From contig JACJNW010000028.1 of NCBI GenBank assembly GCA_014695195.1, positions 868,001 to 932,000 of the forward strand: a stretch of DNA of 64,000 nt, written 5' to 3'. Below, piece by piece: positions 1 to 64,000 of this stretch (positions are counted from its first letter, which is position 1; every line of letters starts with the position of its first letter). A program made the translations under genes and the position numbers. Source of the DNA: Cyanobacteria bacterium FACHB-DQ100 (GTDB lineage: Bacteria > Cyanobacteriota > Cyanobacteriia > Leptolyngbyales > Leptolyngbyaceae). Under the pieces are notes generated by a model that saw only the letters and a program-made list of their open reading frames with translations, did no database searches and had not been told where the DNA came from.

Positions 1-1359
1 ACAGCAAGTATTGATGTCGCGACCGACAAAGCAGTCACTATTCCGCTCCTTGTCGGTGGCACAGCCCAGAACAACATCGACTATCGGCTTTCGTCACAAA
101 CGATCACGATCGCGCCTGGACAAACCACAGGCAGCATCACGCTCACCAGACTGAACTCGCCAACCGCTGCGGATAAAACGATTCAAATCAATCTTGACAC
201 TCCGACCAATGCTGACAGAAGCCCACGGAACGCAGCAGTAAACCTCGTATTGGCACCTGGGGTGACATTCACGAATCCTACCGACTGCGAGATTCCCGAT
301 TTTGATGGCAACGGCGGCGTTGATTTGCCCTGGCGCAATGTGGCAACGACTGAGAGTGCAATTTGGTTGATCGATGGGACGCAAGTAAGCGCGGCTGGCT
401 TTACAACGACAACTGGGCCTAACTGGGAAATCGCTTCCACCCGCGATTTCAACGCTGATGGTAGAACCGACCTGCTCTGGCGCAATGGTGTTACAGGTGA
501 GAATGCAATCTGGTTAATGAATGGCACGGCGATCGGGCAAGCCGTCTTTATCACACCACAAGCTGATCTCAACTGGGAGATTGTGGGTTCACGCGACTTT
601 AACAATGATGGAAAAGCGGACATCTTCTGGCGGAACGGAGTGACGGGTGAAAATGCGATCTGGCTGGTGAACGATACGACGATCGCCAGTGCTGCGTTTC
701 TCACAACGACTGCGACAAGCTGGCAGGTTGCTGACTTTGGTGACTTTAACAACGATGGCAAAGCGGATCTGGTTTGGCGTAATGCTGTCACAGGTGAAAA
801 CGCAATTTGGTTAATCGACGGAACGACGGTCAGTGGCGCTCAATTTCTCGCAACGATCGAGGATTTGAATTGGCAAATCATTGCCGCAGGGGATACGAGC
901 GGCGACGGGAAAGCAGATTTGATCTGGCGGAATCGATCGACGGGCGCGGATGCCGTCTGGTTAATCGATGGCACGACCGTAGCAAATGCACAATTTCTCT
1001 CGACGGTCAGCGATACCAACTGGCGGATTGCCGATGTCTGTGACACCAATGCGGATGGAAAAGCAGATTTAATCTGGCGCAACTCTGCAACGGGAGAAAA
1101 TGCAGTTTGGCTGTTGGATGGAACCACGGTTGCCAACGCTGGCTTTATTGGGACAGTTGCTGAACTGAACTGGGAGATTATCAGCGCACGCGATACGAGC
1201 AGAGATGGCAAAGCCGATCTGATTTGGCGGAATCGATCAACAGGTCAGAATGCGATCTGGCTGCTCGACGGTATCACCGTTACAAACGCGCAATTCGTGC
1301 AAACGGTTGAAGATCCAAACTGGCAGATTCAAATTCGTCCGGGTGCGCTAGCGCTCTAA
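1..1359 (+). CDS. Calx-beta / FG-GAP (VCBS) repeat surface protein, 5'-truncated
   Basis: Frame 1 is open from the first base, so the gene begins upstream of the window. The first ~80 residues look like the end of a Calx-beta domain (ITIAPGQTTGSITL). After them come seven repeats of about 50 residues, each with a D-x-(N/S)-x-D-G-(K/R)-x-D-(L/I)-x-W-R-N calcium-loop motif and an NAIWL(I/M/L)DGT strand, as in FG-GAP/VCBS beta-propellers. Such proteins are usually secreted or surface-bound and bind calcium. No catalytic domain or anchor is visible in this part. It ends 97 bp before tpiA, with a hairpin between. The family call is firm; the specific role is unknown. Confidence 0.85.
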   Translation, partial: TASIDVATDKAVTIPLLVGGTAQNNIDYRLSSQTITIAPGQTTGSITLTRLNSPTAADKTIQINLDTPTNADRSPRNAAVNLVLAPGVTFTNPTDCEIPDFDGNGGVDLPWRNVATTESAIWLIDGTQVSAAGFTTTTGPNWEIASTRDFNADGRTDLLWRNGVTGENAIWLMNGTAIGQAVFITPQADLNWEIVGSRDFNNDGKADIFWRNGVTGENAIWLVNDTTIASAAFLTTTATSWQVADFGDFNNDGKADLVWRNAVTGENAIWLIDGTTVSGAQFLATIEDLNWQIIAAGDTSGDGKADLIWRNRSTGADAVWLIDGTTVANAQFLSTVSDTNWRIADVCDTNADGKADLIWRNSATGENAVWLLDGTTVANAGFIGTVAELNWEIISARDTSRDGKADLIWRNRSTGQNAIWLLDGITVTNAQFVQTVEDPNWQIQIRPGALAL

Positions 1360-1368
1360 AGGCAGCGG

Positions 1369-1392
1369 AATCGGGAGCGATCACTCCCGATT
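1369..1392 (+). terminator. Hairpin after the FG-GAP gene
   Basis: A perfect 9-bp stem (AATCGGGAG / CTCCCGATT) with a 6-base loop starts 10 bases after the stop codon. No T-run follows, so a factor-independent terminator is possible but not proved; it may only protect the mRNA 3' end. Confidence 0.45.
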
Positions 1393-1456
1393 CCCCTCCA
1401 AAACTGTCCCCGCGAAGCCGTAGACTGGAAAATGCAATTTAATAAGCTGACAGACC

Positions 1457-2182
1457 GTGCGAAAAATTATCATTGCTGGCAATTGGAAAATGTTCAAAAC
1501 CCAGGCAGAAACGCTGGAGTTTTTGCAGGGATTCATGCCTCAGTTGGAGAACACACCTGACGATCGAGAAATAGTGCTGTGTGTGCCGTTTACTGATTTA
1601 GCAGTGTTGTCGAAGAATTTGCACGGAAGTCGGATACAGGTCGGGGCGCAGAACGTGCATTGGGCAGAGACGGGAGCCTTCACGGGCGAGATTTCAGCGT
1701 CGATGCTGACAGAATTAGCAGTTCGCTATGTGGTGATCGGGCACAGCGAACGGAGACAGTATTTTGGCGAAACGGATGAGACGGTGAATCTGCGGCTGAA
1801 AGCGGCTCAAAGTGCTGGATTGAAGCCAATTCTTTGTGTGGGTGAAAGTAAGCAGCAACGGGATACAGGTGAGACTGAAGCGGTGATTTTCGCTCAGCTT
1901 GAGAAGGATTTGGCGGGCGTAGATCAAGACAATTTAGTGATTGCTTATGAGCCGATTTGGGCGATCGGAACTGGAGATACTTGTGAGTCGATCGAAGCTA
2001 ATCGCGTGATCGGGCTGATTCGCAGTCGGTTGAGTAATCCGAATGTCACGATCCAATATGGTGGATCGGTCAAGCCTGAGAATATTGATGAAATTATGGC
2101 GCAACCGGAGATTGATGGTGCTTTGGTGGGGGGTGCAAGCCTTGATCCAAAAGGCTTTGCTCGACTTGTCAATTTTCAGTAA
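1457..2182 (+). CDS. tpiA: Triosephosphate isomerase
   Basis: It interconverts dihydroxyacetone phosphate and glyceraldehyde 3-phosphate in glycolysis and the Calvin cycle, in the cytosol. The 241-residue protein has the usual length. Asn9 and Lys11 (GNWKMFK), the electrophile His96 in GHSERR and the catalytic base Glu165 in [10 protein letters not shown] are present, as is the phosphate-binding YGGSVKP segment near residue 201. The start is GTG at 1457; no closer in-frame ATG preserves the essential N-terminal strand. It looks monocistronic, ending at a long hairpin facing the next gene. Confidence 0.97.
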
Positions 2183-2200
2183 AAGCGATGAAGCTTCGGA

Positions 2201-2256
2201 ATGAGGTGATGGTTCTAGCAAAAGAACTAAATCGGAGCTAGAACCATCACCCTCAT
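2201..2256. terminator. Long hairpin between convergent tpiA and the Rep gene
   Basis: A 15-bp perfect stem (GGTGATGGTTCTAGC and its complement) is extended by about 5 bp past a single bulged C, with a 17-base loop. It lies between two converging genes, so it could end transcription from both sides. There is no strong T-run on either strand. Confidence 0.55.
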
Positions 2257-2343
2257 CGAACATCGAACAACTTCAGCTTATCCCAGATCCTAGCCAGAGC
2301 AGGTAATCGCACCCTTCCCCAAGCACAATGGGGTTAGGCGGGG

Positions 2344-5300
2344 CTAGGCAGATTGCTCAATCCACTCATCGATCTCCGAGAAATCATTACAGCCTGTAAC
2401 TTCCATCAGCGTTTGTAGCATTGCAAGATCCTGCTTTTCCCATTCCGCCAGAATTGAGTCGCGATCGTCTTGGGGTGGAAAGTATTTGTAGATTCGCAAT
2501 CCGCCGCGCCGTCCATCTGGTGCAACAGCTCGACCTGTACAGGTGAGTTTGACTCCAATTTTGCCGAGTAGGGTTTGAACAATCGCGATCGGTGCCAGCT
2601 TCTCGGTCACGGTGAAACTAAACAAGGCTTTCATGTCGTCGCGGCACTCTAATGCCGTTGTTGCCACGAATTGAACCAAATCATCGGTTGCAAGAATCTT
2701 CTCTCCGGGTTTGAGAAATTCTAGGATTCTTAGCGATCGTAATGCTTCGACTTGAGCGGTGAGGAGTTTGACATCCTGAATGGAGATTTTGCCGTCTCCG
2801 CGCTCTAGATGATCTTCGATCTCTTGCATATCGTGGAGTCGGACATATTCTGGATTGCGAGTCAGGTAGTAATACAATCGCAATTGTGTATACCAGCCAT
2901 CATCATCTTTGAGTTTGATCTCTGGTGTGATCGTTTCAACGTTGTATTTACGCTTCAGTTCATGCTTGCGTTTACTGTAGCGTTTCTGAACGGTTTGTTC
3001 TGCTTGTTCTTTGAGTTCGTAATATTCTGCTGGAGTGATTTCTGGAGAATCGGAAACCGCGATCGCTTCTGCGGTTTGATTGCGAGTCCGAATCGCAGAA
3101 ATCACCTGAGCAATGCGATCGCACACTTTCAAGTCATGCCGTGCTTCCAAGAACTCAAAGCCTGGAATGTTCAGAACGCCCGTCTTTAGTTGAGCCACCA
3201 TTTGATCTGTGATCGGTAACTGTCCAAACATCTTCGTTAAATCGTCTGTGACTAATGTCACTGTATGACCTTCGAGCAGTAGCCCATTGCGAAACTCGCG
3301 CCGATAGCGCCACAGAGACGCATTCACTCGTGCCGCCATTTTCGCCCAAGTCCGCAGCGCGATCGGGTTACTCTGCTCATCCAAATCAAAATCGATATCT
3401 TTTAGCAATGCAATGTTGTACTGAACCGATTTCGTCACCGATTGCGCGACATCGCGGTAGTTACAGCTTCCATTACCAATTTTTCCAGGGCCGAAATGTG
3501 CTGCCCAAATGTAACGAGGAATCGGTTCACGGACTCTCGCTAAAGCTTGCCGGGACTCCGAATCTGGAGTTACCCCTTGGAAGATACCGAATACCCCTTG
3601 GAAGTGATTGCGGACATCGATCGAGACTCCCGTTCCGATCGTGGGTGTTGCCAAAACGATATCGTAATCACCCACAACATCATTAATGCGCTCAGCAATG
3701 TGATAAGCAGCATGATCCGGATCGGAAACAGTTTCGCTATCAATTCGGAGAATGCGCTTTTCGGGAAACTGCAATCTGAGGTAAGTTTCTAAATTCTTAG
3801 AACTCCAGCGACCTCGGACTTTCTGAGAATCGACGCAGACGAAAACGGCTCCAGTTTTTAGAACGGATTCCATGCGATCGATCAAAGGTGCAGGATTTTT
3901 CGTGTCGTATAGCGAAACATTCCAAGAAATTTCTGGCTTCCATTGATTCACCACCACCCAAGGTGTTACCGGAGTTTCTGCCAATCCGCGTAAGTAATCG
4001 ATGCTGACATCTGACAAGTCTGCGTCTTGTGCAATCACCAATCCATCGGTCGCCAGTACAGTCTCGATTAATTCGCGCAGGGTTTCGAGAATTCTGACGC
4101 GCTGATTGTAGCAAGTTGCACTATTGAGCGCGTGCCATAACACCTGTTCGACTTCATCGAGAATGACGATCGCACCTTCCCACTCTGCCGCATTAAACCG
4201 GATGCGCGAGTTCGGATGCAGCGAATCAATACACAATCCATAGCTGCCCGGATTTTCCGAATTCAGCGCATCAGTAATCCAATCAATCCCAATACTTTGA
4301 CAAATTGCTTTACCGAGTTGAATGCGATGGGTGATCACCAGAACTTTGCGGGCAGCTTTCGCTGTGCCAGGGGCAACGGTTGCCGTTTTGATTAATCCTT
4401 GTAGGGCTGTTGTTTTCCCGGTTCCTTTAGCACTTTTAATACAAGCTAAACCAGATTCGGGATAAGGAAGATCTCCTAAATACGGCTGATTTAATGTAAG
4501 TGAAGGGGTATAGGTTAGTGACCATAATTTTGATGCCTGCCAGAACTCAAGCTCAACTGCTGATTCATATAGTTTTGTAAATGCAGCATGACCATGAGCC
4601 ACAATAAAATCGTCAACGCCTTTTTCAGCACCTGGCAGTGCAATAACTTTAACCTGACAGCCCGCATTGGTTAATAGTTGCCCTAAACGAGAAGTCGCAA
4701 GAAAAATATTTTGTAAGGTTCGCGGTTTTGTTTCGTAATCGAAGCAGATATGAACGGTTCTTTGAGTCGTGGCAAAATGACCGAGTTCTGCGATTAGTTG
4801 CCGAGTTTCGCGCCGATAGCCGCTAAAAATTCCGGGAAGCGCGATCGCGGCATAGCCCAAACTCAACAGACAACCCGCTTTCTTCTCGCCTTCGGTGAGC
4901 ACGATCGGCAAATTATTGCGCCAAACCCATTCCCAAAAGTTCGTTGCTCCAGCAATTTCGATTTCAAACCGTTCTGCAACCTTCTGCCAAATCCGCATGG
5001 GTACATCGAGCAGAATCAATCGGCTAGAGCCTTTACCCAGACTGGGACTGAGATATTTTGCGGGTTTGCTTTTCGTGCGATCGACGATCGGCGTATCGGC
5101 ATCGGGCTTAAACCGTCCCCACTCCATCCGCTGCCAGTGGTTAAGCGGATCAATTCCGCTCACCCACCAGCCCCGCACCGATTCCCGCGCTTGTTGACCA
5201 AATCGCGTCACTTTCCAATTCAGCCGCTCAGCGATCGGATAACTCGCCTCGCGAGTAAATGGATCGAAGTCGGTATCATGCAGTGATCGTACATTCCGGC

Positions 5301-5415
5301 GAATAATCTCCGGATCGACACCGCTCATTAACCATTCTTGTTCGTGATCGGGCGCAAGGTAGCCCTCGATCGATTTTGCCGCTTCAGAAGAAGCAATTCT
5401 GAGGGAAGTTACCAT
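2344..5415 (-). CDS. CyRepA1-family plasmid replication protein (DUF3854 toprim-like plus helicase)
   Basis: Large replication protein (about 1023 residues) of the cyanobacterial plasmid type. The N-terminus carries the family's paired segments EWLMSGVDPEIIRRNV and GWWVSGIDPLNHW. A DUF3854/toprim-like part follows (LTEGEKKAGCLLS near residue 175, ICFDYE near 223), then an ATPase/helicase half with Walker A SAKGTGKTT (~330), Walker B VILDEVEQV (~418), ATPTIGTGVSID (~590) and a QALARVRE arginine motif (~626). It probably initiates replication and unwinds or primes DNA. ATG at 5415 follows an AAGGAGCAGG ribosome site; in-frame ATGs at 5436 and 5481 would lengthen it. It is divergent from a second initiator-like gene. 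A plasmid-type Rep beside tpiA and recA suggests an integrated replicon. Confidence 0.85.
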   Translation of the reverse strand: MVTSLRIASSEAAKSIEGYLAPDHEQEWLMSGVDPEIIRRNVRSLHDTDFDPFTREASYPIAERLNWKVTRFGQQARESVRGWWVSGIDPLNHWQRMEWGRFKPDADTPIVDRTKSKPAKYLSPSLGKGSSRLILLDVPMRIWQKVAERFEIEIAGATNFWEWVWRNNLPIVLTEGEKKAGCLLSLGYAAIALPGIFSGYRRETRQLIAELGHFATTQRTVHICFDYETKPRTLQNIFLATSRLGQLLTNAGCQVKVIALPGAEKGVDDFIVAHGHAAFTKLYESAVELEFWQASKLWSLTYTPSLTLNQPYLGDLPYPESGLACIKSAKGTGKTTALQGLIKTATVAPGTAKAARKVLVITHRIQLGKAICQSIGIDWITDALNSENPGSYGLCIDSLHPNSRIRFNAAEWEGAIVILDEVEQVLWHALNSATCYNQRVRILETLRELIETVLATDGLVIAQDADLSDVSIDYLRGLAETPVTPWVVVNQWKPEISWNVSLYDTKNPAPLIDRMESVLKTGAVFVCVDSQKVRGRWSSKNLETYLRLQFPEKRILRIDSETVSDPDHAAYHIAERINDVVGDYDIVLATPTIGTGVSIDVRNHFQGVFGIFQGVTPDSESRQALARVREPIPRYIWAAHFGPGKIGNGSCNYRDVAQSVTKSVQYNIALLKDIDFDLDEQSNPIALRTWAKMAARVNASLWRYRREFRNGLLLEGHTVTLVTDDLTKMFGQLPITDQMVAQLKTGVLNIPGFEFLEARHDLKVCDRIAQVISAIRTRNQTAEAIAVSDSPEITPAEYYELKEQAEQTVQKRYSKRKHELKRKYNVETITPEIKLKDDDGWYTQLRLYYYLTRNPEYVRLHDMQEIEDHLERGDGKISIQDVKLLTAQVEALRSLRILEFLKPGEKILATDDLVQFVATTALECRDDMKALFSFTVTEKLAPIAIVQTLLGKIGVKLTCTGRAVAPDGRRGGLRIYKYFPPQDDRDSILAEWEKQDLAMLQTLMEVTGCNDFSEIDEWIEQSA

Positions 5416-6084
5416 CAGTCCTGCTCCTTCTGACATAAATTCGCACACGAACCTGGCGCAGACGCGCCGCACCTGATACAATATCTAGACATAGAAATCA
5501 AGCCCAATCTTTTTGGGCAAACAAGGTTATCAACCCCTTTGGCTGACTGTGGTAGGGAAGCTCGAGGGGTTTTGCTTATGCAATTGAAATTCTAGATTGG
5601 CGGACTTCTTGAAGCGGTGGTAGTCGCCTGAAATCGCGCAATCTAATTCGAGACAAACAAGGTTAGTCGGGTCATGCAGGTTAAACATTACCGACGTGGA
5701 AAGCAGATTAACACTGATCCAGCAGAGGCTCAAGAGGGGATGGATCAGCGATCCGGGGGAGTGATAGGTGAGTTAGAGGCACAAGTTAGGTGGGAAGTTG
5801 GACGGGGGAGGAATAGGCAGTGGGAAGTGGAGAGCGGGGGAATTAGGGAGTTTGTGAGGGATGCGATCGCGTAAAATAGCTTCACCCCTGGATCGAATCA
5901 ACGACAGAGTTACAGGGAAAAGATCGACGCGGCAGTTACAGAGATCGCGATCGAAATCAGACGCAGGCGTTACAGAACTGAGTGAAATTACTACTAGCGA
6001 TAGGGGCAGCCTGGATCATTCCGGCACTAAATCTCCAGATATAGCGTTTAACCTCTAGACAAAACTCCGAGGGTAGGGCACTAT
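5416..6084. other. Divergent spacer with iterated motifs: candidate replication origin / Rep-binding region
   Basis: About 670 bp separate the two divergent replication-type genes. I see: CAAACAAGGTTA twice (5518-5529 and 5654-5665); GTTACAG three times on the same strand (5909-5915, 5935-5941, 5969-5975); a hairpin GCCCAA/TTGGGC at 5502-5518; a second stem AACCCCT/AGGGGTT at 5532-5571; and a strongly purine-rich plus strand from about 5730 to 5865. Iterated short motifs beside a rep gene are typical of iterons, but no function is shown. The small open frames here lack good start sites and are not called. Confidence 0.45.
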
Positions 6085-7191
6085 ATGTGGGGTCTAGAAT
6101 CTTCGAGAGCGATGAAACCACTAGAAGCAGCCTTTCCCGTCGATAGTCAACTTTTGATGGTGTTGCCCAGAGCCAGCGCATCCATCCGCAATCCAGATGT
6201 ACGACTGCCGATTTTGCGATCGGATGCTAACGGCTATTACTTGGAGATGCGAGTGGAGGCGGATGCTCAGGACGAAAGCGAATTTGCTGTGATTCGTCGA
6301 GTGCCGCTAGAAAATTTGACCGAAGAAGAATTAATAGAGTTAAAAACCGAATATGCCAAGCTCGATTGGGCAGCTTGTGTCCGGAAAGGCGTAAGCAATG
6401 GATTAGAAAAAGTCCACGATCGCCGGATTCAAAGAATGTTTATGGCGTTGATGACGTTTCTGAATCCACGTCAGATTTCGATCGTGCTGTATCTCTATAA
6501 ATTGGCGGCCCAACAGCAAAACGGCGGAACAGTGACGTTCCGATCGAATGATTTACTTGAAAGTTTGGGATACACCCGCACAAAGGATGGCGGATTTGCG
6601 TCGAAGCTGCGATCGCAACTGAATCGAGATTTAGTCACGCTGCATCGAACCGAATTAGTATTAGCGCAGTCGTTCAAAAAAATGCACCAAAATCGTGGCG
6701 CAAAAGTCATGATTAAAAGCATTCTGCGAATCAAAGATTATGAAGTGGACACTGCTCCGCGGGATTTTGATATTACAAAAGCCGCGGATTACACTTATGA
6801 ATTGGCAGATTCTTACACGATCTCTCTAGAGTTTTTTGACAGTTCTCGAAACGGGGATTGTGTCCTTTTTCCGAATCAGTTCGACATTACTCAACGGCTG
6901 GGTACGAACGCGAAGTGCGATTATAAAACCAAGCTTCTCATCTATCTAGCAAGTCGAATGAAATGGGATAGCTTAACCGATGGACAATTCATCTCTGTTT
7001 CTAAACGATACTTGTTCAAAAACCTTGATTTACTCGGCAGTAATTCTTCTCGAAATAACCAAATTCTTTGGCGCACTGTGGACGAACTCAAAGCAGATGG
7101 CTACCTCTTGGGCGCACAAGAACTCTCAGGAAAAAGTCGCATTTCTACGATTCAATTCCAGATTGATTCAACCAAATTGAAGTGCAAATAG
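6085..7191 (+). CDS. Putative replication initiator-like protein, probably winged-helix
   Basis: A 368-residue soluble protein I do not recognise by a named family. Residues ~110-200 (RRIQRMFMALMTFLNPRQIS, then LLESLGYTRTKDGGFASKL) and the C-terminal part (YKTKLLIYLASRMKW, then RNNQILWRTVDELKADGYL) both look like DNA-binding winged-helix units, the two-domain plan of plasmid initiators such as Rep_3. The divergent CyRepA1 neighbour supports a replication role. ATG at 6085 has AGGG six bases upstream; ATG at 6112 with GAGAG is an alternative. It could instead be a transcriptional regulator of the Rep gene. The gene is solid; the function is inference. Confidence 0.6.
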   Translation: MWGLESSRAMKPLEAAFPVDSQLLMVLPRASASIRNPDVRLPILRSDANGYYLEMRVEADAQDESEFAVIRRVPLENLTEEELIELKTEYAKLDWAACVRKGVSNGLEKVHDRRIQRMFMALMTFLNPRQISIVLYLYKLAAQQQNGGTVTFRSNDLLESLGYTRTKDGGFASKLRSQLNRDLVTLHRTELVLAQSFKKMHQNRGAKVMIKSILRIKDYEVDTAPRDFDITKAADYTYELADSYTISLEFFDSSRNGDCVLFPNQFDITQRLGTNAKCDYKTKLLIYLASRMKWDSLTDGQFISVSKRYLFKNLDLLGSNSSRNNQILWRTVDELKADGYLLGAQELSGKSRISTIQFQIDSTKLKCK

Positions 7192-7261
7192 TCTACTCCC
7201 CACTCTCCACCCCAGATAACCCTACAAATCCCACCCAAGGTTCACGCTAAAATTAAGAAGT

Positions 7262-7927
7262 ATGAACCTAAGAGAAAAAGCAATGGTGTTATTTGGATTT
7301 GGCAAAAAACTGGCGATTCCTACTCCTGATGAAGCGCTAAAAGGTCGATCGGAACCAATGCCCGTTCCCGCGAAGCATTTCGTCAAGGGTCATCCGCTCA
7401 AGCCTCCCTTCCCGCCTGGAATTGAAACCGCCGTCTTTGGTCTCGGTTGCTTCTGGGGTGCGGAGCGAAAATTCTGGCAGCAAGAAGGCGTTTACACGAC
7501 TGCCGTTGGTTATGCCGCAGGGAGCACTCCAAATCCGACTTACCAAGAAGTTTGCTCTGGCATGACCGGACATAATGAAGTTGTATTAGTGGCTTACGAT
7601 CCGAAAGCCATCAGTTACGAGCAACTCTTGAAAGTATTCTGGGAAAGCCACGATCCGACTCAAGGAATGCGCCAGGGAAATGATGTCGGCACTCAGTATC
7701 GATCGGGAGTCTATGTCTACAACGACGAACAGCGCAAGGCAGCAGAAGCTTCTCTGAAGACCTACCAGGAAGAACTCGCAAAAGCAGGATACAAAGCAAT
7801 CACCACCGAGATTCTAGATGCGCCTGAATTCTATTATGCTGAAGCTTACCATCAGCAGTATCTCGCTAAAAATCCCAATGGCTACTGTGGTTTAGGCGGT
7901 ACAAAGGTCTGCTATCCCGGAGCTTGA
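7262..7927 (+). CDS. msrA: Peptide methionine-S-sulfoxide reductase MsrA
   Basis: It reduces the S-epimer of methionine sulfoxide in proteins and so repairs oxidative damage in the cytosol. The hallmark [11 protein letters not shown] places the catalytic cysteine at residue 63. Resolving cysteines 209 and 217 lie in the C-terminal [14 protein letters not shown] tail, which fits the thioredoxin-recycled class. The 221-residue length includes a ~55-residue N-terminal extension common in cyanobacterial forms. ATG 7262 follows AAGAAG; ATG 7283 is an alternative. The 3' end overlaps the opposing MBL gene by 16 bp. Confidence 0.96.
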
Positions 7928-9591
7928 TCCACATCTTCGCGAGTCGGCTCATTCGCTTCGCTCCATGTAGTGTTTGCGCTTTGAGCCGCCTCAAACGCTG
8001 GACAATATCCATCCGGTGTCACCTTGAAATTAAACAGCGGTGATCTCGGATTCCAGCAGCGTTGCCCCCGAAAATGCCGACAGCGAAAACAACAAGCTTT
8101 CTCAGAGCTATCCATCCAAGACGGCGATCGTTCGGTATTTTGCGTCATTAATTCACGCTGAGACAACCCCCGCAAGACTAAATCTTGACCCTGCCAACGC
8201 GCCTCAATCAGCCCGGTGTCAGAGATCGATCGCCATCTCGGATCGTTTGTGATTGCCTCCGGAAGCGTGATCGTCACCACCGTTCCAAGCTCGGCCAGCT
8301 CACCTTCGTAAGTCGTTTCTGGTGGTGCAGGCTGGAGGAAGGTTTCTCCGATTGGTAACTCAACCAAGTTGCCTGAAGCGGGGGAATGTAGATGATAGCG
8401 GTTGTGCAATTCCTCTAATCCGGCTAAATCCGATAGATAGTTCGGATCACCGTGAACGAAAATAACGTGTTGGGGACGCAGATTGTGAATAAACTGCGTG
8501 GTACTTGCCCCATCACAATGTTGTGCTAGCAGATAGGTTTCGATCGCATACTTCGGTGGGATATCAATCAATCCTTCTTCTAGATGTTGCGGCAGTAGAA
8601 TTAGCCAGCGCTCTGGCGTATCTTCGCAAAATTCCTGCCAATCTGTTGAAAAATCCGTCAGCACAATACAAGGCGACTCACCGACTAGCGGTCGCTGTTC
8701 TGGATGCAGTCGTCGCACCCGTGGACGAACGCGATCGTCCCAAAACAGCGATTGATGCTTGGCAAAGTTCTGCACCGAAGCAGGCAAGTGCGGTAAAAGC
8801 GCTAAGTAGGCATCGCACCCAGACGCGACCCGACCATCCACCCAGATATCTAAATCGCGTCCGGTAAACGAGTGATGGCTCCTCAGCAGCATCAACAATT
8901 CTTGTCCAAGTCCGACCATCGGCAGCGGCAAGAGAACTGACCGCCGATCGCTCAACGCCCGACTCATTCTTTCAGCGATCTGATTTTCTTGCTGCCGTCG
9001 ATGTGGAAATCGTGCCGTTCCATACGAGCCTTCGATAATCACCACATCCGGGCGCAATCCCCGCAGTTCCTCTAGCCGCAAGCCTTCTACTAAGCGGGAA
9101 TTCGATAAAAAGAAATCCCCCGTATATAAAATCGAGTGCGATCGACCCTGATGCGGCGTATACGTCAGCAAAATCGCCGCTGCTCCGGGAAGATGACCCG
9201 CCGGAAATAGTTCAGCCGTTAGCCCATCCTGAAACTCAACCGGCGATCGCCAAGGCAGGGCATGAACAAATTGCGGAATTAGACCCGGTTGATCCAGCCA
9301 GTTAAGCGGTAATAGCTCTGTCGTCACTTCACTGGCATAAATCGGCAACTGCGGAAAAGCGCGATGCAAACTGAGCAAACCTTGAGCGTGATCCGAGTGA
9401 GCATGACTGCACAACACTACATCTGCCGGAGCGCGGTCAGGAGGATTTGACACTGCACTCCCATCCGTGAGCGCAGAAATATCTGCCAGCCCGCAGTCGA
9501 GCAGAATCCGATAGGGACCCATACGAACGAGAAGACAGACTCCTTCTTCGCCATGTCCCGCACCGTAAGGAAAACAGTCCAATTGCGTCAC
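7912..9591 (-). CDS. MBL-fold, beta-CASP-like metallo-hydrolase with C-terminal cysteine cluster
   Basis: A 559-residue protein. The N-terminal metallo-beta-lactamase fold has the zinc motif H63-A-H65-S-D67-H68, then [11 protein letters not shown] and LYTGDFFL, as in RNA-processing beta-CASP nucleases of the CPSF/RNase J group. A region like the beta-CASP cap follows (VIIEGSYG to [17 protein letters not shown]), and FVHGDPNYL supplies the last metal ligand. The C-terminal ~130 residues are peculiar to cyanobacterial members and hold six cysteines (CCFRC, RCW, GYC) that could bind a metal. Probably an RNA or DNA hydrolase; the substrate is unknown. It is convergent with msrA, overlapping by 16 bp. 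Confidence 0.8.
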
Positions 9592-9634
9592 GTATCCACC
9601 CTAGAAAAACTCAGAATTCATACATCCTGAATTT

Positions 9635-9667
9635 GGAAAACAGGGTAGATTTTTCACCCTGTTTTCC
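9635..9667 (-). terminator. Terminator of the 40-residue membrane-protein gene
   Basis: A perfect 12-bp stem (GGAAAACAGGGT / ACCCTGTTTTCC) with a 9-base loop begins 17 bases past the stop codon of the minus-strand small gene. On the minus strand the stem's 3' arm ends in TTTTCC, giving a T-rich tail. Confidence 0.65.
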
Positions 9668-9684
9668 GCGTTCTGGCTCTGATG

Positions 9685-9807
9685 CTAATGCGCTGAGCCA
9701 TTGCCATGATAGTTATCTGTATCATAAAAACCGTTGCGCGTCCCAAAGAAAAGACAGGCAACCGTGAACACACCGGAGAGTACCAGTAGGACGAGCTTTA
9801 CATCCAT
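9685..9807 (-). CDS. 40-residue single-pass membrane protein, possibly NdhP-like
   Basis: The frame reads MDVKLVLLVLSGVFTVACLF, then FGTRNGFYDTDNYHGNGSAH and a stop: one transmembrane helix at residues ~3-21 and a polar tail ending in YHGNGSAH. Length, topology and the distinctive tail suggest a conserved thylakoid small subunit. By exclusion of the PsbX, PsbY, Psb30, PsaM and Pet subunits I can recall, NdhP of the NDH-1 complex is the best candidate, but I cannot confirm it. A clean terminator follows. ATG 9807 lacks a strong ribosome site. Existence of the gene is more certain than its name. Confidence 0.65.
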   Translation of the reverse strand: MDVKLVLLVLSGVFTVACLFFGTRNGFYDTDNYHGNGSAH

Positions 9808-9945
9808 ATTGCTTACAACCCTTAACCTGTATTATCAAGTGTACAAGAACGAAAATACAAATCGATACCGAGCATCCTAGAGCGAGTTTGCCCATAGTTT
9901 AAGAAATCACAGATTGATCTTAGATTCTCCCAAAGACAGAAATAG

Positions 9946-9991
9946 CGAAATCCCGTAGAGACGTGATTAATCACGTCTCTACGGGATTTCG
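9946..9991. repeat. Perfect 46-bp palindrome of the GTAGAGACG class
   Basis: Two 23-base arms are exact reverse complements with no loop (positions 9946-9968 and 9969-9991); the core is GTAGAGACGTGATT and its mirror. Intergenic palindromes built on GTAGAGACG...CGTCTCTAC are common dispersed repeats in cyanobacterial genomes. It sits between two minus-strand genes, about 45 bp after the lipoprotein gene, and could form a cruciform or an RNA hairpin. Confidence 0.8.
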
Positions 9992-10037
9992 GTCAACGCA
10001 GAATCTGTGGCAGCATTTTTTTGAATTGATATGAACT

Positions 10038-10523
10038 CTACCTCGGTTTGATTAATTGACCCCGATCGGTAAATCGCACCGACTTAATCTTTAAAGCGGG
10101 ATTTTGTGTCAGCGATCGCCGCACGCTACCAAACAGCGATAACTGCTCGCAATTTGCCAGCGAGAGCAGCGATCGACGCGCATTTGGAATCGGGCGGAAA
10201 TCAACAGTCGCAACTCTAGATGCCACTTTGACCCGATATCCTGCCACTCCTAAGCTTTCACTATTTGCCTTTTCCAATGTTTTCGCGATCGCCTGAGTCA
10301 CAGGTTGATTCGCCGCGATCGTCTCTTTTGAGGTGATGAATTTGTTGCACTGGCTATCTAGCTGAAAAATATTTACCGTAATCGTCCTACCACCAGGTTT
10401 AGGAGACGCTTTGGAAGTCGCGACAGCCGGAGAAGGGGAAACTGCAACTGACGGGGGTTCGGGCGATCGACAACCGCTAACAATAAACCAGACTAGATTA
10501 AAAAGAACAAATCCTCGAATCAT
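10038..10523 (-). CDS. Lipoprotein, GerMN-like
   Basis: A 161-residue exported protein. Residues 1-17 form a hydrophobic signal ending in the lipobox FIVSGC, so Cys18 should be lipidated. A Pro/Ser/Ala/Val-rich linker follows (residues ~20-45). The globular part (TITVNIFQLDSQC, then VKVASRVATVDFRPI and LANCEQLSLFGSVRRSLT) resembles the GerMN domain of spore-germination-type lipoproteins, which cyanobacteria also carry. It is probably periplasmic and membrane-tethered; its partner is unknown. It is transcribed alone. Confidence 0.65.
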   Translation of the reverse strand: MIRGFVLFNLVWFIVSGCRSPEPPSVAVSPSPAVATSKASPKPGGRTITVNIFQLDSQCNKFITSKETIAANQPVTQAIAKTLEKANSESLGVAGYRVKVASRVATVDFRPIPNARRSLLSLANCEQLSLFGSVRRSLTQNPALKIKSVRFTDRGQLIKPR

Positions 10524-10823
10524 TTGTGTCGCAACTTATCCTGTTTTTGTGACCCGTAGCTGGAAAGAGAAATGATACCAACTAGGGTAGATCCTTGATC
10601 GCGCTATGGTGCTTCTAAAGACGGGATTTCGCTCTCCGTGTTCTCGGAAACATTGTGAAATTGCTGTTTCAGAGTTAGCATAAACGTAGCAATCCCCGCT
10701 AGGGGTATTGATGTTGAATTCTTCAAAGTTCATGGACGAAGTCCATTTATCTATATCAAAGTACACTTTCTAGCCTGGATGCCTTGGTCTTCCAGCGCGA
10801 GGAAGATCGAGGAGGAAAGTTAA
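10524..10823. other. Spacer between lipoprotein gene and mgtE
   Basis: About 300 bp between divergent genes. Apart from the mgtE ribosome site (GGAGGAAAG just before the start) I see no convincing gene, RNA or repeat. An open frame on the minus strand at 10536-10766 has no family resemblance and is probably chance. No M-box-like magnesium riboswitch structure was recognised. Confidence 0.4.
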
Positions 10824-12176
10824 ATGCTGACTCAAGACAGTCGAGCAACGCTCAGAGGAATTTCGGATCTCAACCGTCTGAAGCTCGAACTCAACGAACT
10901 GCCTGCGGTTGATGTAGGCGATTACATCACCGGACTCGAACCTGAAAAGCAAGCGATTACGTTTCGGCTTCTGAATAAAACTCAGGCAACGGATGTGTTT
11001 GAATATCTGCCGCCCGAAGTTAGAGAGTCGCTGCTGGGTTCTCTGCATAATGCTCAGGTGTGCCAAATTGTTGAATCGATGCGTCCGGACGATCGGGCAG
11101 AGTTGTTCGATGAGTTGCCTGCTGGAATTGTTAAACGCTTGGTGCAACAACTCAGCCCGGAAGAACGGCAAGCCACAGCGACGATTTTGGGCTATGCCGA
11201 AGGAACCGCAGGTCGGGTAATGACGACCGAGTATGTTCGACTGCGACAAGGTTTAACCGTCGGAGAAGCATTGAGCAAAATTCGATTGGCTGACCGGGAT
11301 AAAGAAACGATCTACTACGCCTATGTCACCGACAACAACCGCAAGCTTAAGCAAGTTGTCTCGTTGCGGCAGTTAGTGTTCTCGATCCCCGATGCCAAAA
11401 TTGAAGACATTGGCAGCGATCGCGTGATCAAAGCGCGGACGGAAATGCAGCAAGAGGAAGTGGCGCAATTGATGAAGCGCTATGACTTATTAGCGGTTCC
11501 AGTGGTCGATCGTGAAGATCGGCTGGTTGGGATCATTACCGTCGATGATGTGGTGGACATTCTTGAACAAGAAGCCACCGAAGATATTCAAAAACTCGCG
11601 GGGGGTGGCGGTGATGAGTCATCGCTTTCAACCCCGATCGAAAAGCTGCGAAATCGTGTGCCCTGGCTGTTAGGGATTATGGCGCTGTATATCGGGGCTT
11701 CTAGCGCCATTTCGCCGTTTCAATCGACGATCGCAGCCGTTCCGGTGCTGGCGGTGATTATGCCATTGTTCTCGAATACTGGGGGAACGGTTGGCATTCA
11801 AGCGCTGACGGTAACCATTCGATCGCTTGGTATCGGTGAAGTCACTTCTCAAGACACAATGCGAATTCTGCGAAAAGAACTCCTTGCAGGACTCGGAACC
11901 GCTTTGGCATTGGGTCTAACGATGTTTGTCTTGTCGCTGATTTGGACAAAGCCGGAAGAACGCTGGGTCGGAGTTGTGGCGGCAATCGTTATGGCATCCA
12001 ATAGCATTGTTGCCGTGACCCTCGGAACACTTTTACCAATGGGACTGAAGCGGTTGAAGCTTGATCCGGCTTTGGTTAGCGGGCCGTTAGTGACAACTTT
12101 ATTGGATACGATCGGCTTTATCACCTTCCTCACGCTGATTACATTCAGCTTAAACGTACTGAAACTTCCAACTTAG
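10824..12176 (+). CDS. mgtE: Magnesium transporter MgtE
   Basis: Mg2+ channel of the inner membrane (450 residues). In order: a cytosolic MgtE N-domain (residues ~30-130, with MRPDDRAELFDELP), a pair of CBS domains (~135-255, with the RYDLLAVPVVDREDRLVGIITVDDVVDIL signature), a connecting helix, and five membrane helices from ~285 onward with the conserved PLFSNTGGTVGIQA pore region. Mg2+ binding between the N and CBS domains is known to close the pore. ATG 10824 has a strong GAGGAGG site. It is followed 32 bp later by nurA, possibly co-transcribed. Confidence 0.95.
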   Translation: MLTQDSRATLRGISDLNRLKLELNELPAVDVGDYITGLEPEKQAITFRLLNKTQATDVFEYLPPEVRESLLGSLHNAQVCQIVESMRPDDRAELFDELPAGIVKRLVQQLSPEERQATATILGYAEGTAGRVMTTEYVRLRQGLTVGEALSKIRLADRDKETIYYAYVTDNNRKLKQVVSLRQLVFSIPDAKIEDIGSDRVIKARTEMQQEEVAQLMKRYDLLAVPVVDREDRLVGIITVDDVVDILEQEATEDIQKLAGGGGDESSLSTPIEKLRNRVPWLLGIMALYIGASSAISPFQSTIAAVPVLAVIMPLFSNTGGTVGIQALTVTIRSLGIGEVTSQDTMRILRKELLAGLGTALALGLTMFVLSLIWTKPEERWVGVVAAIVMASNSIVAVTLGTLLPMGLKRLKLDPALVSGPLVTTLLDTIGFITFLTLITFSLNVLKLPT

Positions 12177-12208
12177 CTCTAGGATGAGGGTAGTTCGCAA
12201 TTACTGTC

Positions 12209-13390
12209 ATGCTAGATCTGACAAAACTGGCTCAACAGATGCAAGGGATTAGTCAACAGCTAACCCTAGAGGCAACCGCAACGCGGCAACGGCTCGATCG
12301 CGCAAACTTGCTGATGGCACAAGCGTTCGATCGCCAAGCCGAACTAACTGAGATGCAGCAATTGTGGCGCGATCGGCTGAGTTTTACCGCAGCGATCCCG
12401 ATCGAACCCCTGAATACGCGGATTGCGATCGATCCTGCTCCCTTTGCTCATACCGTAATCGCGACAGATGGTTCTCAGATCGCACCGAGTCATCACGAAA
12501 TTGCTTATTGCTATTTGATTAATGTGGGTCGCATCATTCTGCATTACGGGCAAAGTAAACTCCCCTTGCTCGATAGTTTGCCAGAAGTGTTTTATCGTCC
12601 TGAAGATCTCTACGTTTCTCGACAATGGGGTATTCGGACTGAGGAATGGATGGGCTATCAGCGAACCGCGTTAGAAGTGCAGATGCTTGCAGAATTAGCG
12701 CAGGCGATAATTGATGAAATGAGTGCGCCGACGATTTCGCTGGTAGATGGATCGCTGATTTATTGGTTTTTGGAGCAGTTACCAACTGAGGCTCGCGATC
12801 GTATTCTTACGCCGATTCTTGCTGCTTGGGATCAGTTGAGAGCGATCGAGGTTCCTTTGGTGGGTTATATCAGCGCATCCCGAAGCGGAGAAGCTATGAA
12901 CTTTTTGCGGCTTCAAAGTTGTGCATATCTTGCTCCTGATTGTGCGACGCATTGTAGTGAAGTGGTGGATAGAGCGCCTTGCCAAGTGTTAGATCCGCTC
13001 AAAGATGCGGCAATTTGGGGAATGTTGCTAGAGCCAGGTCAGCGCAGTCCTTTGTGGAAAAGTTCGGCGCGAATTCAAGAGTTTTATGGCGATCATGCCA
13101 TTCATTTTTGCTATGTGAATGTAGGCAGTGAGATTGCGCGAGTTGAGGTTCCTGCTTGGGTGGCAGAGAACTCAGCACTGTTGAATTCTGCATTGAGTTT
13201 GGTTTTAGCTCAGGTGCAGAAAGGATATGGTTATCCGGTTGCTTTGGCAGAAGCGCACAATCAGGCAGTCGTGCGAGGGGGCGATCGTGCGCGATTTTTT
13301 GCCTTGCTGGAACAGCAGATGATCAAAGCCGGCTTGCGAAATGTGGGAACGTCTTACAAAGAAGCGCGAAAGCGCGGCAGCATTGCATAG
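12209..13390 (+). CDS. nurA: NurA-domain nuclease
   Basis: A 393-residue protein with the NurA nuclease fold: VIATDGSQIAPSHH near residue 88 and ISLVDGSLIYWFLEQ near 178 carry the acidic metal-binding aspartates, and SRSGEAMNFLR follows near 226. NurA is a 5'-3' nuclease that in archaea works with the HerA helicase in end resection. No herA lies in this window. The gene sits upstream of DUF29, exonuclease VII and recA genes, so a role in DNA break processing is plausible. The start is ATG at 12209; the N-terminus contains a predicted coiled-coil stretch. Confidence 0.8.
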   Translation: MLDLTKLAQQMQGISQQLTLEATATRQRLDRANLLMAQAFDRQAELTEMQQLWRDRLSFTAAIPIEPLNTRIAIDPAPFAHTVIATDGSQIAPSHHEIAYCYLINVGRIILHYGQSKLPLLDSLPEVFYRPEDLYVSRQWGIRTEEWMGYQRTALEVQMLAELAQAIIDEMSAPTISLVDGSLIYWFLEQLPTEARDRILTPILAAWDQLRAIEVPLVGYISASRSGEAMNFLRLQSCAYLAPDCATHCSEVVDRAPCQVLDPLKDAAIWGMLLEPGQRSPLWKSSARIQEFYGDHAIHFCYVNVGSEIARVEVPAWVAENSALLNSALSLVLAQVQKGYGYPVALAEAHNQAVVRGGDRARFFALLEQQMIKAGLRNVGTSYKEARKRGSIA

Positions 13391-13422
13391 AATTGAGAGA
13401 ATTACAACGCGGTGAGGCTCAC

Positions 13423-13884
13423 ATGAAGACAGAGCTGAAGGTCAGCCAGTCAGAACTGTATGAAGCTGATTATTATTTGTGGATTCAGGACACACTCGAA
13501 AAGTTAAAACATCAGAACTATAGCCAGGTTGATTGGAAGAATCTACTGGATGAGATCGAAGACATTGAAAAAAGTGAACGAAGAAGCCTATCGAGTAATT
13601 TAGTGATTGTTTTATTGCATTTACTGAAGTGGCAATATCAAATCGATCGTCGCTCACAAAGTTGGGAATTGAGTATTGTTGAACATCGGATACGAATCGA
13701 GGAAGCGCTAGAAGATTCTCCAAGTCTTAAAAGCTATCTTACCGAAATTCTTGAGAAGCAGTATCGAAAAGCAACCCGACTTGCAAGCGCAGAAACTGGA
13801 TTATCGATCGAAGATTTTCCTGCTAAATGCCCTTACTCGATCGCTGAAGTTCTAGAGAGTAGTTTAGAGACTTTTGACTGCTAA
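13423..13884 (+). CDS. DUF29 family protein
   Basis: A 153-residue protein typical of the cyanobacterial DUF29 family: [17 protein letters not shown], then [33 protein letters not shown] and a C-terminal [13 protein letters not shown]. All-helical; function unknown, although the family is often found near mobile or defence genes. ATG 13423 is chosen because GGTGAGG precedes it; the frame itself is open further upstream inside nurA. The 3' end overlaps xseB (opposite strand) by 4 bp. Confidence 0.85.
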
Positions 13885-14138
13885 AACTCAGCTTCATCGG
13901 TCAACGTTTCAATCAACAAATCCACCTGCTTTTGCCGCTCTGCTAAAAACGATTCACATTGTCTTAAGTATTCAACCGCAGCCGAAAACTCCTCAAACAC
14001 ATCAGCTAATTCCAATTCGCCTGATTCAATCCGCGTCAAAATTTTCTCGACCTTTGCCACCGTCGTTTCATAGTTCCAGGGCTCAGAAGAACGATTCGAT
14101 TTTTGAGCGTTTGCATTAGGAGAGGAATTCATCGGCAA
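13881..14138 (-). CDS. xseB: Exodeoxyribonuclease VII small subunit
   Basis: An 85-residue helical protein with the XseB signature: [31 protein letters not shown], then [15 protein letters not shown]. It binds the XseA stalk to form the single-strand-specific nuclease that trims DNA to oligonucleotides in repair. It lies 20 bp downstream of xseA in the same orientation, so one operon. The last 4 bp overlap the opposing DUF29 gene. An extra ~20-residue polar N-terminus precedes the conserved core. Confidence 0.93.
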
Positions 14139-14158
14139 AAGTTCGATCGCTATTTTAC

Positions 14159-15400
14159 TTATACAGTTTTATCTGCCGATACGTTGGTTACAGTCACATC
14201 AATTTGCCCTTGTCCTAGCTGAATTTTTAAGGTTTCGCCAACCGTTACATCGTTCGTCGATCGCACAATTCCCGATTCTGCCCGAACTACTGCATATCCT
14301 CGCTGTAGAACCGATGCCGGATCAAGCGTAGTCAATTTTTCCTGAAGCATTTGACAGTGTTGCTCTGCAATTTGAAACCGTCTTTGCGTGGATTGAATCA
14401 ATCGTTGACGCAGCCAGGAAATGACTTGTGCTTCTTGTTTCAAAGCACGATCGAGCTTCAATCGAGAGATACGATCGCGCAATCCAGCTAAACGATCGTG
14501 CTCCTCGCTCATGTATTGCAGCATCGCTAGATTGAGCGACTGAACTCGATTGTTGTGAAGCTCATACAAATCCGCCAAACAAGGAACCGCCTGTTCTGCC
14601 GCAGCCGTCGGAGTATGCGCCGCCAGATCTGCCGCCAAATCCGAAAGCGATTCATCGCGCTGATGTCCAATCCCCGCAATCACCGGAATTGGGCAATCCG
14701 CGATCGCTCTCACAACATTTTCATCATTAAAACAGACCATATCTTCGATCGCACCGCCGCCACGTGATATAATTAGTACATCTGCTCTGTTATCTCGCTC
14801 AACCCGTTTGATGGCAGCTACGATCGACAAAGGTGCTTGATCACCCTGTACCAATGCAGGTGAAAACAGCACCCGTAAACCGGGATATCGTCGCTTTAGC
14901 GTTCTTTGAATGTCTCCCCAAGCGGCGGCTTGCGGTGAAGTCACAACCGCTACGGTTTGCGGATGAGTCGGGATCGGGCGCTTGCAATCGGCATCAAACA
15001 GCCCCTCGGCTTCGAGACGGTCCTTGAGTTGACGCGATCGCAGAGCGCGTAAGCCTTCCCCCGCCGGAAGCGCTTGCCAGACGATTAACTGATAGCTGCC
15101 CCGGTGCGGCTGCACATGCACACGACCGAGCAAAATCAACTGTTCACCTGGAGCGGGTAACGTCGCCAACTTATGCAACTGACTATTCCAAACCACACAT
15201 TGGATCGCAGCCTTCGCATCCGGATCTTGCAGCGTGAAAAACAACCCACTGCGATATCGCGTCGCACTCGACACTTCTCCGGTGAGCCAGACTTGGCGCA
15301 GTTGATCATCTTGCTCGATCAGCAACTGAATGTAAGCCGTAAGACCCGCCACCGTCAGGGCGGTATCCGGTACCAACAAGTTCGGCAGTTTCGAGGTCAT
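14159..15400 (-). CDS. xseA: Exodeoxyribonuclease VII large subunit
   Basis: The catalytic subunit of exonuclease VII (413 residues). An N-terminal OB fold (residues ~15-115, [23 protein letters not shown]) is followed by the nuclease domain with [13 protein letters not shown] (~152), [17 protein letters not shown] (~210) and [31 protein letters not shown] (~242), then a coiled-coil stalk and the terminal LQRGYAVV motif. It degrades single-stranded DNA from both ends without metal. It is the first gene of the xseA-xseB operon and diverges from recA across a 162-bp promoter region. Confidence 0.96.
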
Positions 15401-15562
15401 TCTCGTTACCCTAGAAGAAGAAATACGAATTGTGCTGAGAGCGGCATCCTCTCTATGCTACAAAGTTTGGCAATTAGGTGATAGTTCGATCGCAATTCGG
15501 CTACAATTGCCCATCCCGTTCTGTCCCCACTCTCTTTTTTCACACCACTTTCTGAGGCGCTA

Positions 15563-16639
15563 ATGGCAACTAAAACTACAGAAACGACCGATAAGCAAAA
15601 AGCCCTAAATCTCGTTCTCACCCAGATCGAGCGCAACTTCGGGAAAGGCAGCATCATGCGCCTGGGCGATGCCACCCGAATGAAAGTAGAAACGATTCCG
15701 ACGGGAGCCTTGACGCTGGATTTGGCGCTGGGTGGTGGTTTACCCAAAGGTCGGGTGATCGAAATCTACGGGCCTGAAAGTTCAGGTAAAACGACGTTGG
15801 CGCTTCATGCGGTCGCAGAAGTGCAAAAGGCTGGCGGCATTGCGGCATACGTGGATGCTGAACACGCGCTTGATCCGAGCTACTCAGCGGCGTTGGGTGT
15901 AGACATTGCGAACCTGCTGATTTCTCAACCGGATACTGGAGAATCGGCGCTGGAAATTGTGGATCAGTTAGTGCGATCGACGGCGGTTGATGTGGTGGTC
16001 GTGGACTCGGTTGCTGCACTGGTTCCCCGCGCTGAAATCGAAGGGGAAATGGGTGACTCTCACATGGGTCTGCAAGCGCGATTAATGAGCCAAGCCCTGC
16101 GGAAAATCACAGGCAACATTGGTAAATCGGGCTGTACGGTGATCTTCATTAACCAGTTGCGTCAGAAGATCGGTGTCACCTACGGTAGCCCAGAAACGAC
16201 CACAGGCGGTCAAGCGCTGAAGTATTACGCTTCGGTGCGGCTCGATATTCGCCGGATTCAAACTTTGAAGAAGGGAACCGAAGAATTTGGAACTCGTGCA
16301 AAGGTGAAGGTGGCGAAGAACAAAGTTGCGCCTCCGTTTAGAATTGCAGAGTTTGACATCATCTTTGGTAAGGGAATCTCGACTTTGGGCTGTCTGGTGG
16401 ATCTGGCTGAAGAAACGAGCGTGATTGTTCGCAAGGGTGCTTGGTACAGCTACAAGGGCGAGAATATCAGTCAAGGTCGCGATAATGCGATCAAGTACAT
16501 GGAAGAGCGCCCAGAACTTGCGAAGGAGCTTGAGCTTCAGGTGCGCGAGAAGTTAGAAATGGGCGCACAGGTGTCTGCGAATTCGGTTGGTCAGGTCGAT
16601 GAGCATGACAGCGAAGAGGAAGTCTTGGACGAAGAATAG
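15563..16639 (+). CDS. recA: Recombinase RecA
   Basis: ATP-dependent strand-exchange protein for homologous recombination and SOS signalling (358 residues, usual length). It has Walker [14 protein letters not shown] (~residue 71), MAW-region VDAEHALDP (~101), Walker [13 protein letters not shown] (~145), the loop-1 segment [20 protein letters not shown] and the family signature [14 protein letters not shown] (~218). The C-terminus ends in an acidic tail. No recognisable LexA box was seen in the short divergent spacer. A strong terminator follows 58 bp after the stop. Confidence 0.98.
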
Positions 16640-16696
16640 GAATGAGGGCGATCGTCTTTGTAAGGGGACGATCGTCAAATTTCTTCAAATGATTAG

Positions 16697-16719
16697 GCAG
16701 GCACCACGCCTGCTTTTTT
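16697..16719 (+). terminator. Rho-independent terminator after recA
   Basis: Six-base-pair GC-rich stem GCAGGC/GCCTGC with a 5-base loop followed directly by six Ts: a textbook intrinsic terminator. A second stem (CGATCGTC/GACGATCG) lies just upstream, near 16650-16676. Confidence 0.9.
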
Positions 16720-16776
16720 ATTAGCCTAAATCACGCTAGAAATGAAAAAAGATTAGACAGTAGGCAGAACCAATCA

Positions 16777-17664
16777 GTGAACAAATCAAACCGCTTCGCT
16801 ATAGCTTTGAGTGTTTTGTCGATCGCCTACCTTTCCGCCTGCCTGCTATTATTCATCCTTCAACGCTACCTTATCTATCGACCGAGTTCTCAAATTGCAA
16901 TGTTGCCGAGTGCATCCGAGTTCAAGATGCCTTATCGAGAAGTTTGGATTCCTGTAGGGCACGATCGTATCTACGGTTGGTGGATTCCAGCCCCTTCAAA
17001 TCAAGAGCAATTCATGCCGATCGCAAATGAGCCAACCCGCATTCTCAAATCTTCTAAAGTCATGCTCTACCTTTGTGGAGTCGGACGAAATATGGGAGAT
17101 CATAACTACCTTGCTCGGATGCAAGCATTTCGGCAATTAGGATTTTCAGTTCTAGTGTTTGACTATCGGGGCTACGGTCAGAGTACGGGAAACTTTCCGA
17201 CCGAGAGCCAAGTTTATCAGGATGCTGAAGCGGCTTGGGATTACTTGCAACAAAAAGTTCCGGCGAATCAAGTCGTCATTTACGGGGAATCATTGGGAGG
17301 TGCGATCGCGCTTGAGTTGGCAATCAAACATCCTGATGCAAAGGGCTTAATTCTTCAAAGCTCATTCACTTCGATAGCTGAGGTGACGAAACAGAGAGGT
17401 CTCTTTGGCTTATTTCCGATCGACATTCTCTTAACCGAGCGCTTCAACTCACTCGAAAAGATACGATCGCTCAAGGTTCCAGTTCTGTTCCTGCATGGCA
17501 CTCAAGATTCAGTTGTGCCTGTAAGAATGAGTCAAATGCTGTATGACACTGCGCCTGAATCAAAGCAGCTATTTCTGATTTCTGGGGCTGATCATGTAAG
17601 AATTTATCAACCTGGAAACAACTCGTATCTAAGAGCAATTAAAAGATTTGTGGATTCGCTGTAA
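16777..17664 (+). CDS. Membrane-anchored alpha/beta hydrolase (BEM46/ABHD13-like)
   Basis: A 295-residue serine hydrolase. A single N-terminal membrane helix (residues ~8-29) is followed by a short cap and an alpha/beta fold: oxyanion-side LYLCGVGRNMGDH, VFDYRGYGQSTG, nucleophile elbow GESLGG, then HGTQDSVVP (acid) and GADHVRIY (His). This layout matches the BEM46/ABHD13 group. The substrate is unknown. The start is GTG 16777 with only a weak ribosome site. It lies alone between the recA terminator and a decayed toxin-antitoxin locus. Confidence 0.85.
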   Translation: MNKSNRFAIALSVLSIAYLSACLLLFILQRYLIYRPSSQIAMLPSASEFKMPYREVWIPVGHDRIYGWWIPAPSNQEQFMPIANEPTRILKSSKVMLYLCGVGRNMGDHNYLARMQAFRQLGFSVLVFDYRGYGQSTGNFPTESQVYQDAEAAWDYLQQKVPANQVVIYGESLGGAIALELAIKHPDAKGLILQSSFTSIAEVTKQRGLFGLFPIDILLTERFNSLEKIRSLKVPVLFLHGTQDSVVPVRMSQMLYDTAPESKQLFLISGADHVRIYQPGNNSYLRAIKRFVDSL

Positions 17665-17768
17665 TGTCGGGGATTTTAGCGATTGCCTCTTTCACACTCC
17701 AGCTCTTCTAGAAGTAGTGTTGAAAACCTACTATAATGCTGGCAGACTCTTAGCTTTTGTGCATTCTT

Positions 17769-17981
17769 ATGACTTCTTAGCAACTTGAAGAACGCTTTCA
17801 ACAGCTCGAAGCGCGAGTTGCAGCTTTGAAGTCAGAACTTGCACAGATGAAGCAACTACTGTCTGGCGTGACCCAGAAACAGTCCCCTTGGTGGCAACAG
17901 ATTGCAGGCAGCTTTGAGAATGATCCAAATTTTAATGAAGCGGTTCGCCTTGGACAAGAATGGCGCAAATCTGCGGAATAG
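17769..17981 (+). pseudogene. Broken antitoxin gene of a VapBC-like pair
   Basis: Starting at ATG 17769 the codons read Met-Thr-Ser-stop (TAG 17778), and the frame then continues open to 17981 with QLEERFQQLEARVAALKSEL, a leucine-rich coiled coil, then PWWQQIAGSFENDPNFNEAVRLGQEWR. That coiled-coil plus PWW/GSF(x)NDP/A-R-LG(x)(E)-(W/Y)R layout is the usual antitoxin partner of cyanobacterial DTDHLS-type PIN toxins. The in-frame TAG sits where such proteins commonly have Gln (CAG to TAG). Restart from a later codon is possible, but no ATG with a ribosome site is obvious. Confidence 0.75.
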
Positions 17982-17996
17982 GTCACAGATTGCAAA

Positions 17997-18149
17997 ATGT
18001 ATATTCTTGATACTGACCATCTCAGCCTAATTCAGCGTGATGGGCAAGAGGGAAAACGAATTCGGGCTGCGATCGTTGCTTGTGTTGCTGAAGCTGAATA
18101 TCTAATTCACCCACCTCGGTTGCAGAGTTTTAAACAAAAAAGCTGGTAG
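17997..18149 (+). pseudogene. vapC: Truncated PIN-domain (VapC) toxin
   Basis: Fifteen bases after the antitoxin frame, ATG 17997 opens MYILDTDHLSLIQRDGQEG, the N-terminal strand and first acidic residue of a VapC PIN ribonuclease. After about 36 residues the similarity stops and the frame ends at 18149 (50 codons against ~130 for a full toxin). The remaining acidic active-site residues are missing, so it should be inactive. Its tail runs into the dnaK terminator, suggesting that a deletion removed the rest. Confidence 0.8.
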
Positions 18150-18172
18150 CTCCAGCAAAGGAAACTACCAGC
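18135..18172 (-). terminator. Rho-independent terminator of dnaK
   Basis: On the minus strand an 8-bp stem GCTGGTAG/CTACCAGC with a 15-base loop is followed by a run of six Ts, 23 bases after the dnaK stop codon. Confidence 0.85.
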
Positions 18173-18195
18173 CTCAATCACAATCAAACTAGAGT

Positions 18196-20103
18196 TTATT
18201 TCGACTCGGTGAAGTCAGCATCAATCACATCATCACCACCAGTCGAACCGGTCGAGCCGCCTGCACTTGCACCCGGATCAACGTCCGGAGCAGCACCGCC
18301 ACCGGCTTGCTGATAGAGGTTTTGGCTAATGCCGTACAGTGCCTGTTGCAGATCCGTGGTCAGCGTCTTGATCCGATCGAAGTTCTCTTGGGCGATCGCC
18401 TCTCTGAGATCCTTGACCAAACCTTCAACCTTGGTCTTGTCATCGGCAGGAACCTTATCGCCAAGTTCGCTGATCTGCTTCTCAGCCTGGTACGCCAGCG
18501 AATCCGCTTGGTTCTTCATATCAATGCGCTCACGCCGTTCTTTGTCTGCCGAAGCATTGACTTCAGCATCGCGAACCATGCGTTCAACATCATCCTTCGG
18601 CAAGGTCGATGCACCCGTGATGCTGATCGATTGTTCCTTACCCGTGCCCTTATCTTTCGCAGAAACAGTCAAGATACCATTGGCGTCGATGTCGAAAGTG
18701 ACTTCGATTTGAGGAACACCACGCGGAGCCGGGGGAATTCCATCGAGACGGAAGGTTCCAAGGCTCTTGTTGTCGTTCGACATTTCGCGCTCACCTTGCA
18801 GCACATGGATTTCTACATTGCTTTGTCCATCAACTGCCGTCGAGAACACTTCCGATTTCTTGGTCGGAACTGTGGTGTTACGAGGAATAATCTTGGTCAT
18901 CACACCGCCCAAGGTTTCGACACCGAGAGACAGCGGAGTCACGTCGAGCAGGAGAATATCTTTCACTTCACCTGCCAACACCCCTGCTTGAATTGCAGCA
19001 CCCATTGCCACAACTTCATCGGGGTTAACGGTTTGATTCGGATCTTTGCCCAGAACGCGCTTCACGACTTCTTGAACCGCAGGAATCCGGGTCGAACCCC
19101 CGACTAACACAACTTCATCGATCTTGCTCTTGTCGAGTTTCGAGTCACGCAATGCCGCTTCAACTGGAATGCGACACCGATCAATTAAGTCGGCACAGAG
19201 TTCTTCAAACTTCTGACGAGTAAGAACATTCTCTAAGTGTTTCGGCCCGTCTTGGGTCGCTGTGATAAACGGCAGGTTAATGTCTACTTGGGTAACGCTG
19301 GAAAGCTCGATTTTCGCTTTCTCAGCCGCTTCGGTTAGGCGTTGGAGGGCTTGCTTGTCTTTACGAAGATCAATCCCTTCCGCCCGCGCAAAGTTGTCTG
19401 CGAGGTAATCTACGATCTTCTTGTCGAAGTCGTCACCGCCTAAGTGTGTGTCGCCTGAAGTGGCAAGCACTTCAAACACACCATCACCCACTTCTAGAAT
19501 CGAGACATCAAACGTACCGCCGCCCAAGTCAAAGACCAGAATTGTTTCGTTGCTCTTCTTGTCGAGACCATAAGCCAGCGATGCCGCAGTCGGCTCGTTG
19601 ATGATCCGCAGCACTTCTAGACCGGCAATTTTACCTGCGTCTTTGGTCGCTTGGCGCTGGGAATCGTTAAAGTAAGCGGGAACGGTGATCACCGCTTGGG
19701 TAACATCTTCGCCCAGATACTTACTGGCATCTTCTTTCAGCTTGCGAAGAACTTGAGCAGAGATTTCTTCCGGTGCAAACTGCTTACCTTGTGCGGGGCA
19801 GTCGAGTTTTACATTGCCACTGATATTCAGGACTTTGTAGGAAACTTCTGTGGTTTCGTGCGTCACTTCATCAACGCGACGACCGATGAACCGCTTCACT
19901 GAATAAAAGGTATTCTCTGGGTTCATCACGGCTTGACGCTTTGCGATTTGACCGACTAAGCGATCGCCATTTTTCGCAAATGCAACGACGGAAGGTGTTG
20001 TCCGACCGCCTTCTGCATTCGGAATCACAGTGGGCTTACCGCCTTCCATCACAGCGACACACGAGTTTGTCGTTCCTAAGTCAATTCCAACAACTTTTGC
20101 CAT
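18196..20103 (-). CDS. dnaK: Molecular chaperone DnaK (Hsp70)
   Basis: ATP-driven Hsp70 chaperone (635 residues). Its three signatures are present: [12 protein letters not shown] (~7), [14 protein letters not shown] (~195) and [20 protein letters not shown] (~335). A substrate-binding domain follows ([20 protein letters not shown]), then a helical lid and a Gly/Ser-rich acidic tail ([10 protein letters not shown]). Length and sequence fit the essential cyanobacterial DnaK2 type, though paralogue assignment needs a tree. It is monocistronic here, with no grpE or dnaJ adjacent; hsp20 lies upstream in the same direction after 267 bp. No CIRCE element was recognised upstream. Confidence 0.97.
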
Positions 20104-20314
20104 ATTGGTGCTTCGGCTCCATCACTATCAAATGCTTTGTCAGGGTAGGGGACTGGCAATAGTGCCAGAATCAGTTCGGGGCGGCAGGACTCAAACGGGT
20201 TAATGCCACCAAAGCATCCTTCAATCCCCTACCTTATATACTGTTCGGCTAATGGCGTTCCATGAAGGGGTATTTACCGTACCTACCGAACCATTTCGGG
20301 GGACGGTTGGGGAT

Positions 20315-20360
20315 GGGAAGTAGGGAGAACAGAAATTAGTATTCCTGCTCCCTACTTCCC
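20315..20360 (-). terminator. 13-bp hairpin between hsp20 and dnaK
   Basis: A perfect 13-bp stem (GGGAAGTAGGGAG / CTCCCTACTTCCC) with a 20-base loop lies 10 bases after the hsp20 stop codon, in position to end hsp20 transcription. It lacks a T-run. The GGGAAGTAGGGA motif resembles dispersed intergenic repeats in related genomes, so it may be a repeat element. Confidence 0.5.
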
Positions 20361-20370
20361 ACGCTCATCT

Positions 20371-20862
20371 CTAGCTATTCCAAACGTCTGCGGTTTCCGC
20401 TTCAGCTTGGGGTGCGATCGCAGCTTTGGTTGTACCAGTCAAGTTCAGCTTCACCACCGCAGGCTTCACCGCTTGGTAGCGTGGCAGCGTCAGCGTCAGA
20501 ATACCGTCAACGAATTCAGCTTTGACTTGATCGTTCTGCACAGCAGCAGGTAGCGTGATCACGCGGTGGAACTTGCCGTAGCGGAACTCAGAGCGGAATC
20601 CTTTCGTGTCGGTTTGCTCAAACTTGCGCTCACCGGAAATCGAGATCGCATCGCGTCCGACTTGCACTTCAACATCTTCTGCCTTGATACCAGGGAGTTG
20701 AACGCGAACGGTGAAGGCATCATCGCTGCTATTGAACTCGATCGCAGGTGTCCAGGTTGCTTCGCGAGTTGGCATCAATTCGTTGAAGAGTTGATTGAAT
20801 TGACGACGAGCTAGTTCCATTTCTTGCCAAGGTTGCAAACGAGTAGAAGTCATCATGGTCAT
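20371..20862 (-). CDS. hspA: Small heat-shock protein Hsp20
   Basis: A 163-residue alpha-crystallin-domain chaperone. The N-terminal arm (residues ~1-45) is followed by the domain AIEFNSSDDAFTVRVQLPGIK, DAISISGERKFEQTDTKGFRSEFRYGKF and the A-x-x-x-n-G-(I/V)-L motif in EFVDGILTLTLPR. The C-terminal extension holds VVKLNL rather than a clear I-x-I. It binds unfolded proteins for later refolding by DnaK, whose gene lies next downstream. The start at 20862 (MTMMTS) has AGAGAGGAG upstream. Confidence 0.95.
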   Translation of the reverse strand: MTMMTSTRLQPWQEMELARRQFNQLFNELMPTREATWTPAIEFNSSDDAFTVRVQLPGIKAEDVEVQVGRDAISISGERKFEQTDTKGFRSEFRYGKFHRVITLPAAVQNDQVKAEFVDGILTLTLPRYQAVKPAVVKLNLTGTTKAAIAPQAEAETADVWNS

Positions 20863-21248
20863 TGTTTAAGAGAGAGGAGTTAAGTCTTGGGCTTTGTTCG
20901 TCCGCCCTTGATGTTTCTACTGTAAGAAGAATGGAGGGCGATCGCACTGAGGCAACCCGTAATCGTGCGGGTGTAGTTGCCGATGGGTGAAATGCGCTCT
21001 GTTTGGTGAGCCGATGACTCGTTTGGGTTTCCCGAAATTTAGCCTTAGCTTTGTAGGGTATGGTTGAGTTGCTGTTGGATCTGTTGAACTTCTGCTGAAC
21101 TTCTGCGATCGGTAACCCAGCCAAAATTGCTGAAGCTCCATGAGGAATAAGCAGCCTAAACAAACACAACTAAGCAAAGTTGATAAATTCAGCAAATGAA
21201 CAATCTTCGATTCACTCAGTCAACCCTTGATTGAAGCGATCGAACAAT
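20863..21248. other. Spacer upstream of hsp20
   Basis: 386 bp between hsp20 and the broken Uma2 gene. It must hold the hsp20 promoter, but I cannot fix -35/-10 boxes or a heat-shock operator by eye. Two overlapping minus-strand open frames (20729-21169, 20917-21195) look like chance. Confidence 0.35.
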
Positions 21249-21765
21249 TTATTCTCCCGCTTGCATCACTTGATTCACAGTTAATTGCAATTCAGGAAGC
21301 TGAGCGGATTGAATTCGATCGTCGCCTCGCAGTACCGCCGCTTCATAAAATCCATCTACCAAAGTCAGTAAAGTAATTTGCGCTTCATCTGGATCAATAA
21401 TCCAGTATTCTGCAATGCCTCGCGCTGCATATTCCGCGCTGCTTCGCAGATACCGCAAGGGTCACTTATATCGATAGTCACGATCGCGATTGGTTTTGCC
21501 CAGAGACACAATCTCGACCGTGATTGCAAGCGCGAACTCTTGCCCGTGCGCCGCTGACGACCAGTTCGTAATCTTTGTGGCTAATTTTCTGAAACGGCAG
21601 CAGCTTGAGAAACTCTGACAGCGAAAACAGCGCAATTCGGCTATTCCGAGTGCTTTCCGGTGGCATCTCAACCAAGACTCCATCCACTAACTCATAGCGC
21701 TGCTCTGTCCCGGCATCATACGCTAAATATTCGGCAAGTGTCATCCGCTTTGAAGCGAGAGTCAT
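21249..21765 (-). pseudogene. Broken Uma2-family (DUF820) gene
   Basis: The 5' part (from 21765) reads as a normal Uma2 N-terminus, MTLASKRMTLAEYLAYDAGT to KDYELVVSGAR. It then drops the conserved R-I-P-D-L segment, shifts frame near 21520-21545, resumes as VEIVSLGKTNRDRDYRYK, meets an in-frame TGA at 21462-21464, and continues as SAEYAARGIAEYWIIDPDE to the normal end. About 27 extra bases (roughly 21438-21464) separate RYK from the SAEYAARG segment. So there is an internal deletion, a frameshift and a small insertion with a stop. Intact members would be PD-(D/E)XK-type proteins of unclear role. Confidence 0.85.
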
Positions 21766-21866
21766 AGAATCGATCGCATACCTACGATCCGTATTTTACC
21801 TGGTTCATTTTCTTTCAGATCTGCGCTATACTACTCATAGTCGTTATGAGTTTGTAATAGAATTTT

Positions 21867-23234
21867 ATGGCAAACCCAACTGTCGAAAATTTAGTGATCA
21901 TTGGGTCGGGTCCCGCTGGCTATACGGCAGCAATCTATGCAGGACGCGCCAACCTCAAGCCGCTTGTATTTGAAGGATTTCAGGCAGGAGGAATTCCCGG
22001 CGGACAACTCATGACCACGACCGAAGTTGAAAATTTTCCTGGTTTTCCACAAGGCATCACGGGGCCTCAGTTAATGACGCAGATGAAAGCGCAAGCTGAG
22101 CGTTGGGGTGCAGAGCTGGTGACAGAAGATGTGCTGTCGGTTGATTTTTCGCAGCGTCCATTTACGATTCGCTCTGAAACTCAAGAAGTTAAAGCACATA
22201 GCGTTGTCATTGCGACCGGAGCGACAGCAAAACGGTTGGGTTTACCGAATGAGCATGAATTCTGGAGCCGTGGCATTTCCGCCTGTGCGATTTGCGATGG
22301 TGCAACTCCGATTTTCCGGGGTGTGCCGCTGGTTGTAATTGGCGGTGGAGATACAGCCGCCGAAGAAGCAATCTATCTCACCAAGTACGGCGATCATGTG
22401 CATCTGCTGGTGCGGGGCGAAGCGATGAGAGCCTCGAAAGCGATGCAAGACCGCGTTTTGAGCAATCCTCGTATCACCGTTCACTGGAATTCTGAAGCGA
22501 TCGATGTCGTCGGTGATGTCAAACATATGACCGGGGTGAGAATCCGCAACCGCAAGACCAACGAAGAAAGCACGATCGACGCGAAAGGTTTGTTTTATGC
22601 GATCGGGCATACACCGAACACTGCTCTATTCAAAGGTCAACTCGAACTGGATGAGATTGGTTACATCCAGACCAAGCATGGCGGCGTTGAAACCAGTTTA
22701 GAAGGTGTGTTTGCCGCAGGTGATGTGCAAGACCACGAATTTCGTCAGGCGATTACCGCAGCCGGAACCGGATGTATGGCGGCAATGCTGGCGGAACGTT
22801 GGCTCTCGGTGAATGGATTGGTGCAAGAGTTCCCTCGGATTCAAGCAGACGTGCCGAACGAAGAGAATACCGCTCACGCTCCCATAGAAACCGAAGTTAT
22901 TGAGTTTAGCCTAGAATCGACGCGGCATCGGGGCGGTTTGGCGTTGCGGAAGCTGTATCACGAGAGCGATCGACCAATTTTGGTCAAATATGTCTCTCCG
23001 ACTTGCGGGCCTTGCCACACGCTGAAGCCAATTCTCAACAAAGTTGTGGATGAGTTCGACGGTAAGATCCACTTCGTTGAAATTAACATTGAAGAAGATC
23101 AAGACATTGCCGAGGCAGCAGGGGTCATTGGAACGCCGACTGTGCATATCTTCAAGAACAAAGACAAGATTGCAGAACTCAAAGGCGTGAAGCAAAAGAG
23201 CCAGTATCGAGAAGTGCTCTCGGCTCATCTCTAA
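21867..23234 (+). CDS. trxB: NADPH-thioredoxin reductase fused to thioredoxin (NTRC)
   Basis: A 455-residue fusion. Residues 1-~320 form a flavoprotein thioredoxin reductase with FAD motif GSGPAG (13-18), redox pair C140-A-I-C143, NADPH motif [10 protein letters not shown] (~159) and [10 protein letters not shown]. Residues ~345-455 are a thioredoxin domain with C380-G-P-C383. NTRC is known from plants and many cyanobacteria, where it uses NADPH to reduce 2-Cys peroxiredoxins and regulate metabolism in the dark. It is monocistronic with its own terminator. Start ATG 21867 gives [13 protein letters not shown]. Confidence 0.96.
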
Positions 23235-23263
23235 GCGATTTAGGTTTCGCTCTGTTCTGACCA

Positions 23264-23296
23264 CAGCGGATGAGGAGAACTTGTCCGCTGTTTTTT
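23264..23296 (+). terminator. Rho-independent terminator after NTRC
   Basis: 7-bp stem CAGCGGA/TCCGCTG, 13-base loop and six Ts, 30 bases after the stop. Confidence 0.9.
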
Positions 23297-23372
23297 ATTG
23301 TCATACGTTTTTTATTGTCATACGATCGTCTGTCAATGCCACAATGCCTAGACTCGATCGAGGTGAAATCCG

Positions 23373-23792
23373 ATGATTGCTCAAAACCGAGTTGACGAAA
23401 TCATTCACACGCTCAAGCAAGATCTACCCACTTTGTTTGAGAAGGATATTACCTACGACATCTATAGTTCAGATATCTTCTTCAAAGATCCGGTCAATAC
23501 CTTTAAGTGGAAGTTTAACTATCGCATTATCTTTTGGACATTGCGCTTTCACGGCAAACTGTTTTTCACTGAGCTATTTTTCGATCTGCATCAGGTCTAC
23601 CCCAAAGATGAATCGACTATCTTGGCGGATTGGACAGTTCGCGGAACGCTGAGAGTCCCTTGGAAGGCGCGACTTTTGTTTAACGGCACTTCCACTTACA
23701 GCCTTAACGCAGATGGACTGATTTATAGGCATATCGACACTTGGGATCGACCTCCCAATGAAATTCTGAAACAGTTCTTTCAGAAGGGATAA
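23373..23792 (+). CDS. DUF2358 family protein
   Basis: A 139-residue protein matching the DUF2358 family shared by cyanobacteria and plastids: LKQDLPTLFEKDITYDIYSSDIFFKDPVNTF, then W(x)VRGTLRVPWKARLLFNGTS and a closing IYRHIDTWDRPP. The fold is probably SnoaL/NTF2-like. Its function is not established. It is a single gene, convergent with a small membrane-protein gene 4 bp away. Confidence 0.85.
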   Translation: MIAQNRVDEIIHTLKQDLPTLFEKDITYDIYSSDIFFKDPVNTFKWKFNYRIIFWTLRFHGKLFFTELFFDLHQVYPKDESTILADWTVRGTLRVPWKARLLFNGTSTYSLNADGLIYRHIDTWDRPPNEILKQFFQKG

Positions 23793-23796
23793 GCGC

Positions 23797-24249
23797 TTAC
23801 TCACCTCGACGACTCCTAGAGCGAACATAACGGAGTTTCGCTCTAGTTCCTTTAATCACAATGAATAGAATCACCCCTGGAACCATGAGATGCAGCGCTA
23901 AAACTAGAATCGTTGAAAAGAGAGTCTGGAAACTCAGCAGTGTAGTTCCAGTCAAGAGTGGCTCAAGCGATGCGTAGATGATATACCCACAGAGACCTAA
24001 AATGGGTAGCCCGATCGCGACCCAACTCATCACAATGATGCCCCAGGGCATCCGACCGTGGCTCAGACCCCGATACATCCGTCCTTCTACCGCCACTTCT
24101 CCCATCGGCGTAAATCCAGAGGGAATCTGCTCTACGTCAAAGTATTGGTTTGGCGGCGGAACTGAAATATTGCGTTTATCGCTCACCTCTGGATCGGCAT
24201 CAAATTTTGAAAAATCGAACTCTGAACCGGAATCAGTGTTCTTGCTCAT
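23797..24249 (-). CDS. Conserved two-helix membrane protein
   Basis: A 150-residue protein with a polar N-terminus (residues 1-68, including FDFSKFDADPEVSDKR) and two hydrophobic helices (about 70-92 and 106-130), ending in a very basic tail (KLRYVRSRSRRGE). The basic tail suggests a cytosolic C-terminus. No family name is recognised and nothing nearby assigns a role. Confidence 0.6.
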   Translation of the reverse strand: MSKNTDSGSEFDFSKFDADPEVSDKRNISVPPPNQYFDVEQIPSGFTPMGEVAVEGRMYRGLSHGRMPWGIIVMSWVAIGLPILGLCGYIIYASLEPLLTGTTLLSFQTLFSTILVLALHLMVPGVILFIVIKGTRAKLRYVRSRSRRGE

Positions 24250-24353
24250 TGCAACACCCTTATGAAGAGAATGAGTGAGGCTTCAATCAACTAGACGGCG
24301 TTTCCTGATCGAAGGTTTCTCTGTTTTAATCCGATCGCGCATCAATTGCGATT

Positions 24354-24953
24354 TTAATCTTTAACCCAGAGTGCAAGTCCGCCTCCCCGTCCACGGGCTG
24401 CAATGAAGCGATCGCGAATCAGGAAAAACGCAAAAAAGGGAAGTTTCCCAATAGAAGTTTCTGAAAATGCTTGTTCCTTTTCGGCTCCACCCCGCACCGC
24501 TTGAGTATAAATGGGCCGATCTCCTAAGCAAACCTGGATCTGTGTAAACTCAAACGCCAGCAAATGCTTCTTCGGTTGAAATCGCGCAGGGCCGGAAAAC
24601 TTCAAGGACAGCAGCCCGATTCGCGCTTGATTGCCAATTCGCTCGGCTCCAGACTCAGCGGTACTAAATGAGATTTGAGCTTTCGCAAGTTTAGGCACAT
24701 AGTATCCTTTTTTCAGTTTGATTCCACCTTGGCGGATTTTGCGGGTTCCAGTGGCAAAACAAAGCCGCCACTGCCCCTGGAGTTGCGAAAACTGGTCATC
24801 GATTGATCGCTGCTTTGCCAATTTTTCAGCCTGCAAAAGCGCATCTACAACGCTCTCGGCTGCCGGACGGTTCGCTGTTGAGTTCTGGAATGCCAAAGCA
24901 GCCTGCTCTAAAACGGCAAGAAAATCGGGCGCGGTAGGGGTTGAGGAAGTCAT
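24354..24953 (-). CDS. PAP/fibrillin-like protein
   Basis: A 199-residue protein. Residues ~15-60 are helical (LAVLEQAALAFQNSTANRPAAESVVDALLQAEKLAKQ); then LQGQWRLCFATGTRK opens a lipocalin-like beta region ending in LPFFAFFLIRDRFIAARGRGGGLALWVKD. That resembles the plastid-lipid-associated (PAP/fibrillin) family, whose cyanobacterial members associate with thylakoids. ATG 24953 is preferred over a TTG at 24971. The family call is tentative. Confidence 0.6.
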   Translation of the reverse strand: MTSSTPTAPDFLAVLEQAALAFQNSTANRPAAESVVDALLQAEKLAKQRSIDDQFSQLQGQWRLCFATGTRKIRQGGIKLKKGYYVPKLAKAQISFSTAESGAERIGNQARIGLLSLKFSGPARFQPKKHLLAFEFTQIQVCLGDRPIYTQAVRGGAEKEQAFSETSIGKLPFFAFFLIRDRFIAARGRGGGLALWVKD

Positions 24954-25101
24954 GAGCGCTGAGCGAGACAATTAGAAGGATTATAGAAAATTTGACGATC
25001 GCCCTGCTGGCAGATCCAAAGAAGCAATTTTTCCCACCGCTCAAAGTGGGCGAATTTGTAAAGAAATGCCAAAATAATTGGATAGGTTTTTGTGGAACCC
25101 A

Positions 25102-25425
25102 ATGGCATTTAATCCTGACAGTGCTAATTTTCTTCATACCGATGCTGAGGCAAGCGACGCAAACGCGCTGCTGCGTTACCTTCAGCATCAACCACCCGAA
25201 GTCCTAGAGCGGGTGGCACGATCGGCTAGTCCTCAAGTCAAGCAGATTGTCTCCCACAACGTGCAGGGGTTGGTCGGTGTTCTCCCCGGAGACGGCTTCA
25301 ACGTCAAAATTACCACTGATCGCGAAAATCTTGCAGGACTACTCGCTTCCGCAATGCTGACCGGCTATTTCCTGCGTCAGATGGAGCAGCGGATGGAACT
25401 CGAAAACAATATTGGGGATCTCTAA
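25102..25425 (+). CDS. DUF760 family protein
   Basis: About 107 residues: FLHTDAEASDANALLRYLQHQPPEVLERVARSASPQVKQIVSHNVQGLVGVLP, then NLAGLLASAMLTGYFLRQMEQRMELE. This matches DUF760, a helical family confined to cyanobacteria and chloroplasts, with unknown function. ATG 25102 is taken as start; the open frame runs back to a TTG at 25078. It converges on the HtrA gene 45 bp away. Confidence 0.8.
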   Translation: MAFNPDSANFLHTDAEASDANALLRYLQHQPPEVLERVARSASPQVKQIVSHNVQGLVGVLPGDGFNVKITTDRENLAGLLASAMLTGYFLRQMEQRMELENNIGDL

Positions 25426-25469
25426 GGAGAACTCTAAGCGCACCGATTTCTAATCAATGCGCCTCGGAT

Positions 25470-26651
25470 TTAGCTTTTTTTCGGAAACGCGCCCGGACGT
25501 ACCTGAACGGTCTGTGTGCTGTTTCCTCGCTTCACCTCGACTTGAAGTGGCGCTCCAATTTGGCTTGCTTCGACCTGTCTCTGAACATCGGAAGTGGTCT
25601 GAACTGAAGTGCCGTTAATTCTTTGGATAATATCGCCGGAACGTAATCCCCCTTGAGCTGCCGGAGAATTCTCTGCAATCCGCGCAATAAATACGCCTTG
25701 ATCTTCTGTGACTTGCGCTCGACCGCCCGATTCTTTGTTCAGTTCCTCACGAATCGTCGCCGTTAAATCAATCATCTGAATCCCCAAGTAAGGATGATCG
25801 ACACTGCCCTTAGTGAAAAGCTGTTCGGCAACTCGCTGAGCAGTTTCGATCGGAATCGCAAATCCCAACCCCTGAGCATCTGCCCGAATTGCCGTATTAA
25901 TGCCAATCACTTCACCGCGATCGTTGAGCAACGGCCCACCCGAATTGCCGGGATTAATCGCGGCATCGGTTTGAATAAAGCTGACTCGTTTATCCGAAAC
26001 GCCTACCTGACTGCTCGATCGACCCGTCGCGCTGATAATGCCAGCCGTGACTGTGTTATCGAGACCCAACGGATTTCCGATCGCGATCGCCCACTGCCCC
26101 GGAATCAAACTGGTCGATTTTCCGAGCGTTACGTTGGGTAGCCCTGCCGCATCAATTTTCACGGCTGCCACGTCGGTTACAGAATCCGTTCCAACGACCC
26201 GCCCCTCGAAAGTACGTCCATCTTTCAGCGTTACTTCTACGGTGTCAGTTCCTTCGACCACATGAGCATTCGTGAGCAACCGACCATCTGAAGTGAGCAG
26301 AAAGCCTGATCCAGTTCCGCGCTCGACTCGATCTTCAGGAGCTGGAAGCTGATCGCCAAAAAACCGCTTGAAGACAGGATTCCGAAACGCTTCAGGGACA
26401 TTACTTGATACGCGCCGAGTCGCATTGATTCGCACTACTGCAGGGCCTGCTCGATCGACCGCCGTAGAAATAAAATTTTCATTTTTTGCGATATCTGGAG
26501 ACACCAGAATCGTGCTGGGCGGAGCGGATTGCACCTGAAACGGCTGCCCTTGAAGCCGATTGCTCAAATAATGATTTGCCACCAAGCCCGCTCCACCACC
26601 AACGGCTAACAGCGAAGCTCCGATCGCGACTTGTCTGAAGGAGAGAACCAT
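25470..26651 (-). CDS. HtrA/Deg family serine protease
   Basis: A 393-residue trypsin-fold protease with one PDZ domain. An N-terminal hydrophobic segment (residues ~7-25) directs export to the periplasm or lumen. The catalytic triad lies in LLTNAHVVEG (His), SVTDVAAVKI (Asp) and NPGNSGGPL (Ser); the PDZ domain begins near residue 290 (HPYLGIQM) and holds GLRSGDIIQRINGT. It fits the HhoA/HhoB/HtrA trio of cyanobacteria, which remove damaged proteins under light and heat stress. Which paralogue it is cannot be told without a tree. Confidence 0.93.
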   Translation of the reverse strand: MVLSFRQVAIGASLLAVGGGAGLVANHYLSNRLQGQPFQVQSAPPSTILVSPDIAKNENFISTAVDRAGPAVVRINATRRVSSNVPEAFRNPVFKRFFGDQLPAPEDRVERGTGSGFLLTSDGRLLTNAHVVEGTDTVEVTLKDGRTFEGRVVGTDSVTDVAAVKIDAAGLPNVTLGKSTSLIPGQWAIAIGNPLGLDNTVTAGIISATGRSSSQVGVSDKRVSFIQTDAAINPGNSGGPLLNDRGEVIGINTAIRADAQGLGFAIPIETAQRVAEQLFTKGSVDHPYLGIQMIDLTATIREELNKESGGRAQVTEDQGVFIARIAENSPAAQGGLRSGDIIQRINGTSVQTTSDVQRQVEASQIGAPLQVEVKRGNSTQTVQVRPGAFPKKS

Positions 26652-26828
26652 ATAACGTAACGCGAAAAACAGCGGTGTATTCAGTGTATCTTTGTCTTCT
26701 GAATCCGGTGGGTATTTCTGTGACCGATTCGGAGGGACTCGTTTTGGGATAGACTGCTTTTACACAGACTGCGCCTGATTTTCGGCAGTTTGAAGGCGTG
26801 GTATATCAGTGAGTTGAAACATAGGGTT

Positions 26829-27272
26829 ATGGCAAAGTATCGTTCTATTCTGGCACTTGTTTTTTGCACGATCATGGCGATCGTCATGGTGGGCTGTAGC
26901 AGTCCGACAGCAGTTAAGCCAACTTACACTCCGGAGAAGATTGCAGAGATTCAGAGCTATGCAAAAGATTTGAGCGAGTTGAGCGATCGCTTACCTGAAT
27001 TACAAAATCTGATTCAGCAAGAGGATTTCATCTTTGCGCGGAACTTTATTCATGGGCCCTTGGGTGAGATCCGCGTGATTATGAGCCGAGTTGCGGGCAG
27101 TTTGTTGCCGAATGAGCAGAAGCCAGCCCGCGAGCTGGCAAAACAGATTGCAAACGATTTGGTGGAGATCGATCAAGCCTCGGCATCGAATAACTATAAG
27201 GAAGCGATTCGCTACTATGGGGAAACGGTGAAGGATTTAGAAGCGCTCACCAAGTTGATTCCACAAGGTTAA
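26829..27272 (+). CDS. psbQ: Cyanobacterial photosystem II lipoprotein PsbQ
   Basis: A 147-residue lumenal lipoprotein of the oxygen-evolving complex. The signal ILALVFCTIMAIVMVGC ends in a lipobox with Cys ~23; a four-helix bundle follows (YTPEKIAEIQSYAKDLSELSDRLPEL, then LPNEQKPARELAKQIANDLVEIDQA). It stabilises the Mn4CaO5 side of photosystem II. ATG 26829 is preferred because it starts directly at MAKYRSIL with AGGG just upstream; a TTG at 26790 would add a 13-residue non-signal stretch. It is divergent from the protease gene. Confidence 0.92.
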   Translation: MAKYRSILALVFCTIMAIVMVGCSSPTAVKPTYTPEKIAEIQSYAKDLSELSDRLPELQNLIQQEDFIFARNFIHGPLGEIRVIMSRVAGSLLPNEQKPARELAKQIANDLVEIDQASASNNYKEAIRYYGETVKDLEALTKLIPQG

Positions 27273-27324
27273 GCGAAAGGGGGCGAAGGATGAATTCTCA
27301 AGTTGTTTATGCTTCGCCCTGCAT

Positions 27325-28404
27325 ATGAAGATTACGATCGCAGGCTGTGGCGTGGTGGGCGCGACGATCGCTTACGAACTCAGCAAGATTTCAGGTTTAG
27401 AGATTACGGTGACCGATGCTCAACCGACTCCGGTTCAAGCTGATTTAACTCAATGCCCAACCTCTACAGGGGCAGCACTCGGCGTATTAATGGGTGCAAT
27501 CAGCAAAAAGGAAAAAGGTCGCAATTTGAGAATGCGACTGCATGGAATCCAGTATTACAACGAAACCATTCCAGAGTTAGAAGCGCTGACCGGACGATCG
27601 ATTCCCTTCAATCGCCAAGGCATTTTGATGCTGCAATTTCCCGATGATGATTTATCGGTTTGGCATCGCTTAATTGAGGTCCGACAAAAACAGGATTTAA
27701 CTTTAGAACTCTGGGATCAAGCGCGATTAAAATCAGAGCTTCCGTTTCTCGATCGTGCTTCTGCTGCCGTGTATTCACCGTGCGATCGACAAGTCAATCC
27801 CGTCGCACTCACTCAAGCGTTAATTGAAGCGGCAAAATTGCGAGGTGTTCGGTTTGAGTTTGGAACCAAAGTGATCGGAATGCAGGATGATCAGGTTCAA
27901 ACTTCTGGAGGTGCGATCGCTTCAGATTATCTTGTGATTTCTGCGGGAGTGGGAACGACTGCGATTGAAAGCTCAGTTGACATTCGCCCTGTCTTGGGTC
28001 AAGCGATTCAGGTTCGATTGCCCCAGCCGTTGAGCGATTCAGATTTACCTGTGATTACCGGAAATGATGTGCATATTGTTGCGATCGGAGCATCGGAGTA
28101 TTGGGTTGGCGCGACGGTTGAGTTTCCGACTGAGGCGGGGGAAGTGTTGCCGCCCGATCGAGCGATGTTTGATGAGGTGATGAGGCAAGCGATCGAGTTT
28201 TGTCCGGTTCTCAAAGATGCAGAACCGATTCGGACTTGGTTTGGCTTGCGTCCGCGTCCACAGGGTCGTCCCGCTCCAGTGATTGAAGAACTTAAGCCGA
28301 ATGTTTTACTTGCAACTGGACATTATCGAAACGGTGTTTTGTTAGCACCAGCGACCGCAGCAGAAGTGAGAGCAAAAATTCTAGACAGAAGACTAAGCTG
28401 CTGA
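27325..28404 (+). CDS. FAD-dependent oxidase of the DAO family
   Basis: A 359-residue flavoprotein. The N-terminal FAD motif is MKITIAGCGVVGATIAYEL (G-x-G-x-x-G). A middle substrate-binding part has CDRQVNPVALTQALIEAAKLRGV, and the C-terminus has GLRPRPQGRPAPVIEE followed by LATGHYRNGVLLAPATA, the DAO/ThiO-type FAD-closing motif. Glycine oxidase (ThiO), D-amino-acid oxidase or a related amine oxidase are all possible; no thi genes are nearby. The 3' end overlaps the opposing immunity-like gene by 12 bp. Confidence 0.85.
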   Translation: MKITIAGCGVVGATIAYELSKISGLEITVTDAQPTPVQADLTQCPTSTGAALGVLMGAISKKEKGRNLRMRLHGIQYYNETIPELEALTGRSIPFNRQGILMLQFPDDDLSVWHRLIEVRQKQDLTLELWDQARLKSELPFLDRASAAVYSPCDRQVNPVALTQALIEAAKLRGVRFEFGTKVIGMQDDQVQTSGGAIASDYLVISAGVGTTAIESSVDIRPVLGQAIQVRLPQPLSDSDLPVITGNDVHIVAIGASEYWVGATVEFPTEAGEVLPPDRAMFDEVMRQAIEFCPVLKDAEPIRTWFGLRPRPQGRPAPVIEELKPNVLLATGHYRNGVLLAPATAAEVRAKILDRRLSC

Positions 28405-28827
28405 TTGCAATTGGGGTTTGACAAAGGCATCTAATGTATCTTCCCGCCTAGCGAAAATCCTCCAAACCGTACTATCGACTAGCTCAAAGGCTAATTCACA
28501 AGCTGAATTGGTGATATCAAAGTCAACGGCGGGAATATCAGCAGCATTCAAGCAGGCAACGAGAGTAAGATTAATAACCTGATCGAATAAATTTGCAAGT
28601 TTCACAAGGTCTTGCCAGTTGAGAATGATTGGAGAGCTAGAGATTTGAGTTTCTAAATCTACGATTCCTGCTTCCCAAACCTCACTAATATCGCCGCTCG
28701 CTTCTAGGTCTAAAATTGCCCAGACGAGCTTGTGCTCTTCTTCTGGAACAGCCCGCAACAAGTCGATTAAATCGATCGCCAACACCCCAGCACTATTCGT
28801 TTGCGATAGTTCGATTACGGCTGACAT
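28393..28827 (-). CDS. Small acidic protein, probable immunity partner of the upstream toxin gene
   Basis: A 144-residue acidic helical protein (MSAVIELSQTNSAGVLAIDL; LVWAILDLEASGDISEVWEAGI; LVACLNAADIPAVDFDI). No family is recognised. It starts 9 bp after a gene encoding a polymorphic-toxin-type domain, with its own AAGAGG ribosome site, which is the standard toxin-then-immunity order. Low charge and small size fit an inhibitor that covers a basic toxin surface. The immunity role is inference from position. Confidence 0.55.
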   Translation of the reverse strand: MSAVIELSQTNSAGVLAIDLIDLLRAVPEEEHKLVWAILDLEASGDISEVWEAGIVDLETQISSSPIILNWQDLVKLANLFDQVINLTLVACLNAADIPAVDFDITNSACELAFELVDSTVWRIFARREDTLDAFVKPQLQSAA

Positions 28828-28836
28828 AAAAACCTC

Positions 28837-29115
28837 TTAGAGCGATACTGGTTCAGCACTCATCCGCTTCCCTGTAATTGAATCATACCGATGTTGATGC
28901 GGATTGGTGTGATCAGCTCGATCGTGATCGGTGAAATCAATATCTCGAATCAGCCTGCCGTTTTCGCCAAATTCGGGAACTTGAGTATAGGTTTGATTTC
29001 TTCTACGACTTGTTTTTTCGCCCAATTGAGTATGTGGGTACGGAGAATCAGGCAAAGCACGCCCTGTTTTTGGATCTCTGGGTAGGGGACGGTGAAATGT
29101 ATAGATTGAAATCAT
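28837..29115 (-). CDS. Orphan polymorphic-toxin domain (type 24-like)
   Basis: About 92 residues if started at ATG 29115: FHRPLPRDPKTGRALPDSPY, PHTQLG, then VPEFGENGRLIRDIDFTDH and NPHQHRYDS. The PHTQLG...RDIDFTDH...NPHQHRY pattern is what I know from the C-terminal 'polymorphic toxin type 24' domain, normally at the end of large secreted RHS or CDI-like proteins. Here it stands alone with no secretion domain. The frame extends upstream to a TTG at 29202, so the start is uncertain, and no clear ribosome site precedes 29115. The conserved His/Asp residues could form a nuclease site. The family call is moderately sure. Confidence 0.6.
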   Translation of the reverse strand: MISIYTFHRPLPRDPKTGRALPDSPYPHTQLGEKTSRRRNQTYTQVPEFGENGRLIRDIDFTDHDRADHTNPHQHRYDSITGKRMSAEPVSL

Positions 29116-29357
29116 CGCATAGGCAATAAAGGCTGACTGTATGAAAGCTGATTCTGGTGTGTGGTAAGTATGCAACTTCTGGAGTTTGTGCAAAATTAGC
29201 AAAGAAGTTACAAATCCAATAAGAATTTATCGCTTCAGACCTTGCAGCGCTTAATCATCTGTAACGATTTCGAGCCGATCTCACCACAAATCGGGCATCA
29301 CACTACGGTAAGGTGAAGAAAGTCACTTAATAAGCACGTATCAACTACCCGCTAATT

Positions 29358-30326
29358 ATGTCCTCAACTGTCTCTAGCCCAACCCGTACCATCAAGATTG
29401 CTTCCCGCAAGAGCCAACTCGCATTAGTGCAGACTTATTGGGTGCAGGAGCAGTTACAAAAAGCTTTTCCCGATCGCACCTTTGAAGTCCATACAATGGA
29501 GACTCAAGGCGATAAAGTCCTGAACGTCGCATTGGCAAAAATCGGGGACAAAGGCTTATTTACTAAAGAACTTGAAGACGGAATGCTTAATCGCACGACA
29601 GATTTTGCGGTGCATTCGCTGAAAGATTTGCCGACGCGCTTGCCAGAAGGCTTGATGCTGGGTTGTGTCACCGAGCGCGAAGATCCCGCCGATGCCTTGG
29701 TCGTGCATGAAAAACACAAAGATAAAGAGCTTGCGACCTTGCCCGAAGGCGCTGTGATTGGAACCTCCTCGCTGCGGCGCTTGGCTCAGCTGCGTCATCA
29801 CTATCCGCACCTCAGCTTCAAAGATGTGCGCGGTAATGTGAACACTCGCTTGGCAAAATTAGATTCGGGTGAATACGATGCCATCATCCTAGCGGCAGCA
29901 GGATTGAATCGATTGAACTTTAGCGATCGCATTCATCAACTCATCCCGTCTGACATTTCCCTTCATGCCGTCGGTCAAGGTGCGTTGGGAATCGAATGTC
30001 GCGAAGGTGATACCGAAATTCTCGAAATTCTGAAAGTTTTGGAACATCAGCCGACTGCTTATCGCTGTTATGCAGAGCGGGCATTTTTGCGTGAATTAGA
30101 AGGCGGTTGCCAAGTGCCGATCGGAGTCAACACCACAATCGAAGGCGACACTTTGACTTTAACCGGAATCGTGGCAAGTTTAGACGGTCAAAAACTCGTC
30201 AAAGATAGCGTTTCGGGGCTGGCAACCGATGCGGAGAAGCTCGGAACCGAACTGGCGCATCGTGCCAGAGAACAAGGAGCGCAGGAAATCTTAGACGAAA
30301 TTCTCGCCACCTTAAACCGCAGCTAA
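29358..30326 (+). CDS. hemC: Porphobilinogen deaminase (hydroxymethylbilane synthase)
   Basis: It joins four porphobilinogen units into hydroxymethylbilane, on the path to heme, chlorophyll and bilins. The 322-residue protein has [15 protein letters not shown] at the N-terminus, [15 protein letters not shown] (~82), [31 protein letters not shown] (~135) and the dipyrromethane cofactor cysteine in [11 protein letters not shown] (~249). Normal length and complete. ATG 29358 is the only sensible start. It is followed 67 bp later by cysH, which has its own ribosome site. Confidence 0.97.
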
Positions 30327-30393
30327 ACGCAATGCGCTCATAACGTTCGATAATAGAAAACGCAATATAGGGAACGCTGCCGGAGAACACACT

Positions 30394-31140
30394 ATGGCGC
30401 AAACGATCGCGCAGTCTGCGTTAGACATTCCAAGTTTAGACGCGGAACTTTCAACCCAAAGTCCTCAGAGAATTCTGGAACGGGCGCTAGATCAATTTGA
30501 CAACATCGCGATTTCGTTTAGTGGTGCGGAAGATGTTGTGCTGATCGACATGGCGCATCGTCTCAACAAAAAAGTGCAGGTGTTTAGCCTTGATACTGGA
30601 CGGCTTCATGCGGAGACTTATCAGTTTATCGAGCAAGTGAGAAAGCACTACGGCTGCACGATCGACATTCTCTTCCCGGACACCGAGAAAGTTCAGCAAC
30701 TCGTCACTGAGAAAGGACTGTTCAGCTTCTACGAAGACGGACACAATGAATGCTGTGGCATTCGCAAAGTTGAACCCCTGCGTCGCAAGCTCGGAACCTT
30801 AGATGCTTGGATCACGGGACAACGTAAGGATCAAAATCCGTCCACTCGTGCAACGGTTCCCGTGATTCAAGTCGATACGGCGTTTTCATCGGACGATCGC
30901 CAGCTGATCAAATTCAACCCCTTGGCAAACTGGTCTTCTGCGGATGTCTGGCTGTACATTCGCGGCTTTGAAGTGCCTTACAATCCATTGCACGAAAAAG
31001 GATTTATCAGCATCGGCTGTGAGCCTTGCACCAGAGCCGTTCTACCGAATCAGCACGAGCGAGAAGGACGCTGGTGGTGGGAAGATGCCACGAAGAAAGA
31101 GTGTGGCTTACACGCGATCAATCCCACGAAATCAGCTTAA
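30394..31140 (+). CDS. cysH: Adenylyl-sulfate / PAPS reductase (iron-sulfur type)
   Basis: Reductase of assimilatory sulfate reduction (248 residues). It has the PP-loop SFSGAEDVV (~41), [11 protein letters not shown] (~65) and the catalytic cysteine in the C-terminal KKECGLH (C237). In addition C120-C121 and C209-x-x-C212 are present; that CC...CxxC set binds a [4Fe-4S] cluster and usually marks enzymes that use APS rather than PAPS. Substrate preference is therefore inferred as APS. Electrons would come from thioredoxin. The end overlaps the opposing Uma2 gene by 9 bp. Confidence 0.93.
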
Positions 31141-31794
31141 GCGGTCTTTGAATTCCTGATGTTCTGGACTGTTTAACCCGGTTTGTAAATTCGATAGAAC
31201 TGTTGCAATGTCGCCTTGCTGGAGTGAGGCGACATTTAGCCATAGTCCTGGAAAAATCCGGCTTTTAATTACGCCTGCTTCCGGTTCTAGCAAAACATAT
31301 TCGCTATCTTGCAACTGAAACCAGCGAATCTGATTTTCGTAAATTTGCCAAACTAAATACTCTTTCACGCCATTTCGGCGATAAGCGTTTAACTTGGCAT
31401 TGAGATCGACCGATGCGCTACTCGCTGCAATTTCCACGACCAGTTCTGGCGCACCTTCGATGTAATCATCTTCAGTAATTCGAGAGCCGCCCCCCGCTTC
31501 GGGTTCGATTCGCAATAAAGCATCGGGTTGTGGCTCATTATCCAGATCGAGCCGAACGGTTGCATTGTCTTCGATATCAACCCCTGGAGTCGCAGCAACA
31601 TAAGCTGTTAGCCATCCAATCACATAGGCGTGAGGCCTTCCATGTTGTTTTGCTCGGACGGGAGATGCCACGTATACGACTCCTTCGATTAATTCCGCCT
31701 TGAGATTAGGGTATGGAGCATATCGCCGCTCGAACTCAGAGCGGGAAAGACGATCGCCGCTTTCAAGTGGTGGAGTCGAAACTTGGCTGACCAT
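31132..31794 (-). CDS. Uma2 family (DUF820) protein
   Basis: A 220-residue Uma2/DUF820 protein: [31 protein letters not shown], then [49 protein letters not shown]. The fold is a PD-(D/E)XK-type nuclease with the E-x-V motif in VEIAAS; biological role unknown. ATG 31794 is used, since sequence upstream in the same frame belongs to the divergent glgA. Intact, unlike the copy near 21.5 kb. Confidence 0.85.
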
Positions 31795-31891
31795 AGTACA
31801 AACCTCGGCATTTCTCTGATTTTGACACACACGCAAATCGCTATCCCAAAGTCGGTATGATGACAGTGCGAAAAGAGAGAGGGAAAGCCAG

Positions 31892-33304
31892 ATGCGGATT
31901 TTGTTTGTGGCGGCGGAAGCAGCACCGATCGCGAAAGTTGGGGGCATGGGTGATGTCGTGGGGGCATTGCCGAAAGTGTTGAAAGCGATGGGGCATGATG
32001 TCCGAATTTTCCTGCCGTATTTTGGCTTTCTCAATGACAAGATTAAGATTCCAGCAGAACCGATCTGGAAAGGCTACGCAATGTTTAATGACTTTGCGGT
32101 GTATGAAACGGTTTTGCCGGGAACCGATGTGCCGCTGTATCTGTTTGGGCATCCTGCGTTTGACCCGCGCCGGATTTACGGCGGAGAGGATGAAGACTGG
32201 CGGTTTACGTTCTTTGCCAATGGTGCGGCTGAGTTTGCCTGGAACTATTGGAAGCCGCAGATTATTCACTGTCACGATTGGCATACCGGGATGATTCCGG
32301 TGTGGATGCACCAAGACCCAGATATTTCCACGATTTTTACGATTCACAATTTGGCGTATCAAGGCCCCTGGCGCTGGAAATTAGAGCAGATGACATGGTG
32401 CCCTTGGTATATGCAGGGACATAACACAATGGCGGCAGCAGTTCAGTATGCGAATTGGGTGACAACGGTTTCGCCCACGTATGCAGAGCAAATCAAAACG
32501 CCCACGTATGGGGAAACGCTAGAGGGATTGCTGTCGTTTATCAGTGGCAGGGTCTCTGGCATTGTGAACGGGATTGATACGGAGTCTTACAATCCAGAGG
32601 TCGATAAAGCGATCGCACAACCCTTTTCCACCGAAACGATCGACGACCGCATTGCCAACAAAATCGCCCTGCAAGAAGAAGTCGGATTGGAAGTCAATTC
32701 CAAAGCGTTCTTGATTGGCATGGTTTCGCGCTTGGTGGAGCAAAAAGGATTGGATCTTGTAATTCAGATTCTCGATCGCTATCTCGCGTACACCGATGCT
32801 CAATTTGTGCTGTTGGGGACGGGCGATCGGTACTACGAAACGCAGATGTGGCAAATGTCCTCGCGCTATGGGGGGCGGATGTCGGTGTATTTGCTCTATA
32901 ACGATGCTCTCGCGCGTCGGATTTATGCGGGAACGGATGCGTTCTTGATGCCCTCGCGATTCGAGCCTTGTGGCATTAGTCAGATGTTAGCAATGCGATA
33001 TGGTTGTGTGCCGATCGTGCGGCGAACGGGTGGTTTAGTCGATACCGTGTCGCATCATGATCCCGAAAACCATGCGGGAACGGGGTATTGTTTCGATCGC
33101 TATGAGCCGTTGGATTTGTTTACTTCAATGGTGCGGGCGAATGAAGCTTACCGATTTAAAGGTTTGTGGAAAGAACTTCAGCAGCGCGGGATGGAGCAAA
33201 ACTTTAGCTGGAAAAATTCGGCGGTGGAATACGATCGCCTGTATCGTCGCGTTTTAGGAGTGCCAGAAGAGGAAACACTCGAAAAAGAATTAATTCAAGG
33301 ATAA
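31892..33304 (+). CDS. glgA: Glycogen synthase (ADP-glucose)
   Basis: It transfers glucose from ADP-glucose to glycogen. The 470-residue GT5 enzyme carries the ADP-glucose motif K15[13 protein letters not shown] at the N-terminus, [13 protein letters not shown] (~129), [13 protein letters not shown] (~218), and the C-terminal [19 protein letters not shown] and [11 protein letters not shown]. It is close to the GlgA1-type cyanobacterial enzymes that lack the longer insert. Ribosome site AGAGAGGGAAAG precedes ATG 31892. It stands alone. Confidence 0.96.
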
Positions 33305-33401
33305 GAATTGCAGCTTACGGTTGGAATTTCTAGTCTGAGGGAAGATCTGTTCTGCCCCCAATTTGCGGTATTCCAATTGTAGTTTGGTCTACATTGCGCT
33401 T

Positions 33402-34364
33402 ATGAGTTTCCGGTTTTCCTGGTTTGACTGGTTTTGCTTTTGGTATCCGCCCGGATGGCTGATTCTGTTTAATCGCCATTGGCAGCATTACCACGCTGAT
33501 CCAGACGGCTGGAACTGGCTGGAGTATGCGCTATTTCTGATTCCGGGCGGATTCTACGTTGCCCTGTTAATTCGGTGGGTTCGCTTGGGATTTCGATCGC
33601 CCAAGTCCGATTTCACTGAACCCGATCCCCTTTATCAAAAAGCGTTTCGAGAAGAAATCTTGCTGCCGATCGTCACGCGATTTTTTCGGGCTGAGTTGCA
33701 TCACTTGGAAAACTTGCCAGACCATCCCCCCGCGATCGTCACGCTGAATCATGCGGGAATGTGCTTCCCATGGGATTTCGTGTGTTTAGGCGTGTTACTC
33801 AGCGAAAAAACCGGATGGTTTGTGCAACCTGTGGCGCATCCGATCTTTTTTGATCATCCCTGGTTGGTTTGGTGGCTGCCGCGTGGATGGGCACAGGTTT
33901 TAGGCGGAGTTCGGGCGGAGCGGGAAAGTTTCGAGGCGGCAATGGCACAAAAAACTGTGCTGCTGTATGCGCCTGAGAGTTGGCGCGGACTCGCTAAAGG
34001 ATGGCGACGACGCTATCAGCTAGAGAAGTTTGATCCGAGTTTTTTGCAACTGAGTGCGAGATATGAAGTGCCGATCGTTCCCACGATTTGTATCGGGAAT
34101 GAATTTCTGCATCCCTGGACAGTAAATTCTAAACGATTGGCACGATGGTTAAAAATGCCGTTGCTACCTATATCGCCTTTACTGTTGTTATTTGTGTTGT
34201 TTCCGTCGTTGGGCGTATGGGCGGTGAGAACGCGATTAAAGTATTATTTTCAGCCTACACAGTCGCCGCTAGACGAGAATTTGACGCGATCGCAGCTTTA
34301 CGATCAAGCAAGAGACTTACGATCGCGCTTACAACAAGAACTCAATCATCTAACGGCACGCTAA
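33402..34364 (+). CDS. PlsC-like acyltransferase with an unusual HX7D motif
   Basis: A 320-residue protein with hydrophobic segments near residues ~43-60 and ~255-280. It aligns in plan with 1-acylglycerol-phosphate acyltransferases: an active-site block NHAGMCFPWDFVCLGVLL, a second block with GGVRAERESFEAAMA, a third APESWRGLAKGW and a VPIVPTICIG strand. However, seven residues lie between the active-site His and Asp instead of four, and motif III reads APESWR rather than (F/Y)PEGTR. It probably acts on a lipid at the inner face of the membrane. ATG 33402 is preferred to a TTG at 33363. Confidence 0.7.
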   Translation: MSFRFSWFDWFCFWYPPGWLILFNRHWQHYHADPDGWNWLEYALFLIPGGFYVALLIRWVRLGFRSPKSDFTEPDPLYQKAFREEILLPIVTRFFRAELHHLENLPDHPPAIVTLNHAGMCFPWDFVCLGVLLSEKTGWFVQPVAHPIFFDHPWLVWWLPRGWAQVLGGVRAERESFEAAMAQKTVLLYAPESWRGLAKGWRRRYQLEKFDPSFLQLSARYEVPIVPTICIGNEFLHPWTVNSKRLARWLKMPLLPISPLLLLFVLFPSLGVWAVRTRLKYYFQPTQSPLDENLTRSQLYDQARDLRSRLQQELNHLTAR

Positions 34365-34823
34365 ACCTGTGTAGGGATTCACCGGGATCGGAGATGGGAT
34401 CGGGCTTCCATAAATCGCGGTGCCGCAAGAGGGAAGTGTATAGTTGCCAAAACCAAAGCCTGGATTGACGATGACCCTTCGCGCTCTCGGTGTCACAATT
34501 ACAGTCGAACCGGGAAATGCTGGTGGATAGAATCCAGGCGAGTAATAGCCATTGTTGTAATAGCCGTTGTTGTAATAGCCAGGGGAGTAATAGCCATTGT
34601 TGTAATAGCCATTGCTTGGAGTACGAATAATAATCTGTCTGTTGTAGCCCGGAGAACCACGATAAAAAGTTCCACCAGAAAAGCCAGAGGGCACACCGAA
34701 GCTAGAAGGCGATCCGATCGTCACCCCAAAGCCAGAGGAGCGAGTGCGATAGCCCGCCTGAGCGGGTAATAGAGGTGCAAGCACGATCGCGCCTGCAACG
34801 ATACAAGAAATGAGCTTAAACAT
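34350..34823 (-). CDS. Secreted Gly/Tyr/Asn-rich repeat protein
   Basis: A 157-residue exported protein. The signal peptide MFKLISCIVAGAIVLAPLLP ends at AQA (residues 21-23). Residues ~71-100 are tandem NGYYNNGYYSPGYYNNGYY-type repeats encoded by near-identical 15-base units on the DNA. The rest is Gly/Ser/Pro-rich with a short VIVTPRARRVIVNPGFGFGNY strand pair and two cysteines near the end. Probably a periplasmic or surface structural protein; function unknown. The last 15 bp overlap the opposing acyltransferase gene. Confidence 0.7.
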   Translation of the reverse strand: MFKLISCIVAGAIVLAPLLPAQAGYRTRSSGFGVTIGSPSSFGVPSGFSGGTFYRGSPGYNRQIIIRTPSNGYYNNGYYSPGYYNNGYYNNGYYSPGFYPPAFPGSTVIVTPRARRVIVNPGFGFGNYTLPSCGTAIYGSPIPSPIPVNPYTGLACR

Positions 34824-34864
34824 AACATCCTCAAGATTGCAGCGAAGTTGAGTTGATGCACCGT

Positions 34865-36091
34865 CTAGACTTGCAATTTCGACGGCTTAGCGATCGCGTT
34901 TCCGGCAATCCAGCCTGTCGTCCAAGCACTTTGAAAGTTGAAACCACCTGTAATACCATCAATATCTAATATTTCACCCGCGAAATAAAGACCAGAACAA
35001 CAACGGCTTTCCATTGTTTTGAAGTTAATTTCCTTCAAACTCACTCCGCCACAAGTCACAAATTCTTCTTTGAATGCGCCTTTACCAGAAATTTGATAGC
35101 TCCCTTGGGTGAGTTCCTGGATCAGTTGGTTCAGGGTTTTGTTAGATAGCTCTGCCCATCGACGATCGCGATCGATTCCGACTGCTTCCGTTAACCGTTC
35201 CCATAAGCGGCGGGGTAACATGACCGGGCAATTGGCGGCGATCGTTTTTTGCGGAATTTGACCCCTCACGGCTGTTAATTCTTGCCGCAATTGTTCCGGG
35301 TTCTGTTTTGGCAACCAGTTAATTGTCAGTTTTGCTCGATAGTTGTAATCGTGAAGTTCCCTTGCTGCCCATGCAGAAAGCTTTAAGACCGCAGGCGCAC
35401 TTAAGCCCCAATGGGTGATTAATAAAGCTCCGGTCTGTTCAAATTTGGATTCCCCGACTTGCAACTTCAGCCGAGCCGAATCAACGGAAACACCCGCGAG
35501 GTCAGTCAAGCGATCGTCGCGCACATTGAACGTAAACAGCGACGGAACCGGCTCGATGATTGAATGTCCCAATGCTCTGGCAAATTCATACCCGTGGGGA
35601 TTGCTTCCGGTTGCAATCAGGACGCGATCGGCAGTCAGAACTTCACCAGAGCGGAGTTCGATCGCGAATTCATCGCCCAACTTTGTCACAGATTTTACCG
35701 GAGCCTGGGTGTAAATTTTCACGCCTAGATCGGCTGCTTGATTAAATAAGCAGTCTGCGATCGTTCTCGAATCATCAGTAATCGGAAAAATGCGTCCGTC
35801 AGCTTCCGTTTTGAGTTTGACATTACGATCGGTAAACCATTCGATCGTATGTTTTGCTTGGAACTGTGAAAATGCGCCTCGAAGTGCTTTTCCGCCTCTT
35901 GGATAATGCTGCACTAATAAAGACGGCTCAAAGCACGCATGAGTCACATTACAGCGACCTCCGCCCGAAATCAGCACTTTCGATAAACATTGCCGCCCTG
36001 CTTCGAGCAACGTTACTTCCATACCAGATTGCGCGGCACAAATCGCCCCAAAAAATCCTGCTGCTCCACCGCCAATAACAACTAATTTCAC
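34865..36091 (-). CDS. BaiN/HI0933-family NAD(P)/FAD oxidoreductase
   Basis: A 408-residue flavoprotein. FAD motif VVIGGGAAGFFGAICAAQ at the N-terminus is followed by KVLISGGGRCNVTHAC (~38), the family hallmark, a two-domain insert (residues ~200-330), and the C-terminal GLYFAGEILDIDGITGGFNFQSAWTTGWIAGNAIA FAD-closing segment. The HI0933/BaiN group is widespread and includes bile-acid dehydrogenation enzymes, but the cyanobacterial substrate is unknown. Confidence 0.88.
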   Translation of the reverse strand: MKLVVIGGGAAGFFGAICAAQSGMEVTLLEAGRQCLSKVLISGGGRCNVTHACFEPSLLVQHYPRGGKALRGAFSQFQAKHTIEWFTDRNVKLKTEADGRIFPITDDSRTIADCLFNQAADLGVKIYTQAPVKSVTKLGDEFAIELRSGEVLTADRVLIATGSNPHGYEFARALGHSIIEPVPSLFTFNVRDDRLTDLAGVSVDSARLKLQVGESKFEQTGALLITHWGLSAPAVLKLSAWAARELHDYNYRAKLTINWLPKQNPEQLRQELTAVRGQIPQKTIAANCPVMLPRRLWERLTEAVGIDRDRRWAELSNKTLNQLIQELTQGSYQISGKGAFKEEFVTCGGVSLKEINFKTMESRCCSGLYFAGEILDIDGITGGFNFQSAWTTGWIAGNAIAKPSKLQV

Positions 36092-36198
36092 CGCTCTATT
36101 TCTCCCAGTGCGATCTTGATCTTAGGCGATTCGATCGCGCTTACAGACTCAGAATTACAACGCTGAGGTTAAGATTTGAGAAACCAGAATGAATCAAT

Positions 36199-36669
36199 AT
36201 GCAACCTCATCGGGATAAGACGATCGCACGATTACGATCGCTCACACATCTGCTTGATAATGCCTTTCCAATTCCAGGGACAAAATATCGCGTCGGAATT
36301 GATCCCATCATTGGGCTGTTGCCGGGGGGTGGGGATGTAGCGATGTCATTTGTTTCGTCCTATATCCTGATCGAAGCTGCACGGTTGGGCTTGCCTCGCC
36401 CAACTTTGCTCCGAATGTTGTGGAATTTGATTCTTGATGCGTTGCTTGGAATTGTTCCAATGGCGGGCGACTTTGTTGATCTAGCTTGGAAGGCAAACAG
36501 TAAAAATCTGGCACTGATCGAGGCACATTTAGCGAAACCAGGACAACAAGCGAAAGCGGATTATTTGTTCGTGGCGTTGCTGATTGTGATCTTTCTTGCA
36601 GTCGTGATTGCGTTAGGAATGTTGACGGTGTTAGTTATTAGCACCATTTGGAATGCGATCGCGGCATAA
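36199..36669 (+). CDS. DUF4112 membrane protein
   Basis: A 156-residue protein: LRSLTHLLDNAFPIPGTKYRVGIDPIIGLLPGGGDVA, then LLRMLWNLILDALLGIVPMAGDFVDLAWKANSKNL and a final hydrophobic helix (~125-152). This is DUF4112, whose paired GLLPGGGD and GIVPMAGD loops are characteristic. An inner-membrane protein of unknown role. The next gene starts 46 bp later on the same strand. Confidence 0.85.
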   Translation: MQPHRDKTIARLRSLTHLLDNAFPIPGTKYRVGIDPIIGLLPGGGDVAMSFVSSYILIEAARLGLPRPTLLRMLWNLILDALLGIVPMAGDFVDLAWKANSKNLALIEAHLAKPGQQAKADYLFVALLIVIFLAVVIALGMLTVLVISTIWNAIAA

Positions 36670-36715
36670 CGCAGCAAAGATGCAATAATGATGCGGCTGT
36701 TTTTTTCTTGTCGCA

Positions 36716-37768
36716 ATGCCGCGCTCAACCACTCTCCTCACCCCCGAAGCCCTGGAGCCAACTGAATTCAAGTTTGATCTACCCGACCCGAACGACGATC
36801 GCATTGCAGAACTTGAATTTCAGCAGCAAATTGAGCAAGCATGGCAGGTGTGCGATCGCTTCGATTTGCAGACGGATATTTGGCGGGGACGAATTCTTAG
36901 AGCAGTCCGAGAGCGCGAAAAGCGATCGGGAGAAGGTCGCGGGGCTGGATTTCTCAATTGGTTGAAAGACCGCGAAATTAGCAAAACCCAAGCTTATAAA
37001 CTGATCGAACTTGCAAACAGCGCAGATATGCTTTTAGCAGGCGGATATATTGAGCCTGAAGATGTAAATCGATTTAGTAAGCAAGCCTTTGTCGAAACGG
37101 CTCAGTCGGAACCAGAAGTGCAGCAGCTTGTCGGCGATGCAGCGAAACGGGGCGATCGCATTACTCGTCGTGAAGTGCGACAACTCTCCGACGACTGGAC
37201 AGCCATGAGTTCAGAGTTGTTGCCCGAAGAGATTCGCGAGAAAGTTGTTGATCAAACGATTCCAACCCGTTATGTTGCGCCTTTGGTCAAACATTTGCAG
37301 AAACTACCCGAATCGCATCAGTCTTCAATTCGACAAGCGATCGCAGAGCAGCCTGATCTCGATACCTTGAAGCAGGCAACCGGAGAAGCTCGATCGCTCT
37401 CTCGCTATCTAGAAGCGGCTCCCCAAGTGCAAGCGTTGAATGACGAATCGATCGACATTCAGAACGCCTTGGATGAAGCGATGCGCTTAGGGTGTCTCAA
37501 CTCTGCCGCAGAATTAGTGAATCAAGCCGCGCAGCTAGAGCAAGCGATCGCTAAACTCTACACGACTTGGAAACGAGTCAATACCTTATCTGATAGGCTC
37601 TACGAAGATACGGGCGCGAGTACCCCGAATCTACGGTCGATGTTGAAATCGCTGGAACGGCTGTCTAGTGATTCGATCGAATTCTACTTTGGCGATCCGA
37701 GAGGCGAGAACTTTTCGCACACGATTCGACTCAAACTAGAAGACGATCAAATTTCAGACGGGGACTAG
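36716..37768 (+). CDS. Conserved cyanobacterial protein with HTH-like segment
   Basis: A 350-residue soluble, charged, mostly helical protein. Residues ~80-100 (FLNWLKDREISKTQAYKLIELAN) look like a helix-turn-helix of the sort seen in ParB/KfrA-like proteins; a middle helical region and a long coiled-coil-like stretch (residues ~240-290) follow, then a small beta tail (SIEFYFGDPRGENFSHTIRLKLE). I recognise it as conserved in cyanobacteria but cannot name a function. It may bind DNA. Its end overlaps a 46-codon gene on the other strand. Confidence 0.6.
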   Translation: MPRSTTLLTPEALEPTEFKFDLPDPNDDRIAELEFQQQIEQAWQVCDRFDLQTDIWRGRILRAVREREKRSGEGRGAGFLNWLKDREISKTQAYKLIELANSADMLLAGGYIEPEDVNRFSKQAFVETAQSEPEVQQLVGDAAKRGDRITRREVRQLSDDWTAMSSELLPEEIREKVVDQTIPTRYVAPLVKHLQKLPESHQSSIRQAIAEQPDLDTLKQATGEARSLSRYLEAAPQVQALNDESIDIQNALDEAMRLGCLNSAAELVNQAAQLEQAIAKLYTTWKRVNTLSDRLYEDTGASTPNLRSMLKSLERLSSDSIEFYFGDPRGENFSHTIRLKLEDDQISDGD

Positions 37769-37905
37769 CGATCGCTCGATCGTCTTAGATACACCCAGTG
37801 GCGGTAGTTCGGGTGAACATGACCTTCGGGTTCTCGGTGCAAGTTCGTTTCCGGTTCAACGGGCTTGCGGTCTTGTTCTAACTTCTTGCGATTAAAGAAT
37901 TTCAT
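37765..37905 (-). CDS. 46-residue basic/His-rich protein
   Basis: MKFFNRKKLEQDRKPVEPET, then NLHREPEGHVHPNYRHWVYL and a basic tail (46 residues). ATG 37905 is fixed by a strong GAGGAGG site eight bases upstream; the frame extends further but without a site. Five histidines cluster in residues 22-35, so metal or nucleic-acid binding is conceivable. No family is recognised. The stop overlaps the opposing gene's end by 4 bp. Confidence 0.6.
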   Translation of the reverse strand: MKFFNRKKLEQDRKPVEPETNLHREPEGHVHPNYRHWVYLRRSSDR

Positions 37906-38066
37906 GAGAGTCCTCCTCAATGAAGTGATTGCAGGAGGCACTTTCAAACCTGTCACCATACTTGGCTAAGGCAGCCGTATGTCCGAATCTTTTCTGTGCC
38001 TTATACTACTATTCTACAAGATTCTGCTAAGGCCATATCACTAAAGAGCGATTTGTTTCTTTAGGT

Positions 38067-38630
38067 TTAGCGGAAGAACTCAGCAACCGCGCAATCAAAT
38101 TCCGGAAGCAATGCAGAGGTTAATCTATCTTGCGAAAATAAAGTAGAAACGAGTTGAAGCAGAGCATCCTGACGGCGATACACTTCTAACTGTTGGATTC
38201 GCCAATCGAGAATCCAATACTCCTGAACTCCGCGTTCTGCATATAGTTTTAGCTTGGTTTCGCGGTCTCGGCGCTCATTCTGCGTTCCGGGAGACAATAC
38301 CTCGACGATGAGTTCTGGGGCGATCGTAAAATGCCCTTCTTCATCGACTCCCACAGCTAACCGCTCATTGCTAATCCAAATGACATCTGGAATCACGTTA
38401 TCTGCATCGTCAAAAATGACTCCCGGAGTCGGAACTGCTTGTCCCACTTGGGATATGCCTGACCAAACATTCAGCACTTGATAGGCTTGTCCAATCACTT
38501 TCTGATGCTTCCAGTGCGGGGCGCGGGTCATGAGCAGATGTCCATCAACAATTTCATAGCGATTACTGCTCTCAGGCAGAAGCTTGAGATCTTCAGTCGT
38601 CCAGTAGACTCGATTTGCAGCTTGAGACAT
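38067..38630 (-). CDS. Uma2 family (DUF820) protein
   Basis: A 187-residue Uma2 protein with all the usual blocks: YWTTEDLKLLPESSNRYEIVDGHLLMT, VIPDVIWISNERL, APELIVEVLSPGTQNERRDRETKLKLYAERGVQEYWILDW, and a short C-terminus. The putative nuclease residues (D in IPDV, E-x-V in IVEVLS, K in TKLKLY) are all present. It is the second intact copy in this window. No mobile element is adjacent. Confidence 0.88.
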   Translation of the reverse strand: MSQAANRVYWTTEDLKLLPESSNRYEIVDGHLLMTRAPHWKHQKVIGQAYQVLNVWSGISQVGQAVPTPGVIFDDADNVIPDVIWISNERLAVGVDEEGHFTIAPELIVEVLSPGTQNERRDRETKLKLYAERGVQEYWILDWRIQQLEVYRRQDALLQLVSTLFSQDRLTSALLPEFDCAVAEFFR

Positions 38631-38714
38631 AAGGACAGCAGCTTAGAGGATGTTGTTATTGTAGGCGAACACCCTTCGCGTGAGCCAAACGCAACACTAA
38701 AATCATTACTAAAA

Positions 38715-40034
38715 TCATTGTTTCCCGTTCCAACGTAGCACTACAACTTCTTCGCGGATTTGTTCTTTCGTTGCAGTCGCTAATCGAGTTCTAAACAAAT
38801 CAATGTTCACCACTTCATAGCCCAGTTCACTAGCAATGTCTGCTAACAGTTGACCTGTCCGAATCATCACACGCAAATATGACGCTTGATCTCCAACCAC
38901 ATAAGCTAGCTGAGCACCAGGGCGCAGTGCAGAACGTAACTCAGCTAAATGCTTTGCCATTCCGCCGAAATACAGCTTAGTGACTCGTGCATACATTCGC
39001 TCAAACCCGCTTGTTTTTCCAAGCTCAATCCGGCGATCTTCAATTTCTTGAGCAATGCGTTGAATCTCAGGAAAATGCGACACCCATCGATCGTCGTCAT
39101 CGACCTTATAAACGCCGCGTGTGTTTGATCGCACTAATCCCCGCTTCATTGCTTGCAGTTCAGCTTTGGTGTTGATAAAGCCAAGCAGCACCGACTCTAG
39201 CCGTGTCGTGCGGGTGTAGTCTTTCTCATTGGGATAAGGTGGGGAAGTAATCACCGCATCAATCGAATCCGGTGCCAGAATCTGTCCGGCGTTGCGAGAA
39301 TCTGCATGGTGAACGATCGCTTCGGTTTCAGCTTGAGAGGCTAAGGTGCGTAAATCGTTGGCAATGATTCGCACTGCCTGTAGCCACGATTCAATCACAG
39401 GCGCATCAGATTTCGCTACTCCGATGCTCACTTCCGGTCTAAATCGTAAGTTACTAATCGAGAATACTAAAGCTTTTGCGAGTGCAAGCCGAATGTGAGC
39501 ATCATAGCGATCGTTTGAATGTCGCTGGATTTCCTCAAGTAGCACTAGGGTTTTATCCAGTGGAACAGGACTGATGGAATCAGCTAACAGTAGCTTTTGG
39601 ACTTCTTCGGTTAGAGTTCGGGGTTGTCGCGGCTGATTTTGCACTGCTTCTGCGGTGGTTGCAATGTCTTCTGCGTGACGAATTAAAGCATCAGGATCAA
39701 CTGTCCAATTAAGCTTCGTTTGACAAGCAAATGCTGCCATTGCATTGGCTTCAATTCCAACGCTCTTAATGCCTAATTTTTTGCACTCAACCGGAGTCGT
39801 TCCAGTTCCACAAAACGGATCAAGCACTCGTTGGGATGAATCAACTTTAAACTTCTGCAAATACTCTCGGACGAGGTGCGGCGGGTAAGAAAGCACAAAG
39901 CGATACCAATCGTGGGCTGATCGATCTTCGGGTCGAAGTTGATTAATCTCTAAGCCTTTGCGGTTTGAATTTGGGACTGGGATCGGTAACGATAGCTGGG
40001 TCGATCTTGGCGATTCAACTTCGGCATTTAGCAT
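38715..40034 (-). CDS. Site-specific DNA methyltransferase (SPPY type)
   Basis: A 439-residue class I methyltransferase. The AdoMet-binding motif VLDPFCGTGTTPVECKKLGIKSVGIEAN is N-terminal (~70) and the catalytic VITSPPYPNEKDYTRTTRLE lies near residue 265. The (S/T)SPPY motif with this order is typical of N4-cytosine (or some N6-adenine) modification enzymes. A ~170-residue middle region probably holds target recognition. No restriction endonuclease gene flanks it, so it looks solitary. The target cannot be read from sequence. It lies 93 bp downstream of nadE on the same strand. Confidence 0.85.
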   Translation of the reverse strand: MLNAEVESPRSTQLSLPIPVPNSNRKGLEINQLRPEDRSAHDWYRFVLSYPPHLVREYLQKFKVDSSQRVLDPFCGTGTTPVECKKLGIKSVGIEANAMAAFACQTKLNWTVDPDALIRHAEDIATTAEAVQNQPRQPRTLTEEVQKLLLADSISPVPLDKTLVLLEEIQRHSNDRYDAHIRLALAKALVFSISNLRFRPEVSIGVAKSDAPVIESWLQAVRIIANDLRTLASQAETEAIVHHADSRNAGQILAPDSIDAVITSPPYPNEKDYTRTTRLESVLLGFINTKAELQAMKRGLVRSNTRGVYKVDDDDRWVSHFPEIQRIAQEIEDRRIELGKTSGFERMYARVTKLYFGGMAKHLAELRSALRPGAQLAYVVGDQASYLRVMIRTGQLLADIASELGYEVVNIDLFRTRLATATKEQIREEVVVLRWNGKQ

Positions 40035-40127
40035 ATCTTACGGGGTCGATCGCGAAACGATTTGGATGCAATCTGCACAAGATTACTACGAAACGCCAGA
40101 AACAGCGCTAATTTACAAGGGATTCGA

Positions 40128-41801
40128 TCAAATTCGAGCAATCCAACGATTTGCGATCGGCATTCTCCATCCGGTGCCAAAGGCACGATCGGTCACTTTC
40201 AATCCGGGAGGTGCTTGCTTGCGCTTAAATTCTGCAATCCGAACTAATTTAACGATTCGTTCGACGATCGCCGCTTCATGTCCGGTAGCAACAATTTCGG
40301 CAGGGGCTTGATGTTGGTGAATGTAGCGATCGAGAATGTCGTCCAACACATCGTATTCTGGCAGTGAGTCTTGATCTTTCTGACCAGGCTTTAATTCTGC
40401 GCTGGGCGGTTTCACAAGCACATTCACCGGAATGATCTCTTGCGATCGATTAATCCATTCGCACAGCTTGTAGACTTTTGTTTTCGGCACATCTGCGATC
40501 GCGGCTAACCCACCATTCATGTCTCCGTATAAGGTGCAATATCCGACAGCAATCTCTGATTTGTTTCCGGTTGAAACTAAGAGATGTCCAAATTTGTTCG
40601 ACACTGCCATCAGCAAAGTACCGCGAATTCGAGACTGTAAATTCTCTTCTGCCAGGCCGAAGGGTGTTCCTGCAAACAATGGATCAAGGGTGTGATCAAA
40701 ACATTCCATGATTGTTCCGATCGGCAATGTTTGCGTCTGAATTCCTAAATTCTGAGCAAGATCTAGCGCGTCTTGAATGGAATGATCAGAACTATAGGGA
40801 GAAGGCATCAGAATGCCGAGAACATTGTCTTGACCAACTGCTTCGGCTGCGATCGCGGCAATTAATGATGAATCAATTCCACCACTCAAACCCAATACAA
40901 TCTTAGAAAAACCACATTTACGGGCATAATCTCGCACACCTAAAACTAAAGCTGACCATAGTTCAGCTTCTTCGCAATCGGGAGCCTCTACGATCGTGCT
41001 GTTCTCAAAATCCCGTGTTGCAAGATTGTACTCAATCGTTAGCCAATCTTCTTCAAAGCTAATCGATCGTGCAATCAATGCCCCTTTTCGATTGATTGCA
41101 AAGCTTGCGCCATCAAAGATCAGATCATCATTACCGCCAACTTGATTTGCGTAGATTAAAGGTTGCTGAAATCGCAATGCTCCATGTTGCAGCATCGCTT
41201 CCCTCAGCTTTCGCTTTCCGACTGTGTAGGGCGAGGCGGAAAGATTGATCGTGAATTCTACGCCTGCCTGGGCGAGATCTGCGATCGGATTCAAGGTATA
41301 GGTTCGTCTGCCCCAAAATTCCTCATCGTTCCAAAGATCCTCGCAGATTGTGACTCCAATCCGAACTCCATCTAGCTCGAACTGATTTGGCTGATTTCCC
41401 GGCTCAAAGTAGCGATCCTCATCAAACACATCGTAAGTTGGCAGTAAGCGCTTGTGAAAGACTTTCAGAATGTTGCCTTTCTCAATCAATGCCACACTGT
41501 TGAACAAGGGTTTTCCGCCTGTTGAGAGCGATCGAGCATTTGGCTCAACGGTTCCCACTAACACCGCCACACCTTCAGGGATGTTTGCTGCAAGCTCCGC
41601 AAGTTGCTTTGCCATTGTTGCAATAAAGCTCGGATCAAGCAGCAGATCGCGTGGTGGATAACCACAGAGTGATAGTTCTGGAGTCAGCAGTAAACGAACA
41701 TTCTCAGATGCTGCACGATCGGCAGCTTGGAGAATTTTGTTCGCGTTGCCTTGGATATCTCCGATCGTCGGATTGAGTTGTGCGATCGCAATTTTCATCA
41801 T
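40128..41801 (-). CDS. nadE: NAD+ synthetase, glutamine-hydrolysing
   Basis: The last step of NAD synthesis: nicotinate adenine dinucleotide plus ATP and glutamine give NAD+. The 557-residue protein has an N-terminal nitrilase-type glutaminase domain (LTPELSLCGYPPRDLLLD with the Glu, HKRLLPTYDVFDE with the Lys, GVTICEDLW with the Cys) and a C-terminal synthetase with the PP-loop LGLSGGIDSSLIAAI (~306) and STGNKSEIAVGYCTLYGD. The ATG at 41801 overlaps the hepT stop (ATGA), implying translational coupling. It is the last gene of the pncB-nadD-nrtR operon. Confidence 0.97.
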   Translation of the reverse strand: MMKIAIAQLNPTIGDIQGNANKILQAADRAASENVRLLLTPELSLCGYPPRDLLLDPSFIATMAKQLAELAANIPEGVAVLVGTVEPNARSLSTGGKPLFNSVALIEKGNILKVFHKRLLPTYDVFDEDRYFEPGNQPNQFELDGVRIGVTICEDLWNDEEFWGRRTYTLNPIADLAQAGVEFTINLSASPYTVGKRKLREAMLQHGALRFQQPLIYANQVGGNDDLIFDGASFAINRKGALIARSISFEEDWLTIEYNLATRDFENSTIVEAPDCEEAELWSALVLGVRDYARKCGFSKIVLGLSGGIDSSLIAAIAAEAVGQDNVLGILMPSPYSSDHSIQDALDLAQNLGIQTQTLPIGTIMECFDHTLDPLFAGTPFGLAEENLQSRIRGTLLMAVSNKFGHLLVSTGNKSEIAVGYCTLYGDMNGGLAAIADVPKTKVYKLCEWINRSQEIIPVNVLVKPPSAELKPGQKDQDSLPEYDVLDDILDRYIHQHQAPAEIVATGHEAAIVERIVKLVRIAEFKRKQAPPGLKVTDRAFGTGWRMPIANRWIARI

Positions 41802-42139
41802 GATTGGTTCAGCGTTTGCAAGATAGCAGTAATGTTTGTTTTAAGCTCTGGCAGATTTTGCTCTACGACCCGCCAAACTTCTTCAGGATCAACTCGGACA
41901 TAATCGTGAATTAAAACATCTCTTAATCCTGCAATCCGTTTCCAAGAAATATCAGGATAGCTTTCTCTAATCGAAAGTGGTAATTGTTTAGTCGCTTCTC
42001 CAATAATCTCAAGATTGCGAACTACAGCATCCCGCATCATACGATTTTGCAAAAATGCTTCGCGTCCTTCAGCAGTATAGGATTCGATCCATGTAATGCA
42101 TTCTAAAATATCGCTGAGTAAGAGACGGATTTCTCTCAT
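41798..42139 (-). CDS. hepT: HepT-like ribonuclease toxin
   Basis: A 113-residue HEPN-domain protein (formerly DUF86). The catalytic R-x4-H-x-Y motif is present as RDVLIHDY near residue 75, preceded by RNLEIIGEATKQLPLSIRESYPDISWKRIAGL. Known HepT toxins cleave RNA (in one cyanobacterial case the tRNA 3' end) and are silenced when MntA adds AMP groups to the tyrosine of this motif. It starts inside the mntA stop codon and ends inside the nadE start codon, four-base overlaps on both sides. Confidence 0.93.
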   Translation of the reverse strand: MREIRLLLSDILECITWIESYTAEGREAFLQNRMMRDAVVRNLEIIGEATKQLPLSIRESYPDISWKRIAGLRDVLIHDYVRVDPEEVWRVVEQNLPELKTNITAILQTLNQS

Positions 42140-42429
42140 AAGGGAACTGCCTCTTTCAGAACACGATCGCGAATCAATTCATGCAAATTTTCTGGTAGCG
42201 CCACATCAACTTTTCGTCCTAACACATCTTCGAGATCTTGAATTAGCGCAATGCGATCGAGCAAACTATGATTTTTCATCTCCACTAAGAAATCAACATC
42301 ACTTTCTGCATTGGCTTCTCCTCTTGAGACGGAGCCAAAAACCCGAATATTAAAGGCTTTATGCTTGCGTGCGATCGCTAAGATCTCCTCTCGCTTATCC
42401 GCTAATAGTTCCTCGATTCCAAGTCCCAT
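42136..42429 (-). CDS. mntA: MntA-like nucleotidyltransferase antitoxin
   Basis: A 97-residue minimal nucleotidyltransferase. The signature G-S-x10-D-x-D is complete (GSVSRGEANAESDVDF, ~32-46), with the third Asp in KVDVALPENL. Relatives are AMP-transferring antitoxins that modify HepT. It begins 10 bp after the nrtR stop codon and overlaps hepT by 4 bp, so the two are surely co-translated. Its place inside an NAD-synthesis operon is unusual. Confidence 0.92.
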   Translation of the reverse strand: MGLGIEELLADKREEILAIARKHKAFNIRVFGSVSRGEANAESDVDFLVEMKNHSLLDRIALIQDLEDVLGRKVDVALPENLHELIRDRVLKEAVPL

Positions 42430-42439
42430 AATTTTAATC

Positions 42440-43183
42440 TCAAATAAACACTAAAGGCTTATCTTTTAGGGGTGCAAATGCCTCGGCATCAAAGCGATAT
42501 AAACTTGCAGGTCGTCCCGCTCCTCTGGAAACTTTTACGCCTGTATCTGATAAGAAGCCGAGCTTTAATAGGCGCGATCGAAAGTTAGAATAATCCGAAA
42601 AATTCTCGCCTAGAACTGTGGTGTAAAGCTGAAATAAATCACTTAATGTAAACAATTCTGGTAATACATCAAACGCAACTGGACTGTATTCTAATTTGTT
42701 TCTTAAACGGCGATGACCATACTCTAAAATCTTGTTGTGATCAAATGCGAGTTGGGGTAATTGATCCACAGGATACCAAGCAATTCCGCTCACTCCATCT
42801 GCAATCAGTTCAGCTTCTGCAAACCGAACTAACGCAAAATAACTCACGGATAGATATCGCACTCCATAACTCTCTTTCGCCTCGCGCGGATCGCGATCGG
42901 GGCCGCCAAACGTATAAAGCTGCTCTAGATAAAGATTCCTCACCCGAATCTTTTCTGACAGAATCCGATAAGCTGCATCTTCGAGTGATTCTCCTTGTCG
43001 CACCAGGGTTCCCGGCAAGCTCCACTGCCCTAAAAACGGCTCCTCATGGCGCATCACCAGCAGAACCAACAAGCGATTTTGCGCGGTGTCTACCGAAAAA
43101 ATGACGTTATCCACTCCCACCCTGAAATCTGCAAGCTTCTCTCCCATCAATGAACGGGTTGTTTTTTTATGTGTGCGTGGCAT
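42440..43183 (-). CDS. nrtR: NrtR-type NUDIX transcriptional regulator of NAD metabolism
   Basis: A 247-residue protein. Residues ~20-155 form a NUDIX domain (GQWSLPGTLVRQGESLEDAAYRILSEKIRV) in which the catalytic REXXEE is degenerate, and the C-terminal ~90 residues form a winged helix (FTLSDLFQLYTTVLGENFSDYSNFRSRLL, SRGAGRPASLYRF). This is the NrtR plan: ADP-ribose or related NAD products bind the NUDIX fold and release DNA. It is encoded among the genes it most likely controls. The start at 43183 overlaps nadD by 37 bp; ATG 43147 is an alternative. Confidence 0.88.
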   Translation of the reverse strand: MPRTHKKTTRSLMGEKLADFRVGVDNVIFSVDTAQNRLLVLLVMRHEEPFLGQWSLPGTLVRQGESLEDAAYRILSEKIRVRNLYLEQLYTFGGPDRDPREAKESYGVRYLSVSYFALVRFAEAELIADGVSGIAWYPVDQLPQLAFDHNKILEYGHRRLRNKLEYSPVAFDVLPELFTLSDLFQLYTTVLGENFSDYSNFRSRLLKLGFLSDTGVKVSRGAGRPASLYRFDAEAFAPLKDKPLVFI

Positions 43184-43734
43184 TGATACAGTTGCTCCCG
43201 ATCGATATAAGCCTGAATCGAGGCTGTCACCCCAGATAAGTCACAGCCTTCGCGATATGCGGTGGATGACACATCTGGAACCGTCGCAGGCGCGATCGTG
43301 GTTTGCGCTCCCAGTGCTTCCAATCGCTGTAAATCTTCCGTTTTGAACTGATAGCGCGATCGCGGAATCACCAAGACTCGCACTCGCTGCAAGAGTTCCG
43401 TCACGCGATACCATTTCGATAACTGTTGTGCTACATCAAATCCCACAACTAGAGTAAGCTCTGCATTCGGATAGCGCTCTTGAATGCGATCGACCGTGAC
43501 GATCGTTCTGGGATGACTCAGTTCGGGATGTACCTGCACATTCGGACAGCCTAACTCATTGACTAAAACTTGCAGCATGGCTGTTCGATGCGCTAACTCG
43601 GTTTGATGCGACTTAAATGGGTTGTCGGCTGCCCAAACTGCAACGTGATCAAACTGTCCGGACAGCCAGCGCAAAATTTCTAGATGTCCTGTGGTGGGCG
43701 GATCGGCACTAGTTCCAAATAGCGCGATTCTCAT
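43147..43734 (-). CDS. nadD: Nicotinate-nucleotide adenylyltransferase
   Basis: It adenylates nicotinate mononucleotide to deamido-NAD. The 195-residue protein begins with MRIALFGTSADPPTTGHLEIL, carrying the nucleotidyltransferase GTSADPPTxGH motif, and has VIPRSRY and DVSSTAYREG, the (S)SS(T)xxR C-terminal motif. The start overlaps the pncB stop by 4 bp. With PncB and NadE it gives a complete route from nicotinate to NAD+. Confidence 0.93.
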   Translation of the reverse strand: MRIALFGTSADPPTTGHLEILRWLSGQFDHVAVWAADNPFKSHQTELAHRTAMLQVLVNELGCPNVQVHPELSHPRTIVTVDRIQERYPNAELTLVVGFDVAQQLSKWYRVTELLQRVRVLVIPRSRYQFKTEDLQRLEALGAQTTIAPATVPDVSSTAYREGCDLSGVTASIQAYIDREQLYQCHAHIKKQPVH

Positions 43735-45095
43735 ACAGATTTGCTCCGGTGACGAGTGCGATCGGTTAACTCAGAAAGCGCTTCGGAGAGTTCGACTGGA
43801 AGCGCAATTGGACTTTCAAGCTGTCGCGCTGATTCGGGTAAGCTTTGAACATTTTTCCAGGCGCGATCGCGAATTTGGGCGATTGTTTCCGGTTCGCTCA
43901 TGCGCTCTCCCTGCTTGAACACCAATTGTAATAAAGGAATTTCTCCCTTGGGATCTTCAGTCGCAAGTCCTAAACGATCGCGCACTCCAGCTTGCCGAAA
44001 AATCTGCTTGCGTCCAGGATAGGTAACTTTCCCAGTCGCTTCTTTCATCACTGGAATTCCATCGATTTCAACTAGCTTATAAACCCCATTTACAGGAGCA
44101 CCCGTAACCAGTTGAGTTCCTAAGCCATAGCCATCAATGCAAGCCCCGTTTGCCCTTAACTCGGCAATGCGATACTCATCGAGATCGCCACTGGCAAAGA
44201 TTGAAACGCCAGGTAAGAGCGATCGCACTTTCTTCGACAAATCTAATAAATCGCCCGAATCAATCCGCACTCCTGCAAGCTCAATTTCTCCCGCTTTGAG
44301 TTGTTTCGAAAGCGATTCAGCCGCCGCGATCGTGTCGTAGGTATCAATCAGCAACGGCGCACCCGGAAAATAGCGATGAAAGGTAGCAAAAGCTCCGGAT
44401 TCAGTCCCCTCGATCGCGCTCAACGCCATCACCAATGAGTGCGCCATCGTGCCAACGGGCTTGCGATCGAGTTTCACTGCCGCTAATACATTTGAAGTCG
44501 CATCTAAACCGCCCGCTAGCGCCGATCGAGCCGCCCAAATCGAACCCTGTGGACTAAAGGCGCGACGAGTGCCAAACTCAAACAAAATCGCATCTTTACC
44601 CGCAACATCTCGCATTCGAGCCGCACGAGTTGCGACTAGGGTTTGATAATTAATCGTATTTAGCAAGTAGGTTTCAACCAGTTGAGCCTGCCACAAAGGA
44701 GCCTCAATCCGCAGCAAAGGTTCATTCGCAAATACTGCCGTCCCTTCTGGAACTGCCCAGACATCCCCCTCGAATTGTCCCTCTTTCAGCCGTGCCCAAA
44801 ACCGCTCCGGTGCTTGCTCAAAAATTCCCGTTGATTGTAGGGCTAAAATTTGCGCGTCGCCAAACTGAAAATTCTCCAAATATTCCAGGGCTTGCGCCAG
44901 TCCCATCGCAATTAAATAGCCAAATCCTTTTGGTAATCGCCGCACTGAAAGCTCAAAACTGGCGCGTCTTTGATCTAAACCTTCACCAACGTAACAAGCC
45001 GCCATTGTTAACTGATACAAATCAGTTAATAAGCTGTAATCTTCTGGACGAATAATGAGTTCAAGATCTTCCACCCAAATCCTCCTTGGGTTCAA
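43731..45095 (-). CDS. pncB: Nicotinate phosphoribosyltransferase
   Basis: First gene of the NAD salvage operon (454 residues). It makes nicotinate mononucleotide from nicotinate and PRPP. Diagnostic blocks: YSLLTDLYQLTMAACYVGEG at the N-terminus, FELSVRRLPKGFGYLIAMG, FEFGTRRAFSPQGSIWAARSALAGGLDATSN (~172), LIDTYDT (~250) and GVRIDSGDLLDLSKKVR (~275). The last ~60 residues (ELVFKQGERMSEPETIAQIRDRAW-like) are the usual C-terminal helix. The promoter must lie in the long upstream spacer; see the candidate operator. Confidence 0.96.
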   Translation of the reverse strand: MNPRRIWVEDLELIIRPEDYSLLTDLYQLTMAACYVGEGLDQRRASFELSVRRLPKGFGYLIAMGLAQALEYLENFQFGDAQILALQSTGIFEQAPERFWARLKEGQFEGDVWAVPEGTAVFANEPLLRIEAPLWQAQLVETYLLNTINYQTLVATRAARMRDVAGKDAILFEFGTRRAFSPQGSIWAARSALAGGLDATSNVLAAVKLDRKPVGTMAHSLVMALSAIEGTESGAFATFHRYFPGAPLLIDTYDTIAAAESLSKQLKAGEIELAGVRIDSGDLLDLSKKVRSLLPGVSIFASGDLDEYRIAELRANGACIDGYGLGTQLVTGAPVNGVYKLVEIDGIPVMKEATGKVTYPGRKQIFRQAGVRDRLGLATEDPKGEIPLLQLVFKQGERMSEPETIAQIRDRAWKNVQSLPESARQLESPIALPVELSEALSELTDRTRHRSKSV

Positions 45096-45135
45096 AGGTG
45101 ATGGCAGGCTGAGATTTACTGTTCCTAAATTATAG

Positions 45136-45155
45136 TTGATTTAACCAAAAGTCAA
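45136..45155. promoter_or_regulatory. Candidate NrtR operator upstream of pncB
   Basis: An imperfect 20-bp inverted repeat, TTGATTT...AAGTCAA (7 of 10 half-site positions match), lies 41 bp upstream of the pncB start. An autoregulated NrtR operon should have a palindromic operator about here. I have no aligned motif to compare with, so this is only a positional candidate. Confidence 0.3.
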
Positions 45156-45481
45156 GAAGTAGATTCAGAAAACCAGCAATCTAATCTAAAGGCAATCAAA
45201 AAGGATTATAGTAGCTCTAACAAAAACAAGCCGTTTTACAGATGTGAAGGGATGTTGCGATCGTTCCGTATTCGCTCTAGTTTTTATAACTTTATTCAAA
45301 TAGAAAATACGAAATTTCAAGAAAAACGAAATAACCTGCTTTCTTTCTAAACAATTGATGCGATTCCTGGCAATCTTCTGCCAAATTTCTCATAATGAGT
45401 CATTCGTAAATCTGTGAATTAGCCATTCACCTAGACAAATTTTTCTGCTCCACCAAACGCACACTTTGAAAGGTGATTCTT
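45156..45481. other. AT-rich spacer between divergent pncB and the 53-residue gene
   Basis: About 325 bp, noticeably AT-rich around 45280-45360. It should hold promoters for both sides, but none can be fixed by eye. A GAAAGGTGA ribosome site precedes the small gene at its right end. No repeat or RNA recognised. Confidence 0.35.
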
Positions 45482-45643
45482 ATGAGTATTCCAAAAGTAG
45501 TAGATGGGCTGATGGACTATTTTTCGGGTGCTGTGAGTCGGATTTTCGGCTTAAGTGATGATGCTTATCCCAGTACAGGACTTCAGCCTTTTAGCGGCAA
45601 TATTTACGACAAGAAGCACGATAAGAAACATTTTGAGCGTTAA
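45482..45643 (+). CDS. 53-residue protein of unknown function
   Basis: MSIPKVVDGLMDYFSGAVSR, IFGLSDDAYPSTGLQPFSGN, then IYDKKHDKKHFER (53 residues). The N-terminal ~22 residues could form an amphipathic helix; then comes a conserved-looking SDDAYPSTGLQPFSG segment and a charged tail. Good AAGGTGA ribosome site, ATG start and an intrinsic terminator 34 bp after the stop together make it a convincing single-gene unit. No family recognised. Confidence 0.7.
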   Translation: MSIPKVVDGLMDYFSGAVSRIFGLSDDAYPSTGLQPFSGNIYDKKHDKKHFER

Positions 45644-45676
45644 CGCTACAACGGTTCTAGGTTTACAGAAGGGATG

Positions 45677-45712
45677 TCGGTAGAAGCTCAATGACTTCTG
45701 CCGATTTTTTAA
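45677..45712 (+). terminator. Rho-independent terminator after the 53-residue gene
   Basis: 9-bp stem CGGTAGAAG/CTTCTGCCG (one G-T pair), 8-base loop, then six Ts. Confidence 0.85.
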
Positions 45713-45729
45713 TTACTTTTTAATTAACA

Positions 45730-46521
45730 TTGTCGCTCTGTCCGCCGTTTGACGAAAATTCTAAACACACCGCCACCCCGGAATGGTATAAGGACAGAAT
45801 TAAAGCTGCATTTGTGCGATCAGGAATGACTGAACTCGATTTTGTTCTATTAACAGTCTATTTTCTATGCGTCACCTATGTTCTCTTCCAGATGGTGAGT
45901 TCATTTAACGATGAATTCACCATCTGGCTCGATCAGGACTATCTCAACGAGCAACTCACTGCCCTAAATCTACAAGACGCGATCGGTATCAGCTTCAAAT
46001 TTGATAACCGCTACGAATTCGACAGGCTCAAAAAGCTGCAAATCCGCATCAACAATAAATCAACTGATCACGCGCTCTATGTCGATTGGGACTCCTGCGC
46101 CCTCACCGATCAATACGATCCCCCACGATCGCGGCGTGTCACTCGCGCTGTCGCGGGTTCTCCAGTCGATGTCTTTCAACGCCAAGCGTTCAGCGCGATC
46201 GCCCCTGGCAAAACCCTAAGGGAAGACCTGTTTGCCGAAGATATGCTGTCCCGCAGAGATGCAGGTAGCCCCCTGCAAGCGAGCGAAACGGTTCTCGACT
46301 TCAGCAAACCTAACAGAAAAGCAGCCGCAGCCAAGAAAAAGCGCTATCAGAACTTCATGTCCGGTGAAGAGATGTTTAAGTTTGAGCTCTACCTTGCGCT
46401 GCGCTTTATGGGATTTAACTCATCGGCTCCCGCAGGCAATCAAATCGCGATCGTCTGTCGCTTTAACGTTCGCAAGCTCGACTGGACAGCCGGACTTCCC
46501 TGGAATCCCAAAAAGCCCTGA
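45730..46521 (+). CDS. Membrane-anchored protein of unknown function
   Basis: A 263-residue protein with one membrane helix at about residues 38-55 (FVLLTVYFLCVTYVLFQMV) and a large soluble part with beta-rich segments (IGISFKFDNRYEFDRLKKLQIRINN, ALYVDWDSCALTDQY, NQIAIVCRFNVRKLDW). The pattern resembles a small immunoglobulin-like domain outside the membrane, but I recognise no family. The start is uncertain: TTG 45730 keeps a natural N-terminus, while the first in-frame ATG (45826) would trim just before the membrane helix. Immediately upstream of rnpB. Confidence 0.55.
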   Translation: MSLCPPFDENSKHTATPEWYKDRIKAAFVRSGMTELDFVLLTVYFLCVTYVLFQMVSSFNDEFTIWLDQDYLNEQLTALNLQDAIGISFKFDNRYEFDRLKKLQIRINNKSTDHALYVDWDSCALTDQYDPPRSRRVTRAVAGSPVDVFQRQAFSAIAPGKTLREDLFAEDMLSRRDAGSPLQASETVLDFSKPNRKAAAAKKKRYQNFMSGEEMFKFELYLALRFMGFNSSAPAGNQIAIVCRFNVRKLDWTAGLPWNPKKP

Positions 46522-46544
46522 CCCCATCAGTTAAACTGGACGTT

Positions 46545-46996
46545 AGAGAAGAGTCAGCGAGGCGGTTGCGGATTCAGCACGAATCTGAGGAAAGTCCGGA
46601 CTCCCGAAAACCCAAACTTGCTGGGTAACGCCCAGTGCGCGTGAGCGTGAGGAAAGTGCCACAGAAAAATACCGCCGGAGAAAGGTGGGGATCGGGCATA
46701 AGATGTCAAAAGCGTCGTATGCCCCACTCGCCGCTCCGGTAAGGGTGCAAAGGTGCGGTAAGAGCGCACCAGCAGTATCGAGAGGTACTGGCTCGGTAAA
46801 CCCCGGTGGGGAGCAAGGTCGGACGAAACAAGGGTTGGGTTTTTTCCTGTTTCGGTAGTTCACTTCACTTTCAATGAAGGTTGAGTGAGCGAGAACCGCT
46901 TGAGGTTGGAGGTAACTTCAATCCCAGATAGATAACTGCCCTCACCTTGCAAAATGCAGGGTGAGAACAGAATCCGGCTTATGTCTAACTCTTCTC
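46545..46996 (+). ncRNA. rnpB: RNase P RNA
   Basis: The catalytic RNA that trims tRNA 5' leaders. The universal block GAGGAAAGTCCGGACTC (46598-46614 region) is present, as are GAGGAAAGTGCCACAGAAA, the CAGAATCCGGCTTATG near the 3' end, and matching P1 arms: GAGAAGAGT at 46546-46554 pairs with ACTCTTCTC at 46988-46996. Ends are set from that pairing and are approximate. Length ~450 nt suits a cyanobacterial type A RNA. Several open frames lying over it are not genes. Confidence 0.95.
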
Positions 46997-47157
46997 GACT
47001 CTGCACAGAAAATGACACAGCCGTTTTCGCTTGAGCGTGAGATTGCTAGTTCAATTCTCACGTTCCTTTAAACAGAACAAAACTAATGTGTAGATTCCGC
47101 AAAGACTGTATCGATCGTTTCATCCAGTCTGCTCTGCTCGCATACTATAGGGAGGCA

Positions 47158-47820
47158 ATGCACCCCGTTACATCAGGCAGTTTCTCACCTACAGCCGAGT
47201 CAGATCAGTCTGTGAAAAGTCAAGTTTCTACCCTCGAACTCCCGCCGCGCTGTGAGCCTTCTTCCTCACAGAGTTTGCTTTTTGCGATCGCAGAACACAA
47301 GAAAAGTGGGCTGATCTTATGTAAAGAATATCACGCAGAGTTCGCGGGTCCTGGCGCTGCGGTGAATTGTGCCGTTGAACCTGCTTATCGCGCTGTGATT
47401 GCGATCGGTGCTCCAGATCTGATCGCAACGACGACCTATGAGGAGCGTCGTCGGGCATATGGGCGTAGAATTCAATGGGGACGCTGGCTACAGAGAATTG
47501 TTGACCATCCTGATTCCATGACTCGCGCTGAAAAGTTGCTCACAGGGTTTGAGGAGTTTTTTGGACGGCAGGTTGTTCTTGGCTTGCCGAATGAGGTTCT
47601 AGCGCTGTTAGCGGGTGTGCTTCCGGGCACGATCGAGCAGATGCGATCTCAGCACTGGCGCAGCAGCAGAATTGGCACAGTACCGTTTCTGCCAAGCTCT
47701 GACCAGCTTCAAATCACGACGATTTCTCTCAACAATCAAGAAACTCCAGCCGTGCCGCTTCTAACTACGGCAACTGTTAACGAAATTGAGCGCACCTATG
47801 CAGTCTTGAAATCCGCCTAA
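47158..47820 (+). CDS. Conserved cyanobacterial protein of unknown function
   Basis: A 220-residue protein if started at ATG 47158, which follows a GGGAGG site; the frame runs back to 47086. Residues ~40-115 (LLFAIAEHKKSGLILCKEYH, VNCAVEPAYRAVIAIGAPDLIATTTYEERRRAYGRRIQWG) and ~140-170 (FFGRQVVLGLPNEVLALLAGVLPGTIEQMR) look globular, without transmembrane or known catalytic motifs. It lies between rnpB and rnc, two RNA-processing genes, which may or may not be meaningful. Confidence 0.6.
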   Translation: MHPVTSGSFSPTAESDQSVKSQVSTLELPPRCEPSSSQSLLFAIAEHKKSGLILCKEYHAEFAGPGAAVNCAVEPAYRAVIAIGAPDLIATTTYEERRRAYGRRIQWGRWLQRIVDHPDSMTRAEKLLTGFEEFFGRQVVLGLPNEVLALLAGVLPGTIEQMRSQHWRSSRIGTVPFLPSSDQLQITTISLNNQETPAVPLLTTATVNEIERTYAVLKSA

Positions 47821-47880
47821 ATTGTCATCAGATGCAGTCCACCCTCTACGATGGAGTTAGTTTAATTTCTGATTGCACCG

Positions 47881-48594
47881 ATGATTGCCTATCCGCGCCG
47901 CCAGCAGGAACTCCGATCCCTTGTTCAACGTTTGGGAGTCGCGCAGCTTGATGCGATCGACTGGAACTTAATGGATCTGGCGTTGATTCATGTGACGTTT
48001 TCAGCAGAGCGCAATTATGAGCAGCTAGAATTCGTCGGGGATGCGGTCGTGAAGTTAGCGGCGGCTGAATTTTTGCTCAAGGCTTACCCGCAGTTGAAAG
48101 TGGGAGAATTCACCGCCCTGCGATCGGTCTTAGTCAGCGATCGCATTCTGGCTAAAATTGCGGATTCTTTTGGGTTCGATCGCTATCTCCTAGTCGCGGC
48201 GAGTGCAAAATCTGATCCAGCCGGACGCGATTCTCGCCTTGCCGATTCTTTTGAAGCGGTGCTTGCTGCCCTTTATCTCAGCACCCAAGATCTCAGTCTG
48301 ATTCGTTCCTGGTTAGATGAGCAGTTCCAACCGCTTGCCGAAGAAATTCTCGCTGATCCTGCCCGCCAAAACTACAAAGCCGCGCTGCAAAATTGGACGC
48401 AAGGACACCAAAAAACGCTGCCTGAATATCGCACCCAAGAAACCGGGAATACTCACAATGACCCGCATCGCTTTGTAGCAGAAGTCTGGATTCAAGGACG
48501 CTGTTTAGGGCAGGGAATGGGTCGATCGCGGAAAGCTGCTGAGCAAGCAGCCGCACAAGAAGCGTTTTTGGTGCTGAGCCGTCAGGAGAGTTAA
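47881..48594 (+). CDS. rnc: Ribonuclease III
   Basis: Double-stranded-RNA endonuclease that processes rRNA precursors and structured mRNAs (237 residues). The catalytic signature YEQLEFVGDAVVKL (~54) and the second acidic block RLADSFEAVLAALYLS (~120) are complete; a dsRNA-binding domain follows (NYKAALQNWTQGHQ, then GRSRKAAEQAAAQEAFLVL). Cyanobacteria often have more than one RNase III paralogue. ATG 47881 starts 60 bp after the preceding gene. Confidence 0.94.
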   Translation: MIAYPRRQQELRSLVQRLGVAQLDAIDWNLMDLALIHVTFSAERNYEQLEFVGDAVVKLAAAEFLLKAYPQLKVGEFTALRSVLVSDRILAKIADSFGFDRYLLVAASAKSDPAGRDSRLADSFEAVLAALYLSTQDLSLIRSWLDEQFQPLAEEILADPARQNYKAALQNWTQGHQKTLPEYRTQETGNTHNDPHRFVAEVWIQGRCLGQGMGRSRKAAEQAAAQEAFLVLSRQES

Positions 48595-48635
48595 ATCAGG
48601 CTGACTTGCCAGCGCTACCCTTGGGAGGAACTGGG

Positions 48636-49634
48636 ATGTCAGAGGCAACGACGATCGCGCTGTTTGGTGTGGGACGCTGGGGAGTTCATTTATTACGGAA
48701 TTTCTTGCAGCACCCAAGAGCGCGAGTGGTTGCAGTGGTTGATCCTTGCGGAGTGCAGTTAGAAACTATTGCACAGCGATTTGGGCTTGATGAGCAGATC
48801 TTCTTTACGACGCAATGGCAGGATGCTTTGGAGTTAAGCGGGTTAGATGCTGTTGCGATCACCACACCTGCAACAACTCACAATCAGTTAATTACAGCAG
48901 CGCTGAAGCAAAATCTTCACGTCTTGGCAGCGAAACCCCTAACTCTAGATGTTGCGGAGTCGATTCAACTTTGTCAGCTTGCCGAATTACAACAAAAGCA
49001 GTTAGTTGTCGATCACACTTATTTATTTCATCCTGCGATCGTTCGTGGGCAGGAATTAGTGCGATCGGGTAAGCTCGGCAAACTACGCTATGGCTATTCC
49101 ACTCGAACCCATCTAAGTCCGGTGCGATCGGATGTCGATGCACTCTGGGATCTAGCTATTCACGATATTGCAATCTTGAATTTCTGGTTGGGAGAAAGTC
49201 CCTGTGTGGTTGAAGCGAGGGGTTCGGTTTGGCTGCAAGAGGGGTTAGCGGATACGATTTGGGCGACTTTGATTTATCCCAGTGGGTTTGAGGCGAGACT
49301 TCACTTGGGTTGGCTGAATCCAGATAAACAACGCCGATCGTGCATTGTGGGCGAAAACGGTAGTCTCATTTTCGATGAACTCGCACCAGAGGCGTTAACC
49401 GTGCAGTGGGGTAAATTCGATTCGGAGTTTAAGCCGATCGACCAAAGCCGAGAAATCCTTCAGTTTTCCAAACAAGAGCCACTTCAACAAGTTTGCGATC
49501 ATTTTTTGGACTGTGTGCAGAACGATCGAGCTTCTGAGATTTCTTCAGGTTGGCTCGGTGCTGAACTCGTTCAAATCTTGGCTGCGTTATCCGAATCGAT
49601 GCGACAGGGGAAAGCGATCGAGCTTGTTAAATAA
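48636..49634 (+). CDS. Gfo/Idh/MocA family NAD(P)-dependent oxidoreductase
   Basis: A 332-residue dehydrogenase of the sugar/inositol type. Rossmann motif IALFGVGRWGVHLLRNFL at the N-terminus, D(A)VAITTPATTHNQL (~70), AAKPLTLDV (~98, with the EKP/AKP lysine) and a C-terminal alpha/beta domain with VDALWDLAIHDIAILNFWLGE. Substrate unknown; relatives act on UDP-sugars, bile pigments or cyclitols. ATG 48636 follows GGGAGGAACTGGG; a TTG at 48606 is less likely. Confidence 0.85.
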   Translation: MSEATTIALFGVGRWGVHLLRNFLQHPRARVVAVVDPCGVQLETIAQRFGLDEQIFFTTQWQDALELSGLDAVAITTPATTHNQLITAALKQNLHVLAAKPLTLDVAESIQLCQLAELQQKQLVVDHTYLFHPAIVRGQELVRSGKLGKLRYGYSTRTHLSPVRSDVDALWDLAIHDIAILNFWLGESPCVVEARGSVWLQEGLADTIWATLIYPSGFEARLHLGWLNPDKQRRSCIVGENGSLIFDELAPEALTVQWGKFDSEFKPIDQSREILQFSKQEPLQQVCDHFLDCVQNDRASEISSGWLGAELVQILAALSESMRQGKAIELVK

Positions 49635-49702
49635 AGCTCAAAAATTGCTGAAATTCAAAAAGGCGCGATATTTTGAGTACGGTAAGTTTTTGAACTTGAT
49701 TT

Positions 49703-50137
49703 GTGACTCCAACTTTCACGCGCCGAATTCATCCCAAATCTAATTTGCCGGATTATGTGTTGTCGCTAACGGCAGAGGAGAGGATGCGATCGCGCTTTCT
49801 CTTCCAAACTGACGATGGGCGAGAAGTGTACCTAAATTTACCCAGAGGCACAACGCTACGGGATGGTGACTGGTTAGCGTCTGATGAAGGTGTATTTCTC
49901 AAAATTCAAGCTAAACCCGAACCCGTTCTAACCGTTACAACTTCAGCATTATTAAATCTATTACAAGCAGCGTACCATTTAGGCAATCGTCATGTTCCAC
50001 TGGAAATTACAGATACATATCTCAGACTATCACCTGATCCAGTTCTACAAGATTTACTAGAACATCGCGGACTAGAGATCAAATCTGAAATCGTTCCATT
50101 CCAACCTGAATCTGGTGCTTATGGACACGCTCACTAA
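49703..50137 (+). CDS. ureE: Urease accessory protein UreE
   Basis: Nickel chaperone that delivers metal to urease (144 residues). It has the UreE N-domain ([40 protein letters not shown]) and the metal-binding domain with [14 protein letters not shown] (~95), whose His is the conserved nickel ligand, and [15 protein letters not shown]. The C-terminus is short and ends in GAYGHAH, without a long His tail. Start GTG 49703. It overlaps ureF by 17 bp. Confidence 0.92.
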
Positions 50138-50789
50138 TCCAGCATTACTGCGATTGTTGCAGTTAGCTAGTCCCGCTTTACCTGTGGGGGCATACAGCTA
50201 TTCAGAAGGACTGGAAACTCTGGTTGATCGCGGCATCATTAAAACTGTAGACGATTTAGAGCATTGGATCGGTCAAGAATTGCAGTACGGCGCGGCTCGA
50301 TTAGAAGCAGCAATGTTGGCACGATCGCACCGCGCCACGATCGCTCAAAACTTCGATCAAGTCCTCTACTGGAATCAATGGTTCACCGCCGCCCGTGAAA
50401 CCGAGGAACTACGATCTCAAAGCCTACAAATGGGCGGTTCTCTGCTGCGCTTATTCCGATCGCTCCACTCCGAGCCGATTCCGAATTTCGAGGACGGCTG
50501 TAATTTTGCGATCGCGTTTGGTCTAGTTGCCGCCCTTTGGGAGATTGATGAATCCGCCGCACTGGTTGCCTATTTGCACAGTTGGGCAGCGAATTTAGTG
50601 AGTGCAGGTGTGAAATTAATTCCACTAGGGCAAACGGCGGGGCAAAAGCTACTCCTGAAATTAGGGGAAGAGATTGGGAGGAGTACGATCACGCATCTTG
50701 AAGATTCGGAGCTTGAGAGTTGTGGGTGGGGGATTGCGATCGCCAGCATGACGCATGAAACGCTCTACAGTCGCCTATTTCGGAGCTAA
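50121..50789 (+). CDS. ureF: Urease accessory protein UreF
   Basis: A helical scaffold that joins UreG and UreD on urease during activation (222 residues from ATG 50121; a GTG at 50115 is also in frame). Blocks: [27 protein letters not shown], then [25 protein letters not shown] and [20 protein letters not shown], ending in [15 protein letters not shown]. The gene normally next, ureG, is absent here; instead a vapBC module follows and the ureF 3' end is found again 768 bp downstream. Confidence 0.94.
50683..50789 (+). repeat. Direct repeat copy 1: 3' end of ureF
   Basis: The last ~107 bases of ureF match positions 51451-51557 without gaps at a constant offset of 768. From about 50698 to 50765 the match is exact (67-68 bases). 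The pair frames the vapBC module. Confidence 0.9.
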
Positions 50790-50815
50790 ACTGAGCAATT
50801 ATCAGGAGAACTGGA

Positions 50816-51055
50816 ATGACGATCGCTGAACAAATTTACGCCATTGTCAAAACGCTTCCCCCAGAGCAAGCTAGCGAAATTCTTGCGTTTGCTGAATTCG
50901 TTCAGTCTAAGCACTCGATTCGTGTAGAAGATGCTCAAGAGATGTCTTGGGCAGACTTGGTTAAATCATTGGCTGGAGCTTGGGCAGACGACTTTCCGAC
51001 TCTGGAAGAAATTCGTGCTGGAGAAGGGCAAGATGCTTTACGGGAGAGCCTTTGA
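50816..51055 (+). CDS. Antitoxin, DUF2281 type
   Basis: A 79-residue antitoxin: MTIAEQIYAIVKTLPPEQASEILAFAEFVQSK is the standard DUF2281 helical opening, followed by an acidic C-terminus (SLAGAWADDFPTLEEIRAGEGQDAL) that would wrap the toxin. Strong CAGGAGA ribosome site before ATG 50816. The toxin ATG follows its stop directly (stop 51053-51055, start 51056). Located inside the ureF-tail repeat pair. Confidence 0.88.
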   Translation: MTIAEQIYAIVKTLPPEQASEILAFAEFVQSKHSIRVEDAQEMSWADLVKSLAGAWADDFPTLEEIRAGEGQDALRESL

Positions 51056-51448
51056 ATGTATGTTTTGGATACGAATACCCTAATCTACTACTTTAAGGAT
51101 CAAGGGCGAGTCGCTCAAACGCTTGCAAGCATTCCTGCTCAAGACATCGTGATTTCTACGATCGTCTTTTACGAGTTGCAGGTTGGCATTTTGAAATCAA
51201 CATCACCTGCAAAGCGAATTCAACAACTTCAACAGCTTTTGAGCCGAGTGAATTTAGTTTTGTTTGATCGAGATGCTGCTTTGGCTGCGGCAACGATTCG
51301 CGCTCAATTAGAGCAACAAGGAACACCGATTGGCGCGATCGACGTTCTGATCGCAGGGGTAGCGGTCTCGCTGCAGGCAACGCTTGTGACTCACAACATT
51401 AGTGAATTCTCTAGAGTTTCTGGGCTTGCGATCGTGGACTGGTATTAG
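51056..51448 (+). CDS. vapC: VapC-type PIN-domain ribonuclease toxin
   Basis: A 130-residue PIN ribonuclease: [19 protein letters not shown] with the first Asp (residue 5), [14 protein letters not shown] with the Glu (~42), and [29 protein letters not shown] with the last acidic residues (~100-118). Full length, so likely active, against RNA (tRNA or rRNA in known cases). Paired with the DUF2281 antitoxin. Its stop is only 3 bases before the second ureF-tail copy begins. Confidence 0.9.
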
Positions 51449-51450
51449 AT

Positions 51451-51557
51451 GTACGATCGCTCAGCTTGAAGATTCGGAGCTTGAGAGTTGTGGGTGGGGG
51501 ATTGCGATCGCCAGCATGACGCATGAAACGCTCCACAGTCGATTATTCAGAAGTTAG
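51451..51557 (+). pseudogene. Second, diverged copy of the ureF 3' end
   Basis: Read in the ureF frame this gives [20 protein letters not shown], then [14 protein letters not shown] and a stop. It matches the true ureF C-terminus but has no start and no upstream gene body. After 67-68 identical bases, the final eight codons differ at seven places, of which only one changes an amino acid (Tyr to His); the stop is TAG instead of TAA. That synonymous pattern means both tails once served working ureF genes. Confidence 0.88.
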
Positions 51558-51586
51558 CTGATTCAGATTCAAATCAAGTAAACGAG

Positions 51587-52150
51587 ATGAACAAAAAACA
51601 GCCCAATTCCATTAATCAGATTCAGGGACAGGGTGAAGCAGCTATTTTTCTGAATCGCGTTCTTCAATGGATCTGTAGTTTGCAATCTAAAGAGATTGAG
51701 ATCTTTGAAGAAGAACGAGTCGTCGAACTCAGTCAATTGATGGCGAAGAAGCTTGGTATCGTCGTCTTTTGCGACCTTGATCGCAATTATCGCACTGCTC
51801 ATAATTTAAGAATTCTGATTGATGAAAAAGGTAAAGCACCAGCAATACCGAAAGAGCGGGATTACTACACTGCGCTAAAAGCGAGCCAGTTTGAAGTGCG
51901 AATCGATATCAGTCGCAAAGGTGGATTCTTTTGTCTTCGTTCTTATAGCCGCTCTGACAATGGTAGTTTTTACATTCTTGTGGGCGAAAAACCCAAGCAT
52001 TTACTTAAAATCTGTGAGCGAGTTGTTCATTTCTTGATAAAGAATGACCTGATTCAGGTTCCTGATGAGCTTCTTAATCGTCATATCGATGGTCGAAATG
52101 AATTAGGTGGTGAAGTGACAGTGATGACTCAGCTTTTTGGTGAACTCTAA
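51587..52150 (+). CDS. Protein of unknown function in the accessory patch
   Basis: A 187-residue protein: helical N-terminus (AIFLNRVLQWICSLQSKEIEIFEEERVVELSQLMAKKLGIVVF), then beta-rich segments (FEVRIDISRKGGFFCLRSYSRSDNGSFYILVG) and a final helix (VVHFLIKNDLIQVPDELLNRHIDG). No transmembrane or catalytic motif seen and no family recognised. Base use is more AT-rich than the neighbours. It lies 29 bp after the second ureF tail, so it may have arrived with that segment. Confidence 0.6.
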   Translation: MNKKQPNSINQIQGQGEAAIFLNRVLQWICSLQSKEIEIFEEERVVELSQLMAKKLGIVVFCDLDRNYRTAHNLRILIDEKGKAPAIPKERDYYTALKASQFEVRIDISRKGGFFCLRSYSRSDNGSFYILVGEKPKHLLKICERVVHFLIKNDLIQVPDELLNRHIDGRNELGGEVTVMTQLFGEL

Positions 52151-52337
52151 GCTGAATTGTGCCCTCATATCGTCCAAGCTAGATAGACCAGAACTGCTTA
52201 TCTCCAGCGAAAATTAGAACGTTGAGCGCAAGCTAAAAGCGGCTTGTACGTTACGATGGAGGAGCCAACGAGTTAACGATCGCCCTCTTCACTCATCAAA
52301 TACGAGCACTCACGATCGCTGAACAGCTCCGTCAAAC

Positions 52338-52775
52338 CTAATCAATGAAATCTTGAATCATGTCTAGCTTTTCAGGAGTCTCCGAAGTAATTGGGCGATT
52401 GCCATCAACCGGAAGTGTTTTCCGAACTTCAGCTTGACTCGCAGCGATCGGTCGATTGCCATCTTCATGCAGCACTTCCTTCACCTCCAAATTGCTCGGA
52501 GTAATCGGACGATTGCCATCAATTCCCAGCGATTTGTTCGCTTCTAAGGTATCCGCAGCGATCGGACGACTGCCATCGACTTCGATTGTTCCGCGCACTT
52601 CCATCTCATCGGCAACAACCGGACGATTGCCATCGATCTGCAAAAAAGACCGTACCTCAAGATCGCTGCTGTCGATTGGGCGATTCCCATCAATTTGAAG
52701 CACTTTGCTCTCATCTTGCTCTGCGTTTGAAAGAGTCAGATCGCTATTTTCTGAAGACTCTTGCTGTTTCGGCAT
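52338..52775 (-). CDS. Six-fold 19-residue DGNRPI repeat protein
   Basis: A 145-residue acidic protein of which ~114 residues are six tandem units of exactly 19 residues, pattern L-x-(I/V)-DG(N/S)RP(I/V)-x4-(L/M)-EV-x3. At the DNA level the core recurs every 57 bases from about 52393 to 52690. The N-terminus is polar and Glu/Ser-rich; the C-terminus ends DMIQDFID. No signal peptide. Proteins with similar GNRP(I/V) repeats occur in cyanobacteria, but I know of no function. Ribosome site CAGGAG precedes ATG 52775. Confidence 0.8.
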   Translation of the reverse strand: MPKQQESSENSDLTLSNAEQDESKVLQIDGNRPIDSSDLEVRSFLQIDGNRPVVADEMEVRGTIEVDGSRPIAADTLEANKSLGIDGNRPITPSNLEVKEVLHEDGNRPIAASQAEVRKTLPVDGNRPITSETPEKLDMIQDFID

Positions 52776-52995
52776 CGTTAAAACTCCTGCTCTTCACTGC
52801 AATTGTTTAGTTTTAATCGCCTGCTGAGTTGTCAAACAACTGTCTAAAGTTAGTCACGATCGACGGGTTGTTCGATCGCGGGTCATAGAAAACACACCCT
52901 TCACCAATAGGAAAAATTGCTTAATCATCTGTAACCCTTCAGTGATAAGCTAATTCGTGGCGAATAAGCGCAATTCGTGCATACACAATCGTTGA

Positions 52996-54477
<1,482 letters not shown>

Positions 54478-54484
54478 CTCTAAA

Positions 54485-54506
54485 GGGTGCGGAGGATTCT
54501 GCACCC
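54485..54506 (+). other. Hairpin between atpB and atpC
   Basis: Six-base-pair GGGTGC/GCACCC stem with a 10-base loop in the 59-bp gap. It could be an RNA processing or attenuation point that sets the atpB:atpC ratio, but there is no T-run. Confidence 0.4.
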
Positions 54507-54536
54507 GCTCATCGTTCATTATTCATCCTAATTACT

Positions 54537-54947
54537 ATGGCTTTAACGGTTCGTGTGATTGCGCCAGATAAAACAGTCTGGGATTCTTCGGCTGAGGAAG
54601 TGATTCTTCCTAGCACCACAGGACAACTCGGTATTTTGACGGGCCACGCTCCTTTGTTGACGGCACTGGAAACCGGCGTTCTGCGCGTCCGGGCTGACAA
54701 GAACTGGGTGCCGATCGCGGTGATGGGCGGCTTTGCAGAAATTGAAAAGAACGAAGTCACGATTCTGGTGAATGCGGCAGAGCGCGGTGAATCGATCGAT
54801 CTCGATGCGGCTCGTACTGCCTACACCGAAGCAGAAGCGAAGTTTGCTCAAGCGGATCAAAGCGGTTCTAGACAAGAACAATTGCAGGCAACTCAAGCGC
54901 TGAAACGCGCTCGTGCCCGTCTTCAGGCGGCTGGCGGTCAGGTTTAG
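54537..54947 (+). CDS. atpC: ATP synthase subunit epsilon
   Basis: A 136-residue subunit: N-terminal beta sandwich ([49 protein letters not shown]) and a C-terminal helical hairpin ([43 protein letters not shown]). It couples rotation to catalysis and inhibits ATP hydrolysis. Second gene of the atpBC unit, followed by a strong terminator. Confidence 0.97.
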
Positions 54948-54969
54948 ATCGCAAACTAATTTGATCGAA

Positions 54970-54997
54970 AGCTCAGGGGGAATCCCTGGGCTTTTTT
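54970..54997 (+). terminator. Rho-independent terminator after atpC
   Basis: 9-bp stem AGCTCAGGG/CCCTGGGCT (one wobble pair), 5-base loop, then a T-run. Confidence 0.92.
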
Positions 54998-55696
54998 CAT
55001 GCGATCGCAGACATCATAACTGGGCGCTCTTTTTGTCGAAGAGTTGAAGCAATTCGATTGATTCTGCAAATCGGAACCTGTGCAAATCGTGAAATTGAGC
55101 AAGGTACTACACTGGGTAAACAAATGAATGAGTTACTCCGGCGAAAAACAGCAATCAATGCTCAACGAAGAAGCCAGAAAGTTTAGGCATTTTAGAGGTG
55201 TTGTCTAACTTGATCGATCGACAAATTGAGCGCGATCTGTTCAACACTCAATCCCATTTCTGCTAAACGAGAAATCGCCACGTACCGCGCTCGTTCTGCT
55301 GCTTGTCGCGCTCGTTCCGTTTCAACATGAGTTAAAAGTTTCGTCTCAATAAATCGTGTTTGGGTCGTAATTGAGTTGGTTGGAAAAAGAAGTCATGAGA
55401 TTGCCTCTCACTCAATAAGTTTTCATACGATACCGCGAAGATTAAGTGAATTGCGATCGCTCATTCAATGATCGTAGGGATCGAAATCTGTTTTTGAAAT
55501 CGGAGTCGATCGATAAATTTCAAGCCATGTACAGCTTTCTTAATATCGATAATTTCCTTTGTTTGACTGTGGGGATCATCAATCACTGCATTTGAATGGA
55601 TGAGGCAGTCGCTCTGATATATTTCCCTTATCACCTGTATCGATGCGACTGAATGAAATGCGATCGCATCGATTAACATTGCTGGAGATTAATTTG
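54998..55696. other. Gene-poor stretch between atpC and the carbonic anhydrase gene
   Basis: About 700 bp without an intact gene. It holds the minus-strand gene remnant at 55192-55392, and an open plus-strand stretch ending at 55185 (ANREIEQGTTLGKQMNELLRR, no start codon) that may be another fragment. The minus-strand frame at 55461-55679 is not convincing. The right end supplies the GGAG ribosome site of the next gene. Confidence 0.45.
55192..55392 (-). pseudogene. C-terminal fragment of a cyanobacterial accessory protein
   Basis: The minus strand reads PTNSITTQTRFIETKLLTHV, then ETERARQAAERARYVAISRL and AEMGLSVEQIALNLSIDQVR to a stop at 55192-55194. It opens after an in-frame stop at 55393-55395 with no start codon. 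The charged RAR helix and the LAEMGLSVEQIA ending resemble the tails of Uma2- or Rpn-type nuclease families that multiply in cyanobacterial genomes. The parent family is uncertain; that it is a remnant is likely. Confidence 0.55.
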
Positions 55697-56425
55697 ATGA
55701 CTCGAACACATGGTTTTATTGGACGGCGATCGTTCCTTGCAGGAATGGGAGGACTCGGCATCGCAGCAGCAGCAGGAAGCAATTTAATCTGGCAGCCAGA
55801 AGAAGCGCTAGCACAAAATTCAACCAAACCTCAGATTAAACCTAAACCCATTAGCCCTGATGCAGCATTAAAGCTTCTACTCGAAGGCAATCAGCGATTT
55901 GTGGAGGGTAAGCGCCAAAACCCGCACCAATCTCGTTTACGCCTTCAAGAAACTGCTGTTGCCCAATATCCCTTCGCGTCGATTCTGGGTTGTGCAGATT
56001 CTAGAGTGCCTGCCGAAATCGTGTTTGATCAAGGCTTAGGTGACTTATTTGTGGTGCGAGTTGCAGGAAATGTGGCAAGTCAAACCGCGATCGGAAGTCT
56101 AGAATTTTCGACCGCTGCATTGGGATCGCAACTGATTGTGGTGGTTGGTCATAGCCGTTGTGGTGCAGTGACTGCAGCCGCAAAAGGAGATCCGTTGCCG
56201 GGTCGAATCGGCGTTTTTGTGGAAGAGATTAAGCCCGCTGTGGCTCGTGTGAGAGCGAAAACAGGGGATTTAGAGCAAAATGCAGTGATTGCGAATATCC
56301 AGTATCAAGCGCAGAAGCTGGCAGAGAGTTCGACGATTTTGAGTGGCTTGATCAAGGAAGGTAAGCTCAGAATTGTGGGTGGGCGCTATGACTTGGCAAG
56401 CGGGAAGTTCACGATCGTGACCTGA
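55697..56425 (+). CDS. Tat-exported beta-carbonic anhydrase (EcaB-like)
   Basis: It interconverts CO2 and bicarbonate, probably in the periplasm or thylakoid lumen. The 242-residue protein starts (ATG 55697, GGAG upstream) with a twin-arginine signal GRRSFLAGMGGLGIAAAAG and cleavage near ALA-Q. The enzyme part has the zinc ligands in LGCADSRVPAE (Cys, Asp-Arg pair) and GHSRCGAV (His, Cys). This combination matches EcaB of cyanobacteria. Cytosolic (carboxysomal) CcaA is excluded by the signal and the lack of its C-terminal tail. Confidence 0.92.
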   Translation: MTRTHGFIGRRSFLAGMGGLGIAAAAGSNLIWQPEEALAQNSTKPQIKPKPISPDAALKLLLEGNQRFVEGKRQNPHQSRLRLQETAVAQYPFASILGCADSRVPAEIVFDQGLGDLFVVRVAGNVASQTAIGSLEFSTAALGSQLIVVVGHSRCGAVTAAAKGDPLPGRIGVFVEEIKPAVARVRAKTGDLEQNAVIANIQYQAQKLAESSTILSGLIKEGKLRIVGGRYDLASGKFTIVT

Positions 56426-56627
56426 GCGGATGAAGAGTGCTACCAGAAACAAGCCATCAGATTGTTTTTGACCCAACTCTGTAAGGCGAGAAAGTGATCG
56501 CAAATTTCGCGATCACTCTTCTTAACGAAATGCAATCTTGAATTCTGCTGATCGCACCCAAGAAGCCAGTATCGTTGGGATAGGAGACTCTCCGACTGTT
56601 TGTTTTAGATACTTTAGAAATCAACTG

Positions 56628-58601
56628 ATGTCACAACCGACGATCGAATCAATCCTGCATGAAGACCGCCTCTTTCCCCCTTCTGCGGAATTTTCGCAAC
56701 GTGCGCGGATCAAGAATTTAGAAGAATATCAAGTGCTGTACGATCGCGCCAAAGCCGATCCGCTCCAGTTCTGGTCAGAATTGGCAGAACAAGAACTTCA
56801 TTGGTTTCAAAAATGGGATACGGTTCTCGATTGGAGCAATCCCCCGTTTGCGAAATGGTTTGTCAACGGCAAGATCAATCTTTCTTATAACTGTCTCGAT
56901 CGACATTTAGAAACCGATCGCCGCAACAAACCCGCGATCGTTTGGGAAGGTGAACCCGGAGATTCAAAAACGCTCACCTATGCCGAACTGCATCAGGAAG
57001 TTTGTAAGTTCGCAAACGTTCTCAAAAGCTTGGGAGTCAAGAAAGGTGACGGTGTTGGCATTTATATGCCAATGATTCCTGAAGCGGCGATCGCAATGTT
57101 AGCCTGTGCCCGAATTGGTGCGCCTCACTCGGTTGTGTTTGGTGGATTTAGCGCAGAGGCATTGCGCGATCGTCTCATTGACGCAGAAGTAAAAGTTGTT
57201 GTCACCGCAGATGGCGGATGGCGAAAAGATGCGATCGTGCCTCTGAAACCGCAAGTTGATAAGGCTTTAGCAGAAGGAACTACTGCGGTAGAAAAAGTTG
57301 TAGTGGTGAAGCGAACGGGTCAGGACATCTCGATGGAGGGCGATCGCGATCTCTGGTGGCACGACCTCGAAAAAGACGCTTCCACCGATTGCCCTGCTGA
57401 ACCAATGGACAGCGAAGATATGCTGTTCATTCTCTACACATCAGGCAGCACCGGAAAACCCAAAGGAGTCGTCCACACCACAGGCGGCTACAATCTCTAT
57501 GCTCACATGACCGCTCAGTGGATTTTTGACCTGCAAGAAAACGATGTCTACTGGTGTACGGCTGATGTCGGCTGGATCACAGGGCATAGTTATGTCGTTT
57601 ACGGGCCGCTCTCAAATGGTGCAACGACCGTGATGTACGAAGGTGCGCCTCGTGGCTCAAATCCGGGTTGCTTCTGGGATGTCATCCAAAAGCATAAAGT
57701 GTCGGTGTTCTATACCGCTCCGACTGCGATTCGCGCCTTTATCAAGATGGGCGATGAGCATCCAAAATCGCGAGATCTATCTTCACTGCGATTGCTTGGA
57801 ACCGTGGGCGAACCGATCAACCCTGAAGCTTGGATGTGGTATCACAGCGTCATTGGTAAGGAGCGTTGCCCGATCGTCGATACCTGGTGGCAAACCGAAA
57901 CAGGCGGCATCATGATTACGCCGCTTCCGGGTGCAATTTCGACAAAGCCCGGATCAGCAACGCTACCATTCCCCGGAATTTTGGCGGATGTGGTTGATCT
58001 CGACGGCAATTCTGTACCTGCCAACGAGGGCGGTTACTTAGCCGTGCGGCATCCCTGGCCCGGAATGATGCGAACCGTGTACAAAGATCCTGATCGCTTC
58101 CGCAAAACCTATTGGGAACACATTCCACCTAAAGACGGCAACTACATCTACTTTGCCGGAGACGGGGCACGACGGGATGAAGATGGTTACTTTTGGGTCA
58201 TGGGTCGCGTCGATGACGTGATCAACGTTGCTGGACACCGTTTAGGCACGATGGAAGTTGAATCAGCGTTAGTCTCGCATCCCGCAGTTGCAGAAGCCGC
58301 AGTCGTTGGAAAGCCAGACGAAATCAAAGGTCAAGATATTGTCGCCTTTGTGACGCTCGAAGGAACGCACCAACCGAGCGAAGACCTTGCCAAAGAGCTG
58401 AAAAAGCACGTTGTAAGGGAAATCGGCGCGATCGCCCGCCCTGGTGAAATCCGCTTTGCCGATGCGCTACCGAAAACGAGATCGGGTAAAATCATGCGTC
58501 GTTTACTTCGTGATTTAGCCGCAGGAACCGAGATTTCTGGAGATACTTCAACCCTTGAAGATCGCGGTGTATTAGAGAAACTACGCGCCGAAGGTTCATA
58601 A
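56628..58601 (+). CDS. acs: Acetyl-CoA synthetase
   Basis: It activates acetate to acetyl-CoA via acetyl-AMP (657 residues from ATG 56628; the frame extends to 56538). Blocks: [22 protein letters not shown]-loop [20 protein letters not shown] (~263), [32 protein letters not shown] (~415), [20 protein letters not shown] (~520) and the acetylation-site lysine in [15 protein letters not shown] (~612). Complete and normal in length. It ends at a hairpin shared with the convergent hydrolase gene. Confidence 0.97.
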
Positions 58602-58603
58602 AA

Positions 58604-58642
58604 TATAGAGCGCGCTCACAAAGGGGGAGATCGCGCTCTATA
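58604..58642. terminator. Shared hairpin between acs and the convergent hydrolase gene
   Basis: A perfect 11-bp stem TATAGAGCGCG/CGCGCTCTATA with a 17-base loop starts 3 bases after the acs stop and includes the stop codon of the opposing gene (58638-58640). It probably ends transcription from both sides. Confidence 0.65.
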
Positions 58643-59423
58643 CTTTGACTTTCAAAAACTCATGCTGCTTAAGAATCTCATACAGATTCACATCTACCTC
58701 TAATAGACAGGTATGACCGCTCTCCGGTAACACAACCACTTCCGCATCCTGAAACGCCGCTTTGAGCCGATAACCCTCAACTAGCGAAGGCAGCAACCGA
58801 TCCTTTCCGCTTGACAAAATCAGCGTGGGAATCGTCAGCGAACGCAACTGCTCGATCGGCACTTCAAACTGCCGTAGCAAATCCATGCGCCAAGTCGAGG
58901 TCGCTTGCGGAACCGAACGCACCGCTTCGATTAAAGCTTGTCGATCCAGCGGTGCAATTTTCTCAAACGCCGCCAGAAGTGGCAGAAACGAAACCGAAGA
59001 CCAATGATACAAAAACTGCGGCAAATGACGACTAAGTTGAGCGCCCCACCCAATCCAAGGTCTGCGATTAAACGACGAAGCGGGATTGACGAGAATTAAG
59101 CGATCGAACAAACCCGGTGCCAAAGCTGCAACCTCCATCGCCAAGCAGCCGCCAAACGACTCACCGCACAGATAAATCTCCCGGTCTGGCTCCCCTCTCA
59201 CCTCCGTTCTGACTAAATCCACGACCCGCTGCGCCAAGTCCTCCCAATTCGTCAGGTCATCAGGCGGGATCGCCAAGCAACGCACATCAAACGCCACCTC
59301 TAATCCTGCCGTTTGCGCTCTTAACAATTGCCCTGTCCCATCCATCCCTGGCAGAAAAACAAACAGCGGAAACTGGGGTCGAAGCGCTTTCGGCGTGAGA
59401 AAGCAAGGAGAACTTTGAATCAT
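58638..59423 (-). CDS. Alpha/beta hydrolase
   Basis: A 261-residue alpha/beta-fold hydrolase: FVFLPGMDGTGQLLRAQ (oxyanion loop), LCGESFGGCLAMEVAAL with the nucleophile Ser in GESFGG (~94), ILSSGKDRLLPS with the acid (~205) and ESGHTCLLEVDVNLYEIL with the His (~236). The next gene downstream of its promoter, a PlsC-type acyltransferase, lies 17 bp upstream on the same strand, so the two form an operon possibly acting on lipids. In plants, related hydrolase-acyltransferase fusions make phytyl or diacylglycerol esters; here they are separate. Substrate not known. Confidence 0.8.
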   Translation of the reverse strand: MIQSSPCFLTPKALRPQFPLFVFLPGMDGTGQLLRAQTAGLEVAFDVRCLAIPPDDLTNWEDLAQRVVDLVRTEVRGEPDREIYLCGESFGGCLAMEVAALAPGLFDRLILVNPASSFNRRPWIGWGAQLSRHLPQFLYHWSSVSFLPLLAAFEKIAPLDRQALIEAVRSVPQATSTWRMDLLRQFEVPIEQLRSLTIPTLILSSGKDRLLPSLVEGYRLKAAFQDAEVVVLPESGHTCLLEVDVNLYEILKQHEFLKVKV

Positions 59424-59440
59424 GGGAAAAAGCTTCAGAT

Positions 59441-60163
59441 TTAAAAGTGACCTTGGTGTAACAGTGTTCTAATTTCAGTCTGGGCACGATCAACGAGTTC
59501 AATCACAGCTTTTCTGGCATATTTACCTTGATAATCTGTGCGCTGAACCGACGTGATCCAGATTGGGTGTCCGATAAGTATATTTACATTCTGATATAAA
59601 ACTAGCGGATGCCACCCCTCTTGGTCAAACAGTGGCTCCGAGGGATCAAAGAAGCTTAAGACTTTGAGCGGGATCGCAGAATTGATCGTTTCTCGCTGCG
59701 GTGAAATTGCTACAGGCAAAACCGCTAACTCAGAAATGGGTGCTCTAAGCGCCAAATGAGCAAACCCCCGCTGAAATTCGCCCATCTGATTCGGTTCGGG
59801 AGGCTGCACCATCGGCAGAGTGCCTTCTGGAAAAACCCCTACGGCTTGCTGCGACTTCAGCAGCGCGATCGCCTGGTGGAAAAAGCTGCTCTGACGATGC
59901 TTATCGCTATCTAAAGGAAAACATCCTAGCTGTGTCACCACTTCTCGCATAACGGGAACTTGCCCCATATAGTGATGGCAGGCAAATCGAATCGGACGAT
60001 CGATGGCGCTCATCAACAACATCGCATCCATGACGCTGCGGTGATTGCTCACAACGATAACCGGGCTGTTTCTGGGAACACGATCGCAGTGATACGAATA
60101 GGTTCGTGTACCCATGCTCATCAGGATCATCTGGGAAATCTGAAGGGGACTCAAAGCTGGCAT
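59441..60163 (-). CDS. PlsC-family acyltransferase
   Basis: A 240-residue membrane-associated acyltransferase with standard motifs: VVSNHRSVMDAMLLM (NHxxxxD, ~34), RFACHHYMGQVPVMREVVTQLGCFPLDSD (motif II), VGVFPEGTLPM (FPEG, ~112) and LPVAISP (motif IV). It lacks the unusual spacing of the acyltransferase at 33.4 kb. It is the first gene of a two-gene operon with an alpha/beta hydrolase. A 1-acylglycerol-phosphate or phytol/DAG ester-forming role is possible. Confidence 0.85.
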   Translation of the reverse strand: MPALSPLQISQMILMSMGTRTYSYHCDRVPRNSPVIVVSNHRSVMDAMLLMSAIDRPIRFACHHYMGQVPVMREVVTQLGCFPLDSDKHRQSSFFHQAIALLKSQQAVGVFPEGTLPMVQPPEPNQMGEFQRGFAHLALRAPISELAVLPVAISPQRETINSAIPLKVLSFFDPSEPLFDQEGWHPLVLYQNVNILIGHPIWITSVQRTDYQGKYARKAVIELVDRAQTEIRTLLHQGHF

Positions 60164-60311
60164 GAAACTTATGACACTCGCTCTATTGCAGACTGAATCT
60201 CTTTCTATTTATGAATAGATTGACCGGAACTAACCATTGTCTTTAGACGCAAATCACATAACTAGAGTGAAAAATTATCCTTATTGTAGGTCGTCTCTGA
60301 CTTTAGACAGG

Positions 60312-60338
60312 AAAAAGCACCCCTAAATCAAGAGGTGC
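60312..60338 (-). terminator. Rho-independent terminator of the PEP-CTERM gene
   Basis: On the minus strand, 8-bp stem GCACCTCT/AGGGGTGC (one wobble) with a 6-base loop, followed by five Ts, about 48 bases after the stop codon. Confidence 0.75.
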
Positions 60339-60386
60339 AACTAACGGGAATTTTGAATTAGATCCGTGTCGCCTTCCGCGAGAACG

Positions 60387-61121
60387 TTACTCTTCGAGTT
60401 GTGCTTGAGTCCGGCGCTTCAGCAATAAAGCACCGCCCGCAGCCATCAAGCCCAGCACTGCTGCCGGCTCAGGCACTTTCCGCACATCGCCATCATCGGC
60501 AATGTGGAAAGAGTGGTTATCCGACTCAAAGCCACCACCACCGGTTTGCGTAATCACAATGCGGTTAAAGAGGTCATTTTTGCCCTCTGAGTAGAAGTGG
60601 AGGTAGCCGTTGCCTTCACCGCCATGCTGTTCTGCTTTCACAGGAGCCACAGGGTTCACGTCTTCGGTCGAGAAAGACTTGATCAACTGATCGCCCATGA
60701 AGAACGAAAAGACGTTTCCAGGGCTAATTGCGCCCCAGTTCATCCCGAAGTAGTTCAAGGTTTTCTCTAACTTGATCGTCACGCTATCGCCCTGAAATAC
60801 AGCTAGGTAGCTGCCCTGGTTGACTTCTCCATTTGGACCTGCGGGTGCCCAGACATCCTGACGAACGCTGCTCGTACCGCTGTTATTTTGGAAACTGTAT
60901 TGTGCAAATCCTGTAGTGGGTACAGAACCGGAATTGAAGTCAATCGTGGTGGTGCCTTTTTTGTTCCAGAAGTCGGAGTAAGCACCGTGATTGGTGACAC
61001 CGTTCGGACCAGCTACACCAGAAGTGATGTTGAACGTAATGGCTTGAGCGGAACCTGCATGGCTAAGCGCTGCGATCGCAGAAACCGCCATGGCTGAAAG
61101 AAAGCTCTTAATTAATGTCAT
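60387..61121 (-). CDS. PEP-CTERM sorting-domain protein
   Basis: A 244-residue exported protein. The signal peptide spans residues 1-27 (LIKSFLSAMAVSAIAALSHAGSAQA). The beta-rich body (FWNKKGTTTIDFNSGSVPTTGFAQYSF, VTIKLEKTLNYFGMNWGAISPGNVFSFF) is Gly/Asn-rich. The C-terminus is a sorting tail: VPEPAAVLGLMAAGGALLLKRR, i.e. PEP motif, hydrophobic helix and basic end, recognised by a cyanobacterial exosortase. It is likely a surface or extracellular-matrix protein. ATG 61121 is preferred to 61154 because it opens the signal peptide directly. Confidence 0.88.
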   Translation of the reverse strand: MTLIKSFLSAMAVSAIAALSHAGSAQAITFNITSGVAGPNGVTNHGAYSDFWNKKGTTTIDFNSGSVPTTGFAQYSFQNNSGTSSVRQDVWAPAGPNGEVNQGSYLAVFQGDSVTIKLEKTLNYFGMNWGAISPGNVFSFFMGDQLIKSFSTEDVNPVAPVKAEQHGGEGNGYLHFYSEGKNDLFNRIVITQTGGGGFESDNHSFHIADDGDVRKVPEPAAVLGLMAAGGALLLKRRTQAQLEE

Positions 61122-61671
61122 ACCGTTGTCTTGCAGACTAACTTTATATCTCACATTATTCGTTCTCCGCAGTGGAGAAGCTTTGCGAAAATGTACTGAA
61201 ATTTTGAGCAGTATCCTACTAGTTTTCTTTATGAACTAGGCATTAAATTTGACAAAGAAAATCCGTAATTTCGACTAGATTAAGGATTGTTGTCGAGAAG
61301 AGCTCCCTAAATTTACGGAGTAGCTTGTTGTTAGTGCGTCTACTTCATCGCGGCTTGTCGTTTAGGGTCGTAGCCTCACTGAACTGAAGCACTAGCGCTG
61401 ACCGTTCACATACAAAAATTCAAGCAATTTTCTAGAGGTCTAGATTTCGGGGAAGTTACTGAGGCCATCTCACAAATTGGTAGAATCGGGAGCTTGAGAC
61501 CTCTTAATAGCAACAGACGGTAAGATTTAAGGTTTAATGACGCTTCTGACACAGCGTTGCTGGTTAGAATTAGAGACGTGCTTCACTTTAAGAGCGATCG
61601 TTCTCAAAATCCAGTTAAGCCCCTACCCGGATTGATTTAGTTAATTAGAAGGGGTTATTTTCACACTCTTT
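61122..61671. other. 550-bp spacer between divergent PEP-CTERM gene and metG
   Basis: No open frame, tRNA or repeat stands out. The stretch is AT-rich near 61200-61280. It must contain promoters for both genes. No T-box or SAM-riboswitch structure was recognised ahead of metG. Confidence 0.35.
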
Positions 61672-63267
61672 ATGACTTTACCTCCAGAAAAGCCTACTTT
61701 TGCTCTCACAACACCGCTTTATTATGTCAATGATTTGCCCCACATTGGCAGCGCCTATCCGACGATCGCGGCAGATGCGATCGCCCGATTTCAACGATTG
61801 CAGGGGAAACCGGTTCGATTTGTCACCGGAAGCGATGAGCATGGACAAAAAATTCAGCGGACTGCCGAAAGTTTGGGGCGCAAGCCGCAAGAACACTGTG
61901 ACTTGATCGTGGAAGGCTTTAAGCGGCTGTGGACAAAGCTTGATATCCACTACGATCGCTTTATTCGCACCACCGATGAGCGGCATCATGCGATCGTCAA
62001 GGAGTTCTTCCAACGAGTATGGGAAAACGGTGATATTTATCTCAGTCAGCAGCAAGGTTGGTATTGCGTTTCCTGCGAGGAATTTAAAGAGGAGCGTGAG
62101 TTATTAGAAGACCGTCGCTGCTCAATTCACACCAATAAGGAAGTAGAATGGCGCGACGAGGAAAACTACTTCTTCCGCCTGTCTCACTATCAAGAAAAAC
62201 TGGAAAGACTCTACGCAGAACATCCAGAATTTATCCAGCCCGAAATTCGCCGGAATGAAGTGCTGAGTTTTGTCGGTCAAGGGTTAAGAGATTTTTCAGT
62301 TTCGCGAGTCAATTTCGACTGGGGATTTCCGGTTCCCGTCGATCCAAAACATACGATTTATGTTTGGTTTGATGCGCTCCTTGGATATATCACAGCATTG
62401 CTCGAACCGGATCAAGAACCGACGTTAGAGAATGCAAGTTCTAAGTGGTATCCGTTTGATCTTCACATTATTGGAAAAGATATTCTCAGGTTTCACGCCG
62501 TTTATTTTCCCGCAATGTTAATGTCAGCCGGATTGCCCTTGCCAAAGATGGTATTTGGACATGGGTTCCTTGTGCGTGATGGCGTGAAGATGGGTAAAAG
62601 TAGTGGCAACGCGATCGATCCAGTCGCCTTAGTTGAACGATATGGAGTCGATGCGTTTCGATACTATTTCCTCAAAGGCATCGAATTCGGGCGGGATGGC
62701 GTGTTTGAAGAAGGGCGCTTCGTCGATATGTGCAACGCCGATCTTGCCGATGGATTTGGTAACTTGCTGAATCGTAGTTTGGGCTTGATTCACAAAAATA
62801 GTGGTGGAGTGGTTCCGGAGGTCGAAATTTCAGTCGATCATCCGTTGAGGGCGATCGCTGAAGGGCTAGGAGAACGGGTGGCAAAAGCTTATGACTCTCT
62901 AGCGTTTAATGTCGCTTGTGAAGAAGTTTTAACGCTGATTCGATTGGGTAACAAATATATCAACGAACAGGCTCCCTGGTCGCTTTACAAATCAGGGAAA
63001 AAGCAAGAGGCAGAAGAAGTTCTCTATGCAGTCTTGGAGTCGGTGCGCTTGGCGGCGTATCTTTTAGCACCGATTATTCCTCGCACTAGCACGTTGGTTT
63101 ATCAACAATTAGGTTTTAATGTTGACTTTAATGACGCTAACTTAATTGATATGTCAATTGCTTTCCCCGATCAGTCAAAATGGGGAATACTTCGTGCTAA
63201 ACAAGCACTTCAAAAACCTCAACCTGTTTTTCAAAAACTCGAACTTCCGGTCGAAAGTTCACCCTAA
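61672..63267 (+). CDS. metG: Methionyl-tRNA synthetase
   Basis: It charges tRNA-Met (531 residues). Class I signature VNDLPHIGSAYPTIAADAIARF (HIGH variant HIGS, ~20), SDEHGQKI (~60), the WYCVSCEEF zinc-knuckle remnant (~127), FSVSRVNFDWGFPVP (~215) and GVKMGKSSGNAIDP (KMSKS variant, ~304). It lacks a C-terminal tRNA-binding (Trbp111) domain, as is common in cyanobacteria. ATG 61672. Confidence 0.96.
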   Translation: MTLPPEKPTFALTTPLYYVNDLPHIGSAYPTIAADAIARFQRLQGKPVRFVTGSDEHGQKIQRTAESLGRKPQEHCDLIVEGFKRLWTKLDIHYDRFIRTTDERHHAIVKEFFQRVWENGDIYLSQQQGWYCVSCEEFKEERELLEDRRCSIHTNKEVEWRDEENYFFRLSHYQEKLERLYAEHPEFIQPEIRRNEVLSFVGQGLRDFSVSRVNFDWGFPVPVDPKHTIYVWFDALLGYITALLEPDQEPTLENASSKWYPFDLHIIGKDILRFHAVYFPAMLMSAGLPLPKMVFGHGFLVRDGVKMGKSSGNAIDPVALVERYGVDAFRYYFLKGIEFGRDGVFEEGRFVDMCNADLADGFGNLLNRSLGLIHKNSGGVVPEVEISVDHPLRAIAEGLGERVAKAYDSLAFNVACEEVLTLIRLGNKYINEQAPWSLYKSGKKQEAEEVLYAVLESVRLAAYLLAPIIPRTSTLVYQQLGFNVDFNDANLIDMSIAFPDQSKWGILRAKQALQKPQPVFQKLELPVESSP

Positions 63268-63335
63268 GTGCGTGATGAATGTTCGCTCTTTATTTTCGTT
63301 CAAAACTTTTCATAAAAAATCTGAGGATAGCAACT

Positions 63336-63953
63336 GTGTTGAACCATATTAATCACGAAGCAGAGACAGTATTTTCGCCAGAGCAAGTGCTCGAAAATCG
63401 CGGACGGGTTGCCATTTTTATTGATGGCTCAAACCTGTTTTATGCTGCGTTACAACTCGGCATCGAAATCGATTACACAAAGCTCCTGGTACGGCTCACT
63501 TCTGGTTCAAGATTGCTGCGATCGTTCTTCTATACCGGGGTCGATCGCACCAACGAAAAACAGCAGGGATTTCTTCTGTGGATGCGGCGCAACGGATATC
63601 GCGTGATTTCTAAAGACTTGGTGCAACTGCCTGATGGCTCGAAAAAAGCGAATCTCGATGTTGAAATTGCGGTCGATATGATGTCGCTGGTGGGGTCTTA
63701 CGACACGGCGGTTTTGGTTAGCGGTGACGGAGATCTCGCGTATGCGGTGAATGCAGTCAGCTACCGTGGGGTACGGGTTGAGGTCGTGAGTTTACGATCG
63801 ATGACCAGCGATAGCTTGATTAATGTTGCCGATCGCTATATCGATCTGGACAACATCAAAGAAGACATCCAGAAAACGCCCCGGAGTTATACGTATCGTC
63901 CGTTAACCAGTATCGGTTTAATGGATGAACACGATGATGAGCATTCGCCTTAA
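63336..63953 (+). CDS. LabA-like NYN-domain protein
   Basis: A 205-residue NYN (PIN-like) domain protein: RVAIFIDGSNLFYAALQLG (first Asp ~25), FFYTGVD, KANLDVEIAVDMMSLVGSYDTAVLVSGDGDLAYAVNAVSYRGVRVEVVSL (catalytic-type Asps ~110 and ~131). This is the LabA/DUF88 family; LabA in Synechococcus acts in clock output, and the fold suggests RNase activity. GTG 63336 has GAGGA eight bases upstream and matches the usual start of orthologues as I recall them; ATG 63279 would add 19 residues. Complete within the window. Confidence 0.88.
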   Translation: MLNHINHEAETVFSPEQVLENRGRVAIFIDGSNLFYAALQLGIEIDYTKLLVRLTSGSRLLRSFFYTGVDRTNEKQQGFLLWMRRNGYRVISKDLVQLPDGSKKANLDVEIAVDMMSLVGSYDTAVLVSGDGDLAYAVNAVSYRGVRVEVVSLRSMTSDSLINVADRYIDLDNIKEDIQKTPRSYTYRPLTSIGLMDEHDDEHSP

Positions 63954-64000
63954 AGTAAAGAAGTCGGGAGCAATATCGGGATAAATTTCGTCGTTTGTCC

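Follow-up and report, generated by a model that had tools for sequence, protein, structure and literature searches.

In this study, we analyzed a divergent gene pair on the main chromosome of Cyanobacteria bacterium FACHB-DQ100, located in a stretch of 64,000 nucleotides (hereafter the window). On balance, our analyses suggested that this locus is probably an iteron-type plasmid replicon that was fixed in an ancestral chromosome, has since been inherited vertically and may act now, most likely as a weak or conditional auxiliary origin. The pair consists of a CyRepA1-family gene on the reverse strand and, on the forward strand, a gene of an unannotated family termed PART. Very probably, PART is an iteron initiator of a kind not described before and the locus is a replicon of plasmid type, because PART usually has a divergent primase/helicase partner, direct repeats accompany it, and RepE, Pi and RctB come first in the ranking of its predicted fold. 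The features of the locus are given in Table 1.

Table 1. Features of the PART/CyRepA1 locus (coordinates refer to the window).
Feature	Position	Strand	Basis
tpiA, flanking chromosomal gene (context only)	1457..2182	+	
CyRepA1-family primase-helicase, chromosomal clade	2344..5481	-	NF042913, DUF3854, alignment of relatives
CyRepA1 core domain with SF2 helicase motifs	2539..4455	-	NF042913 at residues 343-981
DUF3854 (Toprim-like) domain of CyRepA1	4585..4938	-	PF12965 at residues 182-299
Leader element 1, long hairpin with CCCC/GGGG outer stem, holds CTACCAC (CyRepA1-sense strand)	5532..5571	-	18/18 clade loci; folds accordingly
Leader element 2, 5-bp stem-loop, loop A-CTACCAC	5612..5629	-	Covariation; in predicted minimum-energy fold
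Possible iteron remnant TCCGGGGGAGTGATAGG	5752..5768	+	Repeat families D1/D4; weak
Possible iteron remnant GACGGGGGAGGAATAGG	5801..5817	+	Weak
Degenerate iteron AACGACAGAGTTACAGG	5900..5916	+	3 mismatches to family iteron
Degenerate iteron GACGCGGCAGTTACAGA	5926..5942	+	4 mismatches to family iteron
Degenerate iteron GACGCAGGCGTTACAGA	5960..5976	+	4 mismatches to family iteron
PART, predicted iteron-binding replication initiator, unannotated family	6085..7191	+	Family spread, fold matches, iteron arrays upstream in relatives
C-terminal winged-helix domain of PART, counterpart of RepE WH2	6913..7185	+	VIA-align to 2z9o and Pi 2nra
msrA, flanking chromosomal gene (context only)	7262..7927	+	

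Results

The two genes of the locus

The preliminary description of this DNA had reported a CyRepA1 gene and a divergent initiator-like reading frame between tpiA and msrA; both reading frames lie at the coordinates given, which confirms the report. The reverse-strand reading frame (1045 codons) can be assigned to the CyRepA1 family by its score and its domain and motif content, reaching 427.2 bits against the NF042913 CyRepA1 profile, whose curated cut-off is 200 bits, and 143.8 bits against PF12965 (DUF3854). Its Toprim-like motifs (TEGEKKA, CFDYE) and SF2 helicase motifs (AKGTGKTT, LDEVEQV, TGVSID, QALARVR) are intact, and the latter were kept across 12 aligned homologues. The mechanical start of the reading frame is TTG 5481, and the N termini of relatives suggest that the true start is probably an ATG near 5415.

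The PART reading frame comprises 368 codons, with ATG 6112 as its probable start. No match was obtained in Pfam, NCBIfam or PHROG at E<0.001, including none to Rep_3 (PF01051) in the Pfam search, and sequence search of the PDB returned no relatives. Comparison of the PART and Rep_3 alignments by hhalign detected no relationship (probability 0.1%), and PART is not classed with Rep_3 by sequence. Two AlphaFold models were obtained: the first, from a shallow alignment (mean pLDDT 46.6), was usable for residues 277-367 only, and the second covered PART trimmed to residues 100-368 (mean pLDDT 58.6). In the predicted model, WH2 of PART aligned to RepE 2z9o with a VIA-align Z of 9.2 (88 residues, rmsd 4.1) and to Pi 2nra with a Z of 8.8. 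The 39 best PDB matches of the low-confidence second model in Foldseek were all RepE/Rep or RctB (E from 1.4e-3), while the low-confidence models fitted tandem winged-helix RepE/Pi over the whole length at an rmsd of 7-8 Å. For the predicted fold of PART, the RepE/Pi/RctB iteron initiators rank first, above all regulators.

Family distribution and partner genes

All eight genomes of the window's genus contain a PART homologue; across cyanobacteria the family was detected in 93 of 390 genomes, and six large plasmids carry it as well. The usual neighbor of PART, in divergent orientation, is a replicative primase/helicase of varying type (CyRepA1, DUF3987, primase-polymerase-like or zinc-Toprim), and each of the six plasmid copies is likewise paired divergently with a large replication protein or a primase-like one. 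Chondrocystis plasmid3 bears the same PART and CyRepA1 pair, with CyRepA1 scoring 436 bits. The earlier proposal of a plasmid-type replication module among core chromosomal genes was borne out; PART is very probably an initiator, and counterparts occur on plasmids. Partners have changed at least seven times on the PART tree, and two Symploca MAGs have near-identical PART with different partners. PART is not generally essential, since it is absent from three genomes of the same family that are complete or nearly so (G012, G020 and G028). A viral origin of PART was rejected, as neither a PART relative nor an iteron pair was found among 2.9 million viral contigs. PART seems to define a widespread cyanobacterial replicon family, apparently never described before.

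Iterons and the intergenic region

Across the family, 6-16 direct repeats usually lie between PART and its divergent partner, often with conserved spacing; the array is intact on Chondrocystis plasmid3 and Chroococcidiopsis pB, for example. Upstream of PART in plasmids and relatives we found 6-12 near-identical 17-mers, against about 0.03 expected, and the spacing 24-25-31-25-75-25-31-25-34 recurs in the family arrays (TACGCCGGAGTTACAGG). The iteron sequence follows the PART clade: ..GTGATAGA replaces ..GTTACAGG in G010, G031, G034, G050, G197 and G143C1, whose PART clade had 100% support. Within the genus of the window, erosion has left about three weak iteron copies, which are not detectable there as repeats alone (2 copies vs 1.8 in shuffles); at the PART-proximal end, 2-3 iteron-like sites remain across most of the genus. 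By sequence, an array of 6-12 copies beside the gene characterizes most loci of the PART family, the window itself having three degenerate copies only. In the window's intergenic region, no DnaA box was found when 1 mismatch was allowed, nor does any AT-rich stretch stand out (AT maximum 66% over 50 bp), and the combination of DnaA boxes and an AT-rich unwinding element known from iteron origins appears to be missing from the window.

Hairpins in the CyRepA1 leader

The leader of CyRepA1 in the window's genus has stem-loops whose CUACCAC loop never varies and whose stems covary, with 22-25 distinct stems behind the covariation of element 2. In these hairpins, 90.9% of cells were paired, compared with 50.1 ± 3.8 in shuffles. 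Chance was rejected as their source, with 30 hairpins in 18 loci against 6 comparable stem-loops across 1.2 Mb of chromosomal sequence. They are not a general CyRepA1 trait either, as the other CyRepA leaders examined had no comparable set, and no Rfam match for the leader was found up to E=5.

Genomic context and inheritance

Three relatives have the pair and dnaA, a gene present in all genomes checked, together on one contig of 5.7-6.3 Mb. The divergent two-gene layout was retained in 18/18 loci. CyRepA1 and PART are under strong purifying selection (dN/dS 0.036-0.083), their dS resembles that of neighboring core genes, and their identity to the window correlates with that of DnaA (rho 0.96 and 0.99). 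Purifying selection together with this tracking of DnaA divergence therefore indicates an old, vertically inherited capture and no fresh insertion. Of the captured plasmid suggested previously, the plasmid-type module stands, but recent capture is excluded by vertical inheritance. Conserved tpiA-Rep-msrA synteny, also put forward for checking, was found in the window and its closest relative (G007) only and was rejected beyond them; msrA adjoins the pair in 6/8 genus members, while G002 and G005 have other neighbors. The conserved unit is the PART/CyRepA1 pair itself, not the flanking order.

Discussion

We propose that, in an ancestor of this family of cyanobacteria, an iteron-type plasmid replicon became a fixed part of the chromosome and that its descent has been vertical since then. 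PART would be its iteron-binding initiator, with tandem winged helices like those of RepE and Pi, the intergenic region would be the former origin, and CyRepA1 would be the replicon's own helicase-primase, loaded or directed by PART once the origin is opened; we infer both the binding of PART to iterons and the action of CyRepA1 at this origin. The copy-control iterons may have eroded while initiator and primase-helicase stayed active, and part of the control over CyRepA1 may have shifted to the structured leader RNA, the least certain step. The present role would most likely be that of a weak or conditional auxiliary origin. More tentatively, it is possible that PART founds a widespread and so far undescribed cyanobacterial family of iteron replicons with interchangeable primase/helicase modules, and that in this lineage one such replicon serves as a natural second origin, inherited vertically in the main chromosome, with RNA-hairpin control of the primase-helicase.

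Four other explanations were weighed. First, the locus may be a domesticated module without origin function, serving, for example, replication restart or, through PART and leftover iterons, as a chromosomal incompatibility guard against invading plasmids of the same family. Erosion of the genus iterons beside two conserved proteins, the occurrence of PART-family iteron plasmids in cyanobacteria and the lack of a skew signal at the locus in G006 are consistent with this; the invariably retained divergent layout and the PART-proximal sites persisting across most of the genus argue against it, and we consider it unlikely. Second, the captured replicon could have taken over initiation as the main or regular chromosomal origin in a lineage whose dependence on DnaA had loosened. 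DnaA dependence does vary in cyanobacteria, and an integrated plasmid origin drove the S. elongatus chromosome without dnaA (PMC7198777); strong selection on both genes and presence of the pair throughout the genus would also fit. However, dnaA occurs in all genomes, and the iterons have eroded. In G006, a complete relative of the window whose irregular GC skew was sampled at 61 points, both cumulative GC skew and gene-direction skew reach their minima in the range of about 2.5-2.85 Mb, close to dnaA (2.656 Mb) and some 2 Mb away from the Rep locus; the skew maximum is near 5.2 Mb, and the Rep locus (4.65 Mb) is at neither in this sampled, irregular profile. The skew check recommended in the preliminary description, run in this relative, gave no origin signal at the locus, neither a DnaA box nor a marked AT-rich stretch stands out in the window's intergenic region, and nothing marks the locus as the main origin. 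Its suggestion of a backup or unusual origin is partly supported only, in that the locus may be a backup origin; a main origin we regard as very unlikely.

Third, PART could be a transcriptional regulator of the divergent gene, with the repeats as operators and no initiator involved. The winged-helix fold is common to regulators such as CRP (Z 7.6 to the predicted PART model), the divergent layout fits, and Rep proteins are autoregulators too. Against this explanation stand repeat arrays of about ten direct copies with long-range spacing, ParA/ParB close to PART on pMIC7113.01 and the ParB-like proteins of pMB05, the exchange of unrelated primases/helicases opposite PART, and the predicted fold, for which iteron initiators outrank all regulators; it appears still less credible than a main origin. 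Finally, a recently integrated plasmid or mobile element in transit is the least believable reading: pSYSA lacking CyRepA1 integrates into the chromosome of Synechocystis (PMC9978351) and neighbors vary among relatives, but dS equals that of neighboring core genes, divergence follows DnaA and the window's immediate flanks are ordinary chromosomal genes.

An auxiliary origin of plasmid descent, the reading we prefer, can be compared with several known systems. Like RepE (mini-F), Pi (R6K), RepA (pPS10) and RctB (Vibrio chromosome 2), PART may have a tandem winged-helix fold, as its low-confidence models predict, and its gene adjoins an array of about 17-bp direct repeats. Unlike these, PART has no detectable Rep_3 sequence similarity, DnaA boxes are mostly absent, and opposite the initiator the replicon encodes a primase/helicase of its own, which is exchangeable. 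The RSF1010-type replicon, composed of RepA helicase, RepB primase and RepC iteron binder, would resemble the locus in the way it works, uniting an iteron binder with its own helicase and primase, whereas the PART partner is often primase and helicase in one protein and belongs to several unrelated types. The CyRepA1 of Synechocystis pSYSA (Slr7037) belongs to the same protein family and likewise has DUF3854 ahead of the DEXD helicase, and its gene is also preceded by an RNA control region (ssr7036/asRNA1) (PMC9978351). For a pSYSA fragment to replicate, ssr7036 and CyRepA1 alone suffice (PMC9978351), so replication of that plasmid needs no PART, while here CyRepA1 is chromosomal and paired with PART. 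A chromosomal CyRepA alone is not new, because homologues, their function unvalidated, were reported on the chromosomes of 80/145 cyanobacteria (Ohdate et al., 2024, PMC10899382); the parts of that report consulted mention no divergent initiator, iterons, partner swapping or leader hairpins.

For large cyanobacterial plasmids, the initiators are known to a limited extent (PMC10899382), and DnaA-independent chromosome replication is documented in cyanobacteria (PMC7198777). The PART family, present in about one quarter of the sampled cyanobacterial genomes and marked by a clear iteron signature, may provide new vector origins with differing iteron specificities. The exchange of unrelated primases/helicases opposite one initiator bears on how replication modules are constructed. 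In addition, the locus would offer a test case: much of a family would have kept a plasmid origin in its chromosome, and sequencing depth could reveal how active that origin is.

Gene pair and iterons

Our analysis suggested that the locus is very probably an iteron replicon of plasmid type that has become fixed in the chromosome. Both open reading frames of the preliminary description are real, have the coordinates given there and are bordered by tpiA and msrA, and the CyRepA1 identity proposed for the minus-strand one was borne out by its scores against NCBIfam NF042913 (427 bits; cut-off 200) and Pfam DUF3854 (143.8 bits). Toprim-like residues and SF2 helicase motifs are retained in 12 aligned CyRepA1 homologues. 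Searches of Pfam, NCBIfam and PHROGs returned no family match for the facing protein, PART, at E<0.001. The best 39 PDB matches of its better fold model were RepE/Rep and RctB, and its C-terminal winged helix aligns with the second winged-helix domain of RepE (Z 9.2), both from weak fold models. Membership in Pfam Rep_3 is not claimed, because profile comparison found no link between PART and Rep_3; PART is probably a replication initiator. Two more CyRepA-like proteins, below the family cut-off, are encoded on separate contigs of the window's genome.

Coordinates of the features (window positions unless a contig is named)
Feature	Location	Position	Strand
CyRepA1 primase-helicase	window	2344-5481	-
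Element 1, long hairpin with CTACCAC	window	5532..5571	-
Element 2, short stem-loop	window	5612..5629	-
Family-like iterons	window	5900, 5926, 5960	
PART, predicted iteron-binding initiator	window	6085-7191	+
CyRepA-like protein (L061)	G000:C37	84708-86567	
CyRepA-like protein (L062)	G000:C41	205788-206774	

A 17-mer similar to TACGCCGGAGTTACAGG occurs in 6-12 copies upstream of PART in many loci (chance about 0.03), a seed-free repeat count agrees, with as many as 12 copies where shuffles reach no more than 3, and the spacing 24-25-31-25-75-25-31-25-34 was found again in distant relatives. Iteron sequence differs between PART clades, which is expected if PART, as predicted, binds iterons. Genome G143 carries two PART replicons (L210, L211) with two iteron types, CGTCGGAGTGATAGA and TACGCCGGAGTTACA, which from their sequences look like two compatibility groups. 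The window retains only three family-like iterons, with 3-4 mismatches and spacings of 26 and 34 that match the final steps of the full array; the seed-free count does not recognize them without the family consensus. Its predicted origin region is eroded.

CyRepA1 leader hairpins

Two to three sense-strand CTACCAC sites precede CyRepA1 in 18/18 loci of the window clade. One site lies in a long hairpin (element 1), and the remaining one or two lie in short stem-loops with stems that vary in sequence yet still pair. Among 22 distinct stems picked in one register (8-nt loop), 90.9% of cells were paired, shuffles gave 50.1 ± 3.8%, and each of the five stem pairs shows changes on both sides. Three stems pairing better in another register were excluded there and included in the arm-swapping of 25 hairpins, which gave 60 ± 6 pairs versus 104 observed. 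An RNA role is favored by the sequences, since G-T pairs exceed A-C (14 versus 8) on the CyRepA1 sense strand; alternatively, the hairpins may act as single-strand DNA, for example as a primase loading site. The set is absent from the other CyRepA leaders examined, and G019 (L094), with a primase-polymerase-like partner, keeps only element 1 in the intergenic region (GAGACCCT..CTGTGGTAGGG..AGGGTCTC). An Rfam search of the leader gave zero matches. The leader hairpins are something new at the window's origin.

Chromosomal location and possible origin activity

The divergent pair is present in 8/8 genus members and ten other genomes of the family. In this draft genome dnaA lies on a different contig from the window, which is G000:C28:868001-932000, and in three near-complete genus assemblies (G002, G004, G006) the pair shares a 5.7-6.3 Mb contig with dnaA. 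The tpiA-Rep-msrA synteny, checked in relatives, is not generally conserved: tpiA adjoins the pair only in the window and G007, and msrA in 6/8 genus members. Against genus members, dN/dS was 0.036-0.048 for PART and 0.046-0.083 for CyRepA1, within the range of msrA and an MBL-fold gene; their dS resembles that of neighboring genes, and their identity to the window tracks DnaA identity (rho 0.96 and 0.99; 15 genomes). These patterns show that the pair is vertically inherited under selection. The replicon is decaying in some genomes, with both genes broken in G016 (L089) and CyRepA1 split in G014 (L084). A second CyRepA1 in G007 (L230, C96, a 44 kb contig), about 61-70% identical to the window's, lacks PART, iterons and CTACCAC hairpins.

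Plasmid-replicon capture and its use by the chromosome are both plausible by analogy, because a plasmid origin, once integrated, can drive the chromosome in S. elongatus lacking dnaA (PMC7198777), and pSYSA inserts into the chromosome or into pSYSX when its CyRepA1 is deleted (PMC9978351). That the locus still initiates as an auxiliary origin is a tentative reading, less certain than its plasmid-type origin; a search of the window's intergenic region for a DnaA box and a marked AT-rich stretch found neither. The skew speaks against a main origin and is compatible with a weak one: in the relative G006, sampled at 61 points of the chromosome (20 kb each), the skew is irregular; its cumulative minimum and that of gene direction, at 2.5-2.85 Mb, lie close to dnaA (2.656 Mb), the skew maximum falls near 5.2 Mb, and the Rep locus (4.65 Mb) is at neither. 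A fresh insertion is rejected by the dN/dS, the neighbor-like dS and the DnaA-tracking identity.

PART family and exchangeable partners

PART occurs in 93/390 cyanobacterial genomes and 47/160 genera. G002, G004, G006, G031 and G351 carry it on the main chromosome, and several near-complete assemblies on secondary contigs of 172-964 kb (candidate plasmids). On secondary contigs of 326-521 kb in two genus members (G002:C2, G004:C2; L118, L119), ORFs of about 275-290 aa match the DnaA AAA domain with about 40 bits, which exceeds that family's cut-off. Six large plasmids encode PART homologs. The protein opposite is a DUF3987, DUF3854 or CyRepA1 protein, except on pMB05, where it is short and primase-polymerase-like; for 5/6 of these plasmids the database lists no replicon type. 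On pCHRO.01 (L108, 6573-7847) an iscB gene lies between the DUF3987 gene and PART.

CyRepA1 faces PART in the window clade, G026, G072 and Chondrocystis. Other partners are DUF3987 proteins, of which one has an N-terminal DnaB domain; a primase-polymerase-like protein with DID, SGGLHL and FPNP motifs (E 0.018 to the LigD polymerase domain of M. tuberculosis; weak Pfam hints); and, fourth, a protein of zinc-Toprim character. In G018 none of these adjoins PART. At least seven partner changes are required on the PART tree, which has SH-aLRT branch support only and some long branches, and two Symploca MAGs carry nearly identical PART with different partners. The simplest reading is that the initiator-iteron core takes any primase/helicase available.

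Ohdate et al. (PMC10899382) place CyRepA homologs on the chromosomes of 80/145 cyanobacteria, role unknown. No description of the iteron family was found in the literature searched, which left out most subscription journals. The broader finding, and the more interesting one, is the initiator family itself, so far undescribed, whose primase/helicase partners are exchangeable.
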